From Lachnospiraceae bacterium (GTDB lineage: Bacteria > Bacillota > Clostridia > Lachnospirales > Lachnospiraceae), in NCBI GenBank assembly GCA_017457865.1, contig JAFTGN010000041.1, positions 1 to 59,756 of the forward strand: a DNA stretch of 59,756 nucleotides, read 5' to 3'. The notes under the pieces were generated by a model that saw only the letters and a program-made list of their open reading frames with translations, made no database searches and was not told the origin of the DNA. A program made the translations under genes and the position numbers. Shown here one piece after another: positions 1-59,756 of this stretch; the stretch's first letter is position 1, and each line of letters starts with the position of its first letter.

Positions 1-178
1 GAAAACAGCCTGTATATCAGAAATTTTTCATTCAAAAAACTTTGTGAAACGCCGGTACTTTATTTTTTGAGCATAAAGCGAAAAAAATATTAGTACCGCT
101 GCGTGAAACCGAAGCGAAAGCGTGTTTTTTGAATAAAATTTTTGATAACAGGCGTTCGGTGATATAGTTTCGCAATTA
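1..178 (-). repeat. Dispersed palindromic element, copy 1 (cut by the window edge)
   Basis: This 198-base stretch before murE holds no gene but carries part of a repeat also found at 22281-22734 and 55824-56049. Read on the minus strand it has, in order: a GTTTCGCAA-type end (165-175), the conserved hairpin motif (149-178), the block CACGCTTTCGCTTCGGT (108-124), a nested stem starting GGTACT (54-97), and a segment matching the right end of the 22281 copy (1-28). TTCAAAAAAC at 31-40 pairs exactly with GTTTTTTGAA at 124-133, so the whole block can fold into one long hairpin. The far end lies outside the window. Confidence 0.7.
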
Positions 179-213
179 CCTAAATGAGATGAGAGCATAT
201 GGGTGGTGGATGG

Positions 214-1938
214 ATGCAGTTAAGAGAGCTGATGGAAGGCATTTCATACAGACGATTACAGGGAGAAGAAGAACAGGAGATCAGTGGAATCACAGAGCAG
301 TCCGGACAGGTACAGGCTGGGATGTTATTTTGCTGTCTCAAAGGACATCATACAGACGGACATGAGTTGGCAGTGCAGGCAGTCAAACAGGGGGCTGTGG
401 CATTGTTGGTAGAAAAGCCGTTGTCAGACGTGTTACCGGGTGTGGTCATTTTGCAGGTGCAGGATACACGAAAGGTATGGGGGCGTGTGGCAGCGGCTTT
501 TTATGGACATCCGGCAAACAAGATGCAACTAATTGGGGTAACTGGTACCAAAGGGAAAACCAGCGTCACCTATATGATACAGAAGATGTTACAGACTATG
601 GGAATATTTTGTGGGATCATTGGAACCACTGGGGCCTTTTATGAAGGGCAGTCATGGGAAGTACAGCATACCACACCGTCACCGGTTCGATTGCAGCAGA
701 TTTTATATGAAATGGAAAAGGCAGGGTGTGAAGTGGTGGTCATGGAAGTGTCTTCCATTGGGTTAAAAGAAGGCAGGACGCAAGGGTTGCTCTTTGATTA
801 TGGTATCTTTACCAATTTTGCACCGGATCATATCGGTGGAATGGAACATGGTTCTCTGGAAGAATACTTTTACTGGAAAAAGCAGTTGTTCTGGCAGTGT
901 AAGTGTGGTATTCTCAATGCCGCAGAGCCTATGGCAAGAAAACTATACCAGGAAGTTTTGGAAGAAGGGGAAGGAACAGGAAAAACAGAACGAATCAGCA
1001 CGGTATCTCATAGGAAGGATGAAAAGCATGTACCAGATAATTGGATTTGGTATGAGGTGCATACAGAGGAAACCTGGGAACAGTCAAAGGGGACTTATAA
1101 TGCAAAAAATAACCGATACCATGGATTTGCCCTTCGCCCCATTCATGATTCCTTTGGGATCGGGACTTCTTTTACCGTAGTGGTACCGGAAGACGGAAAC
1201 GCACAGGTCATCCTGCCATTGCCCGGTACATTCAATGTGGCAAATGCATTGTGCGCCATTGCCTGTGCATGGGAGTGTTGGAAAAATATGCAGAAAAGAA
1301 TCAGGCAAGATGGCGTATGGGAGAAACACATGCAGCAGGAAAGCAGAGACGGTATATCGAACTGGCAAGGAGAGGTATATCTGGAACAGATGGTTCATGC
1401 ATTAAAAAATGTGCAGATTCGGGGTAGAATGGAACTGGCAGGTACATGGAATGGTGCCACAATCCTGGTAGACTATGCCCACAATGCTTCCGGGTTGGAG
1501 CAGGCACTGATGGCACTGAGACAGTATGCCAAAGGACGGATCATTTGTGTGTTTGGATGTGGCGGAAACCGTTCCAGACTGAGGCGCAGTCAGATGGGGG
1601 AGGTCAGTGACCGGCTGGCAGACTGGACCATTCTGACCGAAGACAATTCCAGAGAAGAGACAGTAGAGGAGATCATCGGAGACATTGTCCAGGGCATGCA
1701 GCATTTGGAACGGTGTCAGATCATTCCAGACCGGGCAGAAGCCATCGGTGCCGCCATGACTATGGCAAAACCGGGAGATGTGGTGCTGATTGCCGGAAAG
1801 GGGCATGAGGCATATCAGGAACGAAAGGGAGTGCGAACTCATTTTTCCGATCAGGAGACAGTGGGTACATGGATGCAATTCCATGCATCTGCGGAAGAAA
1901 AATCCGGCGGTGGACGAACGGAAGATCCGGTGTTATAA
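214..1938 (+). CDS. murE: UDP-N-acetylmuramyl-tripeptide synthetase MurE
   Basis: Cytoplasmic ATP-dependent ligase that adds the third amino acid to UDP-MurNAc-L-Ala-D-Glu in peptidoglycan synthesis. Mur-ligase P-loop GVTGTKGKTS lies at residues 108-117, followed by the central domain and the C-terminal Mur domain with a YAHN motif. I prefer the ATG at 214 (protein begins MQLRELMEG, typical of MurE) to the in-frame ATG at 199. At about 574 residues it is longer than the usual 480-500; the extra length lies in the central domain, around residues 250-320 and 360-395. The substrate-selecting motif reads DNSR (477-480) where diaminopimelate-adding enzymes normally have DNPR. It is followed closely by murF. 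The 5' leader carries the recurrent hairpin at 149-178. Confidence 0.93.
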   Translation: MQLRELMEGISYRRLQGEEEQEISGITEQSGQVQAGMLFCCLKGHHTDGHELAVQAVKQGAVALLVEKPLSDVLPGVVILQVQDTRKVWGRVAAAFYGHPANKMQLIGVTGTKGKTSVTYMIQKMLQTMGIFCGIIGTTGAFYEGQSWEVQHTTPSPVRLQQILYEMEKAGCEVVVMEVSSIGLKEGRTQGLLFDYGIFTNFAPDHIGGMEHGSLEEYFYWKKQLFWQCKCGILNAAEPMARKLYQEVLEEGEGTGKTERISTVSHRKDEKHVPDNWIWYEVHTEETWEQSKGTYNAKNNRYHGFALRPIHDSFGIGTSFTVVVPEDGNAQVILPLPGTFNVANALCAIACAWECWKNMQKRIRQDGVWEKHMQQESRDGISNWQGEVYLEQMVHALKNVQIRGRMELAGTWNGATILVDYAHNASGLEQALMALRQYAKGRIICVFGCGGNRSRLRRSQMGEVSDRLADWTILTEDNSREETVEEIIGDIVQGMQHLERCQIIPDRAEAIGAAMTMAKPGDVVLIAGKGHEAYQERKGVRTHFSDQETVGTWMQFHASAEEKSGGGRTEDPVL

Positions 1939-2020
1939 TAGGAGGGAAAACGGTCTGTGCAGAAGCGTCGCAGACAGGGAATTATCTTGATGAAGATACG
2001 CTTCGGAATGGAGTAGAACA

Positions 2021-3388
2021 GTGAAACAGATTACAGTAGGGGATATTGTGGCGGCAGTAAAGGGAACCCTTTTATGTGGCGATGCCAATCAGCAGATCGA
2101 GCATATTTGTATTGATTCCCGTGTCAGTCAGGGAAATGATATATTTATTCCAATTATTGGAGAGAAAGTAGATGCCCACCGGTTTATTGCACAGGCATTG
2201 GGAAATGGCTGTGTGGCTACTTTGACCAGTGAACACACAGAAGCATCCGGTGAAAAAGCATGGATTCGGGTGGAAGATACGATAGAAGCTTTGCATGACA
2301 TCGGCAGACTGTGCCGCAGCAGAGTGACCATTCCGGCAGTAGGGGTTACCGGAAGCGTAGGCAAGACTACCACCAGAGAGATGATCGCCACGGCGTTGTC
2401 TGCACAGAAGCGCATTTATAAGACAGGAAAAAATTATAACAGCAGTGTAGGACTGCCCATTACATTGTCCGAAATGAGCAATGACTATGATATGGCTGTA
2501 TTGGAGCTGGGCATGAACGTACCGGGCGAACTGGGTACGATCAGCCGGATCGCACAGATTTCCATGGCAGTGGTCACCAACATCGGTGTAGCCCACATGG
2601 AATTTTACGGCAGCAGAGAAAAGCTTTGCGAAGAAAAACTGACCATTACCACCGGATTGCAGGAAGGCGGCACTGTATTTTTAAATGGAGATGATCCACT
2701 TCTCATGCAGTATCGGGATACCGTTCCATTCCCGGTACTCACATATGGTACCGGCGCACAGTGTGACTACCGGGCAGATGACATTCACATGGAAGAGGGG
2801 CATTACTGCTTTACACTGGTCCATGGAGCCACCAGACAACCGGTGAAACTGTCCGTATTGGGAATCCATAACATTGGAAACGCCTGTGCGGCTCTGGCAG
2901 TGGCAGACCAGTGTGGGGTGGATCTGGATGCAGCAGCGGCGGCGCTGTATGCATTTACCGGATTTGCCAACCGTCTGGAACGGTTTGAAAAAGATGGATT
3001 GCTGGTCATCGACGATACATACAATGCCAGTCCGGATTCCATGAAAGCAGGACTGGACGTATTGGCAGGTATGGAAAATACCGGACGGAAGATTGCCGTA
3101 CTGGGGGATATGTTTGAGCTTGGAAGTGAATCCCCTGTTTACCATTATCAGGTGGGAACCCATGCAGCCACATTGCAGATTGACGAGATGGTATTGGTAG
3201 GCACACTGGCAAAAGAAATCGGGCGTGCCATGAAAGAAGCAGGCTCTGTATGCCCCATTCAATACTTTGCAGAACGGGCAGATGCGGCAAAATATTTAAA
3301 AGAAACCGCAAAACAAGGGGATGTGATCTATATTAAAGCATCCAATGGCATGAAGTTAAAAGAAATTACGGCAGAGTTGATGAAGTAA
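2021..3388 (+). CDS. murF: UDP-N-acetylmuramoyl-tripeptide--D-alanyl-D-alanine ligase MurF
   Basis: Cytoplasmic ligase that joins D-Ala-D-Ala to the UDP-MurNAc-tripeptide, the last soluble step before MraY. The P-loop GVTGSVGKTTTRE is at about residues 108-120, and the central-domain segment NIGVAHMEFYGS and the C-terminal DDTYNASPDSMK are family signatures. Length (455 residues) is normal. It starts with GTG, preceded by the purine-rich GGAATGGAG. It lies 82 bases downstream of murE in the same direction, so the two are probably cotranscribed. The gap contains no convincing gene. Confidence 0.95.
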   Translation: MKQITVGDIVAAVKGTLLCGDANQQIEHICIDSRVSQGNDIFIPIIGEKVDAHRFIAQALGNGCVATLTSEHTEASGEKAWIRVEDTIEALHDIGRLCRSRVTIPAVGVTGSVGKTTTREMIATALSAQKRIYKTGKNYNSSVGLPITLSEMSNDYDMAVLELGMNVPGELGTISRIAQISMAVVTNIGVAHMEFYGSREKLCEEKLTITTGLQEGGTVFLNGDDPLLMQYRDTVPFPVLTYGTGAQCDYRADDIHMEEGHYCFTLVHGATRQPVKLSVLGIHNIGNACAALAVADQCGVDLDAAAAALYAFTGFANRLERFEKDGLLVIDDTYNASPDSMKAGLDVLAGMENTGRKIAVLGDMFELGSESPVYHYQVGTHAATLQIDEMVLVGTLAKEIGRAMKEAGSVCPIQYFAERADAAKYLKETAKQGDVIYIKASNGMKLKEITAELMK

Positions 3389-3399
3389 TTGTGGATGAA

Positions 3400-3432
3400 A
3401 GGCGTACGGTGTCATAGTTTCGCAATTGTCTA
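3400..3432 (+). repeat. Recurrent leader motif GGCGTACGGTGTCATAGTTTCGCAA
   Basis: Short motif between murF and priA, about 35 bases before the priA start. It matches the ends of the dispersed element at 149-178 and (inverted) at 22281-22313 and 16679-16711. Core: GGCGTNCGGT followed by CATAGTTTCGCAA. Its orientation to the downstream gene is the same as in the murE, pepM and thyX-like leaders. Confidence 0.65.
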
Positions 3433-3466
3433 TATAGATTGCAGAGAACAGAAAGGAGGGAACAGA

Positions 3467-5692
3467 ATGCGGTATGCCAATGTGATCGTAGATATTTCGG
3501 CAGGACAGCTGGATCGGTGTTTTCAGTATCGGATCCCTCCTTCTCTGGCTTCCCAGGTGCAGATTGGCACACCGGTGTATGTTCCCTTTGGCAGAGGCAA
3601 CCGCCGCACCAGAGGATATATCGTGGAACTGACGGACAGACAGGACTACGCAGGCTGTGAGATGAAGGAACTGTCAGAAGTCATCCAGACAGAAGTGGCA
3701 GTGGAAGACCAGCTGGTACAGTTGGCGGTGTGGATGAAACAACGGTATGGTTCCACTCTGAATCAATGTCTGAAAACGGTGATGCCGGTGAAGGAAAAAG
3801 TACGGACAGTACAAAAGCGGTTTTACGAGCTAAGTCCTGACCAATCACTGGTGGAGCAGGTATTGACGCAGGCGAGAAAACGCAGCAATAGCCAGGGGCG
3901 TGTCCGGGTACTGGAAGCGTTACAGATGCAGGATCACCAGTCAGAGGAACAGCTGCTCCAAAGTCAGCAGGTGGGAAAAAGCGTGTTAAAGGGGCTGGTG
4001 GCAACAGGTGCCATTCGGGAAGTATGTACCCAGTCTTTCCGTACCCCTTCTGTGTTACAGGGAGAGGGGGCAAAGCCAGTCCGGTTAAATGACCAGCAGA
4101 AACTGGTGGTGGAAGAGATCACAGCCCGGATGGACAGACCTGTGGATCAGCCAAAGAAACCATGTCTCATTCATGGTATTACCGGCAGCGGCAAGACGGA
4201 AGTCTATATGGAATTGATTGCACATGTGCTGGCACAGGGCAGGCAGGCGATTGTGTTGATTCCGGAAATTGCCCTGACTTACCAGACAGTGATGCGGTTT
4301 TACAGACGATTTGGAGATCAGGTGGCGACCATTCATTCCAGATTGTCTGCCGGAGAACGGTTTGACCAGTTTGAGCGGGCACGTCAGGGGGTGGCAAGTG
4401 TGATGATCGGTCCACGGTCTGCCTTATTTACGCCCTTTCCTGATCTGGGCTTGATTGTCATAGATGAAGAGCATGAATCTGCCTATAAAAGTGAGACCAT
4501 GCCCCGGTATCATGCCAGAGAGGTGGCGGTCAAACGGGCAGAGATGGCGCAGGCCATGCTGGTGCTTGGTTCGGCAACTCCTTCTATGGAGTCCTACCAT
4601 CGTGCCATATCAGGCACCTATGAGCTGTATTGTCTTACCAGACGGGCCAGCAAGGACAGTATCCTGGCCACCACTCATGTGGTGGATATGCGAAAAGAAT
4701 TAGAGGCGGGCAATCGTTCTATTTTCAGTGGCACATTGCAGACTTTGATGGAGGACAGGCTGGCAAGGAAAGAACAGATTTTGTTGTTTTTGAACCGGAG
4801 AGGATACAATAGTGTGGTATCCTGCCGTTCCTGCGGGGAACCCATACAGTGCCCCCACTGCGATGTGGCATTGACTGCCCATATTGGCTGGCGGTTAACC
4901 TGTCACTATTGCGGTTATTCCATTCCCATGCCAAAAAGTTGTCCTGCATGCGGCTCTCCTTATATTTCCGGTTTCGGATTGGGAACAGAGAAGGTACAGA
5001 TGCTTGTAGAAAAGCAGTTTCCGGGCGTGCGGACACTGCGGATGGATATGGACACCACTTCCAGAAAGGAAGGACATCAGGATATACTATCCCGGTTTGG
5101 GGCAGGAGAAGCAGACATTCTCATAGGGACCCAGATGATCGTCAAGGGACATGATTTTCCCAATGTGACGTTGATGGGAATTTTGGCAGCGGATATGTCA
5201 CTTCATTCTTCTAACTATATGGCTTCTGAACGGACTTTTCAGCTGTTGACACAGGCAGCAGGCCGGGCAGGCAGGGGCAGCAAAGCTGGTGATGTGGTGA
5301 TTCAGACTTACAGTCCGGATCATTACAGCATCCAGGCGGCTGCAAGACAGGATTACGGAGCATTCTATGGAGAAGAGATGAAGTTCCGGCAGCTGATGCA
5401 GTATCCGCCTGTGATGGGGATGATGGCGATTTTGGTTACATCTGCAGAGGAGACATTGGCAGAGGCTGCCATACAGGCAGATGCCAGTTTGATCGCAGAA
5501 GGGTATCCGATGTTGCAGCAGATTGGACCGACTGCTGCACCGGTGTCCAGAATGAAGGATATTTATCGAAAACTTTTATATGTCAAATCTCCGGAACATG
5601 AGATATTATTAGAAGTGAAGCAGCGGATTGAACGACTGCATCAGGAATTATACAGCGAAAAAGTACAGTTGATTTTTGATTTGTGTGAATAA
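3467..5692 (+). CDS. priA: Primosomal protein N' (replication restart helicase PriA)
   Basis: DNA helicase that recognises stalled forks and reloads the replisome. N-terminal DNA-binding domain begins RYANVIVDI; Walker A is GITGSGKTEVYM, the DEEH box is IVIDEEHESAYK, and eight zinc-binding cysteines occur in CRSCGEPIQCPHC, CHYCG and CPACG, followed by helicase motifs GTQMIVKGHDFP and QAAGRAGR. The start at 3467 is chosen because a strong AAAGGAGGG lies 8 bases upstream and the family N-terminus begins there; upstream in-frame codons (from 3389) lack family character. Length 741 residues. def follows 17 bases after the stop, so a priA-def operon is likely. Confidence 0.95.
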   Translation: MRYANVIVDISAGQLDRCFQYRIPPSLASQVQIGTPVYVPFGRGNRRTRGYIVELTDRQDYAGCEMKELSEVIQTEVAVEDQLVQLAVWMKQRYGSTLNQCLKTVMPVKEKVRTVQKRFYELSPDQSLVEQVLTQARKRSNSQGRVRVLEALQMQDHQSEEQLLQSQQVGKSVLKGLVATGAIREVCTQSFRTPSVLQGEGAKPVRLNDQQKLVVEEITARMDRPVDQPKKPCLIHGITGSGKTEVYMELIAHVLAQGRQAIVLIPEIALTYQTVMRFYRRFGDQVATIHSRLSAGERFDQFERARQGVASVMIGPRSALFTPFPDLGLIVIDEEHESAYKSETMPRYHAREVAVKRAEMAQAMLVLGSATPSMESYHRAISGTYELYCLTRRASKDSILATTHVVDMRKELEAGNRSIFSGTLQTLMEDRLARKEQILLFLNRRGYNSVVSCRSCGEPIQCPHCDVALTAHIGWRLTCHYCGYSIPMPKSCPACGSPYISGFGLGTEKVQMLVEKQFPGVRTLRMDMDTTSRKEGHQDILSRFGAGEADILIGTQMIVKGHDFPNVTLMGILAADMSLHSSNYMASERTFQLLTQAAGRAGRGSKAGDVVIQTYSPDHYSIQAAARQDYGAFYGEEMKFRQLMQYPPVMGMMAILVTSAEETLAEAAIQADASLIAEGYPMLQQIGPTAAPVSRMKDIYRKLLYVKSPEHEILLEVKQRIERLHQELYSEKVQLIFDLCE

Positions 5693-5709
5693 GAGAGGAA
5701 GAAAATACA

Positions 5710-6189
5710 ATGGCAATTAGAAAGATTCGTGAGATGGGGGAAGAATGTTTGAGAAAGACCTGTAAGGTAGTACCGGAAGTGAATCTGCGCACCAAAATTC
5801 TCATCAAAGATATGTTTGACACCATGTATCATGCAAATGGTGTGGGATTGGCAGCTCCCCAGGTAGGCGTGTTAAAGCGTATCGTGGTCATAGACTGCGG
5901 AGATGCCCCATATGTACTGATCAACCCGGAAATCATTGAGCGTTCTGGTGAACAGACTGGATATGAAGGATGCTTAAGTATTCCCGGAAAAAGTGGAAAG
6001 GTGACCAGACCACAGTATGTAAAAGTGAGAGCCATGAATCAGAACGGAGAATGGTATGAACTGGAAGGAGAAGATCTCCTTGCCAGAGCCATCTGTCATG
6101 AATGCGATCATTTAGATGGGATTTTGTATGCCGATCTGGCAACAGAAGGTCTGGTGAATAACGAGGAATTGTATGCGGAAGAAGAGTAA
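5710..6189 (+). CDS. def: Peptide deformylase
   Basis: Removes the N-formyl group from nascent proteins at the ribosome exit, using a divalent metal. The three family motifs are present: GVGLAAPQVG, EGCLSIPG and HECDHLDG, supplying the cysteine and two histidines that bind the metal and the catalytic glutamate. Length of 159 residues is normal for the short class. RBS AGAGAGGAAG lies just upstream. The usual partner fmt is not next to it here: a 3.1-kb amylase gene with its own promoter intervenes. Confidence 0.95.
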   Translation: MAIRKIREMGEECLRKTCKVVPEVNLRTKILIKDMFDTMYHANGVGLAAPQVGVLKRIVVIDCGDAPYVLINPEIIERSGEQTGYEGCLSIPGKSGKVTRPQYVKVRAMNQNGEWYELEGEDLLARAICHECDHLDGILYADLATEGLVNNEELYAEEE

Positions 6190-6253
6190 ATTCCTGTTTC
6201 CAAATATCTGTAAAAAGTTTCAAAACATCTGAAAAAAGTACTATCTGCCTTTG

Positions 6254-6282
6254 TTGACGAAATTTGCAAAATCAGAAATAAT
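6254..6282 (+). promoter_or_regulatory. Predicted sigma-A promoter of the amylase gene
   Basis: TTGACG (6254-6259), a 17-base spacer and AATAAT (6277-6282), about 105 bases before the amylase start. The gene thus appears to have its own promoter, separate from priA-def. Confidence 0.55.
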
Positions 6283-6388
6283 AGAATCAAAATAAGCGTA
6301 ACAATTCAGGAATTTTTTCCACAAGGATTTTGCGTAGAAGATTTCTGAGTGACATGCAAAAAGCAAATTCAAGACGGAGGTTTTCAGA

Positions 6389-9300
6389 ATGAAACAAAGT
6401 ATAACAAGAACGCTGTTTGGACATACAGGTGCCATTGTTTCCGCAGTGATTCTGACGGTGACTTCGATCCCGTTTACACATGCAGGTACACAGGAGGCAG
6501 CAGCAGCTTCTAAGCAATCCTCTTATGAACTGGTGGATGATGTGCAGGACGGTGCCATTTTGCACTGCTGGAACTGGTCTTACAAGACCATTGAGGACAA
6601 TATGGAGCTGATTGCAGAGTGCGGGTATTCTGCGGTACAGACTTCTCCTGCATCTCAGCCGAAAGATTATACCTATGAGGGGGTAGTAGGCACAGATGTG
6701 GGGACACCAGGCGTGGGCGGTTCCGGTAACTGGTGGAAGCTGTATCAGCCGGTTGCATTTTCTGTCTGTGACAATGGACAGACATGGCTGGGAACCAAAG
6801 TAGAACTGCAGTCTATGTGTGCCAAGGCAGAAGAGTATGGGATCAAAGTGATTGTAGATATTGTGGCAAATCATATGGGCAATATCACTGGATGGAAGAA
6901 TTCTCTGTCAGATGTGTCTCCTCAGGTAGGTACCTATTGGAATCCGGAGATGCTCACCGATGAATCCTACTGGCACATCAATGATGCGCAGGTGTGGATG
7001 AGCGATGGGCGTATGCATTTCACACAGGGTACCATGGGCATGCCGGATCTGAATACAGCAGACAAGCGTGTGCAGGGATATATTTCCAATTTTCTGGATG
7101 AGTTGATTGACTGTGGAGTAGACGGATTTCGTTTTGATGCGGCGAAGCACATTGAGACACCGGATGATGATCCGGCATTTGCCAGTGATTTCTGGCCCAC
7201 TGTTTTAAATGAGGCCAAGTCTCATTACAAAGCAGCCAACAGTGGCAAAGCGTTATATGTATATGGAGAAATCTTGAATACCGTTGGCGATAATTTCAGC
7301 ATTGATTCTTATACAAAATATATGTCTGTTACAGATAATTCTGCAGGAAATCATCTGTTAGAAGCCTTTAGAAATTACAATTTAGGCACATTGGGCATGG
7401 ACTATGCACCGGAAGTATCTGTATTGTGGGCAGAATCTCACGATACGTTTATGAATGAGTCCTCTCGATATGCATCTGACAAATCTATTGTCCGTACCTG
7501 GGCAATGGTTGCCAACAAAGACAATGCAGCATCTCTGTTTTTTGTCCGTCCGTATTATTCCTACGAAATTCTGGAAGATGACACCGATGGCAGAATGAAG
7601 AGCAATTTAGAAGCAACTTTAAATCAGGCACAGATGGGAGAATGTCCTACTTATATATGGGCATCCAAAGAAGTAGCTGCCATCAACCATTTCAACAACA
7701 GAATGAAGGATGCATCGGATGAAATGGGTACAGACGGTAACATTGCCTATTGTAGAAGAGGTAATGGAATCGTACTGGCAAATTTCAGTGGTTCCGGTTC
7801 TGTCAGCCTGTCTGCTCATGGATTGGCAAATGGTACATACAAGGATGAGGTTTCCGGTAATACCTTTACCGTATCCGGTGGTATTTTAAGCGGTACCATC
7901 AACAGTGAATATGGTGTTGCAGTTATTTATCAGAATGTAATGCCCAATCCATCCACCAATTACCCGGTACAGATCAGAGCCAATAAGGGAGATGGCACGG
8001 TATTTTATTCTGATGGTATGTCTGTCACCATCAGTGCAGATTATGCGGATACTGCTTCCTATACAGTATCTACTGGGGAGAAGGGTAGTTTTCAAAACAG
8101 TGCCACCATTACCGTGGGCAAGAATCTGAAAAAGGGAGACAGTGTGACATTGACGGTCACTGGGTCCAATAGTCGTGGCTCTTTGACTAAGAGTTATACT
8201 TATTACAAAGATGAATATGATCTGACCAACTGTATTTTCTTTCAGAATACATCTGGATGGAATTCCGTCAATGCATATATGTGGAATGACACGGTTACAC
8301 CTGCCGTCACCAATGCAGGATGGCCGGGAGAAGCAATGTATGAATGCGATCCGGACAAGCATATTTATGCAGTGAAAGTGGATCCTTCCAAAATATATAC
8401 GAAGATTATTTTCAGTAGCAATGGTGCTTCTCAGACAGCAGATTTGGCAATGGGACAGCTTGGATATTTGTATGACTTCAGTTCCAATACATGGAGCAAG
8501 TATGGAACAGTGGTAGACCCAACCGAATCAGAGACAGAAACCGAGACGAAAAAAGAAACAGAATCTGAGAAAGAAACAGAAACTACTGCATCACAGGGTA
8601 ATGTGATTTATCTGAATACAAACAACTGCTCTTGGTTTGAAAGTGATTCTGCAGTGGCTGCCATCAGTGTGGATGGTGGAAAGACTTATACCAAGATGAC
8701 CACCTATACCAATGGGGATGGCGTGAAATTATACTTAGCATCCATTCAAACTGGTACCACATCTGTAAAGATTGCAAGAATGCTGCCAAGCGGATTGTGT
8801 TATAATGAAAAGACCATTACCATTGAAAATGGCAAAGACTATTATGTTTCTGATGGAAATTGGAATAACGTCACTGCCAGTGTATATACAGGCAGTAAGC
8901 CGGTACAGGAAACAGAAGAAGAAGTCAAAAAGTTTTCCTTTACAGATGTGAAAAAGACTGCTTGGTATTACAGCGCTGTTAAAGAAGTATATGAGTTGGG
9001 ATTGATGACTGGTATGACGGAGACTACTTTTGCGCCATCAGAACCAATGACGAGAGCGATGGTTGCAACGGTGTTGTATCGTATGGCGGGGAATCCTACT
9101 ACCACTTATCAAAAGAAGTTCCCAGATGTACCAGCTGGCAAGTATTATTCTATAGCAGTGACTTGGGCAGCTCAAAATGGTGTGGTAAGCGGCTATGGGG
9201 ATGGAAAGTTCAAACCCGGTACAAATGTAACAAGAGAGCAGATGGTAAAGATGCTGTATAATTATGCAGAGATGCTGGGAATGGATACAAGTGGCAACGC

Positions 9301-9484
9301 AGATTTGACCAGTTATAAAGACGGGAAACAGGTATCCAGCTGGGCTAAGGAACCGATGCGTTGGGCAATTGCAAATGGAATTCTTTCAGGAACTACAACA
9401 GGAGAATTAAAAGCAAAGAATGATGCCACAAGAGCAGAAGTGGCAAAGATGCTGTTAAATTTCTATCAGTTGTTAGAAAAATAG
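6389..9484 (+). CDS. Secreted, S-layer-anchored alpha-amylase (GH13) with starch-binding modules
   Basis: Extracellular endo-acting starch hydrolase of 1031 residues. A signal peptide (basic start, hydrophobic stretch, AGTQEAAAA) occupies roughly residues 1-40. The GH13 catalytic domain carries VDIVANH (region I), GFRFDAAKH with the nucleophile aspartate (region II), VYGEIL with the acid/base glutamate (region III) and WAESHD (region IV). A Big/X-type domain follows, then a CBM26-like module (FFQNTSGWNSVNAYMWND), a Glu/Thr-rich linker (around 712-732), a second carbohydrate-binding-like module (VIYLNTNNCSWFES), and three SLH domains at about 850-1031 that would hold the enzyme to cell-wall polymer. 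RBS GGAGG is upstream of the ATG. It sits alone between def and fmt and probably feeds maltooligosaccharides to the cell. Confidence 0.93.
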   Translation: MKQSITRTLFGHTGAIVSAVILTVTSIPFTHAGTQEAAAASKQSSYELVDDVQDGAILHCWNWSYKTIEDNMELIAECGYSAVQTSPASQPKDYTYEGVVGTDVGTPGVGGSGNWWKLYQPVAFSVCDNGQTWLGTKVELQSMCAKAEEYGIKVIVDIVANHMGNITGWKNSLSDVSPQVGTYWNPEMLTDESYWHINDAQVWMSDGRMHFTQGTMGMPDLNTADKRVQGYISNFLDELIDCGVDGFRFDAAKHIETPDDDPAFASDFWPTVLNEAKSHYKAANSGKALYVYGEILNTVGDNFSIDSYTKYMSVTDNSAGNHLLEAFRNYNLGTLGMDYAPEVSVLWAESHDTFMNESSRYASDKSIVRTWAMVANKDNAASLFFVRPYYSYEILEDDTDGRMKSNLEATLNQAQMGECPTYIWASKEVAAINHFNNRMKDASDEMGTDGNIAYCRRGNGIVLANFSGSGSVSLSAHGLANGTYKDEVSGNTFTVSGGILSGTINSEYGVAVIYQNVMPNPSTNYPVQIRANKGDGTVFYSDGMSVTISADYADTASYTVSTGEKGSFQNSATITVGKNLKKGDSVTLTVTGSNSRGSLTKSYTYYKDEYDLTNCIFFQNTSGWNSVNAYMWNDTVTPAVTNAGWPGEAMYECDPDKHIYAVKVDPSKIYTKIIFSSNGASQTADLAMGQLGYLYDFSSNTWSKYGTVVDPTESETETETKKETESEKETETTASQGNVIYLNTNNCSWFESDSAVAAISVDGGKTYTKMTTYTNGDGVKLYLASIQTGTTSVKIARMLPSGLCYNEKTITIENGKDYYVSDGNWNNVTASVYTGSKPVQETEEEVKKFSFTDVKKTAWYYSAVKEVYELGLMTGMTETTFAPSEPMTRAMVATVLYRMAGNPTTTYQKKFPDVPAGKYYSIAVTWAAQNGVVSGYGDGKFKPGTNVTREQMVKMLYNYAEMLGMDTSGNADLTSYKDGKQVSSWAKEPMRWAIANGILSGTTTGELKAKNDATRAEVAKMLLNFYQLLEK

Positions 9485-9542
9485 AATGAGAACTTATAGA
9501 TACAATAATTACATGAAAAAAGAATAATAACTTTTTTGTACG

Positions 9543-9613
9543 AAGAAAGGTTCCTTTCTGGATCGGTAAGTAAAATGATCACATCTTACGATCTGGATGG
9601 GAACTTTTCTTTT
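9543..9613 (+). terminator. Rho-independent terminator after the amylase gene
   Basis: A long two-part hairpin: AAGAAAGGTTCC pairs with GGGAACTTTTCTT, and inside it GATCGGTAAG pairs with CTTACGATC. The 3' arm runs into a T-rich tract. It separates the amylase from fmt. Confidence 0.6.
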
Positions 9614-9748
9614 GGTTTTCTCTTGTAAATGACAGGAAAATCTGTTAAAATTCAGGAGACAATTATAGAAAGAAACTGTGGATATATGTGATGAAAGTGG
9701 GGGCAGGGATATCACATGGTTTAGAGAAAAAAAGGAGGATAAGTTGAT

Positions 9749-10681
9749 ATGAAAATCGTATATATGGGGACACCAGATTTTGCAGTGCCGGTGTTGAAAA
9801 GTCTGTTGCAAAGTGAACATCAAGTGGCGGCAGTGGTGACGCAGCCGGATAAGCCAAAAGGCAGAGGAAAAGCGATGCAATTTCCACCAGTGAAAGAATG
9901 TGCAGTGACAGCCGGAATTCCAGTGTATCAACCGGTGCGCATCAAAGGTAATGCAGAATTTTTTGCCCAATTACAGGAAATTGCACCAGATTGCATTGTG
10001 GTAGCGGCATTTGGACAGATTCTGCCTCAGGAGGTGCTGGATCTGCCACGGTATGGTTGTGTCAATGTGCATGCCTCTTTGTTGCCTGCTTATCGTGGGG
10101 CAGCCCCTATTCAGTGGAGTATTCTTAATGGGGAAGAGAAGACCGGTGTGACTACCATGCAGATGAATGCAGGACTGGATACCGGTGATATGCTGTTAAA
10201 AGTAGAGGTGGAACTTGCACCAGATGAAACAGGGGAGTCCCTGCATGACAAGCTGGCGGCATTGGGAGGGCCTTTGTTGTTAGAGACACTGGCTGGTCTG
10301 GAGGCAGGTACCATCACACCTGCGAAGCAGAATGATAGCTTGTCAAGTTATGCTTCTATGCTACGCAAAGACATGGGAAAGATTGACTGGCAGAAATCTG
10401 CTGTGGAAATTGAGCGTCTGATTCGTGGTTTGAATGCATGGCCAAGTGCGTATACCAGGCTGGCAGAGCGCACTTTGAAGATTTGGGCGGCAGAAGTGCT
10501 GGCACAGGAAAGTGGGCAACAGCCAGGAACTATAGTAGAAGCGGAAAATGGCAGATGGGTGATACAGACCGGTGATGGGCAGCTTTTGTTGAAGGAAGTT
10601 CAGTTAGAAGGAAAGAAGCGTATGGCAGTAGATGCGTTTTTGAGAGGGTATACAGTAGAAACAGGAACGCTGCTGCAATAA
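9749..10681 (+). CDS. fmt: Methionyl-tRNA formyltransferase
   Basis: Formylates Met-tRNAfMet with 10-formyl-tetrahydrofolate for translation initiation. Visible: N-terminal MKIVYMGTPDFAVPVL, the active-site segment VNVHASLLPAYRGAAPI, GVTTMQMNAGLDTGDML, and a C-terminal OB-like domain; 310 residues is the usual length. The start ATG is preceded by AAAGGAGG. Functionally it pairs with def (5710-6189), although the two are separated here. The usual downstream neighbour rsmB is absent; two convergent unknown genes follow. Confidence 0.95.
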   Translation: MKIVYMGTPDFAVPVLKSLLQSEHQVAAVVTQPDKPKGRGKAMQFPPVKECAVTAGIPVYQPVRIKGNAEFFAQLQEIAPDCIVVAAFGQILPQEVLDLPRYGCVNVHASLLPAYRGAAPIQWSILNGEEKTGVTTMQMNAGLDTGDMLLKVEVELAPDETGESLHDKLAALGGPLLLETLAGLEAGTITPAKQNDSLSSYASMLRKDMGKIDWQKSAVEIERLIRGLNAWPSAYTRLAERTLKIWAAEVLAQESGQQPGTIVEAENGRWVIQTGDGQLLLKEVQLEGKKRMAVDAFLRGYTVETGTLLQ

Positions 10682-10696
10682 AACAATGCAGCAGCG
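10668..10696. terminator. Hairpin across the fmt stop codon
   Basis: Perfect 10-bp stem CGCTGCTGCA / TGCAGCAGCG with a 9-base loop, overlapping the fmt stop and lying between convergent genes. The T-run after it is weak on both strands, so termination is probable but not certain. Confidence 0.5.
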
Positions 10697-10714
10697 GGAA
10701 CTATTTGCCTTTGT

Positions 10715-11008
10715 TCAGGAAGGATTTCGTGACTGATACAATTGCATCATCTGGCGCACTTGTGTCAGGCGGTTTTGTTCTGCAGGAGACAGTTGAGCAG
10801 AAAAACAGGCAATCAGCACGTCAATTTCCTCTGGGGTAAAGGAAATACCTGATTTTCCGGCAGAAGCATTGGCACTCAGGATTACTGGAAGTGCATCTTC
10901 CATTGTTTTTCCATAAAGCTGTTGCATAATCCCCATTAAAAAAGCAACCTTTTCCGGAGACATATCGGAAATGATGGATTGAAGGTTTGATTGGTTGCGT
11001 TCAGACAT
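10715..11008 (-). CDS. Small hypothetical protein (paired with 11089-11535)
   Basis: I do not recognise this 97-residue protein. It begins MSERNQSNLQ, is predicted mainly helical, cytoplasmic (no signal peptide or membrane segment) and contains SFTPEEIDVLIACFSAQLSP near the C-terminus. I start it at 11008, where TGAGGTC lies 6 bases upstream, rather than at the earlier in-frame ATG. Its last segment (SPAEQ...QMMQLYQ) resembles SPEEL...QMFRAFQMMQ in the upstream neighbour, so the two may be distant relatives. Both are on the minus strand, 80 bases apart, and convergent with fmt. Confidence 0.6.
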   Translation of the reverse strand: MSERNQSNLQSIISDMSPEKVAFLMGIMQQLYGKTMEDALPVILSANASAGKSGISFTPEEIDVLIACFSAQLSPAEQNRLTQVRQMMQLYQSRNPS

Positions 11009-11055
11009 AATGACCTCACAATGTATTACATTTGATATTGATATCCTATAAGTAT

Positions 11056-11086
11056 GACAGGGAAAGTCCATTTATGCTTCCCTGTC
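11056..11086 (+). terminator. Hairpin with T-run between the two small genes
   Basis: GACAGGGAA pairs with TTCCCTGTC, followed on the plus strand by CTTTTATTTTT. Orientation suits a plus-strand terminator; on the minus strand it lies just after the stop of the 11089-11535 gene but has no T-run there. Confidence 0.5.
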
Positions 11087-11088
11087 TT

Positions 11089-11535
11089 TTATTTTTCACC
11101 AGAAAGAATGGCTTCTGCCATGCGTCGCTGCTCAGGAGAGAGCATTTCCTGAAAGAAATCCAAAGGCGAGCGTTTGTCTGCTGGTGGGCCAGAAGGATTG
11201 GGAGAATTTGGAGAAGGAGGAGGTTCTGTTCCTGCATCTCCTTCCATTGCCTGCATCATTTGAAATGCACGAAACATCTGTTTGTATTTGGAAAAAGCGT
11301 GCAATTCTTCCGGAGAACAGACAGATTCTAATGCATGCAGAAACATCTTTTCATCGGTATGCTCTGGTACAGGCAATGCTTCTAAAACACCGGACTGCAT
11401 GTCATCTAAAGTAAGCATCAGTTCTTTTAGCTGTGTAAGTAGGATGATCAGTGTCAGAAACTGCCGTTCCTTGTAATCCACACAGGGAATCAAGGCACGC
11501 AAAAATGTAATCATTTTGGTACTGTTGAAATCCAT
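11089..11535 (-). CDS. Hypothetical protein with Pro-rich linker
   Basis: Unrecognised cytoplasmic protein of 148 residues, beginning MDFNSTKMITFLRAL. An N-terminal helical region (1-100) containing SPEELHAFSKYKQMFRAF is joined by a Pro/Ser/Asn-rich linker (about 101-122) to a short C-terminal helix LDFFQEMLSPEQRRMAE. RBS GGAG precedes the ATG. First gene of a probable pair with 10715-11008. No family assignment is offered. Confidence 0.6.
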   Translation of the reverse strand: MDFNSTKMITFLRALIPCVDYKERQFLTLIILLTQLKELMLTLDDMQSGVLEALPVPEHTDEKMFLHALESVCSPEELHAFSKYKQMFRAFQMMQAMEGDAGTEPPPSPNSPNPSGPPADKRSPLDFFQEMLSPEQRRMAEAILSGEK

Positions 11536-11700
11536 AAATGCTCCATTTTTCTTTGTATTACTATATGCAGCAGATCAGAAAACTATTGCCGGAATCTGAA
11601 AAAATGTGATGCTTGTCAATTTTTGCACAGTATACAAATACGTTTTGGAGAAGATTGTCATATAGTATAACAGGAAGATGGACAAGGTCATGAAAAGAAA

Positions 11701-11730
11701 GTAACTGTTCAGAAGTTATCGAACAGTTGC
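11701..11730 (+). repeat. Palindrome GTAACTGTTC-N10-GAACAGTTGC
   Basis: A near-perfect 10-bp inverted repeat with a 10-base loop, ending 13 bases before the start of the S8 protease gene and running into its RBS. The half-site GAACAGTTRC also occurs upstream of sigK (28780), codY (37909) and pnp (53573), so it may be an operator or another dispersed repeat. Confidence 0.5.
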
Positions 11731-11743
11731 AAAAGGAGAAGGA

Positions 11744-12748
11744 ATGCTGATTGTAGAAGGAAAACTTGTGTATGAGCTGGATGAGGAGTGTGCCAGAAGA
11801 AATCAGATGGATTTGTCCCGGTATGCACCTTATGAGCCAAAGAGAAGAGTCCAGAGGGATTCCGGAACGTCAAACTGGTGGCATTATACCGGGAAGGGAG
11901 TATGTGCAGCCGTTTTGGATACCGGAGCATATCCTCATAGGGATTTTGAGGATCGAATCGTTGCATTTGCAGATATGGTAAAAGGAAAACGCCAGTCTTA
12001 CGATGACAATGGACATGGTACCCATGTGACGGGGATTTTAGGCGGTAATGGAAAGTTAAGCAAAGGACGGTACTGCGGTATGGCACCAGAGGTCAAGCTG
12101 GCAGTGGTAAAGGTATTGGATGAAAAAGGAAAAGGCAAGCTGGCACATATGGAACGGGGGATTCAGTGGGTATTGGCATATAAAGACATTTATGGAATTC
12201 GCATTGTGAACATTTCTGCCGGTACATTGTTTACGGATGATGCAGAAAACAGAAAGCTGCTGGATGGGATTTTGCATATGTGGAATGCAGGGTTGACCGT
12301 ATGCATTGCAGCTGGAAACGAAGGCAGCAGAGCCGTAACCACACCTGGCATCAGCACAGCTGCCATTACTGTAGGAACGATGGATGACCAAGAAATGCGG
12401 GATCATGCAGGCAGACGATATGTCAATTATTCTGGCAGAGGACCGACCGATTTTTGTATTTGCAAACCGGAGATTGTGGCACCAGGAACAGACATTATTT
12501 CTACAAGCCCTATGTGGAGACGGGGAGCAAAGCCTTATTGTGTGAAAAGCGGTACTTCTATGTCGGTTCCTTTTGTCAGTGGTGCCATTGCCTGTCTGTT
12601 GGAAAAGTCTCCAAAACTGACCAACACAGAAATCAAACTGTTACTGAGAGAAACGGCACAGGATTTGGGACAGCCCAAAAATCATCAAGGATGGGGTGCA
12701 TTGCACACAGAAAGACTATTGTCGGCGGTGGAAAGAACATCCATATAA
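11744..12748 (+). CDS. Cytoplasmic subtilisin-like serine protease (S8 family)
   Basis: Serine endopeptidase of 334 residues. The catalytic triad is visible: Asp59 in AVLDTG, His91 in NGHGTHVTG, and Ser in SGTSMSVPF (near residue 270); the oxyanion asparagine is in IAAGNEGS. There is no signal peptide and no long inhibitory propeptide, only about 45 residues before the catalytic domain, as in intracellular subtilisins. RBS AAAGGAG precedes the ATG. It lies 121 bases upstream of the MORN-repeat membrane protein, same strand. Substrates cannot be deduced. Confidence 0.88.
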   Translation: MLIVEGKLVYELDEECARRNQMDLSRYAPYEPKRRVQRDSGTSNWWHYTGKGVCAAVLDTGAYPHRDFEDRIVAFADMVKGKRQSYDDNGHGTHVTGILGGNGKLSKGRYCGMAPEVKLAVVKVLDEKGKGKLAHMERGIQWVLAYKDIYGIRIVNISAGTLFTDDAENRKLLDGILHMWNAGLTVCIAAGNEGSRAVTTPGISTAAITVGTMDDQEMRDHAGRRYVNYSGRGPTDFCICKPEIVAPGTDIISTSPMWRRGAKPYCVKSGTSMSVPFVSGAIACLLEKSPKLTNTEIKLLLRETAQDLGQPKNHQGWGALHTERLLSAVERTSI

Positions 12749-12869
12749 AAACAGAGTGAAAAAATAGCAGATAGAAAAAGATTCCTATTTCAAAAAGAGT
12801 ATGGTATGATAAAAGGAAGAAGAAGCTGTGAGGTGATAGAACAAAATCCAGACTGGGTGGAGTGTGCAT

Positions 12870-15209
12870 ATGAAAAAAGAGTTTATTGAGTTGGACTTAG
12901 GAGAAGAAAATCCAGAGGCCTACGAACAATCGTTGAGTCGGGAGGGACAAACCGACAGAAAAAATATATTCATAAAGAGAGATAGGCCTAAACGGGAAGC
13001 ATGGGAAATAGAAGGAATAGAGGAAATTGATGTAGATGCCCTGTTAGGGGAAGAGGGGCAGGAAGATGGTTCCGAAGATAGTTCCATAGAAGAGATTGCC
13101 GGTGTATCAGAAACAGATGTGACGGAAGAAGGAACATCAGAAATACAGGAACCGCCAGTGATCGAAGAAGTCTCCACAATCGAATCAGTGTCTGAAGCGT
13201 CACTGTCGGTAGAAGAGGTTTCAGTCATAGAGGAGACAGAGACGGTAACAGAAGGATCGGTGTCCGAAGAGCCATTGCCGCTGGAAGAAGAGCCAATCAT
13301 AGAAAAGGCAGGGGGGCTAGAGGACCCCTTGGAGAGGGCAGAATCGGAAGCAGAGACAGAAATGAAATCTTCGGATGAGGAATTCTCTGATGCGCCACCG
13401 GAAACGATTGTGTCAATGGCAGAGGAAAGTACACCCGATCAAACACCGCTTATTTTGGAGGTAGATCCACTGACAGGTGAAACGGATACCGTGTATACGG
13501 ATCATTTTACGGGAGGTTCTTTTACAGGTAGTGAGGACTTGCATGAGGAAGCACTGGATTTGGGAACGACAGGGAGATCTTTTGCAGATCCAGTTCCCAT
13601 TGTAGCGGATCGACCTGGAGTTGTATGGTATTTAAAACTTCCTTTTATTACAGTCTTTGCATTGATTCCTGTGATTGGTTGGCTGATTGCCGGTTTGTTG
13701 CTGTACCAGCGATATCAGAAATATGGATATGATGAACAGACCAGAGAATTAACCAAGGCATATGTGCTCTGCATTGTGTGTCTGATCATAGCAGGATGGA
13801 TTATTGTGGCGGTTGCCATGGTGCCGGGACGAAGTAAACCTGCTTCTTCACAGGAAGTCTCTCATACCCTTGAAGTGGCAGAACAGACAGAACAGGCAGA
13901 ACGGCAGGCGGCAGAATCTCATGCCAGGGAGGAAGCAGAAAAGCGGGAAAGTGAAGAAGAACAGGTACACTTGCGCAGCAGTGCCCAGGCCAATATTGGC
14001 CTGGAAAATGCAACAGTAAAAAAGCCCACTACTGCGCCTGTCATTGATGCGGAGGCTTCTTTGGAAGAATGGGCAGAGTCTGCCCAAGTCGACGAGACAC
14101 GGATTGCGCAGGAGCAGCAGGAAACAGAAGAAGTGTCACAGGAATCAAAAGATTCTTTATATGGCAGTGAAAATAATAGCGTGGAAGAAAAGAGTGTATG
14201 GAGATCCGTTTTGGATCGGTTGACTGGCAATGATCAGGAACTGGATCAGACATTTAGCGAAAATGCAGAGGCAGATATGGAAGAACTGGAACGGTCAGGA
14301 GACAATGCGGCATGGTATTCCCTGCCCAAATTGGCATCTAATATGACATTGCTGACAGCCCAGTATGATGATCGTTTCCAGGGAGAGAGGCAGGCTGTAT
14401 TTGCCTTTATGAGTGGTTATCAGGGAATGGAGATCAGTACCCAGACATTCAATCTGCGCACCAATTTCATTGATATGTTTCAACAGACAGTGCACTGGGA
14501 GGCAACACTGGATCAGACCCAGTATCGTTATCTGGGAACCATTGCGGATGGTCTGCCTCAGGGAATGGGGGTAGTGCTGACAACCAGCAGTGCCAATCAA
14601 AACACTTATATTCCTTTATATGCTGGTACGTTTGTCAACGGAAGTCTGGAAGGGTATGGTATGACATTTCGGGACAATGGAGGATATTATGGCATTGTCT
14701 ATGAAGGATATTATTCTGGAGGAAAGTATTCTGGAAGGGGCACGTCTTATCTGATTCCTTCTTATGCTGGCTATCAGGGCAGAATGCAGCAGATGGATAC
14801 ACTGGGAAACCAGTATAGCAATGAGGAAATTTCCAGTATTTTGTCAGAGTATACCATGCGTTACAATACCGCAATGAATTTGTATCAGGGGGAAAACCTG
14901 ATGTATACATATATTGATGTACCGATACTGGTTCCTATCATTACGGAACGGGGACGATACGAATCAGGCAATCAGACCGGATATTTTGTTCAGTATAGCG
15001 CATTTGGACAAAGGGACTATGCAGGAGTGCTGAAGAAGGGCGTTCGCTCCGGCCCTGGTATTTCCTATTTTACAAGCGGCCAGGTGGAGTATGACGGAGA
15101 ATGGAAAAACGGCAGATACAACGGAAAAGGTGTGTTGTATCAGGAGGATGGCTCTATCCGGTATTCTGGTGAATTTTTAAATGGAGACATCAAACCGGTG
15201 GCACAGTAG
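12870..15209 (+). CDS. Membrane protein with acidic N-terminal region and MORN repeats
   Basis: Unrecognised as a whole, about 779 residues. Residues 1-245 are very rich in Glu, Ser and Thr and likely disordered. Two hydrophobic segments follow at about 251-275 (LPFITVFALIPVIGWLIAGL) and 292-315. A Gln/Glu-rich coiled-coil-like stretch (330-440) leads to a C-terminal half with MORN-type units: GTIADGLPQGMG, GTFVNGSLEGYGM, GYYSGGKYSGRG, GVLKKGVRSGPG, GEWKNGRYNGKGV. The ATG at 12870 is preferred to the GTG at 12864 because GGGTGGAG is then well placed. MORN repeats usually contact membranes or proteins; which side they face is not resolved. Possibly cotranscribed with the S8 protease. Confidence 0.75.
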   Translation: MKKEFIELDLGEENPEAYEQSLSREGQTDRKNIFIKRDRPKREAWEIEGIEEIDVDALLGEEGQEDGSEDSSIEEIAGVSETDVTEEGTSEIQEPPVIEEVSTIESVSEASLSVEEVSVIEETETVTEGSVSEEPLPLEEEPIIEKAGGLEDPLERAESEAETEMKSSDEEFSDAPPETIVSMAEESTPDQTPLILEVDPLTGETDTVYTDHFTGGSFTGSEDLHEEALDLGTTGRSFADPVPIVADRPGVVWYLKLPFITVFALIPVIGWLIAGLLLYQRYQKYGYDEQTRELTKAYVLCIVCLIIAGWIIVAVAMVPGRSKPASSQEVSHTLEVAEQTEQAERQAAESHAREEAEKRESEEEQVHLRSSAQANIGLENATVKKPTTAPVIDAEASLEEWAESAQVDETRIAQEQQETEEVSQESKDSLYGSENNSVEEKSVWRSVLDRLTGNDQELDQTFSENAEADMEELERSGDNAAWYSLPKLASNMTLLTAQYDDRFQGERQAVFAFMSGYQGMEISTQTFNLRTNFIDMFQQTVHWEATLDQTQYRYLGTIADGLPQGMGVVLTTSSANQNTYIPLYAGTFVNGSLEGYGMTFRDNGGYYGIVYEGYYSGGKYSGRGTSYLIPSYAGYQGRMQQMDTLGNQYSNEEISSILSEYTMRYNTAMNLYQGENLMYTYIDVPILVPIITERGRYESGNQTGYFVQYSAFGQRDYAGVLKKGVRSGPGISYFTSGQVEYDGEWKNGRYNGKGVLYQEDGSIRYSGEFLNGDIKPVAQ

Positions 15210-15270
15210 GAAAACAGGCAGATTGGTGACAGAATTTTTCCTGTGATAGAATAGGACTTTGCTATTACAT

Positions 15271-15313
15271 AAAAACGGCAGGCTACAGAAAATATCTGAA
15301 GTCTGCCGTTTTT
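15271..15313. terminator. Bidirectional Rho-independent terminator
   Basis: AAAAACGGCAGG pairs with TCTGCCGTTTTT, giving a T-run on both strands. It lies between the convergent MORN gene and the PEP mutase gene and probably serves both. Confidence 0.85.
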
Positions 15314-15351
15314 GAAAAAAGTGACTACCATTCTCAACACAGCATGTGCGT

Positions 15352-16650
15352 TTAAATTTCATCTGGAATCAGTGTGAGAATCTCTTTAATGGACATGCAC
15401 AGATCATCGGCTTCCTTTGCACGATGGTGTGTCAGGATGGTCTGGGCAGTTTTCTGCATGGCAGGGAATCCGCTTCTGGTCAGCTGGTTGGCGTAAATGA
15501 TGATGTTTACCCCCCGCTTCTCGAATTCTGCTTCTGTGACGGTGTTGAAGGAAGTCGGAACCACTACGATCGGTGTCTGACTGTCTACCGCACGGAATTT
15601 TTCACAGAATTCAAAAATCTCATCCGGCTCTTTTCTTCTGGAATGAATCATAATGCCGTCTGCACCTGCCTGCACATAGGCAAAGGCTCTTGTCAGTGCA
15701 TCCTCCATGCCTTTTTCGAGAATCAGGCTTTCGATCCGGGCAATGAGCATAAATTCTCTGGTTCGCAGAGCAGCCTTTCCGGCACTGATCTTGGCACAGA
15801 AATTTTCAATGGTATCCTGTGTCTGTTCCACATCCACTCCAAAGAGGGAATTCTTTTTCAGACCGGTTTTATCCTCAATGATGACTGCAGATACCCCGAT
15901 TCGCTCTAAGGTACGGATGTTGTAAACAAAATGTTCAATCAATCCGCCGGTATCTCCATCCAGGATAATGGGCTTAGTGGTCACTTCCATAATGTCGTCA
16001 ATGGTGCGCAGCCTGGAAGACATGTCCACCAGTTCGATGTCCGGCTTGCCCTTGGCAGTAGAATCACATAGACTGGATACCCACATGCCGTCAAACTGAT
16101 AGGCTTCTCCGTCCTGTAATACACAGGTCTTCTCCACGATCAGACCTGTGATGCCGCTGTGGGCCTCCATAATGCGCAGAGTAGGTTTTAATTCCAATAG
16201 CTGGCGCAGTCTGCCTCGACGGATATCCGGGATGGATAGCTGCTCGATCTGTTTGCGCTCTAGCCGGTCATATTCCGGATTGTATGTATAAGGCAGTTCT
16301 ACCAGTTCTCCCCCATACTCTGCCAGAATGTCTATGACTTCCTGACGGATAGGTGCAAGCAGACCGGTCTGCCAGTCATCTCCGTGTACCACTATGTCCG
16401 GACGAAGGGTCCGTAGATTTTCTGCATAGGACAGCGTGGTCTGTGGCACTACCTTTGCCACACCCTTAATATTTTCCATAATTTTCACACGTTCCGGGAA
16501 AGAAAGCACCGGATGACGGAAGTAGGAGATCACTACCTCATCGGTCATCAGACCGATGGTCACTTCTCCTAATTCTGCTGCTTTCTGGATGATATTCATA
16601 TGCCCACCGTGAATGATATCGGAAGCAAATGCTACGTAAACCTGTTTCAT
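15352..16650 (-). CDS. Cytidylyltransferase - phosphoenolpyruvate mutase fusion (PepM)
   Basis: Two-domain enzyme of 432 residues. Residues 1-130 form a nucleotidyltransferase fold with an HGGH motif (14-17, following ASDII). Residues about 165-430 form a PEP mutase domain with DGDTGG (231-236) and the diagnostic EDK-x5-NS motif (259-268), which separates true mutases from isocitrate-lyase-like relatives. The mutase converts PEP to phosphonopyruvate, first step of phosphonate synthesis; the transferase domain would activate a phosphonate as its CMP ester for attachment to lipid or glycan (inferred). The usual partners, phosphonopyruvate decarboxylase and aminotransferase, are not in the window. 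RBS AAAGGAGG precedes the ATG. Confidence 0.9.
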   Translation of the reverse strand: MKQVYVAFASDIIHGGHMNIIQKAAELGEVTIGLMTDEVVISYFRHPVLSFPERVKIMENIKGVAKVVPQTTLSYAENLRTLRPDIVVHGDDWQTGLLAPIRQEVIDILAEYGGELVELPYTYNPEYDRLERKQIEQLSIPDIRRGRLRQLLELKPTLRIMEAHSGITGLIVEKTCVLQDGEAYQFDGMWVSSLCDSTAKGKPDIELVDMSSRLRTIDDIMEVTTKPIILDGDTGGLIEHFVYNIRTLERIGVSAVIIEDKTGLKKNSLFGVDVEQTQDTIENFCAKISAGKAALRTREFMLIARIESLILEKGMEDALTRAFAYVQAGADGIMIHSRRKEPDEIFEFCEKFRAVDSQTPIVVVPTSFNTVTEAEFEKRGVNIIIYANQLTRSGFPAMQKTAQTILTHHRAKEADDLCMSIKEILTLIPDEI

Positions 16651-16667
16651 GAAAACCTCCTTTTATG

Positions 16668-16711
16668 AAAAAAGACAGCAGGCGTTTGCGAAACGATGCC
16701 CCCAACGCCTG
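16668..16711 (-). promoter_or_regulatory. Leader hairpin with T-run before the PEP mutase gene
   Basis: In the minus-strand transcript AGGCGTT (16710-16704) pairs with AACGCCT (16686-16680), then CTGTCTTTTTT follows. It lies between the predicted promoter and the start codon, so it could act as an attenuator. The 16 bases CAGGCGTTTGCGAAAC (16679-16694 on the plus strand) are identical to the terminal repeat of the element at 22281, so it is also a repeat remnant. Confidence 0.55.
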
Positions 16712-16746
16712 TTATCTCCCTCTCCACTTTGTAAACAGACAAGTCT

Positions 16747-16775
16747 AGTATACATGGAAAACCAGCTTCTGGCAA
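16747..16775 (-). promoter_or_regulatory. Predicted sigma-A promoter of the PEP mutase gene
   Basis: On the minus strand TTGCCA (16775-16770), a 17-base spacer and TATACT (16752-16747). Transcription would start around 16740, giving a leader of about 90 bases. Confidence 0.7.
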
Positions 16776-16792
16776 TGACTGTTTTTCGTGGA

Positions 16793-17680
16793 CTAGGACA
16801 GGAAAATGGATGTCATGTCTGAAGGCAGCGGTGCCAGGAAAGACAGGTTTTGCCCGGTCATTGGATGGGGAAATTCCAGTCCAAAGGAATGGAGCGCCTG
16901 TCTGGAGATCACAGAATAATCCGGGCAGTACAGGAAATCTCCCGGAATGGGGTGTCCTATATACTGCATATGCACCCGGATCTGGTGCGTTCTTCCTGTT
17001 TCCAATACCACCTGCACCAGTGTATATCCATTCTGGTATTCCAGTGCCTCATAATGTGTCACTGCCTGTTCCCCGCGGGCAAAGTCCACACATCTGCTGA
17101 TGACAGAATCGGAAGTACGGGCAATGGGGGCATGGATGGTGCCGCTGCCGGATAAGTGTCCGGTGACCACTGCCAGATAGGTGCGGTGGAGCATCCGCCT
17201 AGCTGCCATATCATAGAGGATACAGGCAGACAGGGAATGTTTTGCTACAATCACCAGTCCGGTGGTGTCCCGGTCTAACCGGTTGATGATACGGAAGGTA
17301 AAAGGTTGGCCGGAACAGGCAAAATAATGCACCAGACCATTGGCCAGTGTATTGTCATAGTGACCAATGGAAGGATGCACCGGCAGATTGGATGGTTTGT
17401 TGAGTACCATCAGGTCTGCATCTTCATAGAGAATGTCAAGGGGTATGGGAACTGGCAGAATATGGGAAGAATCTCTTTCTTCCACCACTCGTACCTGTAA
17501 CTCCTCACCGGCTTCCATGATATGATTGGTATAGACTGTCTTTCCGGCAATCTGCAATCCGTCCGGTGTCCGGCGAAGTCTGGAAATCAGTTTGCCGGAG
17601 TAATGATGTTCTTTTAAAAAAACGTGAAGGGGCTTTCCCTCATCAAAAAGAGAAGCTCGGTATAAAAAAGTATGTTCCAT
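16793..17680 (-). CDS. RluA-family pseudouridine synthase
   Basis: Isomerises uridine to pseudouridine in rRNA or tRNA; the exact target is not predictable. Catalytic Asp is in INRLDRDTTGLVIVAK, and the later motifs TGRTHQIRVHMQYIGHPIPGD are characteristic. I start at 17680 (MEHTFLYRAS) because GGAGG lies 11 bases upstream; the earlier in-frame ATG at 17716 has no such site. Length 295 residues. It stands alone, with a promoter of its own at 17732-17760 on the minus strand, and reads toward the pepM promoter. Confidence 0.92.
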   Translation of the reverse strand: MEHTFLYRASLFDEGKPLHVFLKEHHYSGKLISRLRRTPDGLQIAGKTVYTNHIMEAGEELQVRVVEERDSSHILPVPIPLDILYEDADLMVLNKPSNLPVHPSIGHYDNTLANGLVHYFACSGQPFTFRIINRLDRDTTGLVIVAKHSLSACILYDMAARRMLHRTYLAVVTGHLSGSGTIHAPIARTSDSVISRCVDFARGEQAVTHYEALEYQNGYTLVQVVLETGRTHQIRVHMQYIGHPIPGDFLYCPDYSVISRQALHSFGLEFPHPMTGQNLSFLAPLPSDMTSIFLS

Positions 17681-17731
17681 TTTGTGTCGTGCCTCCTGCT
17701 GCAGCGGTATGTACACATGTAACTGTATGTT

Positions 17732-17760
17732 AGTATAGCACAGGATGGCTTGACAGGCAA
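17732..17760 (-). promoter_or_regulatory. Predicted promoter of the RluA-family gene
   Basis: Minus strand TTGCCT (17760-17755), 17-base spacer, TATACT (17737-17732). Confidence 0.65.
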
Positions 17761-17817
17761 ATCAAGATGGAATGGGTTGTGGCCAATAGAAGCAGTTTTC
17801 TGGAAATGTGGTTTTAC

Positions 17818-17846
17818 TGGTCAAACAGCCAGTGCTGTGGTATGAT
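17818..17846 (+). promoter_or_regulatory. Predicted promoter of the radical SAM gene
   Basis: TGGTCA (17818-17823), 17-base spacer, TATGAT (17841-17846). Gives a leader of about 110 bases holding the hairpin at 17862-17939. Confidence 0.5.
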
Positions 17847-17861
17847 AAGATTATTGAGCAC

Positions 17862-17939
17862 ACATACTGGTTTTAGAAATTTCTGATGTGCAGACTGTTT
17901 TAGGTCTGCTGAAAGAGTTTCACAAGGGCCTCAGTATGT
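17862..17939 (+). repeat. Structured leader related to the right end of the MITE
   Basis: ACATACTG (17862-17869) pairs with CAGTATGT (17932-17939), closing a 78-base hairpin. Its interior (AAATTTCTGATGTGCAGACT, then GAAAGAGTTTCACAA) closely matches the last 60 bases of the element at 22281-22734. It lies in the 5' leader of the radical SAM gene. Confidence 0.55.
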
Positions 17940-17964
17940 ACACTAAGAAAAGGAGGCGGTCTGT

Positions 17965-18894
17965 ATGTCATGGGACAAACCATATGAAAACTGTAAACTG
18001 TGTCCCAGGGCATGCGGTGTGAACCGTCTGGCAGGGCAGGTGGGTTTCTGCGGACAGACAGCAGAACTTTTGGTTGCCAGAGCGGCCCTTCATATGTGGG
18101 AGGAACCTTGTATTTCCGGCAGCGCAGGCTCTGGTGCCGTGTTTTTCAATGGATGTTCCTTAGGGTGCATTTATTGCCAGAACTATGAAATTTCCGGTAC
18201 CGGGATGCAGGCACTGCGGGAAGATCATGGACGGAACGTGACGAGGGAGCATCTGGTGGCCTTGTTTTTGCGATTACAGGAGCAGGGGGCTGCCAATATC
18301 AATCTGGTGACAGCCACCCAGTTTCTGCCTCATATAGTATGGGCCATTCCAAAGGCCAGGGAGGCAGGGCTGACCATTCCCATCGTATACAATACAAGTG
18401 GGTATGAGACAGCAGCCCAGCTGAGGCAGTTGACAGGTCTGGTAGACTGTTATCTGCCGGATTTCAAATATATGAATGGGGACATTGCAAGACAGTATTC
18501 CAAAGCAGCAGATTATCCACAGCGGGTCAGGGAAGCTTTGGCGGAGATGGTGGGGCAGACCGGACCGGCGGTGTTTGATGAAAAGGGAATGCTTCAAAAA
18601 GGAGTCATTGTCCGGCATCTGGTACTGCCCGGACAGAAGGAACAGGCAAAGGAGATCATCCGTTACCTGCATGAAACCTACGGTGATCAGATTTGGCTCA
18701 GTATTTTAAACCAGTATACCCCTATGCCGGCAGTACAAGGGGATCCGGTATTGAAGAGAAAGCTGACCACCTATGAGTATGAGCAGGTTATTGCCTATGC
18801 CCTGGAACTGGGGGTAGAGCAGGCATACAGGCAGGAAGGCAGTGCGGCAGCAGAAAGTTTTATTCCCTCGTTTCATGGAGAAGGAGTGGAGTAG
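17965..18894 (+). CDS. PflX-type radical SAM protein
   Basis: Predicted iron-sulphur enzyme of 309 residues that cleaves S-adenosylmethionine to a radical. The cluster motif CSLGCIYC (CxxxCxxC) lies at about residues 65-72, preceded by a Cys-rich start CKLCPRACGVNR. It belongs to the group (COG1313, PflX) often called putative pyruvate-formate-lyase activating enzyme, but the true substrate of the group is not known and no pflB lies nearby. RBS AAAGGAGG precedes the ATG. The sequence GGAGTGGAGTAG at the stop codon is tandemly duplicated. Confidence 0.85.
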   Translation: MSWDKPYENCKLCPRACGVNRLAGQVGFCGQTAELLVARAALHMWEEPCISGSAGSGAVFFNGCSLGCIYCQNYEISGTGMQALREDHGRNVTREHLVALFLRLQEQGAANINLVTATQFLPHIVWAIPKAREAGLTIPIVYNTSGYETAAQLRQLTGLVDCYLPDFKYMNGDIARQYSKAADYPQRVREALAEMVGQTGPAVFDEKGMLQKGVIVRHLVLPGQKEQAKEIIRYLHETYGDQIWLSILNQYTPMPAVQGDPVLKRKLTTYEYEQVIAYALELGVEQAYRQEGSAAAESFIPSFHGEGVE

Positions 18895-18909
18895 GAGTGG
18901 AGTAGGAAA

Positions 18910-18959
18910 GCACAACCGGATGGAACGCACGTTGGAACGGTTTGGGTGACCGGTTGTGC
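18910..18959 (+). other. Hairpin between the two radical SAM genes
   Basis: Perfect 10-bp stem GCACAACCGG / CCGGTTGTGC enclosing 30 bases. No T-run follows, so it is more likely a stability or leader structure for the 19009 gene than a terminator. Confidence 0.5.
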
Positions 18960-19008
18960 ATTGGAATGAAACAAAAGCGCAGGCACAAGGAAGCAGGAGA
19001 AGAAGAGT

Positions 19009-21057
19009 ATGAAGAATGCATTTTTACCAATTAACAGGGCAGAAATGGAGGAGAGAGGCTGGGAGCAGGTGGATTTTGTCTATGTCAGTGGAGATGCCTA
19101 TGTGGATCATCCTTCTTTTGGTCCGGCGATCATTACAAGAATACTGGAAGCACATGGATATAAAGTGGCATTTCTGGCGCAGCCGGACTGGAAGGACAAT
19201 CGGGTGATCACCCAGTTTGGCAGACCCAGACTGGGCTTTCTGGTGTGCGGCGGAAATATGGATTCGATGGTCAACCATTATTCCGTGTCTAAGAAACGCC
19301 GTCAGTCAGATGCTTATACGCCAGGCGGAGTCATCGGCAAACGACCGGACTATGCCACCATTGTATATGGCAATTATATCCGGCGGATTTATAAGGATGT
19401 GCCCATTATCATTGGGGGGATCGAAGCCAGTCTGCGGCGGCTTGCCCACTATGATTACTGGTCTGACAGTATGAAGCGGTCTATTTTGATTGAGTCACAG
19501 GCTGATCTGATTTCCTATGGTATGGGAGAGTTATCTATTGTGGAAATTGCAGAGGCATTGGACAGTGGTATTCCGGTGCAGGATATTACCTTTGTGAATG
19601 GAACGGTGTATAAGACCAGGCATCTGGAGGATGTGTACGATTATCAGCTGCTGCCTTCTTATGATGCCTTATGTGCAGATCGGTTGGAATATGCCAGAAG
19701 TTATTACATCCAGTATGGCAATACAGACCCCTTTACCGGAAAGCGGATGGTGGAGCCGTACGGCGAGCATTTGTATGTGGTGCAAAATCCGCCGGCCAGA
19801 CCATTGACAGAGTCAGAGATGGATGCCATTTATGATCTGCCCTATCAAAAGACCTGGCATCCCTGTTATGACGAGGCAGGAGGCATTCCGGCTATTTCCG
19901 AGGTGAAATTCAGTCTTATTCACAACAGAGGTTGTTTTGGGGCGTGCAGCTTTTGTGCACTGACCTTTCATCAGGGGAGAATCATCCAGACACGAAGCGA
20001 AGAATCTTTGTTAAGAGAGGCAGAAGCTATGACGCTAGAGCCGGACTTCAAAGGCTACATCCATGATGTAGGCGGTCCCACTGCCAACTTCCGTCATCCT
20101 GCCTGCAAAAAGCAGTTGACCAAGGGAGCATGTTCCCACAGACAGTGTCTGTTTCCGAAACCATGTCCCAACCTGAATGCAGATCACAGTGATTATATCC
20201 GCCTGCTGCGAAAACTGCGGGAGATTCCGGGGGTGAAGAAAGTGTTCATCCGTTCCGGTATTCGATTTGATTATCTTCTGGCAGACAAAGACCAGACCTT
20301 CATTCGGGAACTTTGTGAATACCATGTCAGCGGACAGCTGAAAGTGGCTCCGGAGCATGTGGCAGATGCAGTGCTTTCTAAGATGGGCAAGCCGGAAAAT
20401 GCGGTGTATCAGAGATTTATTGAAAAGTACAACCGTACCAATCAGAAACTGGGTAAGAAACAGTATCTGGTGCCCTATCTGATGTCTTCCCATCCCGGGT
20501 CCTCCCTGAAAGAAGCCATTGCATTGGCAGAGTATCTTCGTGATTTGGGGTATATGCCGGAGCAGGTACAGGACTTTTATCCCACACCGTCTACCTTATC
20601 TACCTGTATGTATTATACAAAAGTAGATCCACGCACCATGGAACCGGTACATGTGACCACCGATCCCCATGAGAAGGCCATGCAGCGTGCCCTGATTCAG
20701 TATCGGAACCCCAAGAATTATGCACTGGTGGAAGAAGCACTGCGAAAAGCAGGAAGAGAAGATCTGATCGGGTACGACAAACATTGTCTCATTCGCCCCA
20801 GAAGCCATGGGGGACAGAAGAAAGATAGTATGTATGGGGCAGGAAAAGAGGAAAAACGAAAACAGGGTCAATCTGGCGCAGCTGGCAGGAAACATGGAAA
20901 ACCTGTGACCGGTCAGAATGTAGACCGGACAAACACACGTCCGTCAAAGCATGGAGGCGGTGGGTCAGGGAAGACCCGCACGGTTTCCAAAAATCACAAA
21001 AACAGTGGAAAAACCACCGGAAGACAGACAGGAAACAGGAGATCGTCTCATAAATAA
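19009..21057 (+). CDS. YgiQ-family radical SAM protein
   Basis: Large radical SAM protein (682 residues) of the YgiQ/UPF0313 family, whose reaction is unknown. N-terminal region begins NAFLPINRAEMEERGWEQ and contains a cobalamin-binding-like segment; the cluster motif is CFGACSFC after FSLIHNRG; further conserved segments are HDVGGPTANFRHPAC and QVQDFYPTPSTLSTCMYYT. The last 80 residues are basic and low-complexity (Lys, Gly, Ser, Thr), probably disordered. It follows the first radical SAM gene by about 115 bases and may share its transcript. Confidence 0.92.
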   Translation: MKNAFLPINRAEMEERGWEQVDFVYVSGDAYVDHPSFGPAIITRILEAHGYKVAFLAQPDWKDNRVITQFGRPRLGFLVCGGNMDSMVNHYSVSKKRRQSDAYTPGGVIGKRPDYATIVYGNYIRRIYKDVPIIIGGIEASLRRLAHYDYWSDSMKRSILIESQADLISYGMGELSIVEIAEALDSGIPVQDITFVNGTVYKTRHLEDVYDYQLLPSYDALCADRLEYARSYYIQYGNTDPFTGKRMVEPYGEHLYVVQNPPARPLTESEMDAIYDLPYQKTWHPCYDEAGGIPAISEVKFSLIHNRGCFGACSFCALTFHQGRIIQTRSEESLLREAEAMTLEPDFKGYIHDVGGPTANFRHPACKKQLTKGACSHRQCLFPKPCPNLNADHSDYIRLLRKLREIPGVKKVFIRSGIRFDYLLADKDQTFIRELCEYHVSGQLKVAPEHVADAVLSKMGKPENAVYQRFIEKYNRTNQKLGKKQYLVPYLMSSHPGSSLKEAIALAEYLRDLGYMPEQVQDFYPTPSTLSTCMYYTKVDPRTMEPVHVTTDPHEKAMQRALIQYRNPKNYALVEEALRKAGREDLIGYDKHCLIRPRSHGGQKKDSMYGAGKEEKRKQGQSGAAGRKHGKPVTGQNVDRTNTRPSKHGGGGSGKTRTVSKNHKNSGKTTGRQTGNRRSSHK

Positions 21058-21061
21058 ATCA

Positions 21062-21096
21062 CACCCGGTTACAGGATGTGATTCTGTAGCCGGGTG
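21062..21096. terminator. Hairpin between convergent ygiQ-like and dUTPase genes
   Basis: CACCCGG with TACAG pairs with CTGTA and CCGGGTG. The minus-strand side continues into TGATTTATTTA, so it may terminate the dUTPase transcript. Confidence 0.5.
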
Positions 21097-21121
21097 AAAG
21101 AATAGAAAGGCAAAGAGGAAG

Positions 21122-21556
21122 TTACTGTTTTCCTGTGCTGCCGAAACCGCCTCTGTCCGTATTGCCTAAGTGGTCGCATGCCGTAAAGGAGAGAGCAGGC
21201 TGGTGTTCCATCAAACGAAACTGGCAGATTCGGTCATTCACATGAATGACTGTGTCTCTCATGGCAATGACCGGCATAAACCACTGGTCGTTGTCGCCAC
21301 AGTAACTTTCGTCTACCACTCCCATGTGGTTGGTCTGAAGGATGCCGAAATTTTTATAAGTAGAGCTGCGTGGTACGATATGTGCTTCATATCCGGCAGG
21401 CAGTTCCACTGCAATGCCAAGGGGAATCAGTTTGAATTCCCCTTGTTTTAATGTGGTCTCTTCTGCACAGCGCAGATCGACCCAGTCAGACTTTCCGTCA
21501 ATGTAACGGAGCTTTTCAATTTCCTCAGATAAGTAACGTACTTTGATTTCTAACAT
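21122..21556 (-). CDS. dut: dUTPase-like nucleotide pyrophosphatase
   Basis: Homotrimeric-type dUTPase, hydrolysing dUTP to dUMP to keep uracil out of DNA and to feed dTMP synthesis. The five motifs can be followed: DLRCA (variant of motif 1), PRSST (2), GVVDESY with the catalytic Asp (3), RICQFRL (4) and GFGSTGK (5). The insertion [11 protein letters not shown] after motif 3 and the DLRC start depart from textbook dUTPases. Start at 21556 is chosen because AAAGGATG is then 7-9 bases away; the ATG at 21565 abuts the RBS. Length 144 residues. Downstream of, and probably cotranscribed with, the ThyX-like gene. Confidence 0.8.
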
Positions 21557-21632
21557 AAGTGTCATCCTTTCTCATTCATGTGACAGGTGTGAAATTCTGT
21601 TTCGTGAGAACATACCATGTCCATCAGATATT

Positions 21633-22247
21633 TTAAAAAGTAATCAACTCTTCCGCATATGGAAGTGTTTCGATCCAGTCACAGAAGGTATGCCATTCTG
21701 CCAGCTTATGATTGCGTCTGGCATGATAAATATTCAACAGTGTTTCGTAATTTAAAGTGCAGGTACGCATCTGGTTGTAACTGCTTGGCAGCAGCTGAAT
21801 CATGTCATACCAGTCCTCTTTGGATTTGGTTTCTAAATAACGCAGGCGAATCTGCTCCAACTGTGTCACCACAGTCTCCATAAATGCCTTTGTAGCAGCG
21901 GTCATATGGTCGTGGCTGAAATCCTCTATGGAAAAAGGCTTGCTGTGAATTTTGTGCATGGTACTGGTAGAGTTGGCCACTGTGGCAACTTTATAAGTGT
22001 CATATTCTTTCCACCAGTACAGCGGTGCAGTTACATCCACTGATACAAAAATCATGCGCATATATTTTCTGTGATCACTGCCGGCTTTTGCCAGACGGCT
22101 GGCCAGACTCAGGTCATTGGGGCCTAATATGTAAGAGCCGTCCTCTCCATAGCTGCTGTCCATACGGTCCCAGCTGTTCATGGGGTTTCGGGCACCACGA
22201 ATGGCGTTTTCCAGATTCATCACCTGACCACGTTCGATTCGTAACAT
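21633..22247 (-). CDS. ThyX-like protein without the canonical RHR signature
   Basis: A 204-residue cytoplasmic protein. The stretch APLYWWKEYDTYKVATVANS followed by STMHK is laid out like the core of flavin-dependent thymidylate synthases (ThyX), but the usual RHR-x7-S signature is absent, so catalysis is uncertain. Assignment is by pattern memory and position next to a dUTPase, which would supply dUMP. Start at 22247 (MLRIERGQV) has GGAGA 10 bases upstream. The MITE at 22281-22734 lies immediately before it and provides its leader. Confidence 0.5.
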   Translation of the reverse strand: MLRIERGQVMNLENAIRGARNPMNSWDRMDSSYGEDGSYILGPNDLSLASRLAKAGSDHRKYMRMIFVSVDVTAPLYWWKEYDTYKVATVANSTSTMHKIHSKPFSIEDFSHDHMTAATKAFMETVVTQLEQIRLRYLETKSKEDWYDMIQLLPSSYNQMRTCTLNYETLLNIYHARRNHKLAEWHTFCDWIETLPYAEELITF

Positions 22248-22270
22248 CTTCTGTGTTCTCCTTTCAGATG

Positions 22271-22280
22271 GATTTTTCAA
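22271..22280 (+). repeat. Left copy of a 10-bp target-site-like direct repeat
   Basis: GATTTTTCAA occurs at 22271-22280, immediately before the element, and again at 22736-22745, one base after its end. This is what transposition leaves behind. Confidence 0.65.
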
Positions 22281-22734
22281 CAGGCGTTTGCGAAACTATG
22301 ATACCGAACGCCTTTTATCAAAATTTATATTTGTGTATGCAAAACGCAGGAAATTTTTTGGAGTGATGTCTTCGTACGCAATATGACTTTTTCAGGCACG
22401 CTCTCGCCTTCTTGAAGCGCTGTCTGCGTACGCAATATGGTTTTTTCAGGCACGCTTTCGCTTCGGTGAAAACGTAACGGATACTAACCTTTTTGTTCGC
22501 TATTCGCTCCAAAAAGCAAGTACCGACGTTTTCAAGAGCCTTTAAAAACCATATTTGCCTCCCTTGTCAGCGCTAATGAAAGTTTTTTTAGCGTTCTTTT
22601 GAAAGTCATATTTGCTTTCCTTGACAGCACTGATGAAAGTTTTTGAACGTTTTGCAATTCAACAAATATAAATTTATAAATTTCTAATGTGCAGGCTGTT
22701 TTCTGGTTTGATGAAAGAGTTTCGCAAACGCCTG
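22281..22734 (+). mobile_element. MITE-like element with 17-bp terminal inverted repeats, copy 2
   Basis: A 454-bp non-coding element. The ends CAGGCGTTTGCGAAACT (22281-22297) and AGTTTCGCAAACGCCTG (22718-22734) are perfect inverted repeats. The interior is a long imperfect palindrome with duplicated arms: TACGCAATATG occurs twice on the left (about 22376 and 22430) and is matched on the right by CATATTTGC twice (about 22551 and 22607). The block CACGCTTTCGCTTCGGTG (22451-22468) is shared with the copies at 107-124 and 55886-55903. There is no transposase gene, so mobilisation would need one in trans. This accounts for the whole gap between the ThyX-like and HD-hydrolase genes. Confidence 0.75.
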
Positions 22735-22851
22735 GGATTTTTCAATCAGGGTTTATCATAACATGAATTGGGCAGTTTGAAAAGGTGGCGGGGGAAAGAA
22801 GTTTGTGTTATGATGGAAAAAGGCGAAGGAAAAGATAGAAAGGAAATTACG

Positions 22852-23304
22852 ATGATTTATACGAAAATGACAGTCCATGCCATGCAGGTTGCATATGAAG
22901 CGCATCATGGACAATATGATCAAAATGGAGTCCCCTATATTTTTCATCCATATCATGTTGCAGAGCAGATGACGGATGAAGTATCGGTTTGTGTGGCGTT
23001 GCTGCATGATGTGGTGGAAGATACCAGCGTGACCATGGAAGAACTGGAAAAAATTTTTCCAACAGAAGTGACCGAAGTGATGCGTCTGCTGACCCATGAT
23101 CCAAAGGTGGATTATGATGCTTATGTCCGTGCTGCCGCCGCCCATCCTGTGGCGAGGAGAGTAAAGTTAGCAGATGTGCTGCACAATGCAGACCAGAGCA
23201 GAATCGTGGATGCTACACTGGTTTCACCAGAGAAGGCAGCAAAATGGAGAGCAAAATATCAAAAGGCAAGAGAAATATTAGAAACGGCAGAAGAGAGGGC
23301 GTAA
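22852..23304 (+). CDS. Stand-alone HD hydrolase of the (p)ppGpp hydrolase type
   Basis: Metal-dependent phosphohydrolase of 150 residues. The motif LLHDVVEDT (HDxxEDT) and the preceding HP near YIFHPYHVA match the hydrolase domain of RelA/SpoT; no synthetase, TGS or ACT domain follows, as in small alarmone hydrolases. It would lower (p)ppGpp or hydrolyse a related nucleotide (inferred). The ATG at 22852 has AAAGGA 8 bases upstream; the earlier in-frame start at 22768 has not. Monocistronic, directly after the MITE, so its promoter may lie in or near the element. Confidence 0.82.
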   Translation: MIYTKMTVHAMQVAYEAHHGQYDQNGVPYIFHPYHVAEQMTDEVSVCVALLHDVVEDTSVTMEELEKIFPTEVTEVMRLLTHDPKVDYDAYVRAAAAHPVARRVKLADVLHNADQSRIVDATLVSPEKAAKWRAKYQKAREILETAEERA

Positions 23305-23366
23305 TGGCCTGATGGATTTTGATTTGCAATGGGTAAGGAGACAGGCTGTAAAGGTCAAAAGTTCCA

Positions 23367-23400
23367 CATTGTGGTGCATCAGGATGGATGCCCCACAATG
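23367..23400. terminator. Hairpin between convergent genes
   Basis: CATTGTGGTGCATC pairs with GATGCCCCACAATG (one mismatch) around a 6-base loop. It lies between the HD hydrolase and the secreted protein on the other strand. T-tracts are weak. Confidence 0.55.
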
Positions 23401-23432
23401 CGGATGAAATGCTTACAAGACAGTTGAAGTCA

Positions 23433-24920
23433 TTACTGCATATTCACAGTGACACAGGTGTACGCTTTCAATCCCTTTGGCAGGGAGGTGATGCCGTTGA
23501 TACAGTTCACAAGGTGTTCTACCTTTGCAGCGTCTTTATACTTGATGCTGTCTACGGTGCTGTTTAACACAGTTCCATTGGCATCTAACAGATACATTTC
23601 ATATTCGGTATCAGAAGTAACGGTCACATTGGTATAGTAACCGGTATTGGAATCTCCTACGATGGCTGCATCCTGGTAAGTGCCTGTGCTGGTGTTGACC
23701 AAACGAATGCTGCCTGTTTTGGCAGAAGAATATTTCTTGCCGTTCCACAGTTTTGGATAGACTTCCAATGTATAAGTATCTTTTGCATGGATCAGATAGG
23801 TTCTCTGAATAGTAGTTGTATCAAGGCATGTTTCACTGACCAGGCTCACAATTTCCCCATTTTCAAGCTCCAATGTAAATGGAGTGTTGGTCCCGATTTT
23901 GACACTGGAACTGGTTCTTTTGCGGGTGATCTCTCCATTTGGCAGGAGGATCCGGTAATGTCCGGTGTATGTTTCACCGCTATCTGCATCAATGAATGTA
24001 AATTGATATTTGGTGATATCCTGATACAATTCTGTAATGATGCTGAGATAATGGTAGGAAAAATGCAGATTCTCATAAGGATTGGCAGTGCGGACGGTTT
24101 CCCATTCGGCATGTGCTGCTTCAACCGGATTGTCTTCTACATAGAATGTGACACTTTCTTCTACGCCCATGGTTTCAGATAATTTGCCAAATTCTGCGAT
24201 GGATTCGATTTCCACACCATACTGGCTTGCGTAGCTGACCTCGGTGGAAATGTGCTCTGCCATATGATTCTTATAATAGTTCATGACACTGATGCGGTCA
24301 GAATGCTGAATCAGACTGCGCAGCAACGTTTCGGCGATCTGATGCTGTTCATTGGTGAAGGAACTGGTGGTCAGGTATTTATCATACCAATAAGGGATGA
24401 CTGTCACGAAACTAATATTATGTGTATTGGCATATTGATAAGCAGAAATCATATTGGTGACATATGTAGAAAATCCCGTGAATGGATCTGCCTTATAGTC
24501 TGCATCAGAATATGGCTCTACATCAAATACAATACCTGCAATCAGATTGTCTGGATTCTGTGCATTGTATGCAGCAACCTGATCGATTTCGGCTTGCAGT
24601 GCATTCAGAGACTTGTACCAGGAGGAACTGCCGGTCAGATAATACGTGGAAATTCCATTTTGACTCAGTTTTGCGATTGCATCGCCAGAGGCATCCAGAT
24701 CGGAAAACTCCACATACAGATCTGTTACCTGTAAGCTATGTAACCTGTCAATGACCCGGTCAATACAGGGAGAGGATAAAAACACGTCATCCCAGCAGTA
24801 CATGGAACTGTCTGCAAAATCAGATGGATTGTTCTGGGCAGATGCAGACAGCGGCATGTGGAACAATGCGGAGCACAAGGTGACTACGCACAACAATAAG
24901 GTGCTAACTCGTTTTTTCAT
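23433..24920 (-). CDS. Secreted TIM-barrel protein, possible glycoside hydrolase
   Basis: Unrecognised family, 495 residues. A clear signal peptide ends near residue 28 (LLLCVVTLCSALF...SASAQ). Residues 35-270 look like a TIM barrel: LHSLQVTDLYVEFSD, LSQNGISTYYL, IAGIVFDVEPYSD, ISFVTVIPYWYDKY, RISVMNYYKN. GIVFDVEPY at the expected end of strand 4 resembles the acidic active-site strand of GH18-like hydrolases. The remaining 200 residues form beta-rich domains that include TYTGHYRILLPNGEI and SIRLVNTSTGTYQD. RBS AAAGGA precedes the ATG. The enzyme would act outside the cell; substrate unknown. It stands alone with its own promoter. Confidence 0.7.
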   Translation of the reverse strand: MKKRVSTLLLCVVTLCSALFHMPLSASAQNNPSDFADSSMYCWDDVFLSSPCIDRVIDRLHSLQVTDLYVEFSDLDASGDAIAKLSQNGISTYYLTGSSSWYKSLNALQAEIDQVAAYNAQNPDNLIAGIVFDVEPYSDADYKADPFTGFSTYVTNMISAYQYANTHNISFVTVIPYWYDKYLTTSSFTNEQHQIAETLLRSLIQHSDRISVMNYYKNHMAEHISTEVSYASQYGVEIESIAEFGKLSETMGVEESVTFYVEDNPVEAAHAEWETVRTANPYENLHFSYHYLSIITELYQDITKYQFTFIDADSGETYTGHYRILLPNGEITRKRTSSSVKIGTNTPFTLELENGEIVSLVSETCLDTTTIQRTYLIHAKDTYTLEVYPKLWNGKKYSSAKTGSIRLVNTSTGTYQDAAIVGDSNTGYYTNVTVTSDTEYEMYLLDANGTVLNSTVDSIKYKDAAKVEHLVNCINGITSLPKGLKAYTCVTVNMQ

Positions 24921-24966
24921 ACAGTTGAGTCCTTTCTTTCGTTCTTGTTGATTATGTGACGGGAAA

Positions 24967-24995
24967 ATTATATCATGTCAAAACTTGTGACACAA
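24967..24995 (-). promoter_or_regulatory. Predicted promoter of the secreted TIM-barrel gene
   Basis: Minus strand TTGTGT (24995-24990), 17-base spacer, TATAAT (24972-24967), about 47 bases before the start codon. Confidence 0.55.
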
Positions 24996-25088
24996 CATGT
25001 CGATTGAAAAAGTCAAAAAGTTTTTCTATATGACAAAAAATAGAGCAAACAACATCTGGTTTTGGAGTGACTTTTTCGATCATTTTGC

Positions 25089-25118
25089 TTGCTGAAAAGA
25101 CAGTGGATAGGGTATAAT
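25089..25118 (+). promoter_or_regulatory. Predicted promoter of the aldo-keto reductase operon
   Basis: TTGCTG (25089-25094), 18-base spacer, TATAAT (25113-25118), about 75 bases before the start. Confidence 0.55.
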
Positions 25119-25193
25119 AAAAGAAATACGGAAATTGTAACGTGTACATAAAAATGTCTGTAAAATTTTGATATTTCAAAACGGAGGGAATCT

Positions 25194-26312
25194 ATGCAGT
25201 ACAGAAAATTTGGAAAGACAGGAGTAAACGTATCGGCACTGGGATTTGGATGTATGCGTCTACCGGTAACGGATCCGAAGGATGGCAGTTCCATCGACAG
25301 ACCGGAGGCAAAGAGGATCTTGCGGGATGCTATCGACAAAGGGTTGAACTATGTGGATACAGCTTATCCTTATCATAATGGAGAAAGTGAATTGTTTGTG
25401 GGAGAGGCACTGCAGGATGGATATAGAGAAAAGGTGTATCTGGCAACCAAACTTCCTATATGGTTTGTACAGAAGAAAGCGGATTTTGACCGGTACTTAA
25501 ATGAGCAGCTGCAAAAGTTACAGACCGATCACATTGATATGTATATGCTACATGCCATGGATAAGGGACGGTATCAGACCATGCTGGATTGTCAGTTGAC
25601 CGATTGCCTGGATCAGGCGAAAGCAGATGGGCGGATCCGGTATGCCGGTTTTTCTTTCCATGATGACATGGACACATTTAAAACCATTGTAGATGCATAC
25701 CACTGGGATTTTTGCCAGATTCAGATGAATTACATAGATGTGAACAATCAGGCAACAATAGAAGGGATGGAATATGCAGCGGCAAAGGGACTTGCTGTGA
25801 TCATCATGGAGCCGTTGCTGGGCGGCAAGCTGGCCAATCCGCCTAAGCAGGTGGCAAAGGTATTGCCGGAGACAAAGACACCGGTGGAATGGGCATTGGA
25901 TTTCCTTTGGAACCGTCCGGAAGTCAGCGTGATCTTAAGTGGTATGAGTAATGCTGCACAGGCAGCGGATAATCTGCTGTATGCAAGCCGTTCCGGTATC
26001 GGCATGCTTTCGGAAGAAGAACTGGAACTGTTCCGGCAGGCAAAGGAAATCTACGATACGAAGGCAATCGTACCATGTACTAAGTGCCGGTACTGTATGC
26101 CATGTCCATTTGGATTGAATATTCCGGAGTTGTTTGAAAGCTATAACCAGACAGCTACCAAGGGAATGAAAGAGGCAAGTGCTTATTATGCCAGTCTGGA
26201 AGTGAAAGCAGATGCCTGTCGAAAGTGTCATCGGTGTGAAAAGGAATGTCCACAGCATATTCCGATCAGTGATACTATGGAAGAATTGGCAAGGGTATTT
26301 GCAGAAGCATAA
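25194..26312 (+). CDS. Aldo-keto reductase with C-terminal ferredoxin domain
   Basis: Cytoplasmic oxidoreductase of 372 residues. The AKR barrel (1-290) shows the tetrad: Asp and Tyr in YVDTAYPYHNGE, Lys in LATKLPIW and His in YMLHAMD. The C-terminal 80 residues add iron-sulphur ligands CTKCRYCMPCPFGLNIP and CRKCHRCEKECPQHIP, a fusion common in anaerobic Firmicutes that suggests electron exchange with ferredoxin rather than only NAD(P)H (inferred). RBS CGGAGGG precedes the ATG. Followed after 28 bases by a D-2-hydroxyacid dehydrogenase, so the two may handle related carbonyl compounds. Confidence 0.9.
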   Translation: MQYRKFGKTGVNVSALGFGCMRLPVTDPKDGSSIDRPEAKRILRDAIDKGLNYVDTAYPYHNGESELFVGEALQDGYREKVYLATKLPIWFVQKKADFDRYLNEQLQKLQTDHIDMYMLHAMDKGRYQTMLDCQLTDCLDQAKADGRIRYAGFSFHDDMDTFKTIVDAYHWDFCQIQMNYIDVNNQATIEGMEYAAAKGLAVIIMEPLLGGKLANPPKQVAKVLPETKTPVEWALDFLWNRPEVSVILSGMSNAAQAADNLLYASRSGIGMLSEEELELFRQAKEIYDTKAIVPCTKCRYCMPCPFGLNIPELFESYNQTATKGMKEASAYYASLEVKADACRKCHRCEKECPQHIPISDTMEELARVFAEA

Positions 26313-26340
26313 AAGAAGATTGTAGGAGGGATTGAAATTG

Positions 26341-27330
26341 ATGAAAAAAATTGCGTTTTATGATGCAAAAGCTTATGACAAGGTTTGGTTTGACCAGTGG
26401 AATGAGGGACGGTTCAAGATCAAATATTTGGAGCACAAGCTGACAGAAGATACGGCATTGATGGCAAAGGGTTACGATGCAGTGTGTGCGTTTGTCAATG
26501 ACCAGTTGGATCGCACAGTCATTGATCTGTTGTATGAGCAGGGAATCCGTGCGGTGGCACTGCGCTGTACCGGTTACAACAACGTGGATTTGGATGCGGC
26601 AGAAGGGAAACTGGCAGTGTATCGTGTACCAGCCTATTCTCCTTATGCAGTGGCAGAGCATGCCATTGCGTTGTTGCAGACATTGAACCGAAAGATTCAC
26701 AGAGCGTATATCCGTACCAGAGATTATAATTTCAGCCTGGAGCGGCTCATTGGTTCTGACTTAAACGGAAAAACCGTAGGCGTTATCGGAACCGGTAAGA
26801 TCGGCAAGGTATTCATCAAGATTTGTGAAGGATTTGGCATGCGTGTCCTTGCCTATGATCCATATCCGGCAGCAGATCTGAATGTAGAATATGTGTCTTT
26901 GGAGCAGCTGTTAGAGGAAAGCGACATCATTTCCATGCATTGCCCGTTGACCAGGGAGTCTTATCATATGATCAATGCAGATACACTGGCAAAGATGAAG
27001 AACAGTGCCATCCTGATCAATACATCCAGAGGTGCACTGGTCAACAGCAAAGATCTGGCAGATGCACTGGAAGATGGACAGATTGCAGGTGCTTGTCTGG
27101 ACGTATATGAGGAAGAAACGGACATGTTTTTCGAAGACCAGTCCGATCAGGTGAGAAAAGATGAGATTCTGGTAAAGCTGATCTCGCTGCCTAATGTGAT
27201 CGTCACTTCCCATCAGGCGTATCTGACCCATGAGGCACTGAGCAACATTGCCAAGACCTCACTGGATAATCTGGAAGCGTTCTTCGAAGGAAGAGAATGT
27301 GAGAATATCATCAGGAAGAGCGAGTTTTAA
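26341..27330 (+). CDS. D-2-hydroxyacid dehydrogenase (D-lactate dehydrogenase type)
   Basis: NAD-dependent reduction of a 2-oxoacid, most likely pyruvate to D-lactate, in fermentation. Visible: the nucleotide-binding GVIGTGKIGKVF, substrate Arg in INTSRGALVN, Glu in LDVYEEETDMFF, and catalytic His in TSHQAYLTHEAL; the DVYEEETD...FFED segment is typical of D-lactate dehydrogenases. I take the ATG at 26341 (MKKIAFYDAKAYDK) rather than the TTG at 26332, because AGGAGGG is then 10 bases upstream. 329 residues. Second gene of the pair with the aldo-keto reductase. Confidence 0.88.
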   Translation: MKKIAFYDAKAYDKVWFDQWNEGRFKIKYLEHKLTEDTALMAKGYDAVCAFVNDQLDRTVIDLLYEQGIRAVALRCTGYNNVDLDAAEGKLAVYRVPAYSPYAVAEHAIALLQTLNRKIHRAYIRTRDYNFSLERLIGSDLNGKTVGVIGTGKIGKVFIKICEGFGMRVLAYDPYPAADLNVEYVSLEQLLEESDIISMHCPLTRESYHMINADTLAKMKNSAILINTSRGALVNSKDLADALEDGQIAGACLDVYEEETDMFFEDQSDQVRKDEILVKLISLPNVIVTSHQAYLTHEALSNIAKTSLDNLEAFFEGRECENIIRKSEF

Positions 27331-27415
27331 GGAAAGAAGGAAAAATGGAGAATGGCTTCCTCAGTGGAGCCAAAGTCATCATGGAAGTACATTGCATGCA
27401 AGATGAAGTGATGAT

Positions 27416-27470
27416 AAAAAAGGATGCTGTAGAAACGATGAAATGATTGGTGTTTCTACAGCATCCTTTT
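27416..27470. terminator. Bidirectional Rho-independent terminator
   Basis: AAAAAGGATGCTGTAGAAAC pairs perfectly with GTTTCTACAGCATCCTTTT over a 15-base loop, with T/A runs on both sides. It lies between the convergent dehydrogenase and EIIC genes. Confidence 0.9.
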
Positions 27471-27526
27471 CGTATGCAGGGGTTGCACAAAAGATCAATC
27501 TTAAAATCGGGTGAAATAACCCTGCA

Positions 27527-28564
27527 TTACAGATCCAACTTCAAATCTCCCTCTTTGATCCAGCCAATCTGACGAAGCAACAGTCCAAATGCCCAGGTCA
27601 GCACTGCCGGAAGCACAAAGCTGATCAGCAGCAGACCGATCCAGTCAAATAGGGTGATGACCTTTCCGGTATCCACCCAGCCGGTGTATACCCCGATCTG
27701 ACCCACTAGACCACAGGTACCCATGCCGGAAGAGATGGCAGCACCGTTCATTTCCAGACGGAACAGACAGGTGGCAATGGGTCCGGTGATGGCAGAGCAC
27801 AGGATGGGTGGCAGCCAGATGCGTGGGTTCTTGACGATATTGCCCATTTGTAACATGGAAGTACCGATTCCCTGTGCCAGCAGACCGCCCCATTTATTTT
27901 CTTTGAAACTCATGACGGCAAAGCCTACCATCTGGGCACAGCATCCGGCTACCGCCGCGCCGCCTGCCAGTCCGGTCAGGGACAGAGCCGCACAGATTGC
28001 CGCACTGCTGATGGGCAGTGTCAGTGCGATTCCCACTACCACAGAGATGATGATGCCCATGAGGAATGGCTGCTGTTCTGTTGCCCACATGATGATCTGT
28101 CCCACAGAGGAAGCTGCCTTGCCGATATACGGTGCGATGGAAACAGACAGCAGACATCCGATGAGAATGGTCACCAGCGGAGTGACAATAATATCAATTT
28201 TGGTTTCTTTTGAAACGGCCTTTCCACATTCTGCTGCGATGATGGTGATGACCAGAACCGCCAGCGGACCGCCGGCACCGCCGCATTCACAGGCAGCACC
28301 GCCTACTGCTGCAAGAGAGAACAGTACCAGTGGCGGGCACTGTAAGGCAAATCCGATGGAAATCGCCATGGCGTATCCCTGTGCCGCAGAGGCATAAGAA
28401 CCGATGCGGACGAGCAGTTCAATGCCAAGCTGCTGTCCCAGTGTTTTGATGATGGTACCAATCAGCAGAGAAGCAAAGAGCCCCTGTGCCATAGCACTCA
28501 GTGCGTCAATTCCATATCGTTTTGCAGAAAACTCAATGTTTTTTCGCTTTAAAAATTCTTTCAT
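27527..28564 (-). CDS. PfoR-type PTS EIIC-like membrane protein
   Basis: Integral membrane protein of 345 residues with about nine hydrophobic segments rich in Gly and Ala, and the conserved features AECGKAVSKETKIDIIVTP and MNGAAISSGMGTCGLVGQIG. This matches the EIIC_2/PfoR family, which is annotated as a sugar-PTS permease component but has no attached IIA or IIB domain; none is found nearby, so transport by PTS is not certain. RBS AGGAGGG precedes the ATG. A promoter and a leader with a terminator-like hairpin lie upstream, suggesting control by transcription attenuation. Confidence 0.85.
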   Translation of the reverse strand: MKEFLKRKNIEFSAKRYGIDALSAMAQGLFASLLIGTIIKTLGQQLGIELLVRIGSYASAAQGYAMAISIGFALQCPPLVLFSLAAVGGAACECGGAGGPLAVLVITIIAAECGKAVSKETKIDIIVTPLVTILIGCLLSVSIAPYIGKAASSVGQIIMWATEQQPFLMGIIISVVVGIALTLPISSAAICAALSLTGLAGGAAVAGCCAQMVGFAVMSFKENKWGGLLAQGIGTSMLQMGNIVKNPRIWLPPILCSAITGPIATCLFRLEMNGAAISSGMGTCGLVGQIGVYTGWVDTGKVITLFDWIGLLLISFVLPAVLTWAFGLLLRQIGWIKEGDLKLDL

Positions 28565-28603
28565 AAGCCCTCCTGTGTTAAAAAATTAACAAAAATCAAA
28601 CAA

Positions 28604-28651
28604 GAAAAAAGTACCAGTGAAATGTGGTGCGATTACCGTACATTTCTGGTA
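28604..28651 (-). promoter_or_regulatory. Leader terminator/attenuator candidate before the EIIC gene
   Basis: In the minus-strand transcript GTACCAGAAATGT pairs with ACATTTCACTGGTAC (two-base bulge), followed by TTTTTTCTTG. No other minus-strand gene lies upstream, so this terminator sits inside the 5' leader of the EIIC gene. The 5' arm is preceded by a near-copy of itself (TACCAGGAATG), which could form an alternative pairing. Confidence 0.6.
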
Positions 28652-28706
28652 CATTCCTGGTAAATATTCGCCGACTGGTGACTTTTCATTGTTGCAAGTT
28701 GAACAC

Positions 28707-28735
28707 AGTGTAGCACAGAAGCGTGGGTTTGACAA
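28707..28735 (-). promoter_or_regulatory. Predicted sigma-A promoter of the EIIC gene
   Basis: Minus strand TTGTCA (28735-28730), exactly 17 bases, TACACT (28712-28707). Start of transcription would be near 28700, giving a leader of about 135 bases. Confidence 0.75.
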
Positions 28736-28857
28736 CCCTCTTTTTGAAAAAAATGTGAAAAAATTATCAAAAGAAACCCGAACAGTTGCAAATCCCAATT
28801 CACCATTTGCCTCTTTCTTTCATAGATTAAAGAAAAAGAGATGTCGCAGGTGGCTGT

Positions 28858-29487
28858 TTGAAAACATTTCCCCAACCATTGACAGCCAAAGAGGAAAAAA
28901 GATATTTGGAGGAATTCAGGAAAGGCAATCAGGCTGCAAAGGACATCTTAATCGAGCGAAATATGCGGCTGGTGGCCCATATGGTGAAAAAGTACACCAC
29001 CACAGAGCGGGATGTGGAGGATCTGATTTCAGTAGGCAGTATCGGGTTGATCAAAGCAGTTCATACCTTTGATCCGGCCAAGGGAAGCCGATTGGGCACT
29101 TATGCGGCAAGGTGCATTGACAATGAGATTTTGATGCTGTTACGCTCCCGCAAAAAACAAAGCAGAGAAGTGAGCATGCAGGAACCGGTGGGGATCGACA
29201 AAGAGGGCAATGAAATTACCCTGCTTGATTTATTAGAGTCCGATGAGCTGTCTATTGAACTGATGTATGCCAGAAAAGAAGACATTTACCGGATGGCAAA
29301 CGCATTTCGTAAGTGCCTGTCAGACAAAGAAAAGACAGTGATCCGGATGCGGTATGGATTGGACGGCAGCAAAGAAACCACCCAGAGGGAGATCGCAGAG
29401 GAACTGGGGATTTCCAGATCCTATGTAAGCCGGATCGAAAAAGGGGCTTTGGAGAAAATGCGCAAAGAGATGGAAGCAGAAACTTGA
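28858..29487 (+). CDS. sigK: Sporulation sigma factor SigK
   Basis: Late mother-cell sigma factor directing coat and maturation genes. Region 2 reads NMRLVAHMVKKY...DVEDLISVGSIGLIKAVHTFDPAKGSRLGTYAARCIDNEILM; region 4 ends with TTQREIAEELGISRSYVSRIEKGALEKM. At 209 residues it starts close to the conserved LTAKEEKRYLEEF, so it lacks the roughly 20-residue pro-sequence of Bacillus pro-SigK, as in Clostridioides. Start is TTG at 28858 with AGGTGG upstream. The gene is whole: no skin element interrupts it. sigE and sigG, its more similar relatives, usually occur as a pair behind spoIIGA, which is not the case here. Confidence 0.88.
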   Translation: MKTFPQPLTAKEEKRYLEEFRKGNQAAKDILIERNMRLVAHMVKKYTTTERDVEDLISVGSIGLIKAVHTFDPAKGSRLGTYAARCIDNEILMLLRSRKKQSREVSMQEPVGIDKEGNEITLLDLLESDELSIELMYARKEDIYRMANAFRKCLSDKEKTVIRMRYGLDGSKETTQREIAEELGISRSYVSRIEKGALEKMRKEMEAET

Positions 29488-29576
29488 GTTTTCAATGGCG
29501 CTGTTGTATACTAGTGGGGAGAAACGGATATGCAGGGTTGCCCGCATATCCGGGCAGTAAAGAAACGGAGAGGAAC

Positions 29577-30317
29577 ATGATAGATATTCACATTCACATT
29601 GTACCGGGAATCGATGATGGATCCCGTTCTGTAGAGGAAAGCCGGTATATGCTGTTACAGGCAGCAGACGGCGGAACTACAGGTATGATCGTCACCCCTC
29701 ATTGCAACATCAGAGGGTATTTTGAGAATTATAATGGACAGGAGCTGCAGCGTACATTAGAAGCATTTGCAGAGCTGGCAAAAGAGACGGTACCGCAGAT
29801 GCAGATTGGCTTTGGGCAGGAGGTGTACGGCACAGAGGATGCACCGGAACTGATTCGGGATGGACGGTTGTTGACCATGCACAATACCCGCTATGTGCTG
29901 ATGGAGTTTCCATTTGACAGTTCGTTTTCCTATATGTCGGAGATTTTATATCGTACGAAAGGATATGGATTTCTTCCCATCGTGGCACATCCGGAGCGGT
30001 ATGATGTGATTCAGGAATATCCCTGGCTGGTAGAAGAGTGGCTGGATGAAGGTCTGGGCATTCAGGTGAACAAAGGCAGCATACTGGGGCGGTTTGGGGC
30101 AGATCCTTATGAGGCAGTGATGTATCTGTTGACACATGGGATGGTACATATCTGTGCCAGTGACGCCCACAGGACCAATACAAGAACGTCTTACATGAAG
30201 GAAGTACAGGAGGCATTGCAGGAGGAATTTGGACGCCGGTATGCAAAACTGCTGTTAGAGGACAACCCCGGGCGTGTCTGGAACGGGGAACCATTGAAAC
30301 TGCCGAAGGATTTGTAG
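29577..30317 (+). CDS. CpsB/YwqE-type tyrosine-protein phosphatase (PHP domain)
   Basis: Metal-dependent phosphatase of 246 residues in the PHP superfamily. Metal-binding motifs are DIHIHIVPGIDDG at the N-terminus, TPHCN, IVAHPERY and ASDAHR. Relatives dephosphorylate the tyrosine kinases that control polysaccharide export, but no capsule genes or kinase lie in the window. The ATG at 29577 is chosen because GGAGAGG lies just upstream and the family N-terminus starts there. Follows sigK by 89 bases on the same strand. Confidence 0.9.
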   Translation: MIDIHIHIVPGIDDGSRSVEESRYMLLQAADGGTTGMIVTPHCNIRGYFENYNGQELQRTLEAFAELAKETVPQMQIGFGQEVYGTEDAPELIRDGRLLTMHNTRYVLMEFPFDSSFSYMSEILYRTKGYGFLPIVAHPERYDVIQEYPWLVEEWLDEGLGIQVNKGSILGRFGADPYEAVMYLLTHGMVHICASDAHRTNTRTSYMKEVQEALQEEFGRRYAKLLLEDNPGRVWNGEPLKLPKDL

Positions 30318-30357
30318 ATCAGTTGGAAAAAGCATTGGAATATGCGAGAGGTACAAA

Positions 30358-31290
30358 ATGGAAAAAGAGTACAAAATACCGTCCAGTGATGGGATACATA
30401 TGCTGCACTGTGTGTCATGGAATCCGGTAGGGCCTTCAAAAGCTGTGATCGTGCTGGTACATGGCATGATGGAACATATTGGACGATATGAGGAATTTGT
30501 CTCCTATTTGTGCGGGCGGGGATATGCTGTGTATGGCTATGACCAGTTGGGACACGGCAGGACGGCCCGGAATACTGCGGAACTGGGTTTTTTTGCAGAA
30601 AAACATGGGGAGCAGATGGTGATCAAAGACATTCATCGGGTCGTATCGGCTGTCAAAAAGAGACATCCAAAACGAGACGTGATTTTATTTGGATATAGTA
30701 TGGGGTCATTTTTTTGCCGAAAGTTTTATACGGTATACGGAGCAGAGGTAGATGGTTTGATCCTTTGCGGCACTGGTTCTACGCCCGTGCCGGTGTTGGG
30801 GGCTGGTTATCTGCTGTCTAAAGCAATTTGTCTGGTCAAAGGGAAGAAGTATCGCAGTTCTCTGCTGCATTCTCTGGTATTTTCTTCCAATAACAAAGCC
30901 ATTCCCAATCCTGAGACAGAACGGGACTGGCTGACCAAGGATAAGGAGAAACTGGCGGAAAACATGGAGGATCCATTCTGTAATTTTCGATTTACTGCCA
31001 GGGCATATCAGGATTTTTTCTACATTATGTACAACCTGAGTCGGAAACAGGGCTATCGAAAAATGCCAACGGACAAGCCGGTGCTGCTTATTTCCGGAGG
31101 ACTGGATCCAGTGGGACATCAGGGAGAGGATGTGGCAGCATTGTATGATACGTACCGTGAGTTGGGCATGAATCGGGTGTCACTGATTTTATGTGAAGAG
31201 GACAGGCATGAAATTTTAAATGAAACAGATAGAAGGGCAGTGTACAGGCAGATTGGCAAGTGGTTGGAGGAAAGGAATCAGGACAAATGA
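30358..31290 (+). CDS. Alpha/beta hydrolase, monoacylglycerol-lipase type
   Basis: Serine hydrolase of 310 residues. HGMMEHIGRYEEF contributes the oxyanion loop, the nucleophile lies in GYSMGS, the acid in ISGGLDPVG and the histidine in EEDRHEIL. The HG-x-EH-x-RY pattern is that of the lysophospholipase/monoacylglycerol lipase group. No signal peptide. It ends in the sequence ATGA shared with the start of the HAD-MazG gene, so the two are translationally coupled. Confidence 0.85.
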   Translation: MEKEYKIPSSDGIHMLHCVSWNPVGPSKAVIVLVHGMMEHIGRYEEFVSYLCGRGYAVYGYDQLGHGRTARNTAELGFFAEKHGEQMVIKDIHRVVSAVKKRHPKRDVILFGYSMGSFFCRKFYTVYGAEVDGLILCGTGSTPVPVLGAGYLLSKAICLVKGKKYRSSLLHSLVFSSNNKAIPNPETERDWLTKDKEKLAENMEDPFCNFRFTARAYQDFFYIMYNLSRKQGYRKMPTDKPVLLISGGLDPVGHQGEDVAALYDTYRELGMNRVSLILCEEDRHEILNETDRRAVYRQIGKWLEERNQDK

Positions 31291-32582
31291 TTACGACGAT
31301 TGTATTAGATATAGGACAGGTGTTGATTCGGTTTGCATGGAAGGAATATCTGGAATCCTTTGGCTTTGCAGAAGAAGTAGAGCAGAAGCTGATCAAGGTG
31401 GTGTTTGAAAATCCTGTCTGGGCAGAATTTGACAGAGGGGTATGGTCAGATGCAGAGATTATTGAGCGGTTTTGTCAGGAAGCGCCTGAGCGGGAACAGG
31501 AAATCCGGGCACTGTTTTCAGGGAAGGTAGAGCAGATGGTGCCGGAGTTTTCTTTTGCGGCAGAGTGGGTACAGGAATTGAAAAGACTGGGGTATCGGGT
31601 GCTGTTGTTGTCCAATTTCGGAGAGACGTTGTTTGAAAAAGCGTCCTTTTCTTTCCTTCCATATGTAGATGGAGGCATCATTTCCTATCGTGTCAAGTGT
31701 ATCAAGCCGGACCCGAATATCTATCGGATTTTGATGGAAACTTATGATGTGAAACCGGAGGAGATTTTGTTTTTGGATGACAATGCAGACAACATTGCGG
31801 GGGCACAGAACATGGGCTGGCATACGGTGTGGGCAGTGGATCATCAGGCAGCCTTACAGGGACTCCATGACTATGGCATCCCTTCTGTAGCTGGCGGATA
31901 TTCTTTTTCGGAATTGCGGGAGATCATTGCAAAGCTGCGCAGTGACCATGGATGTCCATGGGACAGAAAGCAGACCCATGAAAGCCTGAAAGTGTGCATG
32001 AAAGAAGAAGCTTACGAAGTCCTCGAAGCCATTGACGAGCTGACAGACAGTGAAGACAGTACCCATCTGTGTGAGGAACTGGGAGATATTTTATTGCAGG
32101 TGATGATGCACAGTCAGATTGCAGAGGAAGAAGGCCTGTTTACTGTAGATCATGTGATACAGGGTGTCAGTGAAAAGATGGTGCGCCGTCATCCCCATGT
32201 ATTTGGGAATGTACAGGCAGATTCTCCGGAAGCGGCACTGGACACATGGGAGCAGGCAAAGCAGAAAGAACAGGGGAAATCTTCTGATCCGGCAGCAGAG
32301 ATGGCACGGGTGGCAAAATCACTGCCAGCATTAATGCGTGCCCAGAAGGTAGTCAGGAAAAGCGGCAGACAGCAGGAAACTGCCGTGTTGCTGGACGCAT
32401 TAGAGAGGCAGATCCAAGGGGCGAAGGCGCGCACACAGGCAGGAGAAGGGCTGACAGAAACGCAGATCGGTACCATGCTTATGGATTGTGTGTCACTGGC
32501 ACAAAATAGCGGAGTGAAAAGCGAAGAGGCATTGATTCGGGAGATCGAGAGATGGATTGCAGAAGCCTCATCTGACAGATAA
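31287..32582 (+). CDS. HAD phosphatase - MazG pyrophosphohydrolase fusion
   Basis: Two-domain protein of 431 residues. Residues 1-205 are a HAD-IA (YihX-like) phosphatase: motif I VLDIGQVLI with nucleophile Asp8, Ser in LLLSNFGE, Lys in KCIKPDPN, and LFLDDNADNI. Residues about 210-330 are a MazG domain with KEEAYEVLEAI, EELGDILLQV and KMVRRHPHVFG, the EExxE...ExxD metal site of house-cleaning NTP pyrophosphohydrolases. The remaining 100 residues are a degenerate MazG-like tail. A MazG step (NTP to NMP) coupled to a HAD phosphatase (NMP to nucleoside) is a plausible inference. The ATG at 31287 overlaps the stop of the hydrolase gene; the GTG at 31260 is unlikely. Confidence 0.85.
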   Translation: MITTIVLDIGQVLIRFAWKEYLESFGFAEEVEQKLIKVVFENPVWAEFDRGVWSDAEIIERFCQEAPEREQEIRALFSGKVEQMVPEFSFAAEWVQELKRLGYRVLLLSNFGETLFEKASFSFLPYVDGGIISYRVKCIKPDPNIYRILMETYDVKPEEILFLDDNADNIAGAQNMGWHTVWAVDHQAALQGLHDYGIPSVAGGYSFSELREIIAKLRSDHGCPWDRKQTHESLKVCMKEEAYEVLEAIDELTDSEDSTHLCEELGDILLQVMMHSQIAEEEGLFTVDHVIQGVSEKMVRRHPHVFGNVQADSPEAALDTWEQAKQKEQGKSSDPAAEMARVAKSLPALMRAQKVVRKSGRQQETAVLLDALERQIQGAKARTQAGEGLTETQIGTMLMDCVSLAQNSGVKSEEALIREIERWIAEASSDR

Positions 32583-32818
32583 AAAGGAGTGCAATAGAAA
32601 TGAACAGGGCAGAAAAACTGTCCTGTTTTTATTTTACATAAAAATGAGTTGACATAAAGAAATGTGCGTGGTATAAAAGTAAATAAAGATAGCTGAAAGT
32701 TTAATTTTGAAGCATGGATCAGAAGTTTTGGAGGTTGACAGAAACGGGACACTGCAATGGAAGAGGGAGTTTGAAGTGAATGCATGGTGTCATAGGAACT
32801 GACAGGAGGCGCAGGAAT

Positions 32819-34348
32819 ATGTTTGGGTGTGTGAACAGTGGGGCGATTTTGGGAATTGACGGATATCCGGTACAGGTAGAGGCAGATGTGTGCAATGGTC
32901 TGCCTTCCTTTGATATGGTAGGGTTTCTGGCTTCTGAGGTGCGGGAAGCCAGGGAGCGGGTACGGACGGCATTGAAGAATTCCGGTTACGAACTGCTGCC
33001 GGCACGTACCACCATCAATCTGTCACCGGCAGATCTGCGTAAGGAAGGGAATTATTTTGATCTGCCCATTGCCATTGCAGTGCTGGTGGCACTGGGGATG
33101 ATCCCGGCAGATGCAGTGGAGGGGATCTTTTTTATTGGTGAGTTGAGTTTAGATGGCTCCCTTCGTCCGGTGAATGGGATGATTTCTCTCATCAGCATGG
33201 CAAAGAAAGAGGGCTGGCATACTTGTGTGGTGCCATCTGTCAACGGGAAAGAAGGGGCGGTGATCGAGGGGATTTCTGTTTATGGGATGGAGTCTTTGTC
33301 AGAGGTGGTGGCATTGTTGACGGGGAAACAGTCTTTTCAGCCTGTGGAGCCGGAAAGAGACTATGCAGCCGCACAGTATCACGGAGAACTGGATTTTGCG
33401 GACATCAATGGGCAGGAATCGGTGAAGCGTGCCACCGTCATTGCCGCTGCGGGGATGCATAATATTTTGTATGTAGGGCCGCCAGGATCAGGGAAAACGA
33501 TGATTGCCAGGCGGATTCCTACCATTCTGCCAGCTTTGACCAAGGAGGAGAGCATTGAGATTTCCAAGGTATACAGCATCTGCGGGTTGCTGCCGCCGGA
33601 GGAAGGTCTGGTTCGGATGCGGCCATTTCGCAATCCCCACCATACCATTTCTCCTACTGCATTGACAGGAGGAGGGGCCGTGCCCAGGCCGGGAGAGATT
33701 TCGCTGGCAAACAGAGGTGTGTTATTTTTAGATGAACTGCCGGAATTTCAGAAAAGTACACTGGAAATTCTCAGACAACCTCTGGAAGACCGGCAGGTGG
33801 TGATTTCCAGAGTACACGGCACCTATGTATATCCTACCAATATTGTGCTGTGTGCGGCTATGAATCCATGCAAATGCGGCTACTATCCGGATCGCAGTCT
33901 CTGTCAGTGCAGTGTGGCAGAGGTACATCGTTATCTGCGGCGGATTTCCCAGCCATTGTTAGACCGGATCGACATTTGTACAGAGGTGCCCAGACTGCCG
34001 TATAGAGAATTTATGGGAGAGAAATCTAATGTGACGTCAAGAGCGTTGCGGTATCAGGTAGAGCAGGCGATCGGCATTCAAAAGGAACGGTATCGAAAAG
34101 AAGAGATTTTGTTTAATTCTCAACTGTCGGGAGGAAAGATCAAAACCTATTGTCCCCTTGGAGCAGAAGAGGAAGATTTGCTTCGGGAAGTCTTTGAGAC
34201 GATGGAACTGAGCGCACGGGCCTATCATAAAATTTTAAAAGTGGCACGTACCATTGCAGATTTAGAGGGAGCAGAGCGGATTCAAATGGAACATTTGTCA
34301 GAAGCGATCGGGTATCGGAGTCTGGATAAGAAATATTGGGGGAGATGA
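32819..34348 (+). CDS. comM: YifB/ComM-family Mg-chelatase-like AAA ATPase
   Basis: AAA+ protein of 509 residues. An N-terminal Lon-protease-like fold (FGCVNSGAILGIDGYPVQVE) precedes Walker A GPPGSGKTMIARRIPTILP and Walker B VLFLDELPEF; the C-terminal Mg-chelatase domain includes a CKCGYYPD...CQC zinc cluster. In naturally competent bacteria ComM is a helicase that extends branch migration of incoming DNA. The start at 32819 has AGGAGG 9 bases upstream; the earlier in-frame codon at 32780 has not. dprA follows, supporting a DNA-uptake/recombination role. Confidence 0.93.
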   Translation: MFGCVNSGAILGIDGYPVQVEADVCNGLPSFDMVGFLASEVREARERVRTALKNSGYELLPARTTINLSPADLRKEGNYFDLPIAIAVLVALGMIPADAVEGIFFIGELSLDGSLRPVNGMISLISMAKKEGWHTCVVPSVNGKEGAVIEGISVYGMESLSEVVALLTGKQSFQPVEPERDYAAAQYHGELDFADINGQESVKRATVIAAAGMHNILYVGPPGSGKTMIARRIPTILPALTKEESIEISKVYSICGLLPPEEGLVRMRPFRNPHHTISPTALTGGGAVPRPGEISLANRGVLFLDELPEFQKSTLEILRQPLEDRQVVISRVHGTYVYPTNIVLCAAMNPCKCGYYPDRSLCQCSVAEVHRYLRRISQPLLDRIDICTEVPRLPYREFMGEKSNVTSRALRYQVEQAIGIQKERYRKEEILFNSQLSGGKIKTYCPLGAEEEDLLREVFETMELSARAYHKILKVARTIADLEGAERIQMEHLSEAIGYRSLDKKYWGR

Positions 34349-34434
34349 CACAGCAGATCAGAGCAGATTTTTTTGGGGACGTGAGGGGATGATGGTGAAG
34401 ATGCTGTTTTGGAAAAAGGAGTGGGGATAAAAAG

Positions 34435-35532
34435 ATGACAAAGGAAGAATACTGGTACTGGTTTTGTACCATTCCCGGATTTGGTGCTGCAAAGCTGCAG
34501 ACGATTCTGGCATGGTGTGGCAGTCCGAAAGAGGCGTTTCGCCTGTCACCGGAACTGCTGGAGAAATTTCCAAAAGTCAGAGCAAAAGATGTGACGGCAT
34601 GGCGGAAAAGTATTTCTGAAATAGATTTGATCTGCAGACAGTATCATCAATTGGAGAAACAGAACATACAATTTATCACGAAAGAACAGGCAGGGTATCC
34701 GGGGAGGCTGCTGCAGATGTATGATGCGCCTATGGGGCTGTTTTACAGGGGGAGCCTGCCGTTGGATGATGTGCCTTCGGTAGCAATCATTGGTGCGAGA
34801 GGGTGTACTTCATATGGAAGAGAAACTGCCAGAGTACTGGGAAAGCAGCTGGCACAGGCAGGAATACAGGTCATCAGCGGTATGGCACTGGGGATAGACG
34901 GTGCAGGTCAGAGAGGAGCCATAGAAGGAGGCGGACAGACATTTGGCGTACTGGGGTCCGGTGTGGATATCTGTTATCCAAAGGAGAATTTTGCATTGTA
35001 TTGCCAGATTCCCGAGCACGGAGGACTGATTTCCGAATATCCACCGGGACAGAAGGGGCTTGCACAGTTGTTTCCAGTGCGAAACCGGATCATTGCAGGT
35101 CTGTCAGACTGCATCATTGTAGTAGAGGCAAGAAAGAAAAGCGGTACTTTGATTACGGTAGACCAGGCATTGGATCAAGGGAAGGATATTTTTGCAGTTC
35201 CCGGCAGGATAGAAGATCCCCTTAGCGTGGGATGCAATGAACTGATTCGAAATGGAGCGGGAATCTTAACAGGAGTGGAAGAAATTTTGGATTTTTTCCA
35301 TATAAATGCACCAAAAGAGATGACAGGAAATAAAAAATCTCTAAAACCACTTGCAAATGAGGAGAAAATCATATATAGTTGTTTAAGTTTTCAAGAAAAA
35401 CAGATAGAAGAAATATTGGGGGAAACCGGTCTGACCGTCAGTCAGGCAATGATTGCACTGTTGCAGCTGGAACTAAAGAACTATATATATCAGCCGCAGA
35501 AAAATTATTATGCCAGGTGTAAAGACGGGTGA
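34435..35532 (+). CDS. dprA: DNA processing protein DprA
   Basis: Binds incoming single-stranded DNA and loads RecA. An N-terminal helix-hairpin-helix-like region (GFGAAKLQTIL) is followed by the Rossmann-like core SVAIIGARGCTSYGRE, SGMALGIDG, GSGVDICYP, and GLSDCIIVVEARKKSGTLIT, and a C-terminal winged-helix-like segment. 365 residues, normal. It lies between comM and topA, the usual order in Clostridia; only about 86 bases separate comM from its start. Confidence 0.95.
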   Translation: MTKEEYWYWFCTIPGFGAAKLQTILAWCGSPKEAFRLSPELLEKFPKVRAKDVTAWRKSISEIDLICRQYHQLEKQNIQFITKEQAGYPGRLLQMYDAPMGLFYRGSLPLDDVPSVAIIGARGCTSYGRETARVLGKQLAQAGIQVISGMALGIDGAGQRGAIEGGGQTFGVLGSGVDICYPKENFALYCQIPEHGGLISEYPPGQKGLAQLFPVRNRIIAGLSDCIIVVEARKKSGTLITVDQALDQGKDIFAVPGRIEDPLSVGCNELIRNGAGILTGVEEILDFFHINAPKEMTGNKKSLKPLANEEKIIYSCLSFQEKQIEEILGETGLTVSQAMIALLQLELKNYIYQPQKNYYARCKDG

Positions 35533-35561
35533 CAGGTTAGGGACAGAAATGGAGGTTTGAA

Positions 35562-37640
35562 ATGGCCAAGAATTTGGTTATTGTAGAGTCACCGGCAAAA
35601 GTAAAAACAATTAAAAAATTTCTCGGTTCTAATTATGAGGTGATGGCATCCAATGGACACGTGCGGGATCTGCCCAAAAGTACCATGGGAATTGATGTGG
35701 AACATGATTTTGAACCAAAGTATATTACCATTCGTGGGAAGGGAGACTTGCTGGCTTCTTTGCGGAAAGAAGTAAAGAAAGCAGACAGAGTATATCTGGC
35801 AACGGACCCTGACCGTGAAGGAGAAGCCATTTCCTGGCATTTGTCTGCAGCACTCAGACTGGAAGATAAGGAAGTGCATCGAATCACATTTAATGAGATT
35901 ACCAAAAAGGCAGTGAAGGAATCCATCCAACAGCCTCGCGATATTAACATGGATCTGGTCAATGCACAGCAGACCAGACGAATTCTGGACAGAATGGTAG
36001 GATACCGCATCAGTCCATTGCTGTGGAAAAAGGTAAAACGGGGTTTAAGTGCCGGCCGTGTCCAGTCAGTGGCATTGCGCATCATCTGTGACAGAGAGGC
36101 GGAAATCGCAGCATTTATTCCGGAGGAATACTGGACGCTGAATGCCCTTTTGCAGGTGGAAGGGGAAAAGAAACCTCTGGAAGCAAAATTTTATGGAACA
36201 CAGAAGGAAAAGCTGACCATCGGTTCCAAGCAGGAATTGCAGGAAATTCTGGATCAGCTGGAAGGAGAGCCTTTCAAGGTACAGGAGATCAAACACAAAG
36301 AGAGAACGAAGAAAGCACCTCTGCCATTTACCACCAGTACCTTGCAGCAGGAAGCGGCAAATCGTTTGAATTTTTCCACACAAAAGACCATGCGTCTGGC
36401 ACAGCAGCTGTATGAAGGCGTGGACATCAAGGGAGAAGGAACCATTGGTATCATCACATACCTGCGTACCGATTCTACCCGTATTTCAGAAGAGGCAGAT
36501 GCCACAGCCAGAACATACATTGCAGAGCGGTATGGAGCTGATTTTGTGGCACAGGCAGAAATCAAGGAAAAGAAAAATCAGAAGATTCAGGATGCCCATG
36601 AAGCCATTCGTCCTACAAACATTACTTTGACGCCGGAAAAGGTGAAGGAGTCTTTGAACCGGGATCAGTATCGTCTGTATCAGCTGATCTGGAAGCGGTT
36701 TACAGCCAGCCGGATGGCAGAGGCCAGATATCAGCAGATTCAGCTGAAACTATCATGTGGGGCGTATTGTTTTACATCTTCTGCATCCCGAGTGGCATTT
36801 GAGGGCTTTCAGGCAGTATACAGTGATGAGGAAAAGCCGGAAAACAATCCGGCAGTCAAGAAAGTCACAGAGGACTCTGTGCTGCAACTGATTGATTTAG
36901 AGAGCAAGCAGCATTTTACACAGCCTCCGGCACATTTTACGGAAGCTTCACTGGTCAAGACATTGGAAGAGCAGGGCATCGGTCGTCCGTCTACCTACGC
37001 ACCTACCATTACATTGATTCAGTCCAGACATTATGTGGTAAAGGAAAATAAAAATCTGTACGTGACCGAGTTGGGGCAGGTGGTCAATGATATCATGGTG
37101 CAGGAGTTTCCAAGCATTGTGAATGTTACCTTTTCTGCCAATCTGGAATCTTTGTTGGATATGGTGGGGGAAGGTGCAGTAGAGTGGAAAGGACTGATTC
37201 GCAATTTCTATCCGGATCTGGACGCTGCGGTACAGAAAGCAGAGCAGGAGTTAGAGAGTGTGACCATACAAGATGAGGTCAGCGATGAAATCTGCGAAGT
37301 GTGCGGACGAAATATGGTAGTAAAATATGGTCCCCATGGAAAGTTTCTTGCTTGCCCGGGATTCCCGGAATGCCGCAATACCATGCCGTTTTATGAGAAG
37401 ATCGGTGTGCCTTGTCCAAAGTGCGGCAAGGATGTAGTCATCAAAATGTCCCGCAAAGGCCGGAGATATTATGAATGTATCGACAATACCAACTGTGATT
37501 TCATGTCATGGGCAAAACCGTCTGCCAAGAAGTGTCCAAACTGCGGCAGTTATATGATTGAAAAGGGAAACAAATTAATCTGTGCTTCTGATACCTGCGG
37601 TTATGTAGAGAACAAAAAGACCGAGGAGGAAGAAGAATAA
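35562..37640 (+). CDS. topA: DNA topoisomerase I
   Basis: Type IA topoisomerase relaxing negative supercoils. The Toprim domain begins NLVIVESPAKVKTIKKFLG with DPDREGEA; the active-site tyrosine is in IITYLRTDSTRIS; GIGRPSTYAPTI is also conserved. The C-terminus carries three zinc-ribbon repeats (CEVCGRN..., CPKCGKD..., CPNCGSY...) and an acidic end. 692 residues, normal. RBS GGAGG precedes the ATG 30 bases after dprA, so comM-dprA-topA probably form one operon that ends at the terminator at 37647. Confidence 0.96.
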   Translation: MAKNLVIVESPAKVKTIKKFLGSNYEVMASNGHVRDLPKSTMGIDVEHDFEPKYITIRGKGDLLASLRKEVKKADRVYLATDPDREGEAISWHLSAALRLEDKEVHRITFNEITKKAVKESIQQPRDINMDLVNAQQTRRILDRMVGYRISPLLWKKVKRGLSAGRVQSVALRIICDREAEIAAFIPEEYWTLNALLQVEGEKKPLEAKFYGTQKEKLTIGSKQELQEILDQLEGEPFKVQEIKHKERTKKAPLPFTTSTLQQEAANRLNFSTQKTMRLAQQLYEGVDIKGEGTIGIITYLRTDSTRISEEADATARTYIAERYGADFVAQAEIKEKKNQKIQDAHEAIRPTNITLTPEKVKESLNRDQYRLYQLIWKRFTASRMAEARYQQIQLKLSCGAYCFTSSASRVAFEGFQAVYSDEEKPENNPAVKKVTEDSVLQLIDLESKQHFTQPPAHFTEASLVKTLEEQGIGRPSTYAPTITLIQSRHYVVKENKNLYVTELGQVVNDIMVQEFPSIVNVTFSANLESLLDMVGEGAVEWKGLIRNFYPDLDAAVQKAEQELESVTIQDEVSDEICEVCGRNMVVKYGPHGKFLACPGFPECRNTMPFYEKIGVPCPKCGKDVVIKMSRKGRRYYECIDNTNCDFMSWAKPSAKKCPNCGSYMIEKGNKLICASDTCGYVENKKTEEEEE

Positions 37641-37646
37641 ATAGTG

Positions 37647-37683
37647 AAAAAGGAGTCGGAAAAGAACTTTTCAGCTCCTTTTT
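37647..37683 (+). terminator. Rho-independent terminator after topA
   Basis: AAAAAGGAG...GAAAAG pairs with CTTTTCAGCTCCTTTTT, ending in a T-run. Confidence 0.8.
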
Positions 37684-37754
37684 GTCAAGTGTGGGAAAAG
37701 AAACATCATCTGATGCAAAAAATGCAATTGACAGAAAAATGAAAACCAATCAGA

Positions 37755-37769
37755 AATTTTCTGACAAAA
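37755..37769 (+). promoter_or_regulatory. Candidate CodY box upstream of codY
   Basis: AATTTTCTGACAAAA differs at three positions from the CodY consensus AATTTTCWGAAAATT. It lies about 185 bases before codY, upstream of a weak promoter-like TTGTTT-N17-TACTCT near 37783. It would fit autorepression by CodY. Confidence 0.4.
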
Positions 37770-37952
37770 TATGCAATAAACACTTGTTTTATTGATAAAT
37801 TTATGGTACTCTAGTGTTAGATTCCGGTTATAGAGTTCTTTTAATAGTAGTTGTCCGTTTGATTGAGGAAAAAGTAACGATTCATCTGTCGTTATCTGCG
37901 AAGGTATAGAACAGTTACAAAAAATGGCAATGCAGTAGGAGGGAAGAGTATC

Positions 37953-38732
37953 ATGAGTGTACAATTGTTAGACAAGACCAGAAAAATCAATAAGCTTCTT
38001 CATAACAACAACTCCAGCAAAGTCAATTTCAGTGACATATGCGCCGTATTGAGTGAGATCCTGGATTCCAATATTCTGGTGATCAGTAAAAAAGGAAAGG
38101 TATTGGGAATCGGACATCGGGAAGGTGTGGATGAAATTGATGAATTGCTGCAAGGACAGGTTGGTGGACTGATTGATAAGATGTTAAATGAACGTCTGCT
38201 CAGTGTATTGTCCACAAAGGAAAATGTCAATCTTGCCACACTGGGCTTTACAGAAGAGAATGTAAAGAAATATCAGGCGATCATCACCCCCATTGATATT
38301 GCTGGAGAACGTCTGGGTACACTTTTCATTTACAAGAGTGAGAGTGGCTATGAGATTGATGATATTATTTTGAGCGAGTATGGCACCACCGTAGTGGGAC
38401 TTGAGATGATGCGCTCTGTCAATGAAGAGAATGCAGAGGAGAACAGAAAGATCAGCATTGTAAAATCAGCACTGAGTACGCTGAGTTTTTCTGAGATGGA
38501 AGCAATTACCCATATTTTTGAGGAATTGGATGGCAATGAAGGTATTCTGGTGGCAAGTAAGATTGCAGACCGGGTGGGCATTACCCGTTCTGTCATCGTC
38601 AATGCGCTGCGTAAGTTTGAGAGTGCAGGTGTCATCGAGTCCCGTTCTTCCGGCATGAAAGGTACTTATATTAAGATTTTAAACGATGCAGTATTTGACG
38701 AGTTAAAGAAAATTGATACCGGCAATATGTAA
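37953..38732 (+). CDS. codY: GTP- and branched-chain amino acid-sensing repressor CodY
   Basis: Global regulator that binds AT-rich operators when GTP and branched-chain amino acids are plentiful. The N-terminal GAF sensor starts MSVQLLDKTRKINKLLHN; the C-terminal winged helix contains the recognition segment ASKIADRVGITRSVIVNALRKFESAGVIESRSSGMKGTYIK, nearly invariant in the family. 259 residues, normal. AGGAGGG precedes the ATG. It lies between topA and rpsB with its own terminator. Confidence 0.97.
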   Translation: MSVQLLDKTRKINKLLHNNNSSKVNFSDICAVLSEILDSNILVISKKGKVLGIGHREGVDEIDELLQGQVGGLIDKMLNERLLSVLSTKENVNLATLGFTEENVKKYQAIITPIDIAGERLGTLFIYKSESGYEIDDIILSEYGTTVVGLEMMRSVNEENAEENRKISIVKSALSTLSFSEMEAITHIFEELDGNEGILVASKIADRVGITRSVIVNALRKFESAGVIESRSSGMKGTYIKILNDAVFDELKKIDTGNM

Positions 38733-38832
38733 AAGAGAACCAGAGGAATCGGCTTTGTGTATGGAGTCTGGCCGGGCTGATCAAAAGAAAGAGACTGCGG
38801 CATATGATTGCAGCAAAATAGGATGAATGAGG

Positions 38833-38873
38833 AAAAAAGGGCAGAAATATACTTGATTTCTGCCTTTTTTTAT
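38833..38873 (+). terminator. Rho-independent terminator after codY
   Basis: GGCAGAAAT pairs with ATTTCTGCC over a 7-base loop, followed by TTTTTTT. It overlaps the predicted rpsB promoter. Confidence 0.85.
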
Positions 38874-38881
38874 GCTATAGT
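38853..38881 (+). promoter_or_regulatory. Predicted rpsB promoter
   Basis: TTGATT (38853-38858), 17-base spacer, TATAGT (38876-38881). The -35 element lies within the codY terminator stem. It leaves a leader of about 100 bases before rpsB, containing GGTGCCCGGC and GGGTCCCATGGGATT, which may be regulatory. Confidence 0.6.
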
Positions 38882-38988
38882 GGTAAGGCTGAATATTCAC
38901 GTACAGGAATGACATGGACGGTGCCCGGCTTTGGGTCCCATGGGATTGAACTGTGCGGAAGCAAAAACCAAATCAAAGGAGAATGAAA

Positions 38989-39735
38989 ATGAGCGTTATT
39001 TCAATGAAGCAGCTGTTAGAAGCAGGCGTACACTTTGGACACCAGACAAGAAGATGGAACCCTAAGATGGCTCCATACATCTATACCGAGAGAAACGGGA
39101 TCTATATCATCGACTTACAGAAGTCTGTAGGCAAGGTGGACGAGGCTTACAAGGCTGTTGCAGATATCGCAGCAGATGGCGGCACAATCCTGTTTGTAGG
39201 TACAAAGAAGCAGGCACAGGATGCAGTTGCATCTGAGGCACAGAGATGTGGTATGTACTATGTAAATCAGAGATGGCTGGGCGGTATGCTGACCAACTTC
39301 AAGACCATCCAGAGCAGAATTGAGCGTCTGCGTGCAATCGAGAAGATGTCTGAGGATGGAACATTCGATGTACTGCCAAAGAAGGAAGTTGTTGCATTAA
39401 AGAAGGAATGGGACAAGTTAGAGAAGAACTTAGGCGGCATCAAGGATATGAAGAAGATTCCGGATGCAATCTTCGTAGTAGACCCAAAGAAGGAAAAGAA
39501 CTGTGTACAGGAAGCGCACAATCTGGGTATCACTCTGATCGGTATTGCAGATACCAACTGTGATCCGGAGGAACTGGATTATGTGATCCCAGGTAATGAT
39601 GATGCAATCAGAGCCGTTAAGCTGATCGTTTCCAAGATGGCAGATGCTGTCATTGAGGCAAAGCAGGGCGAGGTAACTGCTGAGGTTGAGGAAGCAGCTG
39701 AGGTTGCTGAGGAAGAGGCAGTAGTAGAAGAGTAA
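38989..39735 (+). CDS. rpsB: 30S ribosomal protein S2
   Basis: Structural protein of the small ribosomal subunit, with core [20 protein letters not shown], the segment [15 protein letters not shown] and [19 protein letters not shown]. The start at 38989 (MSVISMKQ) has AAAGGAG 8 bases upstream; an in-frame codon at 38953 is too early for the family. The C-terminus carries an acidic Glu/Ala/Val tail. 248 residues. Followed by tsf, the classic pair. Confidence 0.97.
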
Positions 39736-39828
39736 TCTGAGACACTGCACATCTGCATTCGTGACCATTCGGTCATCATGGTTTGTGCATGTACGGAATG
39801 GTGGAAAAATACAGATTTGAATTTGATA

Positions 39829-39862
39829 TACAGACCGGAGGGCAGATGCTTTCCGGCCTGTA
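39829..39862 (+). other. Hairpin between rpsB and tsf
   Basis: TACAGACCGGA pairs with TCCGGCCTGTA (one mismatch). There is no T-run, so it is probably a processing or partial attenuation structure that adjusts the rpsB:tsf ratio, not a full terminator. Confidence 0.45.
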
Positions 39863-39901
39863 TTGAATCTATAAAATGATAACAAACAGGAGGATTTGAC
39901 A

Positions 39902-40843
39902 ATGGCAGCTATTTCTGCAAAGATGGTAAAAGATTTAAGAGAAATGACTGGTGCCGGTATGATGGACTGTAAGAAGGCTCTGTCTGCAACTGACGGTGAT
40001 ATGGATAAGGCAGTAGAGTTCCTGAGAGAAAAAGGACTTGCAGCAGCAGCAAAGAAGGCTGGAAGAATCGCAGCTGAAGGTATTGTATACGCAGTAGTAA
40101 AGGATGATACAAAGGCTACAATTGTAGAGGTGAATTCTGAGACAGACTTCGTTGCAAAGAATGCAGATTTCCAGGCATATGTAGCTGAGGTTGCTGAGCA
40201 GACAATCAATTCTGCAAACGAGAATGATATGGATGCATTCCTGGCAGAAACATGGAACAAGGATACTTCTAAGAGTGTAGCAGATGAGCTGTCTTCCAAG
40301 ACTGCGATCATCGGCGAGAAGTTAAGTATCCGCAGATTCCAGAATATCCAGGCTGTAGACGGCTGTGTGGTATCTTATATCCATGGCGGCGGCAGAATCG
40401 GTGTTCTGTTAGAGGCTGCTACAGCAGTTGTCAATGATGCAGTAAAGGAAACTCTGAAGAACGTTGCAATGCAGATTGCTGCATTGAAGCCAATGTATTT
40501 AGACAGAGCATCTGTATCTGAGGAGTTCATCGAGCATGAGAAGGAAATCCTGCTGGCTCAGATCAAGAATGATCCAAAGGAAGCAAATAAGCCGGAGAAG
40601 GTTATCGCTGGTATGATCAATGGTCGTCTGAACAAGGAATTAAAGGAGTTCTGTCTGTTGGATCAGGTATATGTAAAGGCTGAAGATGGAAAACAGTCCG
40701 TTGCACAGTATCTGGCAGATGTATCCAAGGCTGAGGGTACTGCCATCACCTTAAAGAGCTTTGTTCGTTTCGAGACTGGCGAAGGTATGGAAAAGAAGGA
40801 AGAGAACTTTGCAGAGGAAGTTGCAAAGCAGATGGGTATGTAA
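39902..40843 (+). CDS. tsf: Translation elongation factor Ts
   Basis: Guanine nucleotide exchange factor for EF-Tu. Signatures are LREMTGAGMMDCKKAL near the N-terminus and VNSETDFVAKNADF in the core; MYLDRASV and FCLLDQVYVKAEDGKQSV follow. Start ATG at 39902 has AGGAGG upstream. 313 residues, normal. Gene-rich codon use typical of highly expressed genes. Ends at the terminator at 40906. Confidence 0.97.
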   Translation: MAAISAKMVKDLREMTGAGMMDCKKALSATDGDMDKAVEFLREKGLAAAAKKAGRIAAEGIVYAVVKDDTKATIVEVNSETDFVAKNADFQAYVAEVAEQTINSANENDMDAFLAETWNKDTSKSVADELSSKTAIIGEKLSIRRFQNIQAVDGCVVSYIHGGGRIGVLLEAATAVVNDAVKETLKNVAMQIAALKPMYLDRASVSEEFIEHEKEILLAQIKNDPKEANKPEKVIAGMINGRLNKELKEFCLLDQVYVKAEDGKQSVAQYLADVSKAEGTAITLKSFVRFETGEGMEKKEENFAEEVAKQMGM

Positions 40844-40905
40844 TTTGATCCGATCGTTGTTCTCTCCAAGCAGAAAGAACGTCTTTCAAATCAAATAAGA
40901 TAGAC

Positions 40906-40937
40906 AAAAGAGGTGGTTGGAGTCGGCCGCCTCTTTT
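40906..40937 (+). terminator. Rho-independent terminator after tsf
   Basis: AAAAGAGGTGG pairs with CCGCCTCTTTTT (one G-U pair). Confidence 0.85.
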
Positions 40938-41044
40938 TATGTCATAGGCATTTTTTGTTGCACAGAGAGTGTCCTGCACAGAAAGCGACTTCATGGGAAT
41001 TGGTTGCAAACCAAATGGGAAAATAGTACAGAGATGAGGGTAAA

Positions 41045-41821
41045 ATGGAGAAACAGGTTGCAATTTTAATTGATGGAGATAATATTTCTTCTAAATATGC
41101 AGAATATATCAAACAGGAGGCAATGCGTATCGGCAAAATTAAGGTTTGCCGTTTGTATGGCTCTGTCACTTCCCCCAGTGTGCGGTCGTGGTATCCGGTC
41201 ATGCCCTTGCATGGCATTACGCCAGTATTGCAGATTTCTTATGCAAACGGAAAAAGCATCACGGATCAGGCATTGACCATTGATGCCATGGATATCTTGT
41301 ATTCCAAAGGAATTGATGTGATCTGTCTGGTCAGCAGTGACAGTGATTTTACAAAACTGGCATACCGGATCAAAGAGGAAGGCATTCAGGTCATCGGAAT
41401 GGGTGAGCGTAAGACCAATGAAGCATTGGCCAAGGCATGCGATGAATTTAAGGTGCTGGATTTGATCTATAAATCTGTGGCAGAGGAAGAAGAGAAAACA
41501 CGGATCATAGAGCCAATCGAAACCATTCCAGAGGATGTACTGAATGCAGAAGAGGAAAAATCAGATGTGGTGATCAGCATTCCTACAGAGTCCGACATTA
41601 TCGAAGACATTGTGGATATTTTGGAAGATGATGAGTGGGAGAATCTTTCTAATGTAGGAATTAATATCTCCAAACGAAGACCGGGATTTGATGTGCGTAT
41701 TTACGGTTATCGAAATATGTCTGACTTTATTCGCAAACATAGAGATACTTTTGTGATGAAAAAAGTGAAAGCGGAAGATGGCATTCATGAAATTGTATAT
41801 ATCAAAAAGAGGATGGCGTAA
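41045..41821 (+). CDS. NYN-domain ribonuclease-like protein with C-terminal LOTUS/OST-HTH domain
   Basis: A 258-residue cytoplasmic protein. The N-terminal NYN (PIN-like) fold shows VAILIDGDNISSKY, LVSSDSDFTKLAYRIKEEG and VIGMGERKTNEALAKACDEF, supplying the acidic metal-binding residues of an RNase-like centre. An acidic linker (about 140-190) leads to a LOTUS/OST-HTH domain (GFDVRIYGYRNMSDFIRKH). The combination suggests RNA binding plus cleavage or silencing. It stands alone between tsf and the aquaporin gene. Its natural substrate is not known. Confidence 0.8.
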   Translation: MEKQVAILIDGDNISSKYAEYIKQEAMRIGKIKVCRLYGSVTSPSVRSWYPVMPLHGITPVLQISYANGKSITDQALTIDAMDILYSKGIDVICLVSSDSDFTKLAYRIKEEGIQVIGMGERKTNEALAKACDEFKVLDLIYKSVAEEEEKTRIIEPIETIPEDVLNAEEEKSDVVISIPTESDIIEDIVDILEDDEWENLSNVGINISKRRPGFDVRIYGYRNMSDFIRKHRDTFVMKKVKAEDGIHEIVYIKKRMA

Positions 41822-41948
41822 TACTTCAAACTAAAATAAAAATGATTATTGAGGGAGCAAATTACTTGATGAGGGAATTTAGAATCCAGACTTTTTTCAA
41901 AAACCGGAAAAACTGTAGATAAAATTTCCATTTTTTATCAGAAAAAGC

Positions 41949-41977
41949 TGTTCAAAGACGGATATTTTTGGTATAAT
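41949..41977 (+). promoter_or_regulatory. Predicted promoter of the aquaporin gene
   Basis: TGTTCA (41949-41954), 17-base spacer, TATAAT (41972-41977). Confidence 0.5.
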
Positions 41978-42029
41978 CAGAAAAGATTGTGGCGGCAGCG
42001 TTACAAAAATAAAAAGGAGGTATCAATTC

Positions 42030-42716
42030 ATGAAGAAGTATATTGCAGAATTGATCGGAACTATGGTACTGGTGATCCTCGGATGCGGTACCGCAATGTT
42101 GGTAGGCTGTGATGCGGCAAATGGCGGTGGCTATATTCTGACAGCACTGGCATTTGGTCTGACCATCGTGGCGATGGCATATTCCATCGGAAACATTTCC
42201 GGATGTCACATCAACCCGGCTGTTTCTCTGGGCGTGCTGTTGACAGGTGGTATGGATGCGAAGGACTTTGTAGGATACGTGATTTCTCAGTGTATTGGTG
42301 CACTGGCAGGCGCAGCCATTCTGGCAGCCATCTTTGGTCTGGGCAACGTGACAGACATGACCGGCGGCTTCGGTTCCAATGGTTTGGCTGGTGTCAATGA
42401 CAGTGTTGTTGCAGGTCTGCTGGTTGAGATCGTGTTGACTTTTATCTTTGTAACAGCGATTCTAGGTGTGACTTCCAAGAAGGCAAATCACGGTTCCTTT
42501 GGCGGTCTGGTGATCGGTTTGACTCTGGTAGTAGTACATATTCTAGGTATTGGCCTGACAGGTACATCTGTCAATCCGGCAAGAAGCTTTGGCCCTGCTC
42601 TGGTAGCAGCCATCAGCGGTAACACTGCTCCGATTGCAAGTTTATGGGTATTTATCGTAGGACCTCTGGTGGGTGCAGCACTGGCAGCAGTGGTTTATAA
42701 GGCACTGGAAGAGTAA
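42030..42716 (+). CDS. MIP-family channel (aquaporin Z type)
   Basis: Six-helix water or small-solute channel of 228 residues in the cytoplasmic membrane. Both pore motifs are present: SGCHINPAVSLGV and GTSVNPARSFGPALV. The second motif's Arg and the His/Cys pattern of the selectivity filter fit a water-selective aquaporin more than a glycerol facilitator, though this is inferred from two segments. RBS AAAGGAGG precedes the ATG. Monocistronic, with promoter at 41949 and terminator at 42783. Confidence 0.92.
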   Translation: MKKYIAELIGTMVLVILGCGTAMLVGCDAANGGGYILTALAFGLTIVAMAYSIGNISGCHINPAVSLGVLLTGGMDAKDFVGYVISQCIGALAGAAILAAIFGLGNVTDMTGGFGSNGLAGVNDSVVAGLLVEIVLTFIFVTAILGVTSKKANHGSFGGLVIGLTLVVVHILGIGLTGTSVNPARSFGPALVAAISGNTAPIASLWVFIVGPLVGAALAAVVYKALEE

Positions 42717-42782
42717 GGTGAAAAAATACTTGCATTTTGGATTTCCCGTGTTATAATAATATATGGTAATATTGTCATGGCA

Positions 42783-42814
42783 AAAGAGTGGATGCAAATC
42801 CACTCTTTCGTTTT
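42783..42814 (+). terminator. Rho-independent terminator after the aquaporin gene
   Basis: AAAGAGTGGAT pairs perfectly with ATCCACTCTTT, followed by CGTTTT. Confidence 0.8.
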
Positions 42815-42938
42815 GTGCAATTAGAAAATGGATGATACCAATATCACCGCAGGGATGATGCATGGCACAGGCTGTTTGATGTTCTGTTCAAAGCGTTTCG
42901 CAATTGTCTAAAGCGGTTACATTGAAGTGAGGAGTTGT

Positions 42939-43406
42939 ATGTCAAAGAGAGAAGAATACGAACAGCGGACAGAACGAAATCTCCAGCCCATTTTGGAGCA
43001 GGGCCATTATGAGCTGGTAGACGTGGAATTCGTCAAGGAAGCAGGAAACTGGTATTTGCGTGTGTATGCAGATAAGGAAGGGGGCATTACAGTAGATGAC
43101 TGTGAGATCATCAGCAGAGCTTTGAGCGATATTCTGGATGAACAGGATTACATTGAGGAAAGCTATATTCTGGAAGTCAGTTCCCCGGGTCTTGGCAGAC
43201 CGCTGAAAAAAGAGAAAGATTTTGTGCGAAGCATGGGCCAGGAAGTAGAGGTACATTTGTATAAGGCACAGAATAAGCAGAAGGTATTTGAAGGAATTCT
43301 GGAAGCATTTGATCCGGATAGTGTGACCATTTCTCTGGAAGATGGAACCCGGATGCAGTTTGCGCGCAGTGATATTTCCCTGATTCGCCTGGCATTTGAC
43401 TGGTAA
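42939..43406 (+). CDS. rimP: Ribosome maturation factor RimP
   Basis: Needed for 30S subunit maturation. Two-domain pattern with YELVDVEFVKEAGNWYLRVYADKEGGI and DYIEESYILEVSSPGLGRPL. The ATG at 42939 is preceded by GAGGAG and gives 155 residues. First gene of the rimP-nusA-ylxR-ylxQ-infB operon. GCGTTTCGCAATTGTCTA, an end of the dispersed element, lies about 45 bases before the start. Confidence 0.94.
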   Translation: MSKREEYEQRTERNLQPILEQGHYELVDVEFVKEAGNWYLRVYADKEGGITVDDCEIISRALSDILDEQDYIEESYILEVSSPGLGRPLKKEKDFVRSMGQEVEVHLYKAQNKQKVFEGILEAFDPDSVTISLEDGTRMQFARSDISLIRLAFDW

Positions 43407-43491
43407 GCAGTGTGGGGCAGATTGGGTAGGTATATAGGATAGTTGATACAAAAAGGTGCGGCAGCACAGAATTGGAGGATAAGAGAAGAAA

Positions 43492-44766
43492 ATGAATAAC
43501 GAATTATTAGAGGCATTAAACCTCTTGGAAAAAGAGAAAGGCATCAGTAAGGATGTATTGCTGGATACCATCGAGGTTTCTCTGATGCAGGCATGTAAGA
43601 ATCACTTTGGAAGCAAAGCAGATAATATTATCGTGCGTGTGAACAAAGAGACATGTGATTATGAAATTTATGCGGAAAAGACGGTAGTGGAGGAAGTGGA
43701 GGATATGCAGACACAAATTTCTCTGCCGCAGGCCCGCAAGATCAATAAGAGATGCACCTATGGCGACACGGTAAAGGTGGAAATCCAGTCCAAGAATTTT
43801 GGTCGGATCGCTGCGATGAATGCCAAAAATGTGATTTTGCAGAAGATTCGTGAAGAAGAGCGCAATGTGCTGTACGGACGTTACAACAGCCTGGAAAAAG
43901 AAGTGGTGACTGGTACTGTACAGAGATATTTTGGCAAGAATGTCAGCATCAATCTGGGTAAGGTAGATGCGGTATTAAATGAAAAAGAGATTGCCAAGGG
44001 TGAAACTTATGAGATTAATCAGAAAATCAAAGTTTATATCGTAGAGGTAAAAGAGAACAGCAAGGGACCTAAGATTGTGGTGTCCAGAACCCATCCGGAA
44101 CTGGTAAAGCGTCTCTTTGAAGCAGAAGTAACTGAGATCAAGGACGGCATTGTGGAGATCAAGGCAATCAGCCGTGAGGCAGGTTCCCGTACCAAGATGG
44201 CCGTGTATTCCAATGACCCCAATGTAGATGCGGTGGGTTCTTGTGTCGGTGTGAATGGTGCCAGAGTCAATGCAGTGGTAGAGGAATTGAATGGTGAGAA
44301 GATTGATATCATCAGCTGGAACGAGAATCCTGCCATTCTCATTGAGAATGCACTTAGTCCCGCAAAGGTCATCTGCGTGGCAGCAGATGAGGATGAGAAG
44401 ACTGCACTGGTTATCGTACCGGATTATCAGCTGTCTCTGGCCATTGGCAAAGAAGGACAGAATGCCCGCCTGGCAGCCCGCTTGACCAACTATAAGATTG
44501 ATATTAAGTCTGAGTCACAGGCAAGAGAACTGGGTTACTTCGAGGAGCTTGGTTTGGAAGACGGCGATTACGATGGATACAATGAAACTTATGACGGTGA
44601 TGAGTATGAATCAGATGAGTATGATGAGGAGGATGACGAGTCTGAGGAATCCGAAGAGTCAGAAGAGTATGCATCTGAGGAGTACGAAGAGGCTGACAGT
44701 GATGAGGATGCAGAGGAGTACGAAGAGACGGATGGGTATGACGATGCAGACGAGGACGAAGTATGA
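43492..44766 (+). CDS. nusA: Transcription termination/antitermination factor NusA
   Basis: RNA polymerase-binding factor. The N-terminal domain begins NNELLEALNLLEKEKGISKD; an S1 domain lies around 135-200, and KH domains follow with VGSCVGVNGARVNAVVEELNGEKIDI and LAIGKEGQNARLAARLTNYKIDI. The last 70 residues are almost entirely Glu, Asp, Ser and Tyr, an acidic tail beyond the usual 350-360 residue core. The stop overlaps the start of ylxR (ATGA). RBS GGAGG precedes the ATG. Confidence 0.96.
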   Translation: MNNELLEALNLLEKEKGISKDVLLDTIEVSLMQACKNHFGSKADNIIVRVNKETCDYEIYAEKTVVEEVEDMQTQISLPQARKINKRCTYGDTVKVEIQSKNFGRIAAMNAKNVILQKIREEERNVLYGRYNSLEKEVVTGTVQRYFGKNVSINLGKVDAVLNEKEIAKGETYEINQKIKVYIVEVKENSKGPKIVVSRTHPELVKRLFEAEVTEIKDGIVEIKAISREAGSRTKMAVYSNDPNVDAVGSCVGVNGARVNAVVEELNGEKIDIISWNENPAILIENALSPAKVICVAADEDEKTALVIVPDYQLSLAIGKEGQNARLAARLTNYKIDIKSESQARELGYFEELGLEDGDYDGYNETYDGDEYESDEYDEEDDESEESEESEEYASEEYEEADSDEDAEEYEETDGYDDADEDEV

Positions 44767-45038
44767 GTACAAAGAAAAAAGTTCCGTTGCGTCAGTGTGT
44801 AGGTTGTGGCGAGATGAAGCCCAAAAAAGAGATGGTGCGTATCATCAAAACCGCAGAAGATGAAATTCTAATGGACACGACAGGAAAGAAAAACGGCAGA
44901 GGTGCATATATTTGCAAAAGCAGTGCCTGCCTGACACAAGCACGAAAAAACCGGGGATTGGAACGGTCTTTGAAGAGTCCCATTGCACCGGAAATATATG
45001 AACTATTGCAGAAGGAGATGGAAGCATTTGAAGAATGA
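44763..45038 (+). CDS. ylxR: YlxR (DUF448) RNA-binding protein, RnpM family
   Basis: Small protein of 91 residues with the family start PLRQCVGCGEMKPKKEMVRI and GRGAYICKSSACL. Members bind RNA; the Bacillus homologue has been described as modulating RNase P. It overlaps nusA by four bases and ylxQ by eleven, so it is translationally coupled to both. Confidence 0.93.
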   Translation: MSTKKKVPLRQCVGCGEMKPKKEMVRIIKTAEDEILMDTTGKKNGRGAYICKSSACLTQARKNRGLERSLKSPIAPEIYELLQKEMEAFEE

Positions 45039-45360
45039 TAGATTTCTCTCTATGCTGGGGCTTGCTGCCAGAGCCGGAAAAGTCGCAAGTGGTGAGTTTT
45101 CTACAGAGAAGGCAGTGAAGGATGGAAAAGCATATCTGGTGATCATTGCGGAAGATGCTTCTCACAATACCAGAAAGCAGTTTGTCAATATGTGTACGTT
45201 TTATGAGGTACCTTATCTGATTGCGTATGATAAGGATACACTGGGATACAGCATTGGCAGACAAATGCGTTCTTCTGCTGCGGTTGTAGACAGCAATTTC
45301 GCAAAGGGATTAAGAGAATTGCGACAGGATATCATAGAGATTACAGATGACACAGAATAG
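45028..45360 (+). CDS. ylxQ: YlxQ, L7Ae-family ribosomal protein-like RNA-binding protein
   Basis: A 110-residue L7Ae/L30e-fold protein (FLSMLGLAARAGKVASGEF, YLVIIAEDASHNTRKQ). The start is TTG at 45028, inside the end of ylxR, with AAGGAG 9 bases upstream; this gives the usual N-terminus KNDRFLSMLG, whereas earlier in-frame codons lie deep in ylxR. Expected to bind kink-turn RNA. Lies in its standard place between ylxR and infB. Confidence 0.9.
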   Translation: MKNDRFLSMLGLAARAGKVASGEFSTEKAVKDGKAYLVIIAEDASHNTRKQFVNMCTFYEVPYLIAYDKDTLGYSIGRQMRSSAAVVDSNFAKGLRELRQDIIEITDDTE

Positions 45361-45396
45361 AATTGTGTAGAAAGGCTATAGATTGGTGGTAGATTC

Positions 45397-48288
45397 ATGG
45401 CTGAAATGAAAGTTCAGGAATTAGCAGAAAAATATGGAAAGACAGAAGCAGAAGTAATTGAACTGCTTCAGAAAAAAGGAGTAAATGCAGATGCATCTAC
45501 TTTATTAAATGAAGAACAGACAGAAATTGTAAAACATGCGTTTAAGAAGAAAAAGAAACTGGCTGTAGTGGTACGTTCGCAGAACAGTGAAAAGCCAATC
45601 AGTTCCGGAAATAAGACAAAGACCGGTTCTTCCACAGGAGAAAAGAAGGCTCCGGGTCGTCGTCGCAAGCCGGCTGCTACAGGAGAAAAGAGCGGTGAGG
45701 CAGCACCGGTGAAGAAAAAGCAGGCAAAGCCTGTTTCTGAGGCTGTGCTAGAGACTGCAGAAATCAAGGATACCGTTCAAGCAGAGCAGACCGCTGCACA
45801 AAAGCCGGCAGAGCAGGTGGTAGAATCTGTTTCTGTTACAGAGACCGCTCCAGTAACAGAGACACCAGAGACCACAGCACAGACCCCTGTAGAAGAAGCG
45901 GCAAAGGAAACACAGATCGTGGAGGAGCCAAAAGAGAAGACTCCTGAGGAAATCGAAGCGGAAAAGGCAGCTGCAAGAGCAGAGGCAGAACGTCGTGCCA
46001 TTGCCCGTGCAAAGGAAATTCAGGCCGCTGCAAAGCTGGCAGCAGAGAAACGTGCAGCAGCTGGCGGCGGTGACCGCAGCAGGCGTGACGGAGACAGACG
46101 TCGTGACGGAGATCGCAATCGCAGAAACGGGCAAAGTGGCAATGGCTCTGACAGACAGAGAAGCCAGGGCAATGGAAGACGGGATGGCAGTGGCTATCAG
46201 AAGCGTGACGATGACAATCGTTCCTATAACAACCGTGGCAGAGACAATCAGGGCGGTTATAATAAGGATAAGGACAGTACCCAGGAGCGTCCACAGAGCA
46301 GAAGACGGGATGACCGGAAGAACAGCGGCGGCATGGATCTGGCACCTGCTATGAACAAGAATGATGCTCGTGGCGGAAAGGGTATGAACAAGAAGGAACG
46401 TGAACTCCGTGAAAAGAACAGACAGAACGAGGAGAAGAACGGAAAGAAGCAGGAAAATATCCGTAACTTTGATAAGATGAAGAATGCCGGTAAGAATAAG
46501 AATACACCGGCACCTGCACAGGTGGAGGATGACGGCATCAAGACACTGACTCTGCCGGAGACCATGACCTTAAAGGAACTGGCAGATATGATGAAGCAGC
46601 CAGCTGCAGCAGTCATCAAGAAGCTGTTCTTACAGGGTAATATCGTCAACATCAACTCCGAGCTGACGTATGAGCAGGCAGAAGAGATTGCCTTGGAGTA
46701 TAATTGTATTTGTGAGAAGGAAGTCAAGGTCAATGTATTAGAGGAGTTGCTGAAAGATGTGGAAGATTCAGAAGATACATTGGTACCACGTCCGCCGGTT
46801 GTCTGCGTCATGGGTCATGTAGACCATGGTAAGACTTCTTTGTTGGATAAGATTCGTTCTTCTAATGTAACAGCAAAAGAGGCCGGCGGTATTACACAGC
46901 ATATTGGTGCTTATACTGTAAAGTGCAGGGGAGAAAATATCACTTTCTTAGACACACCAGGACATGAAGCATTTACTGCCATGCGTATGCGTGGTGCACA
47001 GTCTACGGATATTGCCATTCTGGTAGTAGCAGCAGACGATGGCGTGATGCCACAGACCATCGAGGCCATCAACCATGCAAAGGCTGCCGGTGTAGAGATC
47101 ATTGTGGCCATCAACAAGATTGATAAGATGAGTGCCAATGTAGACCGTGTCATGCAGGAATTAAGTGAGTATGAATTGATTCCGGAAGACTGGGGCGGCA
47201 GCACCATCTTCGTACCGGTTTCTGCACACACTGGCGAGGGGATTGACACCTTACTGGAGATGATTCTGTTGGTGGCAGAGATGAAGGAACTGCGTGCCAA
47301 TCCAAACCGCAATGCCCGTGGTCTGGTCATTGAGGCACAGTTGGATAAGGGAAGAGGTCCGGTTGCCACGGTGCTGATTCAGAAGGGTACCCTGCATGTA
47401 GGCGACAACATTACCGCAGGATGCAGTTATGGTAAAGTGCGTGCCATGATCGATGACAAGGGCAGACGTGTGAAGGAAGCCGATCCGTCTACACCTGTGG
47501 AGATCCTGGGTCTGAATGATGTGCCAAATGCAGGTGATGTGGTGATTGCCACCAAGACCGATAAGGAAGCACGTAACATTGCAGAGACCTTTATCTCCGA
47601 AGGCCGTGAGAAGATGATTGAGGAGACACGTTCTAAGCTGACTTTAGATGGTCTGTTCAGTCAGATCCAGGCAGGTAACTTAAAGGAGCTGAACCTGATC
47701 ATCAAGGCGGATGTACAGGGTTCTGTAGAGGCAGTGAAGCAGTCTCTGTTGAAGCTGTCTAATGAAGAAGTGGTCGTAAAAGTGATCCATGGCGGCGTAG
47801 GTGCCATCAACGAGTCTGATGTGGTATTGGCATCTGCTTCCAATGCGATTATCATTGGCTTTAATGTACGCCCGGATGCAATGGCAAAGGCAATGGCAGA
47901 GCGTGAGAAGGTAGATTTGAGACTGTACCGTGTCATTTACCAGGCAATTGAAGACGTGGAAGCAGCTATGAAGGGTATGTTAGACCCGATCTTTGAGGAA
48001 AAGATCATCGGTCATGCAATCGTTCGTGCCACATTCAAGGCGTCCGGTATTGGTGTGATTGCCGGTTCTTATGTGACAGACGGTGTATTGCAGCGTGGAT
48101 GTAGTATCCGCTTAAAGAGAGAGGGCGAAGTGATCTTTGACGGCCCGATGGCATCTTTGAAGCATCTGAAAGATGATGTAAAGGAAATGAAGGAAGGCTT
48201 CGAGTGTGGTGTCGTACTGGAGAAGTGGAATGACATCAAGGAAGACGACATCCTGGAAGCGTATAAGATGGTAGAAGTACCAAGATAG
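45397..48288 (+). CDS. infB: Translation initiation factor IF-2
   Basis: GTPase that brings fMet-tRNA to the 30S subunit. An N-terminal IF2_N domain ([26 protein letters not shown]) is followed by a long disordered Lys/Glu/Ala then Arg/Gly/Asn/Asp-rich region (about 50-345), a second IF2_N domain, and the G domain with [22 protein letters not shown] and INKIDKM; domains II-IV complete the C-terminus. 963 residues, long because of the variable region. fMet selection connects it with fmt and def in this window. Confidence 0.97.
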
Positions 48289-48296
48289 GATGGAAA

Positions 48297-48710
48297 ATGA
48301 GAAAAAACAGTATTAAGAATACCAGAATCAATGGGGAAGTGCAGAAGGAACTGAGCAATATCATCCGCAGTGAGATCAAAGATCCACGGATTCATCCCAT
48401 GACTTCTGTGGTAGCAGTAGAGGTCACGCCGGATCTGAAATATTGCAAGGCATATATCAGTGTACTGGGGGATGAGCAGGCCCAGAAGGACACCATGGCA
48501 GGCTTGAAGAATGCCGCGCCATTTGTCCGCCATATGTTGGCAAAGACGGTGAATCTGCGTGTGACACCGGAGATCAAATTTATTCTGGATCAGTCCATTG
48601 AATATGGGGTGCACATGACCAATCTGATCAATGAGGTCACAAAAGACCTGACAGATCAGTCAGAAGATGATGTGGCAGAGGAAGAGGAAACAATAGAGGA
48701 TGAAGAGTGA
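48297..48710 (+). CDS. rbfA: Ribosome-binding factor A
   Basis: Assists late 30S maturation and cold adaptation. KH-like fold with RINGEVQKELSNIIRSEIKDPRI and VTPDLKYCKAYISVLG. 137 residues with an acidic tail. The start lies 8 bases after infB and the end overlaps the next gene by 11 bases. Confidence 0.95.
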   Translation: MRKNSIKNTRINGEVQKELSNIIRSEIKDPRIHPMTSVVAVEVTPDLKYCKAYISVLGDEQAQKDTMAGLKNAAPFVRHMLAKTVNLRVTPEIKFILDQSIEYGVHMTNLINEVTKDLTDQSEDDVAEEEETIEDEE

Positions 48711-49668
48711 TTTTTTTGAACAAGTGCTGACCGGTGTGAAGCGTGTGTGCATCACCGGTCATGTAAAGCCCGACGGGGACTGTGTGGGTTCCTGTCTGGG
48801 ACTGAAAAATTATCTGGCAGACAATTTTCCACAAATGCAGGCAGATGTGTATCTGGATCCGTATGAACCCTCTTTTTCTTTTATGCGGTATGAAGATCAG
48901 GTGAAGCACAGTGACAGTTCCATTCAGTTTTATGACTTGTTTATTTCATTGGACTGTGCGGACTTAGAGCGAATCGGACTGGGAAAGAAATATTTTCAGA
49001 CTGCAGACAGAACTTTGTGCATTGATCATCATGTGAGCAATCCAGGCTATGCGGGGCAGAATTATATTCTGCCGGACACAAGTGCCTGCGCAGAGATTTT
49101 GTATCAACTATTTGATAAGGAGAAGATTGGGAAAGAAACGGCAGAATGTCTGTATACCGGTATTGCCCATGACACCGGCATTTTCAAGTACAGCAATGTG
49201 ACAGGAGATACCATGCGTGCGGCAGCAGATCTGATTGACAGGGGGATTCCCTTTGATGAGATTTTGACAGACACCATTCTCACCAAGAGTTATGTACAGC
49301 AGCAGATGTTAGCAGAAGCACTTCAGACAAGTATGTTGTTTTTGGATGGCAGATGCATCTACTCTTATATCCGGTTAAAGACCATGGAGCAGCGTGGCGC
49401 CACCATTCAGGATACCCATGGAATCGTGGAGAAACTCCGGGACACAAAAGGAGTGGATTGTGCCATATTTGCCTATGAAGTGGCACCGGGGCAGTACAAA
49501 GTCAGCACTCGTTCCAAGCAGATCGTAGATGTGAATGTGCTTTGCAACCAGTTTGGGGGCGGCGGTCACGTGCGGGCAGCAGGCTGTAGTATATCAGGAA
49601 CCTGTCATGATGTGATCAATGGAATCCTGCCTTTTGTAGAAAAACAGCTGCAGGAGAATAAAGGATAA
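48700..49668 (+). CDS. nrnA: DHH-family phosphoesterase (NrnA-like oligoribonuclease/pAp phosphatase)
   Basis: Degrades short RNA oligonucleotides and 3'-phosphoadenosine phosphate in relatives. Motifs: HVKPDGDCVGSCLGL, the DHH signature CIDHHVSNPG, TGIAHDTGIFKYSN and the DHHA1 motif FGGGGHVRAAGCS. 322 residues. Starts within the last codons of rbfA and ends overlapping truB by one base (TAATG), showing tight coupling in the translation operon. Confidence 0.93.
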   Translation: MKSDFFEQVLTGVKRVCITGHVKPDGDCVGSCLGLKNYLADNFPQMQADVYLDPYEPSFSFMRYEDQVKHSDSSIQFYDLFISLDCADLERIGLGKKYFQTADRTLCIDHHVSNPGYAGQNYILPDTSACAEILYQLFDKEKIGKETAECLYTGIAHDTGIFKYSNVTGDTMRAAADLIDRGIPFDEILTDTILTKSYVQQQMLAEALQTSMLFLDGRCIYSYIRLKTMEQRGATIQDTHGIVEKLRDTKGVDCAIFAYEVAPGQYKVSTRSKQIVDVNVLCNQFGGGGHVRAAGCSISGTCHDVINGILPFVEKQLQENKG

Positions 49669-50570
49669 TGGATGGAATACTCAACGTATATAAGGAGAAA
49701 GGATATACTTCTCATGATGTAGTGGCAAAACTGCGGGGCATTTTGAAGCAGAAAAAAATCGGACATACTGGTACTTTAGACCCGGATGCAGAAGGGGTAT
49801 TGCCGATGTGTCTGGGCAGCGCCACAAAGGTATGCGACTTGTTAACGGACAGGGATAAGACATACGAAACAGTGTTGCTCCTTGGTAAGGAGACCGATAC
49901 CCAGGACATCAGCGGAACAGTGCTGGCAGAGGCAGAAGTCACCGTAACAGAGGCAGAAGTTTTGGAGTGCATCCAGAGTTTTCTGGGGGCATATGAGCAG
50001 ATTCCGCCCATGTATTCGGCGTTGAAGGTGAACGGCAGAAAGCTGTACGATCTGGCAAGGGAAGGCCAGGTGGTCGAGCGGGCTGCCAGAACCGTGTACA
50101 TTCGTGACATTCGGATTTTGGAGGTGGCATTGCCCCGGATTCGGATGGAAGTGACCTGCTCCAAGGGAACTTACATTCGTACTCTTTGCCATGACATCGG
50201 TCAGAAGCTGGGATGTCATGGTTGTATGGAGCAGTTGCTCCGGACCAGAGTGGGCATCTTTTCTTTGACGCAGGCAAAAAAATTGTCAGAAATAGAAGCG
50301 TTACGGGATGCAGGGACGGTGGAACATCAGCTGATTCAGGTGCCGGATTTGTTTCCGGATCATCCAAGGGTGGCAGTGAAGGAAGCAGCCGCCCGTCTGG
50401 TGTACAACGGCAATCCGGTGAAGAAAAGTGACTTTGCCACTCCATTGCCGGAAGGGGCAGAGCAGATCCTTCTGTATGACCATCAGAGACAGTTTATCGG
50501 CATTTTCAAGTGGAATGGAGAAAAGCATCGGTATTTTCCGGAGAAGATGTTTTATACCCAGGGAAAATAA
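49668..50570 (+). CDS. truB: tRNA pseudouridine-55 synthase TruB
   Basis: Makes pseudouridine 55 in the T-loop of tRNAs. The catalytic Asp is in HTGTLDPDAEGVLP; YEQIPPMYSALKVNGRKLYDLARE and CSKGTYIRTLCHDIG are family motifs. 300 residues with a C-terminal PUA-like part. Start overlaps the stop of the DHH gene. Confidence 0.96.
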   Translation: MDGILNVYKEKGYTSHDVVAKLRGILKQKKIGHTGTLDPDAEGVLPMCLGSATKVCDLLTDRDKTYETVLLLGKETDTQDISGTVLAEAEVTVTEAEVLECIQSFLGAYEQIPPMYSALKVNGRKLYDLAREGQVVERAARTVYIRDIRILEVALPRIRMEVTCSKGTYIRTLCHDIGQKLGCHGCMEQLLRTRVGIFSLTQAKKLSEIEALRDAGTVEHQLIQVPDLFPDHPRVAVKEAAARLVYNGNPVKKSDFATPLPEGAEQILLYDHQRQFIGIFKWNGEKHRYFPEKMFYTQGK

Positions 50571-50690
50571 TATCAATACTTAGATATTGACATTCCATAA
50601 TGGACATAAGTGAAAAGTAGAACTACAAAAAGAGATAAAACACAAATAAAACGAGAAAAAGAAACGAAGAGAGAGGAACCTGAACAGACG

Positions 50691-51647
50691 ATGAGGCAGA
50701 TCAACACAGAACATTTTCAATTGCCACGCAGAACAGTGATTACACTGGGAAAGTTTGATGGACTGCACTTGGGACATAGAAAACTGATTCACACATTGCA
50801 GTCATGCAAAAAAGAAGAATTAGATAGTGTGGTATTTACATTTTCTGTGCCTCCGGCTTCTATCGTACAGGGGACACGCTCCGGTCAGTTGATGACAGGA
50901 GCAGAGCGTACTGCTGCGCTGGAACAGGCAGGGATAGACTACCTAATTTCCTATCCCTGTGACCAGAAGCTGATTCATATGTCAGCAGAGAATTTTATCT
51001 GTGAGATTTTGGTGGGAAAGTGTCAGGCTGCTGTCATCGTGGTGGGAACAGACTGTCACTTTGGATACCAGAGGCGGGGAGATGTGGGGATGCTGCGCCA
51101 ATATGCAGATCAATATGACTATCAGGTCGTGGTAGTGGACAAGGAAATCGATCCGGTCAGCGGAGAGGAAATCAGCAGTACGCTGATTAAGAGGGAATTG
51201 TTAGCAGGAAATATGGAGCATGCCAATGCAATGCTTGGGTATCCATATTCTTATCGGGGAGAGGTAGTACATGGAAAACAGCTTGGCAGAACTCTTGGCA
51301 TCCCCACTATGAATGTATATCCGGATGAGGAGAAAATCGTACCGCCGGCAGGTGTGTATTGTGCAAAAGCAGAAATAGATGGATGCATTTATAAGGGAAT
51401 TGCAAACATCGGATACAAACCTACCGTAACAGAGGAACACAGACTGCTTTTGGAAACATTTTTATTTGATTTTCATGCAGATGTGTATGGAAAAGAGATT
51501 GCAGTTATGTTATACTTTTTTGTAAGGGCGGAACAAAAGTTTGCAGGAATACCAGAACTGCAGAGACAAATGACAGCGGACATCCGGTCAGGAAGGGAAT
51601 ACTTTGACCGGCAGACAGATGTTTCTGACAAGGGTGAAGAGACATAA
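50691..51647 (+). CDS. ribF: Bifunctional riboflavin kinase/FAD synthetase
   Basis: Converts riboflavin to FMN and FAD. The N-terminal FAD synthetase has TLGKFDGLHLGHRKLI and ISSTLIKREL; the C-terminal riboflavin kinase has GRTLGIPTMNVYP and PPAGVYCAKAEIDG. The ATG at 50691 has GAGAGG about 13 bases upstream; an earlier in-frame codon (50610) gives only a Lys/Arg-rich extension. 318 residues. Last gene of the rimP-ribF stretch. Confidence 0.96.
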   Translation: MRQINTEHFQLPRRTVITLGKFDGLHLGHRKLIHTLQSCKKEELDSVVFTFSVPPASIVQGTRSGQLMTGAERTAALEQAGIDYLISYPCDQKLIHMSAENFICEILVGKCQAAVIVVGTDCHFGYQRRGDVGMLRQYADQYDYQVVVVDKEIDPVSGEEISSTLIKRELLAGNMEHANAMLGYPYSYRGEVVHGKQLGRTLGIPTMNVYPDEEKIVPPAGVYCAKAEIDGCIYKGIANIGYKPTVTEEHRLLLETFLFDFHADVYGKEIAVMLYFFVRAEQKFAGIPELQRQMTADIRSGREYFDRQTDVSDKGEET

Positions 51648-51764
51648 GGGAGAGATCTGGTTGAACGTCAGTTGTATGAAGAAGCAGTCCCATGTGCCGG
51701 ACAAAGGATAGAACGGCTGGATATTCCTGAGATGAGATGCTTTGGAATAGAGGATGAAGTGAAA

Positions 51765-52928
51765 ATGAAAAAATGGAAATATACAATTGGAACAATTTTG
51801 GTTACAGTATGTATGGCTGCCTGTGCCACTGCATCAGGCAAGTTGCAGCAGCCGGAAAGTGGGTATGAAAGCGCAAAATCCGCATCGGTTTTGGGAAAGG
51901 CCGGAGTGGATGAACAGACAGAAAGTCAAGAAGAGACCATACATAGCAGTGCAGATGTTTTGGAATCAGAAAACATCCGTGAGACAGAGACTGTGGAAGA
52001 GACTGTGACGGAAGAGGAAACCACACAGGAGGAAACACTGTCAAAGGAAGAGCAGGAGCGGCTGGCATATGAGGCCCATAAGAGTGTGCTGAATCAATAC
52101 CAGCGGCTTGGTGTAGTGAAGAATGTTACCAACAACCTGAACATCCGGGAAAGTGCAAAAGAGGATGGTCTGATCATCGGTAAGGCAGTGGAGTATGCCG
52201 GACTGGAAATCATTGATGAGACCGGTGACTGGTACAAGGTACGAGTAGGCGATTCCTATGGATATGTGACCAAGGAATATGTGGCCACAGGGGAAGAGGC
52301 AGAGGAACTGGCAGTGGAGCATGCAGAGCAGAAGGCAGTGGTCACTGCCCAAATCCTGAATGTGCGCAAGGGACCTTCGCTGTTGACCAATGTGATGCTG
52401 CGTGTCAGTGTGAAGGACCGATATCCCATCGTGAAGCAGTATGACAATTGGACACAGATTCAGGTGCTGGAAAATGTAACCGGCTATGTATCCAATGATT
52501 TTATATCGGTAGACTATTTCTTACCAAGTGCTTATATCATCAAAGAATACCAGGGGCTTTCTGAAACCAGAAGAAATCTGGTCAGCATGGCATTTGAATA
52601 TTTGGGTGGAAAGTATGTCTGGGGTGGTACCACTCTGGGTGTAGGAGTAGATTGTTCCGGTTATGTAATGCGGCTGTATGAGGCACAGGGTATCATCATC
52701 CATAGAGTATCCATCGAGCAGGCGACAGACGGCAGACAGGTCAGTCCGGAAGAGATGAAGCCGGGTGATTTGATTTTCTATGAAACATTAGGTCCATACA
52801 TCAGTCACGTGGCCATGTACATTGGAGATGGCAAGATCATTCATGCGGCCAGTGAAAAGAAGGGAATTTGTATCAATGAGTGGAATTACATTGAGCCTGT
52901 TATGATCCGGAATATCATCGGAGATTAG
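51765..52928 (+). CDS. Secreted NlpC/P60 peptidoglycan hydrolase with two SH3 domains
   Basis: Cell-wall endopeptidase of 387 residues. The N-terminus is a signal sequence with a possible lipobox (ILVTVCMAAC), so it may be a lipoprotein. An acidic Glu/Thr-rich linker (40-105) precedes two bacterial SH3 domains (LNIRESAKEDG... and LNVRKGPSLLT...), then the NlpC/P60 domain with Cys in GVDCSGYVMRLY, His in ISHVAMYIGDGKIIHAA. It would cut between D-Glu and the third residue of stem peptides, the residue added by MurE. Start ATG at 51765 has GAGGATG upstream. Located between ribF and rpsO. Confidence 0.9.
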   Translation: MKKWKYTIGTILVTVCMAACATASGKLQQPESGYESAKSASVLGKAGVDEQTESQEETIHSSADVLESENIRETETVEETVTEEETTQEETLSKEEQERLAYEAHKSVLNQYQRLGVVKNVTNNLNIRESAKEDGLIIGKAVEYAGLEIIDETGDWYKVRVGDSYGYVTKEYVATGEEAEELAVEHAEQKAVVTAQILNVRKGPSLLTNVMLRVSVKDRYPIVKQYDNWTQIQVLENVTGYVSNDFISVDYFLPSAYIIKEYQGLSETRRNLVSMAFEYLGGKYVWGGTTLGVGVDCSGYVMRLYEAQGIIIHRVSIEQATDGRQVSPEEMKPGDLIFYETLGPYISHVAMYIGDGKIIHAASEKKGICINEWNYIEPVMIRNIIGD

Positions 52929-52938
52929 AAAAAAGTCT

Positions 52939-52967
52939 TTGACTTTTCTATATAGATGTGTTACACT
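52939..52967 (+). promoter_or_regulatory. Predicted rpsO promoter
   Basis: TTGACT (52939-52944), 17-base spacer, TACACT (52962-52967). It begins just after the NlpC/P60 stop and leaves a leader of about 98 bases. Confidence 0.75.
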
Positions 52968-52973
52968 GTCTAG

Positions 52974-53072
52974 GTGTGTGAATTGACACATGAAAGCACC
53001 GATGCCCGGCATGTGGCTACTCCAGCCAGTGCTTAGTATCCGGTAAGAATTTTGATTTAGGAGGTTGGAACT
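52974..53072 (+). promoter_or_regulatory. Candidate autoregulatory leader of rpsO (S15)
   Basis: The leader folds into a compact branched form: GCAC (52996-52999) pairs with GTGC (53029-53032), enclosing palindromic ATGCCCGGCAT (53002-53012) and the stem TGGCT (53014-53018) / AGCCA (53024-53028). S15 mRNAs in many bacteria carry an S15-binding junction before the gene; the resemblance here is structural inference. Confidence 0.45.
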
Positions 53073-53339
53073 ATGATTTCCAAAGAAAAGAAGGCACAGA
53101 TTATTGCAGAGTACGGCAGAAAGCCAGGCGATACAGGATCTCCAGAAGTTCAGATCGCAATTTTAACCGCACGTATTCAGGAGTTGACAGAGCATCTGAA
53201 GGAGAACCCGAAGGATCATCATTCCAGAAGAGGTCTGCTGATGATGGTAGGTCAGAGACGTGGTATGTTGGATTATTATAAGAAGAAGAATCTGGAAGGC
53301 TATCGTGAGCTGATCGCAAAGTTAGGAATCAGAAAGTAA
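53073..53339 (+). CDS. rpsO: 30S ribosomal protein S15
   Basis: Primary 16S rRNA-binding protein of the small subunit. Family motifs: [34 protein letters not shown] and [16 protein letters not shown]. 88 residues, exact family length. Start ATG has AGGAGG upstream. Its own promoter and terminator flank it; pnp follows in the standard order. Confidence 0.97.
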
Positions 53340-53371
53340 TCTGTTACCGGTTCAGCTATTGTGCATTTCCG

Positions 53372-53402
53372 AAAGGGTGGAGTTTTGATTCCACCCTTTT
53401 TT
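53372..53402 (+). terminator. Rho-independent terminator after rpsO
   Basis: AAAGGGTGGA pairs with TCCACCCTTT, then TTTT. Confidence 0.85.
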
Positions 53403-53720
53403 AAGGGAAAATTGTAACTGTAAAGAGATTAGACAGTTGCGAAAGAGTATAATCGTTCCATGTCATTGCCGTTTGAAAATTTTTGTGCGATGGGAAAGTT
53501 CTATTATACACATACAGAAGAAACCCGAGACCGCTGAAAAGGATATAGAAATCTGGTCACTGTGAAAGAACGGAACAGTTACGAAAACTGTATTTTTTTC
53601 AGTAGTTTCGGAACGAAGTTTTCTTCTGTAAACAGATACGGTATGTAACTGTCTAGAAGGAACACAAACGTGTGCGGCGTGTGGTTCCGGTTTGCAAATC
53701 CGCATAGAAAAGAGGAGAAT
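53403..53720 (+). other. Gene-free leader region of pnp with repeated ACAGTTRCGAAA motifs
   Basis: About 320 bases with no credible gene. It contains GTAACTGT (53414-53421) facing ACAGTTGC (53433-53440), and GAACAGTTAC (53573-53582) facing GTAACTGT (53645-53652). TATAAT occurs at 53449-53454 without a good -35. The spaced inverted repeats could form a long leader structure; pnp leaders are autoregulated in some bacteria. Confidence 0.4.
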
Positions 53721-55808
53721 ATGTTCAAAAGTTATTCAATGGAATTAGCCGGCAGAACCCTGACCGTAGACATCGGCAGAGTGGCTGCACAGGCCAATGG
53801 CGCTGCTTTTATGCATTATGGTGATACTACAGTATTATCTACTGCAACCGCAGCAAAGGCACCGAAGGAAGGTATCGATTTCTTCCCGTTGAGTGTAGAG
53901 TATGAAGAGAAGATGTACGCAGTGGGAAAGATTCCAGGCGGTTTCAATAAGAGAGAAGGAAAGGCATCTGAGCATGCGATCCTGACTTCCCGTGTCATTG
54001 ACCGTCCCATGCGTCCACTGTTCCCGAAGGATTTCAGAAATGAAGTCACCTTAAGCAACATGGTCATGTCCGTAGATCCGGACTGCGCACCGGAGGTAAC
54101 CGCTATGTTAGGTGCTGCCATTGCGGTGGCCATTTCTGACATTCCATTTGATGGTCCTACCGCTGCATCCAATGTAGGTCTGGTAGATGGAGAGTTGATC
54201 ATCAACCCTACCGCTGCACAGAAGCAGGTATCTGATTTACAGCTGACCGTTGCTTCCACCAGAGATAAGGTCATCATGATCGAGGCTGGTGCCAATGAGG
54301 TTTCCGAGGATGTGATGATCGAGGCAATCTTTAAGGCACATGAAGTGAACAAAGAGATCATTGCGTTCATCGATACCATCGTGGCAGAGTGTGGCAAGGA
54401 GAAGTTCACCTATACAAGCTGCAAGGTTCCGGAAGATATGTATCAGGATATGGTAGACTTCATCACACCGGAGAAGATGGAAGTGGCTGTTTTTACAGAT
54501 GACAAACAGACCAGAGAGAAGAACATAGACGAGCTGGATGCACAGCTGCGTGAGCGCTATGAGGAGACCCATCCAGAGTGGCTGGAGCTGGTAGCAGATG
54601 CGCTGTATCAGTTCGAGAAGAAGACCGTCCGCAAGATGATCCTGAAAGATCACAAGAGACCGGATGGACGTGCCATCACAGAAATCCGTCCACTGGCAGC
54701 AGAAGTAGATCTCATCCCGAGAGTACATGGTTCTGCTATGTTCACCCGTGGACAGACACAGATCTGCAATGTGTGTACACTGGCACCGCTGTCTGAGGTA
54801 CAGAAGATCGATGGTCTGGATGTGAATGAGACATCCAAGAGATATATGCATCATTATAACTTCCCGTCCTACTCTGTAGGCGAGACCAAGCCAAGCCGTG
54901 GTCCGGGACGTCGTGAGATCGGACATGGCGCACTGGCAGAGCGTGCATTGCTGCCGGTACTGCCAAGTGAGGAAGCATTCCCATATGCCATCCGTACTGT
55001 ATCTGAGACATTTGAATCCAATGGTTCTACTTCTCAGGCATCAGTCTGCGCATCTTCCATGTCTCTGATGGCAGCAGGCGTACCGATTTCCAGCCCGGTA
55101 GCAGGTATTTCCTGTGGTCTGGTGACCGGTGATACAGATGATGATTATATTGTATTGACCGATATCCAGGGTCTGGAAGACTTCTTTGGGGATATGGACT
55201 TTAAGGTAGCCGGTACACACAAGGGTATCACTGCCATCCAGATGGATATCAAGATTCATGGTCTGACCCGTCCGATCATCGAGGAAGCCATCGCCCGCAC
55301 CAGAGAAGCTCGTCTGTACATTATGGATGAGATCATGGCAAAGGCCATCGCTGAGCCAAGACCGGAAGTAGGGGAATATGCACCGAAGATTCAGCATACC
55401 AGCATCAATCCGGATAAGATCGGTGATGTAGTGGGCAAGCAGGGTAAGGTCATCAACCGGATCATTGATGAGTTCGATGTCAAGATCGACATCAACGATG
55501 ACGGCTTCGTATCCGTATGCGGCAATGATTTAGAGAAGTTGCAGAAAGCAATCGACACCATCCAGCTGATCGCATCTGACTTTGAGGAAGGTCAGTATTA
55601 TGTGGGTAAGGTTGTGAGCATCAAAGAGTTCGGCGCATTCTTAGAGTTTGCACCGGGCAAAGAAGGTATGGTTCACATTTCCAAGATTTCCAGAGAACGC
55701 ATCAACCATGTAGAAGATGTGCTGACCTTAGGCGACATCGTCAAGGTAGTCTGCCTGGGCAAGGATAAGATGGGAAGAATCAGCTTCAGCATCAAGGATG
55801 TAAAGTAA
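53721..55808 (+). CDS. pnp: Polyribonucleotide nucleotidyltransferase (PNPase)
   Basis: Phosphorolytic 3'-5' exoribonuclease in RNA turnover. Two RNase PH domains (FINKREGKASE-type segment at IPGGFNKREGKASE; RREIGHGALAERAL and TFESNGSTSQASVCA in the second), then a KH domain (DKIGDVVGKQGKVINRII) and an S1 domain (GQYYVGKVVSIKEFGAFLEF). 695 residues. The ATG at 53721 has AGAGGAG 6 bases upstream and begins the family N-terminus; an earlier in-frame codon at 53670 does not. Confidence 0.97.
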   Translation: MFKSYSMELAGRTLTVDIGRVAAQANGAAFMHYGDTTVLSTATAAKAPKEGIDFFPLSVEYEEKMYAVGKIPGGFNKREGKASEHAILTSRVIDRPMRPLFPKDFRNEVTLSNMVMSVDPDCAPEVTAMLGAAIAVAISDIPFDGPTAASNVGLVDGELIINPTAAQKQVSDLQLTVASTRDKVIMIEAGANEVSEDVMIEAIFKAHEVNKEIIAFIDTIVAECGKEKFTYTSCKVPEDMYQDMVDFITPEKMEVAVFTDDKQTREKNIDELDAQLRERYEETHPEWLELVADALYQFEKKTVRKMILKDHKRPDGRAITEIRPLAAEVDLIPRVHGSAMFTRGQTQICNVCTLAPLSEVQKIDGLDVNETSKRYMHHYNFPSYSVGETKPSRGPGRREIGHGALAERALLPVLPSEEAFPYAIRTVSETFESNGSTSQASVCASSMSLMAAGVPISSPVAGISCGLVTGDTDDDYIVLTDIQGLEDFFGDMDFKVAGTHKGITAIQMDIKIHGLTRPIIEEAIARTREARLYIMDEIMAKAIAEPRPEVGEYAPKIQHTSINPDKIGDVVGKQGKVINRIIDEFDVKIDINDDGFVSVCGNDLEKLQKAIDTIQLIASDFEEGQYYVGKVVSIKEFGAFLEFAPGKEGMVHISKISRERINHVEDVLTLGDIVKVVCLGKDKMGRISFSIKDVK

Positions 55809-55823
55809 GAGCAATTATTTGAA

Positions 55824-56049
55824 CAATTGCGAAACCTCATTTACCTTTTGGAAGATGCCTGCGTACGCAGCATGTCTTTCGAAGGCACGCTCTCGCTTCG
55901 GTGTAGATGCAGCAGTACTAATGTTTTTTAGCGTAAATGCAGAGCATTCACTCAAAAAACAAAGTACCGGCATCTACAAGAGCCTTCTGAAAGACATGTC
56001 TGCCTCCCTTGGCATCAGTTCAATATGTTGAATAGGAGTTTCGCAATTG
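55824..56049 (+). mobile_element. Dispersed palindromic element, copy 3
   Basis: A 226-bp non-coding element. Ends CAATTGCGAAAC (55824-55835) and GTTTCGCAATTG (56038-56049) are perfect 12-bp inverted repeats, extended by TATTTG / CAAATA outside. The interior folds on itself: GATGCC...CATGTCTTTC...GTAGATGC pairs with GCATCTAC...GAAAGACATG...GGCATC. It shares CACGCTCTCGCTTCGGTG (55886-55903) and a GTACTAA...AAAGTACCG inner stem with the copies at 1-178 and 22281-22734. No coding capacity. It accounts for most of the gap between pnp and the toxin gene. Confidence 0.7.
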
Positions 56050-56074
56050 CAAATAAAATATGGGATTTAAAATG

Positions 56075-56097
56075 GGGGAGCGGAAGCTCCCCTTTTT
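56075..56097 (+). terminator. Rho-independent terminator
   Basis: GGGGAGC-GGAA-GCTCCCC followed by TTTTT: a compact stem with tetraloop. It probably ends the pnp transcript after the repeat element. Confidence 0.85.
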
Positions 56098-56107
56098 GCG
56101 TGGGATT

Positions 56108-56440
56108 CTATAAAAGTGAAAAACCGGTTTGTAAGATAGAAATCCAATTGCTTTTCTTATAAAGAAAACGAATAATACATATGATAGATGTCTCTTCGTC
56201 TATGATATAAGGAACAATATAATTCTTGACAAAAGTATATCGAATTCCCCAAGATGATAAAATGGGATCTTGAACGAGAGGAAACTTTTTAGGATATATT
56301 ACAAGGTGATGGATCTGTTGCTCAAAAGAATCTAACAGAGCATCTGCGGCATCAGGATTCATTAGGGTAAATTCAATATAATCTGAGGCATTGAGTAAAT
56401 CCTGTTCAGCCATGTGTGTCATATGGATTTTAAAGTTCAT
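56108..56440 (-). CDS. ParE/RelE-type toxin of a type II toxin-antitoxin module
   Basis: A 110-residue protein with the ParE/RelE layout: FKIHMTHMAEQDLLNASDYIEF, then PKKFPLVQDPILSSWGIRYTFVKNYIVPYIID and a final beta strand IICIIRFLYKK. Such toxins act on gyrase (ParE) or on ribosome-bound mRNA (RelE); which applies here cannot be told from sequence. The start overlaps the antitoxin stop by four bases, so the two are coupled. It lies right after the repeat element, a typical place for a mobile module. Confidence 0.82.
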   Translation of the reverse strand: MNFKIHMTHMAEQDLLNASDYIEFTLMNPDAADALLDSFEQQIHHLVIYPKKFPLVQDPILSSWGIRYTFVKNYIVPYIIDEETSIICIIRFLYKKSNWISILQTGFSLL

Positions 56441-56709
56441 CGTTGCCGTCTCTGGTTACGTATATCCGCCAGAGCCTCAGATACTGGTCGGGTATTTCCT
56501 GCCTTTACATCTTTTAAACCATCTTGAATCAAACCATAAAGTTCGAAACGGCTCATAAGCTGATCGTATGCCTCAATACTCAGCACAGCCAAGTCGCCTT
56601 TGCCATTTTTGGTAATGAAAACCGGTTCAGAAGAGTTGTGGCAAAAGGAAGAAATTTCGTTATAATTATTGCGTAAGTCGGCACTGGATTTAATGTTAGG
56701 CATAATCAT
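56437..56709 (-). CDS. Phd/YefM-type antitoxin
   Basis: A 90-residue partner of the ParE/RelE toxin. The N-terminal DNA-binding part reads IKSSADLRNNYNEISSFCH...EPVFITKNGKGDLAVLSIEAYDQL, the Phd/YefM signature; the C-terminal region (about 58-90) would wrap the toxin. RBS AAAGGAGG precedes the ATG. Antitoxin-first order allows autorepression through the promoter at 56739-56768. Confidence 0.88.
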   Translation of the reverse strand: MIMPNIKSSADLRNNYNEISSFCHNSSEPVFITKNGKGDLAVLSIEAYDQLMSRFELYGLIQDGLKDVKAGNTRPVSEALADIRNQRRQR

Positions 56710-56738
56710 ATAACCTCCTTTTTATATTTGATACATAA

Positions 56739-56768
56739 ATTATATCATAATTTTTGTATATACGTCAA
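56739..56768 (-). promoter_or_regulatory. Predicted promoter of the toxin-antitoxin operon
   Basis: Minus strand TTGACG (56768-56763), 18-base spacer, TATAAT (56744-56739), 30 bases before the antitoxin start. Confidence 0.65.
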
Positions 56769-56819
56769 TGTGCCCAGATGGATATTTTGTGTGTGAAAAG
56801 AAAAAAAGAGTATAACGAA

Positions 56820-57071
56820 ATGATTGTTTATGGTATAATGAACCTACGAGATGTATTTCGAAAATCGATGGTACTTGCAGATCAATTTGAAACAACAGAT
56901 CGTGCCGAACTTGCCAGAGAAGGAAATGGCAGAAGCACACGAATTTGGCTGGATTACATTTTGAAAAAAGAATTGGGGCAGTGCATGGATTGGAGTTTGG
57001 TAGATCAGGAAGATGATCTGCTTGCTATGGAGAGAAGTCCAATCAGAGATATTGAGATTAAGCATGTTTGA
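56820..57071 (+). CDS. Small hypothetical protein
   Basis: Unrecognised open frame of 83 residues (from MIVYGIMNLRDVF). It is soluble and contains RAELAREGNGRSTRIWLDY. An internal ATG at 56838 is an alternative start. No good RBS precedes either. It is divergent from the toxin-antitoxin operon and followed by 310 bases of apparently degenerate sequence, so it may be a gene remnant. Confidence 0.4.
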   Translation: MIVYGIMNLRDVFRKSMVLADQFETTDRAELAREGNGRSTRIWLDYILKKELGQCMDWSLVDQEDDLLAMERSPIRDIEIKHV

Positions 57072-57382
57072 AAGGCGGCACTGACAGACCGAACAGAAGA
57101 TCGAAGGGTCTTTATGAAGGGAATTGATGCCAGCTATTATTATGAAGGATATTATATTGATAAGGCAGAGGAGTTGTAGGGCTGGTATTTGAGGAAAGAT
57201 ATATGGAAATACAATTCAAAACTACACTATTAAAACAACGATGCATTGGTATATTATGAGTTTTTTCGTTCCAAACAATCTGCCTGAATTTGAGAGAAAA
57301 TTGAGTAGCAGAGGAAGCATGGATGAGGAAAACAGAAAAGTATTCAGATGGCAATGATTTTCCGGAAAGTGAGGTGAGTACC
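57072..57382 (+). other. Gene-free, possibly degenerate stretch
   Basis: No complete gene seen. A 21-codon frame at 57115-57180 (MKGIDASYYYEGYYIDK...) could be a remnant linked to the preceding small gene. Nothing else is recognised. Confidence 0.35.
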
Positions 57383-57607
57383 ATGGAAATCAAATCTTTA
57401 TTGATCAAAGACACTACAAGAGAGGAGCGCATCCAGATTGTACAGCAGGGGTTAAGCCAGTGTGGTGGTTCCTGTGATTTTTGCAACGGATGTGACAATT
57501 TAGGCGGTGGATTGGTAGACAAATTCTATGAACCCTATATCAATGGGGAAAAAGAATTGAGGGAAATCAATGAAGAATACCGTGCCAACTCCGGAATGGT
57601 ACGGTAG
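57383..57607 (+). CDS. Small Cys-rich protein (CGGSCDFCNGC)
   Basis: A 74-residue protein starting MEIKSLLIKDTTREERI with a compact cysteine cluster CGGSCDFCNGC followed by DNLGGG. The cluster could bind a metal or iron-sulphur centre (inference). Small proteins of this look are common in Lachnospiraceae and sometimes carry a misleading purine-biosynthesis label. GTGAGGTGAG precedes the chosen ATG. Monocistronic. Confidence 0.6.
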   Translation: MEIKSLLIKDTTREERIQIVQQGLSQCGGSCDFCNGCDNLGGGLVDKFYEPYINGEKELREINEEYRANSGMVR

Positions 57608-57614
57608 CACAAAG

Positions 57615-57653
57615 GAGCGGAGAGGAACAACTTGTGTCTGTTCTTCTCCGCTC
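57615..57653. terminator. Hairpin between convergent genes
   Basis: GAGCGGAGAGGAACA pairs with TGTTCTTCTCCGCTC (one G-U). T-runs are weak; a stem this long between convergent genes is probably a shared terminator. Confidence 0.6.
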
Positions 57654-57687
57654 TCTGTCAAAGCAAATGTCTATGATTTTTTACAAA

Positions 57688-58908
57688 TTATAATCCAGTG
57701 TATTCTCCATCATCCCGAATGGCATCGGTCACATCTTCTACGGTGTCAGCCGCTTTTTCAGCTACCTTGTCTACAACATCTGCGGCATCTTCTGCCACAT
57801 CATCAGCGGTGTCAGCCACTTCTTCTAATGCATCGGAAGCAGATTCCTTCACATTTTCAGCGAATTCAGAAACCTTATCGGCAATCTTCTTGAAGAAGCC
57901 GGTGGTCTGTTCCTTGGCTTCCTCTGCCTGTTCGGCTACATCCTCGATCTTGTCAGAGAGGGCTTCTTTGGCCTTTTCTGCCTTCTCTTCGATGGCATCT
58001 GCCACATCTGCTGTTTTTTCTGCCAGATCCTCTTTGGCATCGGAAACTTTGTCTGCGATTTCTTCTGTGATATCAGAAGCTTCTTCTGTCGCATCCGGGG
58101 TCACATCAGAGATCTGATCGACAGTGTCTTCTTTGATGGCTTCGATATCCTCTGAGATGTCTGCAAATGCATCGGATACTGCGTCTACAGGTGTTTCTTC
58201 AGTGGTGTCAGTTGCTTCCTTGAACTTACGCTCTGCGGTGTCTTTCAGTTCGGCAAACTTGTCCTTGGCTTCTTCTGCATAAGGTTTTACGGTTTCTACT
58301 GCGGATTCCACATAAGGCTTGGCAGATTCTACAGCGGATTCTACATATGGTTTTGCGGATTCTACCGCAGAATCTACGTAAGGTTTTGCAGTTTCAAATG
58401 CACTTCTGGCAGTTTCCGCAGCTGCGTCTGCATAAGGCTGTACGGTCTCTTTGGCAGACTGTACGTAGGACTTGACTACCTCAGTGTCGATGGCGGCAGA
58501 AAGTCCGTCTTTGGTGGATTTCAGGGTGTCCTTTACAGCGTCTAAATCCACCGCTTCATTGACCTTTATGCGTGCCTTCTTTAATAAATCTTTGATGTCA
58601 TTGATATATGCCTTCACATCCTTTGCAGTGTCGCTGTCTGCAATGGTTCTGGCAACGGATTTTGCCTGGTCGGTCACGTCATCAATGGCTTCGTCCATTT
58701 CTTTTACGATTTCTTCAGCTGTTTCTGCAAATTCGTCGTCTGTGGCAGCGTCTAAGCCATCCCCGCCTGCGGAGCGCAAGGGAGTGGGTGTATCGTCCTC
58801 CTCAAATTCTGCGCAGACCTTTTTGGAGTTGTCCATATAGACCTTGGCAGCAAGTGCAGCAGTGGCGGCAGTTGCTGTGAGAAATAAAGCTTTTGTGATT
58901 TTTGACAT
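57688..58908 (-). CDS. Membrane-anchored helical repeat protein (YtxH/apolipoprotein-like)
   Basis: A 406-residue protein with one N-terminal hydrophobic segment (ALFLTATAATAALAAKVYM, residues 7-25) followed by about 380 residues of amphipathic helix rich in Ala, Glu, Asp, Lys and Val. Residues about 171-212 hold an 11-residue tandem repeat of the type SAVESAKPYVE. The pattern is like YtxH stress proteins and apolipoprotein/LEA-like proteins; a membrane-stabilising or envelope role is only a guess. Start at 58908 has GAGAGG upstream. It is transcribed toward the Cys-rich gene and away from groES. Confidence 0.65.
   Translation of the reverse strand: MSKITKALFLTATAATAALAAKVYMDNSKKVCAEFEEDDTPTPLRSAGGDGLDAATDDEFAETAEEIVKEMDEAIDDVTDQAKSVARTIADSDTAKDVKAYINDIKDLLKKARIKVNEAVDLDAVKDTLKSTKDGLSAAIDTEVVKSYVQSAKETVQPYADAAAETARSAFETAKPYVDSAVESAKPYVESAVESAKPYVESAVETVKPYAEEAKDKFAELKDTAERKFKEATDTTEETPVDAVSDAFADISEDIEAIKEDTVDQISDVTPDATEEASDITEEIADKVSDAKEDLAEKTADVADAIEEKAEKAKEALSDKIEDVAEQAEEAKEQTTGFFKKIADKVSEFAENVKESASDALEEVADTADDVAEDAADVVDKVAEKAADTVEDVTDAIRDDGEYTGL
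58273..58398 (-). repeat. 33-bp tandem repeat within the helical protein gene
   Basis: About three and a half 33-base units encoding (S/D)AVESAKPYV(E/D). Units differ at third positions, so the repeat is old or under protein-level selection. Confidence 0.7.
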
Positions 58909-59096
58909 AAAATCATCCCTCTCTTTCATATATTGTTTGTAAGTGACTGCATGCGGCAGTACAACCCTCTGATACGTTACAGGAAGTCCCTGTAAAACAC
59001 TGTAGTTATATTGTAATATGAAACTGCCAAAAAAGAAAGAGAAAATTTTCTAAAGAGAAAAACAAGAAATTTTATAAACACATAATAAAATAAGTG

Positions 59097-59125
59097 TTGC
59101 AATGCGGAGGTACTTGTGATAATAT
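59097..59125 (+). promoter_or_regulatory. Predicted groESL promoter
   Basis: TTGCAA (59097-59102), 17-base spacer, TAATAT (59120-59125). The start site would fall at about 59132, so the CIRCE operator begins in the first bases of the transcript. Confidence 0.65.
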
Positions 59126-59138
59126 TTAGGTGTTGACA

Positions 59139-59165
59139 TTAGCACTCGTTTAAATTGAGTGCTAA
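59139..59165 (+). promoter_or_regulatory. CIRCE operator (HrcA binding site)
   Basis: Perfect TTAGCACTC-N9-GAGTGCTAA, the conserved inverted repeat bound by the HrcA repressor. It lies 20 bases before groES and indicates heat-shock control. Confidence 0.98.
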
Positions 59166-59185
59166 CAGAGTAAGGAGGCAATCAT

Positions 59186-59470
59186 ATGAAGTTAGTACCA
59201 TTAGGCGACAGAGTCGTATTGACCATGGTAGCAGCAGAAGAGACTACCAAGTCTGGCATCGTATTGCCGGGCAGTGCAAAGGAGAAGCCACAGACTGCAG
59301 AGGTTGTTGCAGTAGGACCAGGTGGAAATGTGGATGGCAAGGAAGTGACCATGTTTGTAAAGGCAGGCGATAAGGTCATCTTTTCAAAATACGCAGGTAC
59401 AGAAGTGAAGCTGGATGGCGTAGAATACGTCATTGTTAAGCAGGGAGATATTCTTGCAATCGTAGAGTAA
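59186..59470 (+). CDS. groES: Co-chaperonin GroES
   Basis: Forms the seven-membered lid of the GroEL chamber. [25 protein letters not shown], the roof-loop region and [22 protein letters not shown] are typical. 94 residues, normal. AAGGAGG precedes the ATG. First gene of the CIRCE-controlled groES-groEL operon. Confidence 0.98.
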
Positions 59471-59535
59471 ACAGGCAGGATTTCATAGAAACAGAAGCGG
59501 TCACAGACGGGATCTGTGATCGGATCATATTGTAG

Positions 59536-59756
<221 letters not shown>

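Follow-up and report, generated by a model that had tools for sequence, protein, structure and literature searches.

The locus and anatomy of the element

The window, a stretch of 59,756 nucleotides from a Lachnospiraceae bacterium, carries between two genes a palindromic element bounded by terminal inverted repeats and short direct repeats (Table 1). The gene downstream of its AGGC end, which neighbours a dUTPase-like gene, had been labelled ThyX-like in the first-pass annotation; no Pfam or NCBIfam match was found for it, and it matches instead PHROG 6721, a family of unknown function (E 9.5e-73). The label of alarmone hydrolase given to the gene on the other side fits its matches to HD_4 and to part of the RelA/SpoT model. 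As the ATG of the PHROG 6721 gene lies 34 bp from the AGGC end, it is plausible, judged from the sequence, that this gene draws leader sequence from the element, as had been proposed. In the sister species a short and diverged AGGCA...TTTCGCAAGTGCC element occurs between the dUTPase-like gene and the homologue of the PHROG 6721 gene (L073, 1389-1498); the counterpart in the window (21571-21634) consists of only about 60 bp and lacks that short element.

Table 1. Features of the element, its flanks and further copies in the window
Feature	Position	Strand	Basis
Downstream gene, PHROG 6721	21633..22247	-	ORF list, profile searches
Shine-Dalgarno sequence of the PHROG 6721 gene, minus strand GAAAGGAGA	22257..22265	-	sequence; site list
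Left target-site duplication copy GGATTTTTCAA, 11 bp	22270..22280	.	sequence; TSD scan
Complete non-autonomous element, 454 bp	22281..22734	.	sequence, terminal-repeat comparison, TSD scan
Left terminal inverted repeat CAGGCGTTTGCGAAACT	22281..22297	+	self-comparison, TSD scan
Left arm, two tandem copies of a stem layer, 54 bp, 83%	22355..22462	.	self-comparison
Conserved core, model R1, 132.2 bits	22436..22552	-	alignment, covariance model
Right arm, two partner copies, 47 bp, 83%, 57 bp apart	22541..22644	.	self-comparison
Right terminal inverted repeat, exact complement of left	22718..22734	-	self-comparison
Right target-site duplication copy GGATTTTTCAA, 11 bp	22735..22745	.	sequence
Further copy, truncated by contig start	26..181	.	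core 26-139 (+), terminal repeat 166-181
Further, more decayed copy	55821..56052	.	core 55871-55997 (-)

Much of the anatomy first described was borne out on closer analysis. The 17-bp terminal repeats are complementary at 17 of 17 positions, the left one differing in the window copy from the form commonest in the genome, YAGGCAATTGCGAAACT. A flanking direct repeat is present, however it is not 10 bp long with one base of spacing, as had been noted, but 11 bp long and adjoining both ends with no spacer, with a score of 11/11. The long stem is supported by a predicted DNA fold of -95.2 kcal/mol, which 100 shuffles preserving dinucleotides do not approach (-52.5 on average, sd 4.7; z -9.2), and the arms are indeed duplicated, the layer copies lying at 22355-22408 and 22409-22462 on the left and at 22541-22587 and 22598-22644 on the right. 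The sole open reading frame of at least 60 residues wholly within the element (64 aa, 22318-22512, minus strand) had no Pfam match, in keeping with the claim that the element contains no transposase. At the tip of the palindrome sits a core that on the minus strand forms a stem, CGUCGGUACUU...UUAGUAUCCGUUACG, and a GC-GAAA-GC hairpin; this copy is itself one of the 39 sequences in the covariance model (R1) with which it was scored. Left and right family ends, partnerless within 5 kb, were also noticed at 3408-3426 and 42889-42909 of the window.

Copy number and distribution

The genome of the window (G000; 2,612,843 bases in 114 contigs) was compared with two congeners, a sister species (G002) and G001. 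The element is not single-copy in its own genome, as had been anticipated: BLASTN returned at least 68 matches there, 40 of the 149 candidates from a first look having been scored. Since the 19-nt left end occurred 84 times at up to three mismatches and its reversed control not once, the ends are not chance matches; the right end was found 81 times (control 0), and the terminal motif AGGCAATTGCGAAACT 255 times (reversed control 10). The 84 left and 81 right ends gave 54 pairs, 76-446 bp apart, with spacings that cluster at 76-106, 199-226, 283-326, 391 and 446 bp. Taken together, the family comprises roughly a hundred copies in this genome.

At up to two mismatches the left end occurred 50 times in the sister species and zero times in G001, and amongst 58 other relatives it was detected in four, once each and at two mismatches. 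Within named genomes the exact left-end pattern was found in 12 stretches, all of them RUG702 contigs, in a collection from which records of the window genome may be absent; the coordinates agree exactly with those in the sister species, which indicates that G002 is this MAG. The terminal motif, searched at up to two mismatches in 200 drawn genomes of the family, had at least one match in 168, most counts being near those of the control; it is abundant in several other Lachnospiraceae genomes, with peaks over both strands of 147 (G202), 142 (G183) and 74 (G214) and controls of 0-5 per strand.

Target duplications and empty sites

For evidence of transposition we considered 86 convergent pairs of terminal repeats, with up to seven mismatches over both repeats, from 80 stretches of the window genome and the window itself. 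Scores for the duplication were at least 8 in 41 of the 86 pairs, with 2.1 expected from randomly re-paired flanks, and at least 10 in 29 (0.25 expected); the duplication measured 10-13 bp in 38 of the 41. The remaining 45 pairs lacked a duplication at the threshold of 8, which we attribute to age.

The flanks of 11 copies were joined after removal of one copy of the duplication and searched in both congeners. For two of these sites (the L160 and L110 elements) the sister species has an uninterrupted match that spans the junction, so they are empty there. Amongst the others, one was occupied by a shorter copy (L159), one had its two halves on two contigs (L128), one gave a half match and six matched nothing in that genome; in G001 only two partial matches were obtained. 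The expectation that empty sites would be seen in sister strains therefore held for two other copies, but not at the window's own site, where no empty allele was seen and where the sister species carries an element whose ends are of the commoner AATTGCG form and whose interior differs in part.

The occupied site of L159 (1018-1324) represents a shared insertion in which the window genome has the core and the sister species (L309) a short form that lacks it. With the insertion site unchanged, the hairpin tip could have been deleted as well as gained, and the core-free short forms (14 of the 86 pairs, at 112 bp or less) need not on this account be ancestors of the longer ones.

Position relative to gene starts

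Eight of the 86 pairs had more than five repeat mismatches and were excluded from the analysis of sites, leaving 78 elements. In 63 of these a Shine-Dalgarno sequence and a start codon (ORF of at least 60 aa) were located within 90 bp of one end, and in none at both ends. Measurement of the distance to the start required at least 250 bp of flank, which excluded five more elements. Amongst the 73 that remained, the start codon lay 24-37 bp from one end in 57, with 23 at 30-31 bp; cuts made in the same DNA at random (256/4860) or in intergenic positions (277/4377) gave such a distance in 5-6%. In 49 of the 57 cases where a Shine-Dalgarno sequence was placed, its first base is 17-22 bp away from the end of the element. 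The elements showed no preferred orientation to the downstream gene (28:28, with 7 unoriented).

Given that the duplication is of the size of a transcription bubble, targeting of promoter bubbles was considered. At 36 of 60 sites an open frame on the same strand, 80 codons or longer, ends within about 90 bp upstream (a count taken without a null), by which many insertion sites look intercistronic, and the Shine-Dalgarno sequence is the better common factor; promoter-bubble targeting was hence set aside. Complete MITEs with the same kind of ends in two other genomes (G120 and G214) had a start codon at 24-37 bp in five of eight cases, but only 9 of 73 motif ends did so in 60 stretches from viral contigs and other genomes, where many ends are probably chance matches. 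By eye, the sister-species element in one pair of stretches (L147/L063) resembles an adjacent insertion in opposite orientation with its own duplication, and in another (L154/L068) the positions of the elements differ by a few bases; these cases suggest that gene starts are re-used as insertion sites. No description of the element or of a target rule based on the Shine-Dalgarno sequence was found in the accessible literature, which leaves out many subscription papers.

A candidate autonomous partner

A search for a transposase gene flanked by ends of this kind had been proposed; such genes were found between similar ends in viral contigs and in further members of the Lachnospiraceae, but none in the window genome. 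Of 40 viral-contig stretches holding the terminal motif, three contained convergent ends 1754, 1794 and 1765 bp apart, each enclosing an ORF of 485-507 aa. All three scanned proteins contain DUF772, and two of them have a weak DDE match. The best-scoring model for the partner transposases is that of the IS1182 family (NCBIfam NF033551), with 72.6, 68.4, 69.1 and 76.4 bits, those of the three viral-contig proteins being within 68-73; because these scores are far under the curated cut-off of 270, the partner is called only IS1182-like. It shares with this family DUF772 and the weak DDE matches, and it differs in its low scores and in a duplication of about 10-13 bp, often located before a Shine-Dalgarno sequence. 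Sequence comparison thus points to a transposase distantly related to IS1182 as the likely autonomous partner.

Further complete copies were inspected by eye. In G208 a 1757-bp IS, with a transposase at 80% identity, is flanked by two copies of AATAAAGTTGTTA and has an ATG 28 bp from its end, and in G012 a 1809-bp IS with its transposase in two frames has an ATG at 31 bp. A duplication was visible in three of six complete IS (L229, L233 and G208), and none could be seen around those of L246, G012 and a more diverged copy in G113. The IS of L229 has a start codon 50 bp away; beside the end of that in L233 none was found. Relatives of the G208 transposase occur on plasmids of Roseburia sp. 831b, Butyrivibrio proteoclasticus B316 and Agathobacter rectalis.

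A match to the partner transposase was obtained in 7 of 22 genomes searched, and in neither the window genome nor its two congeners, which were within the 22; mobility in the lineage of the window can therefore only be inferred. Its genome does encode another IS1182-like ORF (L204, 549 aa, 124.9 bits), around which the repeats of the element are absent within the fetched stretch. Transposases of the IS4 type (PF01609) were tried on account of the length of the duplication, however none of 13 places in 7 genomes had the repeats (up to three mismatches) within the stretch fetched.

A conserved core at the tip of the palindrome

The core was aligned from 39 of 52 candidate copies over 117 positions and 33 pairs, six copies from the sister species and seven from the window genome, most with a long loop insert, being left out. 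Two-sided changes were seen at 21 of the 33 pairs. A covariance model built on this alignment (R1) detected the core in 57 of 150 genomes of the family, including that of the window, at E<=0.001, with a best match outside the genus at E 1.9e-16; in a draw from the whole class it was detected in 6 of 291 genomes at E<=1e-4, all six in Lachnospiraceae. Diverged cores escape this genome-wide search, since G120, the MITEs of which do contain cores, was left unflagged by it.

For a sample outside the genus, 40 stretches were chosen among the model matches and gave 48 core matches. Paired states were observed in 94.6% of cells, compared with 66.4% in shuffled and 28-46% in slid controls, and 32 of the 33 pairs had two-sided changes, figures which are favoured by the fitting of this alignment to model R1. 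The loop of the small hairpin is of the GNRA type in 48 of 48 cores, and while the helices are exchanged, the loops around ACUU/UUAGUA stay fixed.

Rfam, searched at permissive thresholds, gave the core no match at or above a gathering score, either in the window region or in 40 stretches from relatives. Sub-threshold matches included short ones of the CsrC type within the core of L080 and one to Clostridiales-1 (E 0.76) that overlaps the core of L092. A near-threshold Clostridiales-1 match was also observed in L091 (1137-1279, plus strand; 40.9 bits, gathering score 48), about 220 bp upstream of a core. The main text of a study presenting 250 palindromic candidate RNAs (PMC8040213) makes no mention of Lachnospiraceae.

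Arms and other MITE families

Outside the genus the cores mostly lie in unrelated palindromes. On alignment of flank to flank, the best inverted repeat set in no more than 4 bp from either edge of the core in 37 of 46 cases (a count without a null) and not so in 9. Compared by eye, arms from different genera mostly bear no relation to each other, though two stretches (L088 and L191) carry ends of the TTGCGAAAC type. Sixteen of the 20 copies fetched from G100 form one family with the ends GTAACAGTTCAGCCGTGACG, the other four representing three further arm types; five of seven complete copies of this family have a duplication of 5-8 bp at a score of 5 or more (0.0 expected), three of the five being 8 bp long. 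With these other ends and the shorter duplication, the core looks, from sequence, to be common to MITEs of at least two transposition systems.

Interpretation and alternatives

The repeats, the duplication, the copies, the lack of a transposase, the similar ends of IS elsewhere and the two empty sites all favour the earlier reading of the element as a MITE, and we hold with high confidence that it is one: a non-autonomous, high-copy palindrome with 17-bp repeats, probably moved by an IS1182-like transposase. Such a transposase would act in trans on the terminal repeats and insert the MITE into a staggered target of 11-12 bp immediately upstream of a Shine-Dalgarno sequence, some 30 bp ahead of the start codon and with no preference of orientation, so that the insert would join a 5' leader or an intercistronic stretch. 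The arms are layered and change fast, and the tip keeps an asymmetric hairpin core that is common across Lachnospiraceae. This core may be the folded tip of a hairpin or cruciform recognised by a protein of the host or of a mobile element; alternatively, it might serve to make such a long palindrome tolerable.

A further proposal is put forward tentatively, as one that we would sooner doubt than assert: the core would be a mobile or selected hairpin-tip module, Lachnospiraceae-wide and distinct from any one transposon, and the IS1182-like transposase would target sites just 5' of Shine-Dalgarno sequences. This joint proposal takes the core to be common to MITEs of different transposases, with unrelated ends and with duplications of about 11-12 and up to 8 bp respectively, the arms to turn over completely, the asymmetric loops to be fixed and the core to lie typically at the centre of its palindrome.

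A competing explanation regards the element as primarily a structured RNA, or a regulatory leader that acts in cis like a riboswitch or an attenuator, copied with its genes, transposition being incidental. The covariation of the core, its invariable GNRA loop and its location just ahead of gene starts in the window genome are in agreement with this. Outside the genus there are 29 mismatches of the A-C type, of which a single pair accounts for 16; with this pair excluded G-U exceeds A-C on the modelled strand (33 to 13), as it does in the window genome (18 to 8). However G-U is scarce among paired cells (33/1359 or 2.4% outside the genus, 18/1232 or 1.5% in the window genome) when compared with six tRNAs of the examined DNA (14/137 or 10%, a small control), and the core has no Rfam family at threshold. 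A bias of orientation, considered as a sign of RNA function, is absent in the window genome and weak in the co-directional settings outside the genus (18 sense, 11 antisense). We judge a structured-RNA origin of the element to be improbable. As to the core itself, the scarce G-U and the want of a clear orientation bias favour a role at the level of DNA, which may hold but is offered with reserve; action at the level of RNA seems unlikely.

The ends of the element are similar to those of IS, as would be seen if it were a decayed, internally deleted IS copy and no separate MITE family existed. This appears very unlikely, as the core was found at E<=2.2e-5 in six of the eight complete MITEs of G120 and G214 with such ends and, by the core model, between the ends of none of six IS (L229, L233, L246, L249, L269, L270).

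REP/BIME palindromes are imperfect hairpins with conserved asymmetry, and REP sequences are spread by an HUH enzyme, RAYT, without target duplication. A hairpin of this kind, spread by RAYT and not by a DDE transposase, would account for the imperfect intergenic hairpins with conserved asymmetry, and the scarcity of G-U suits a hairpin of single-stranded DNA; the element differs in having target duplications and long terminal repeats resembling those of DUF772/DDE-type IS, and we give this origin very little credence, less than that of a decayed IS.

Least probable of all is a bidirectional transcription terminator between two genes: the long intergenic hairpin and the 12 of 44 fully placed outside-genus cores that lie between convergent genes are compatible with it (of the 48, 3 are in divergent settings and 4 incompletely placed), but the ends of transposon type, the duplications, the dispersal of the copies and, in the window genome, their location before start codons speak against it. 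From the 12 of 48 cores between convergent genes, the target rule seems instead to be tied to the IS1182-like ends and not to the core.

Relation to known elements and significance

BOX, RUP, ERIC and Correia/NEMIS are high-copy palindromic intergenic repeats and resemble the present element in this; on the core of the latter no Rfam family was at threshold. Read as a MITE, the element shares with IS-derived bacterial MITEs in general the short length, the absence of a transposase, the repeats, the duplication, the high copy number and the intergenic location; MITEAba12 of Moraxellaceae (PMC6382973) is an example of such MITEs. The features of the present element that differ are the fixed distance to the start codon, the layered arms and a tip core common to other MITEs.

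A transposase that places inserts about 30 bp before starts in either orientation would, if true, be a natural tool and a source of evolution of 5' leaders; some sixty of the examined gene starts in the window genome carry such an insert. The core raises the question of why the same folded tip occurs in unrelated palindromic transposons of one family: it may point to a host protein dealing with long hairpins of DNA, or it may itself be a mobile module. The target rule near the Shine-Dalgarno sequence and the travelling tip core go beyond the earlier reading as a MITE and merit follow-up.

Paired cores

Two cores 0.07-1.1 kb apart were observed in 8 of 40 stretches from other genera (L080, L082, L083, L085, L087, L088, L179 and L185), three of which (L080, L085 and L185) had been chosen with both matches known. 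In one of these (L085, 1605-2676, from G019) about 1.1 kb between two inverted cores has no ORF longer than 110 aa wholly inside and contains repeated GC-rich segments. The left core is on the minus strand and the right core on the plus strand in eight of eight, as though the inverted pair made up a single composite unit.
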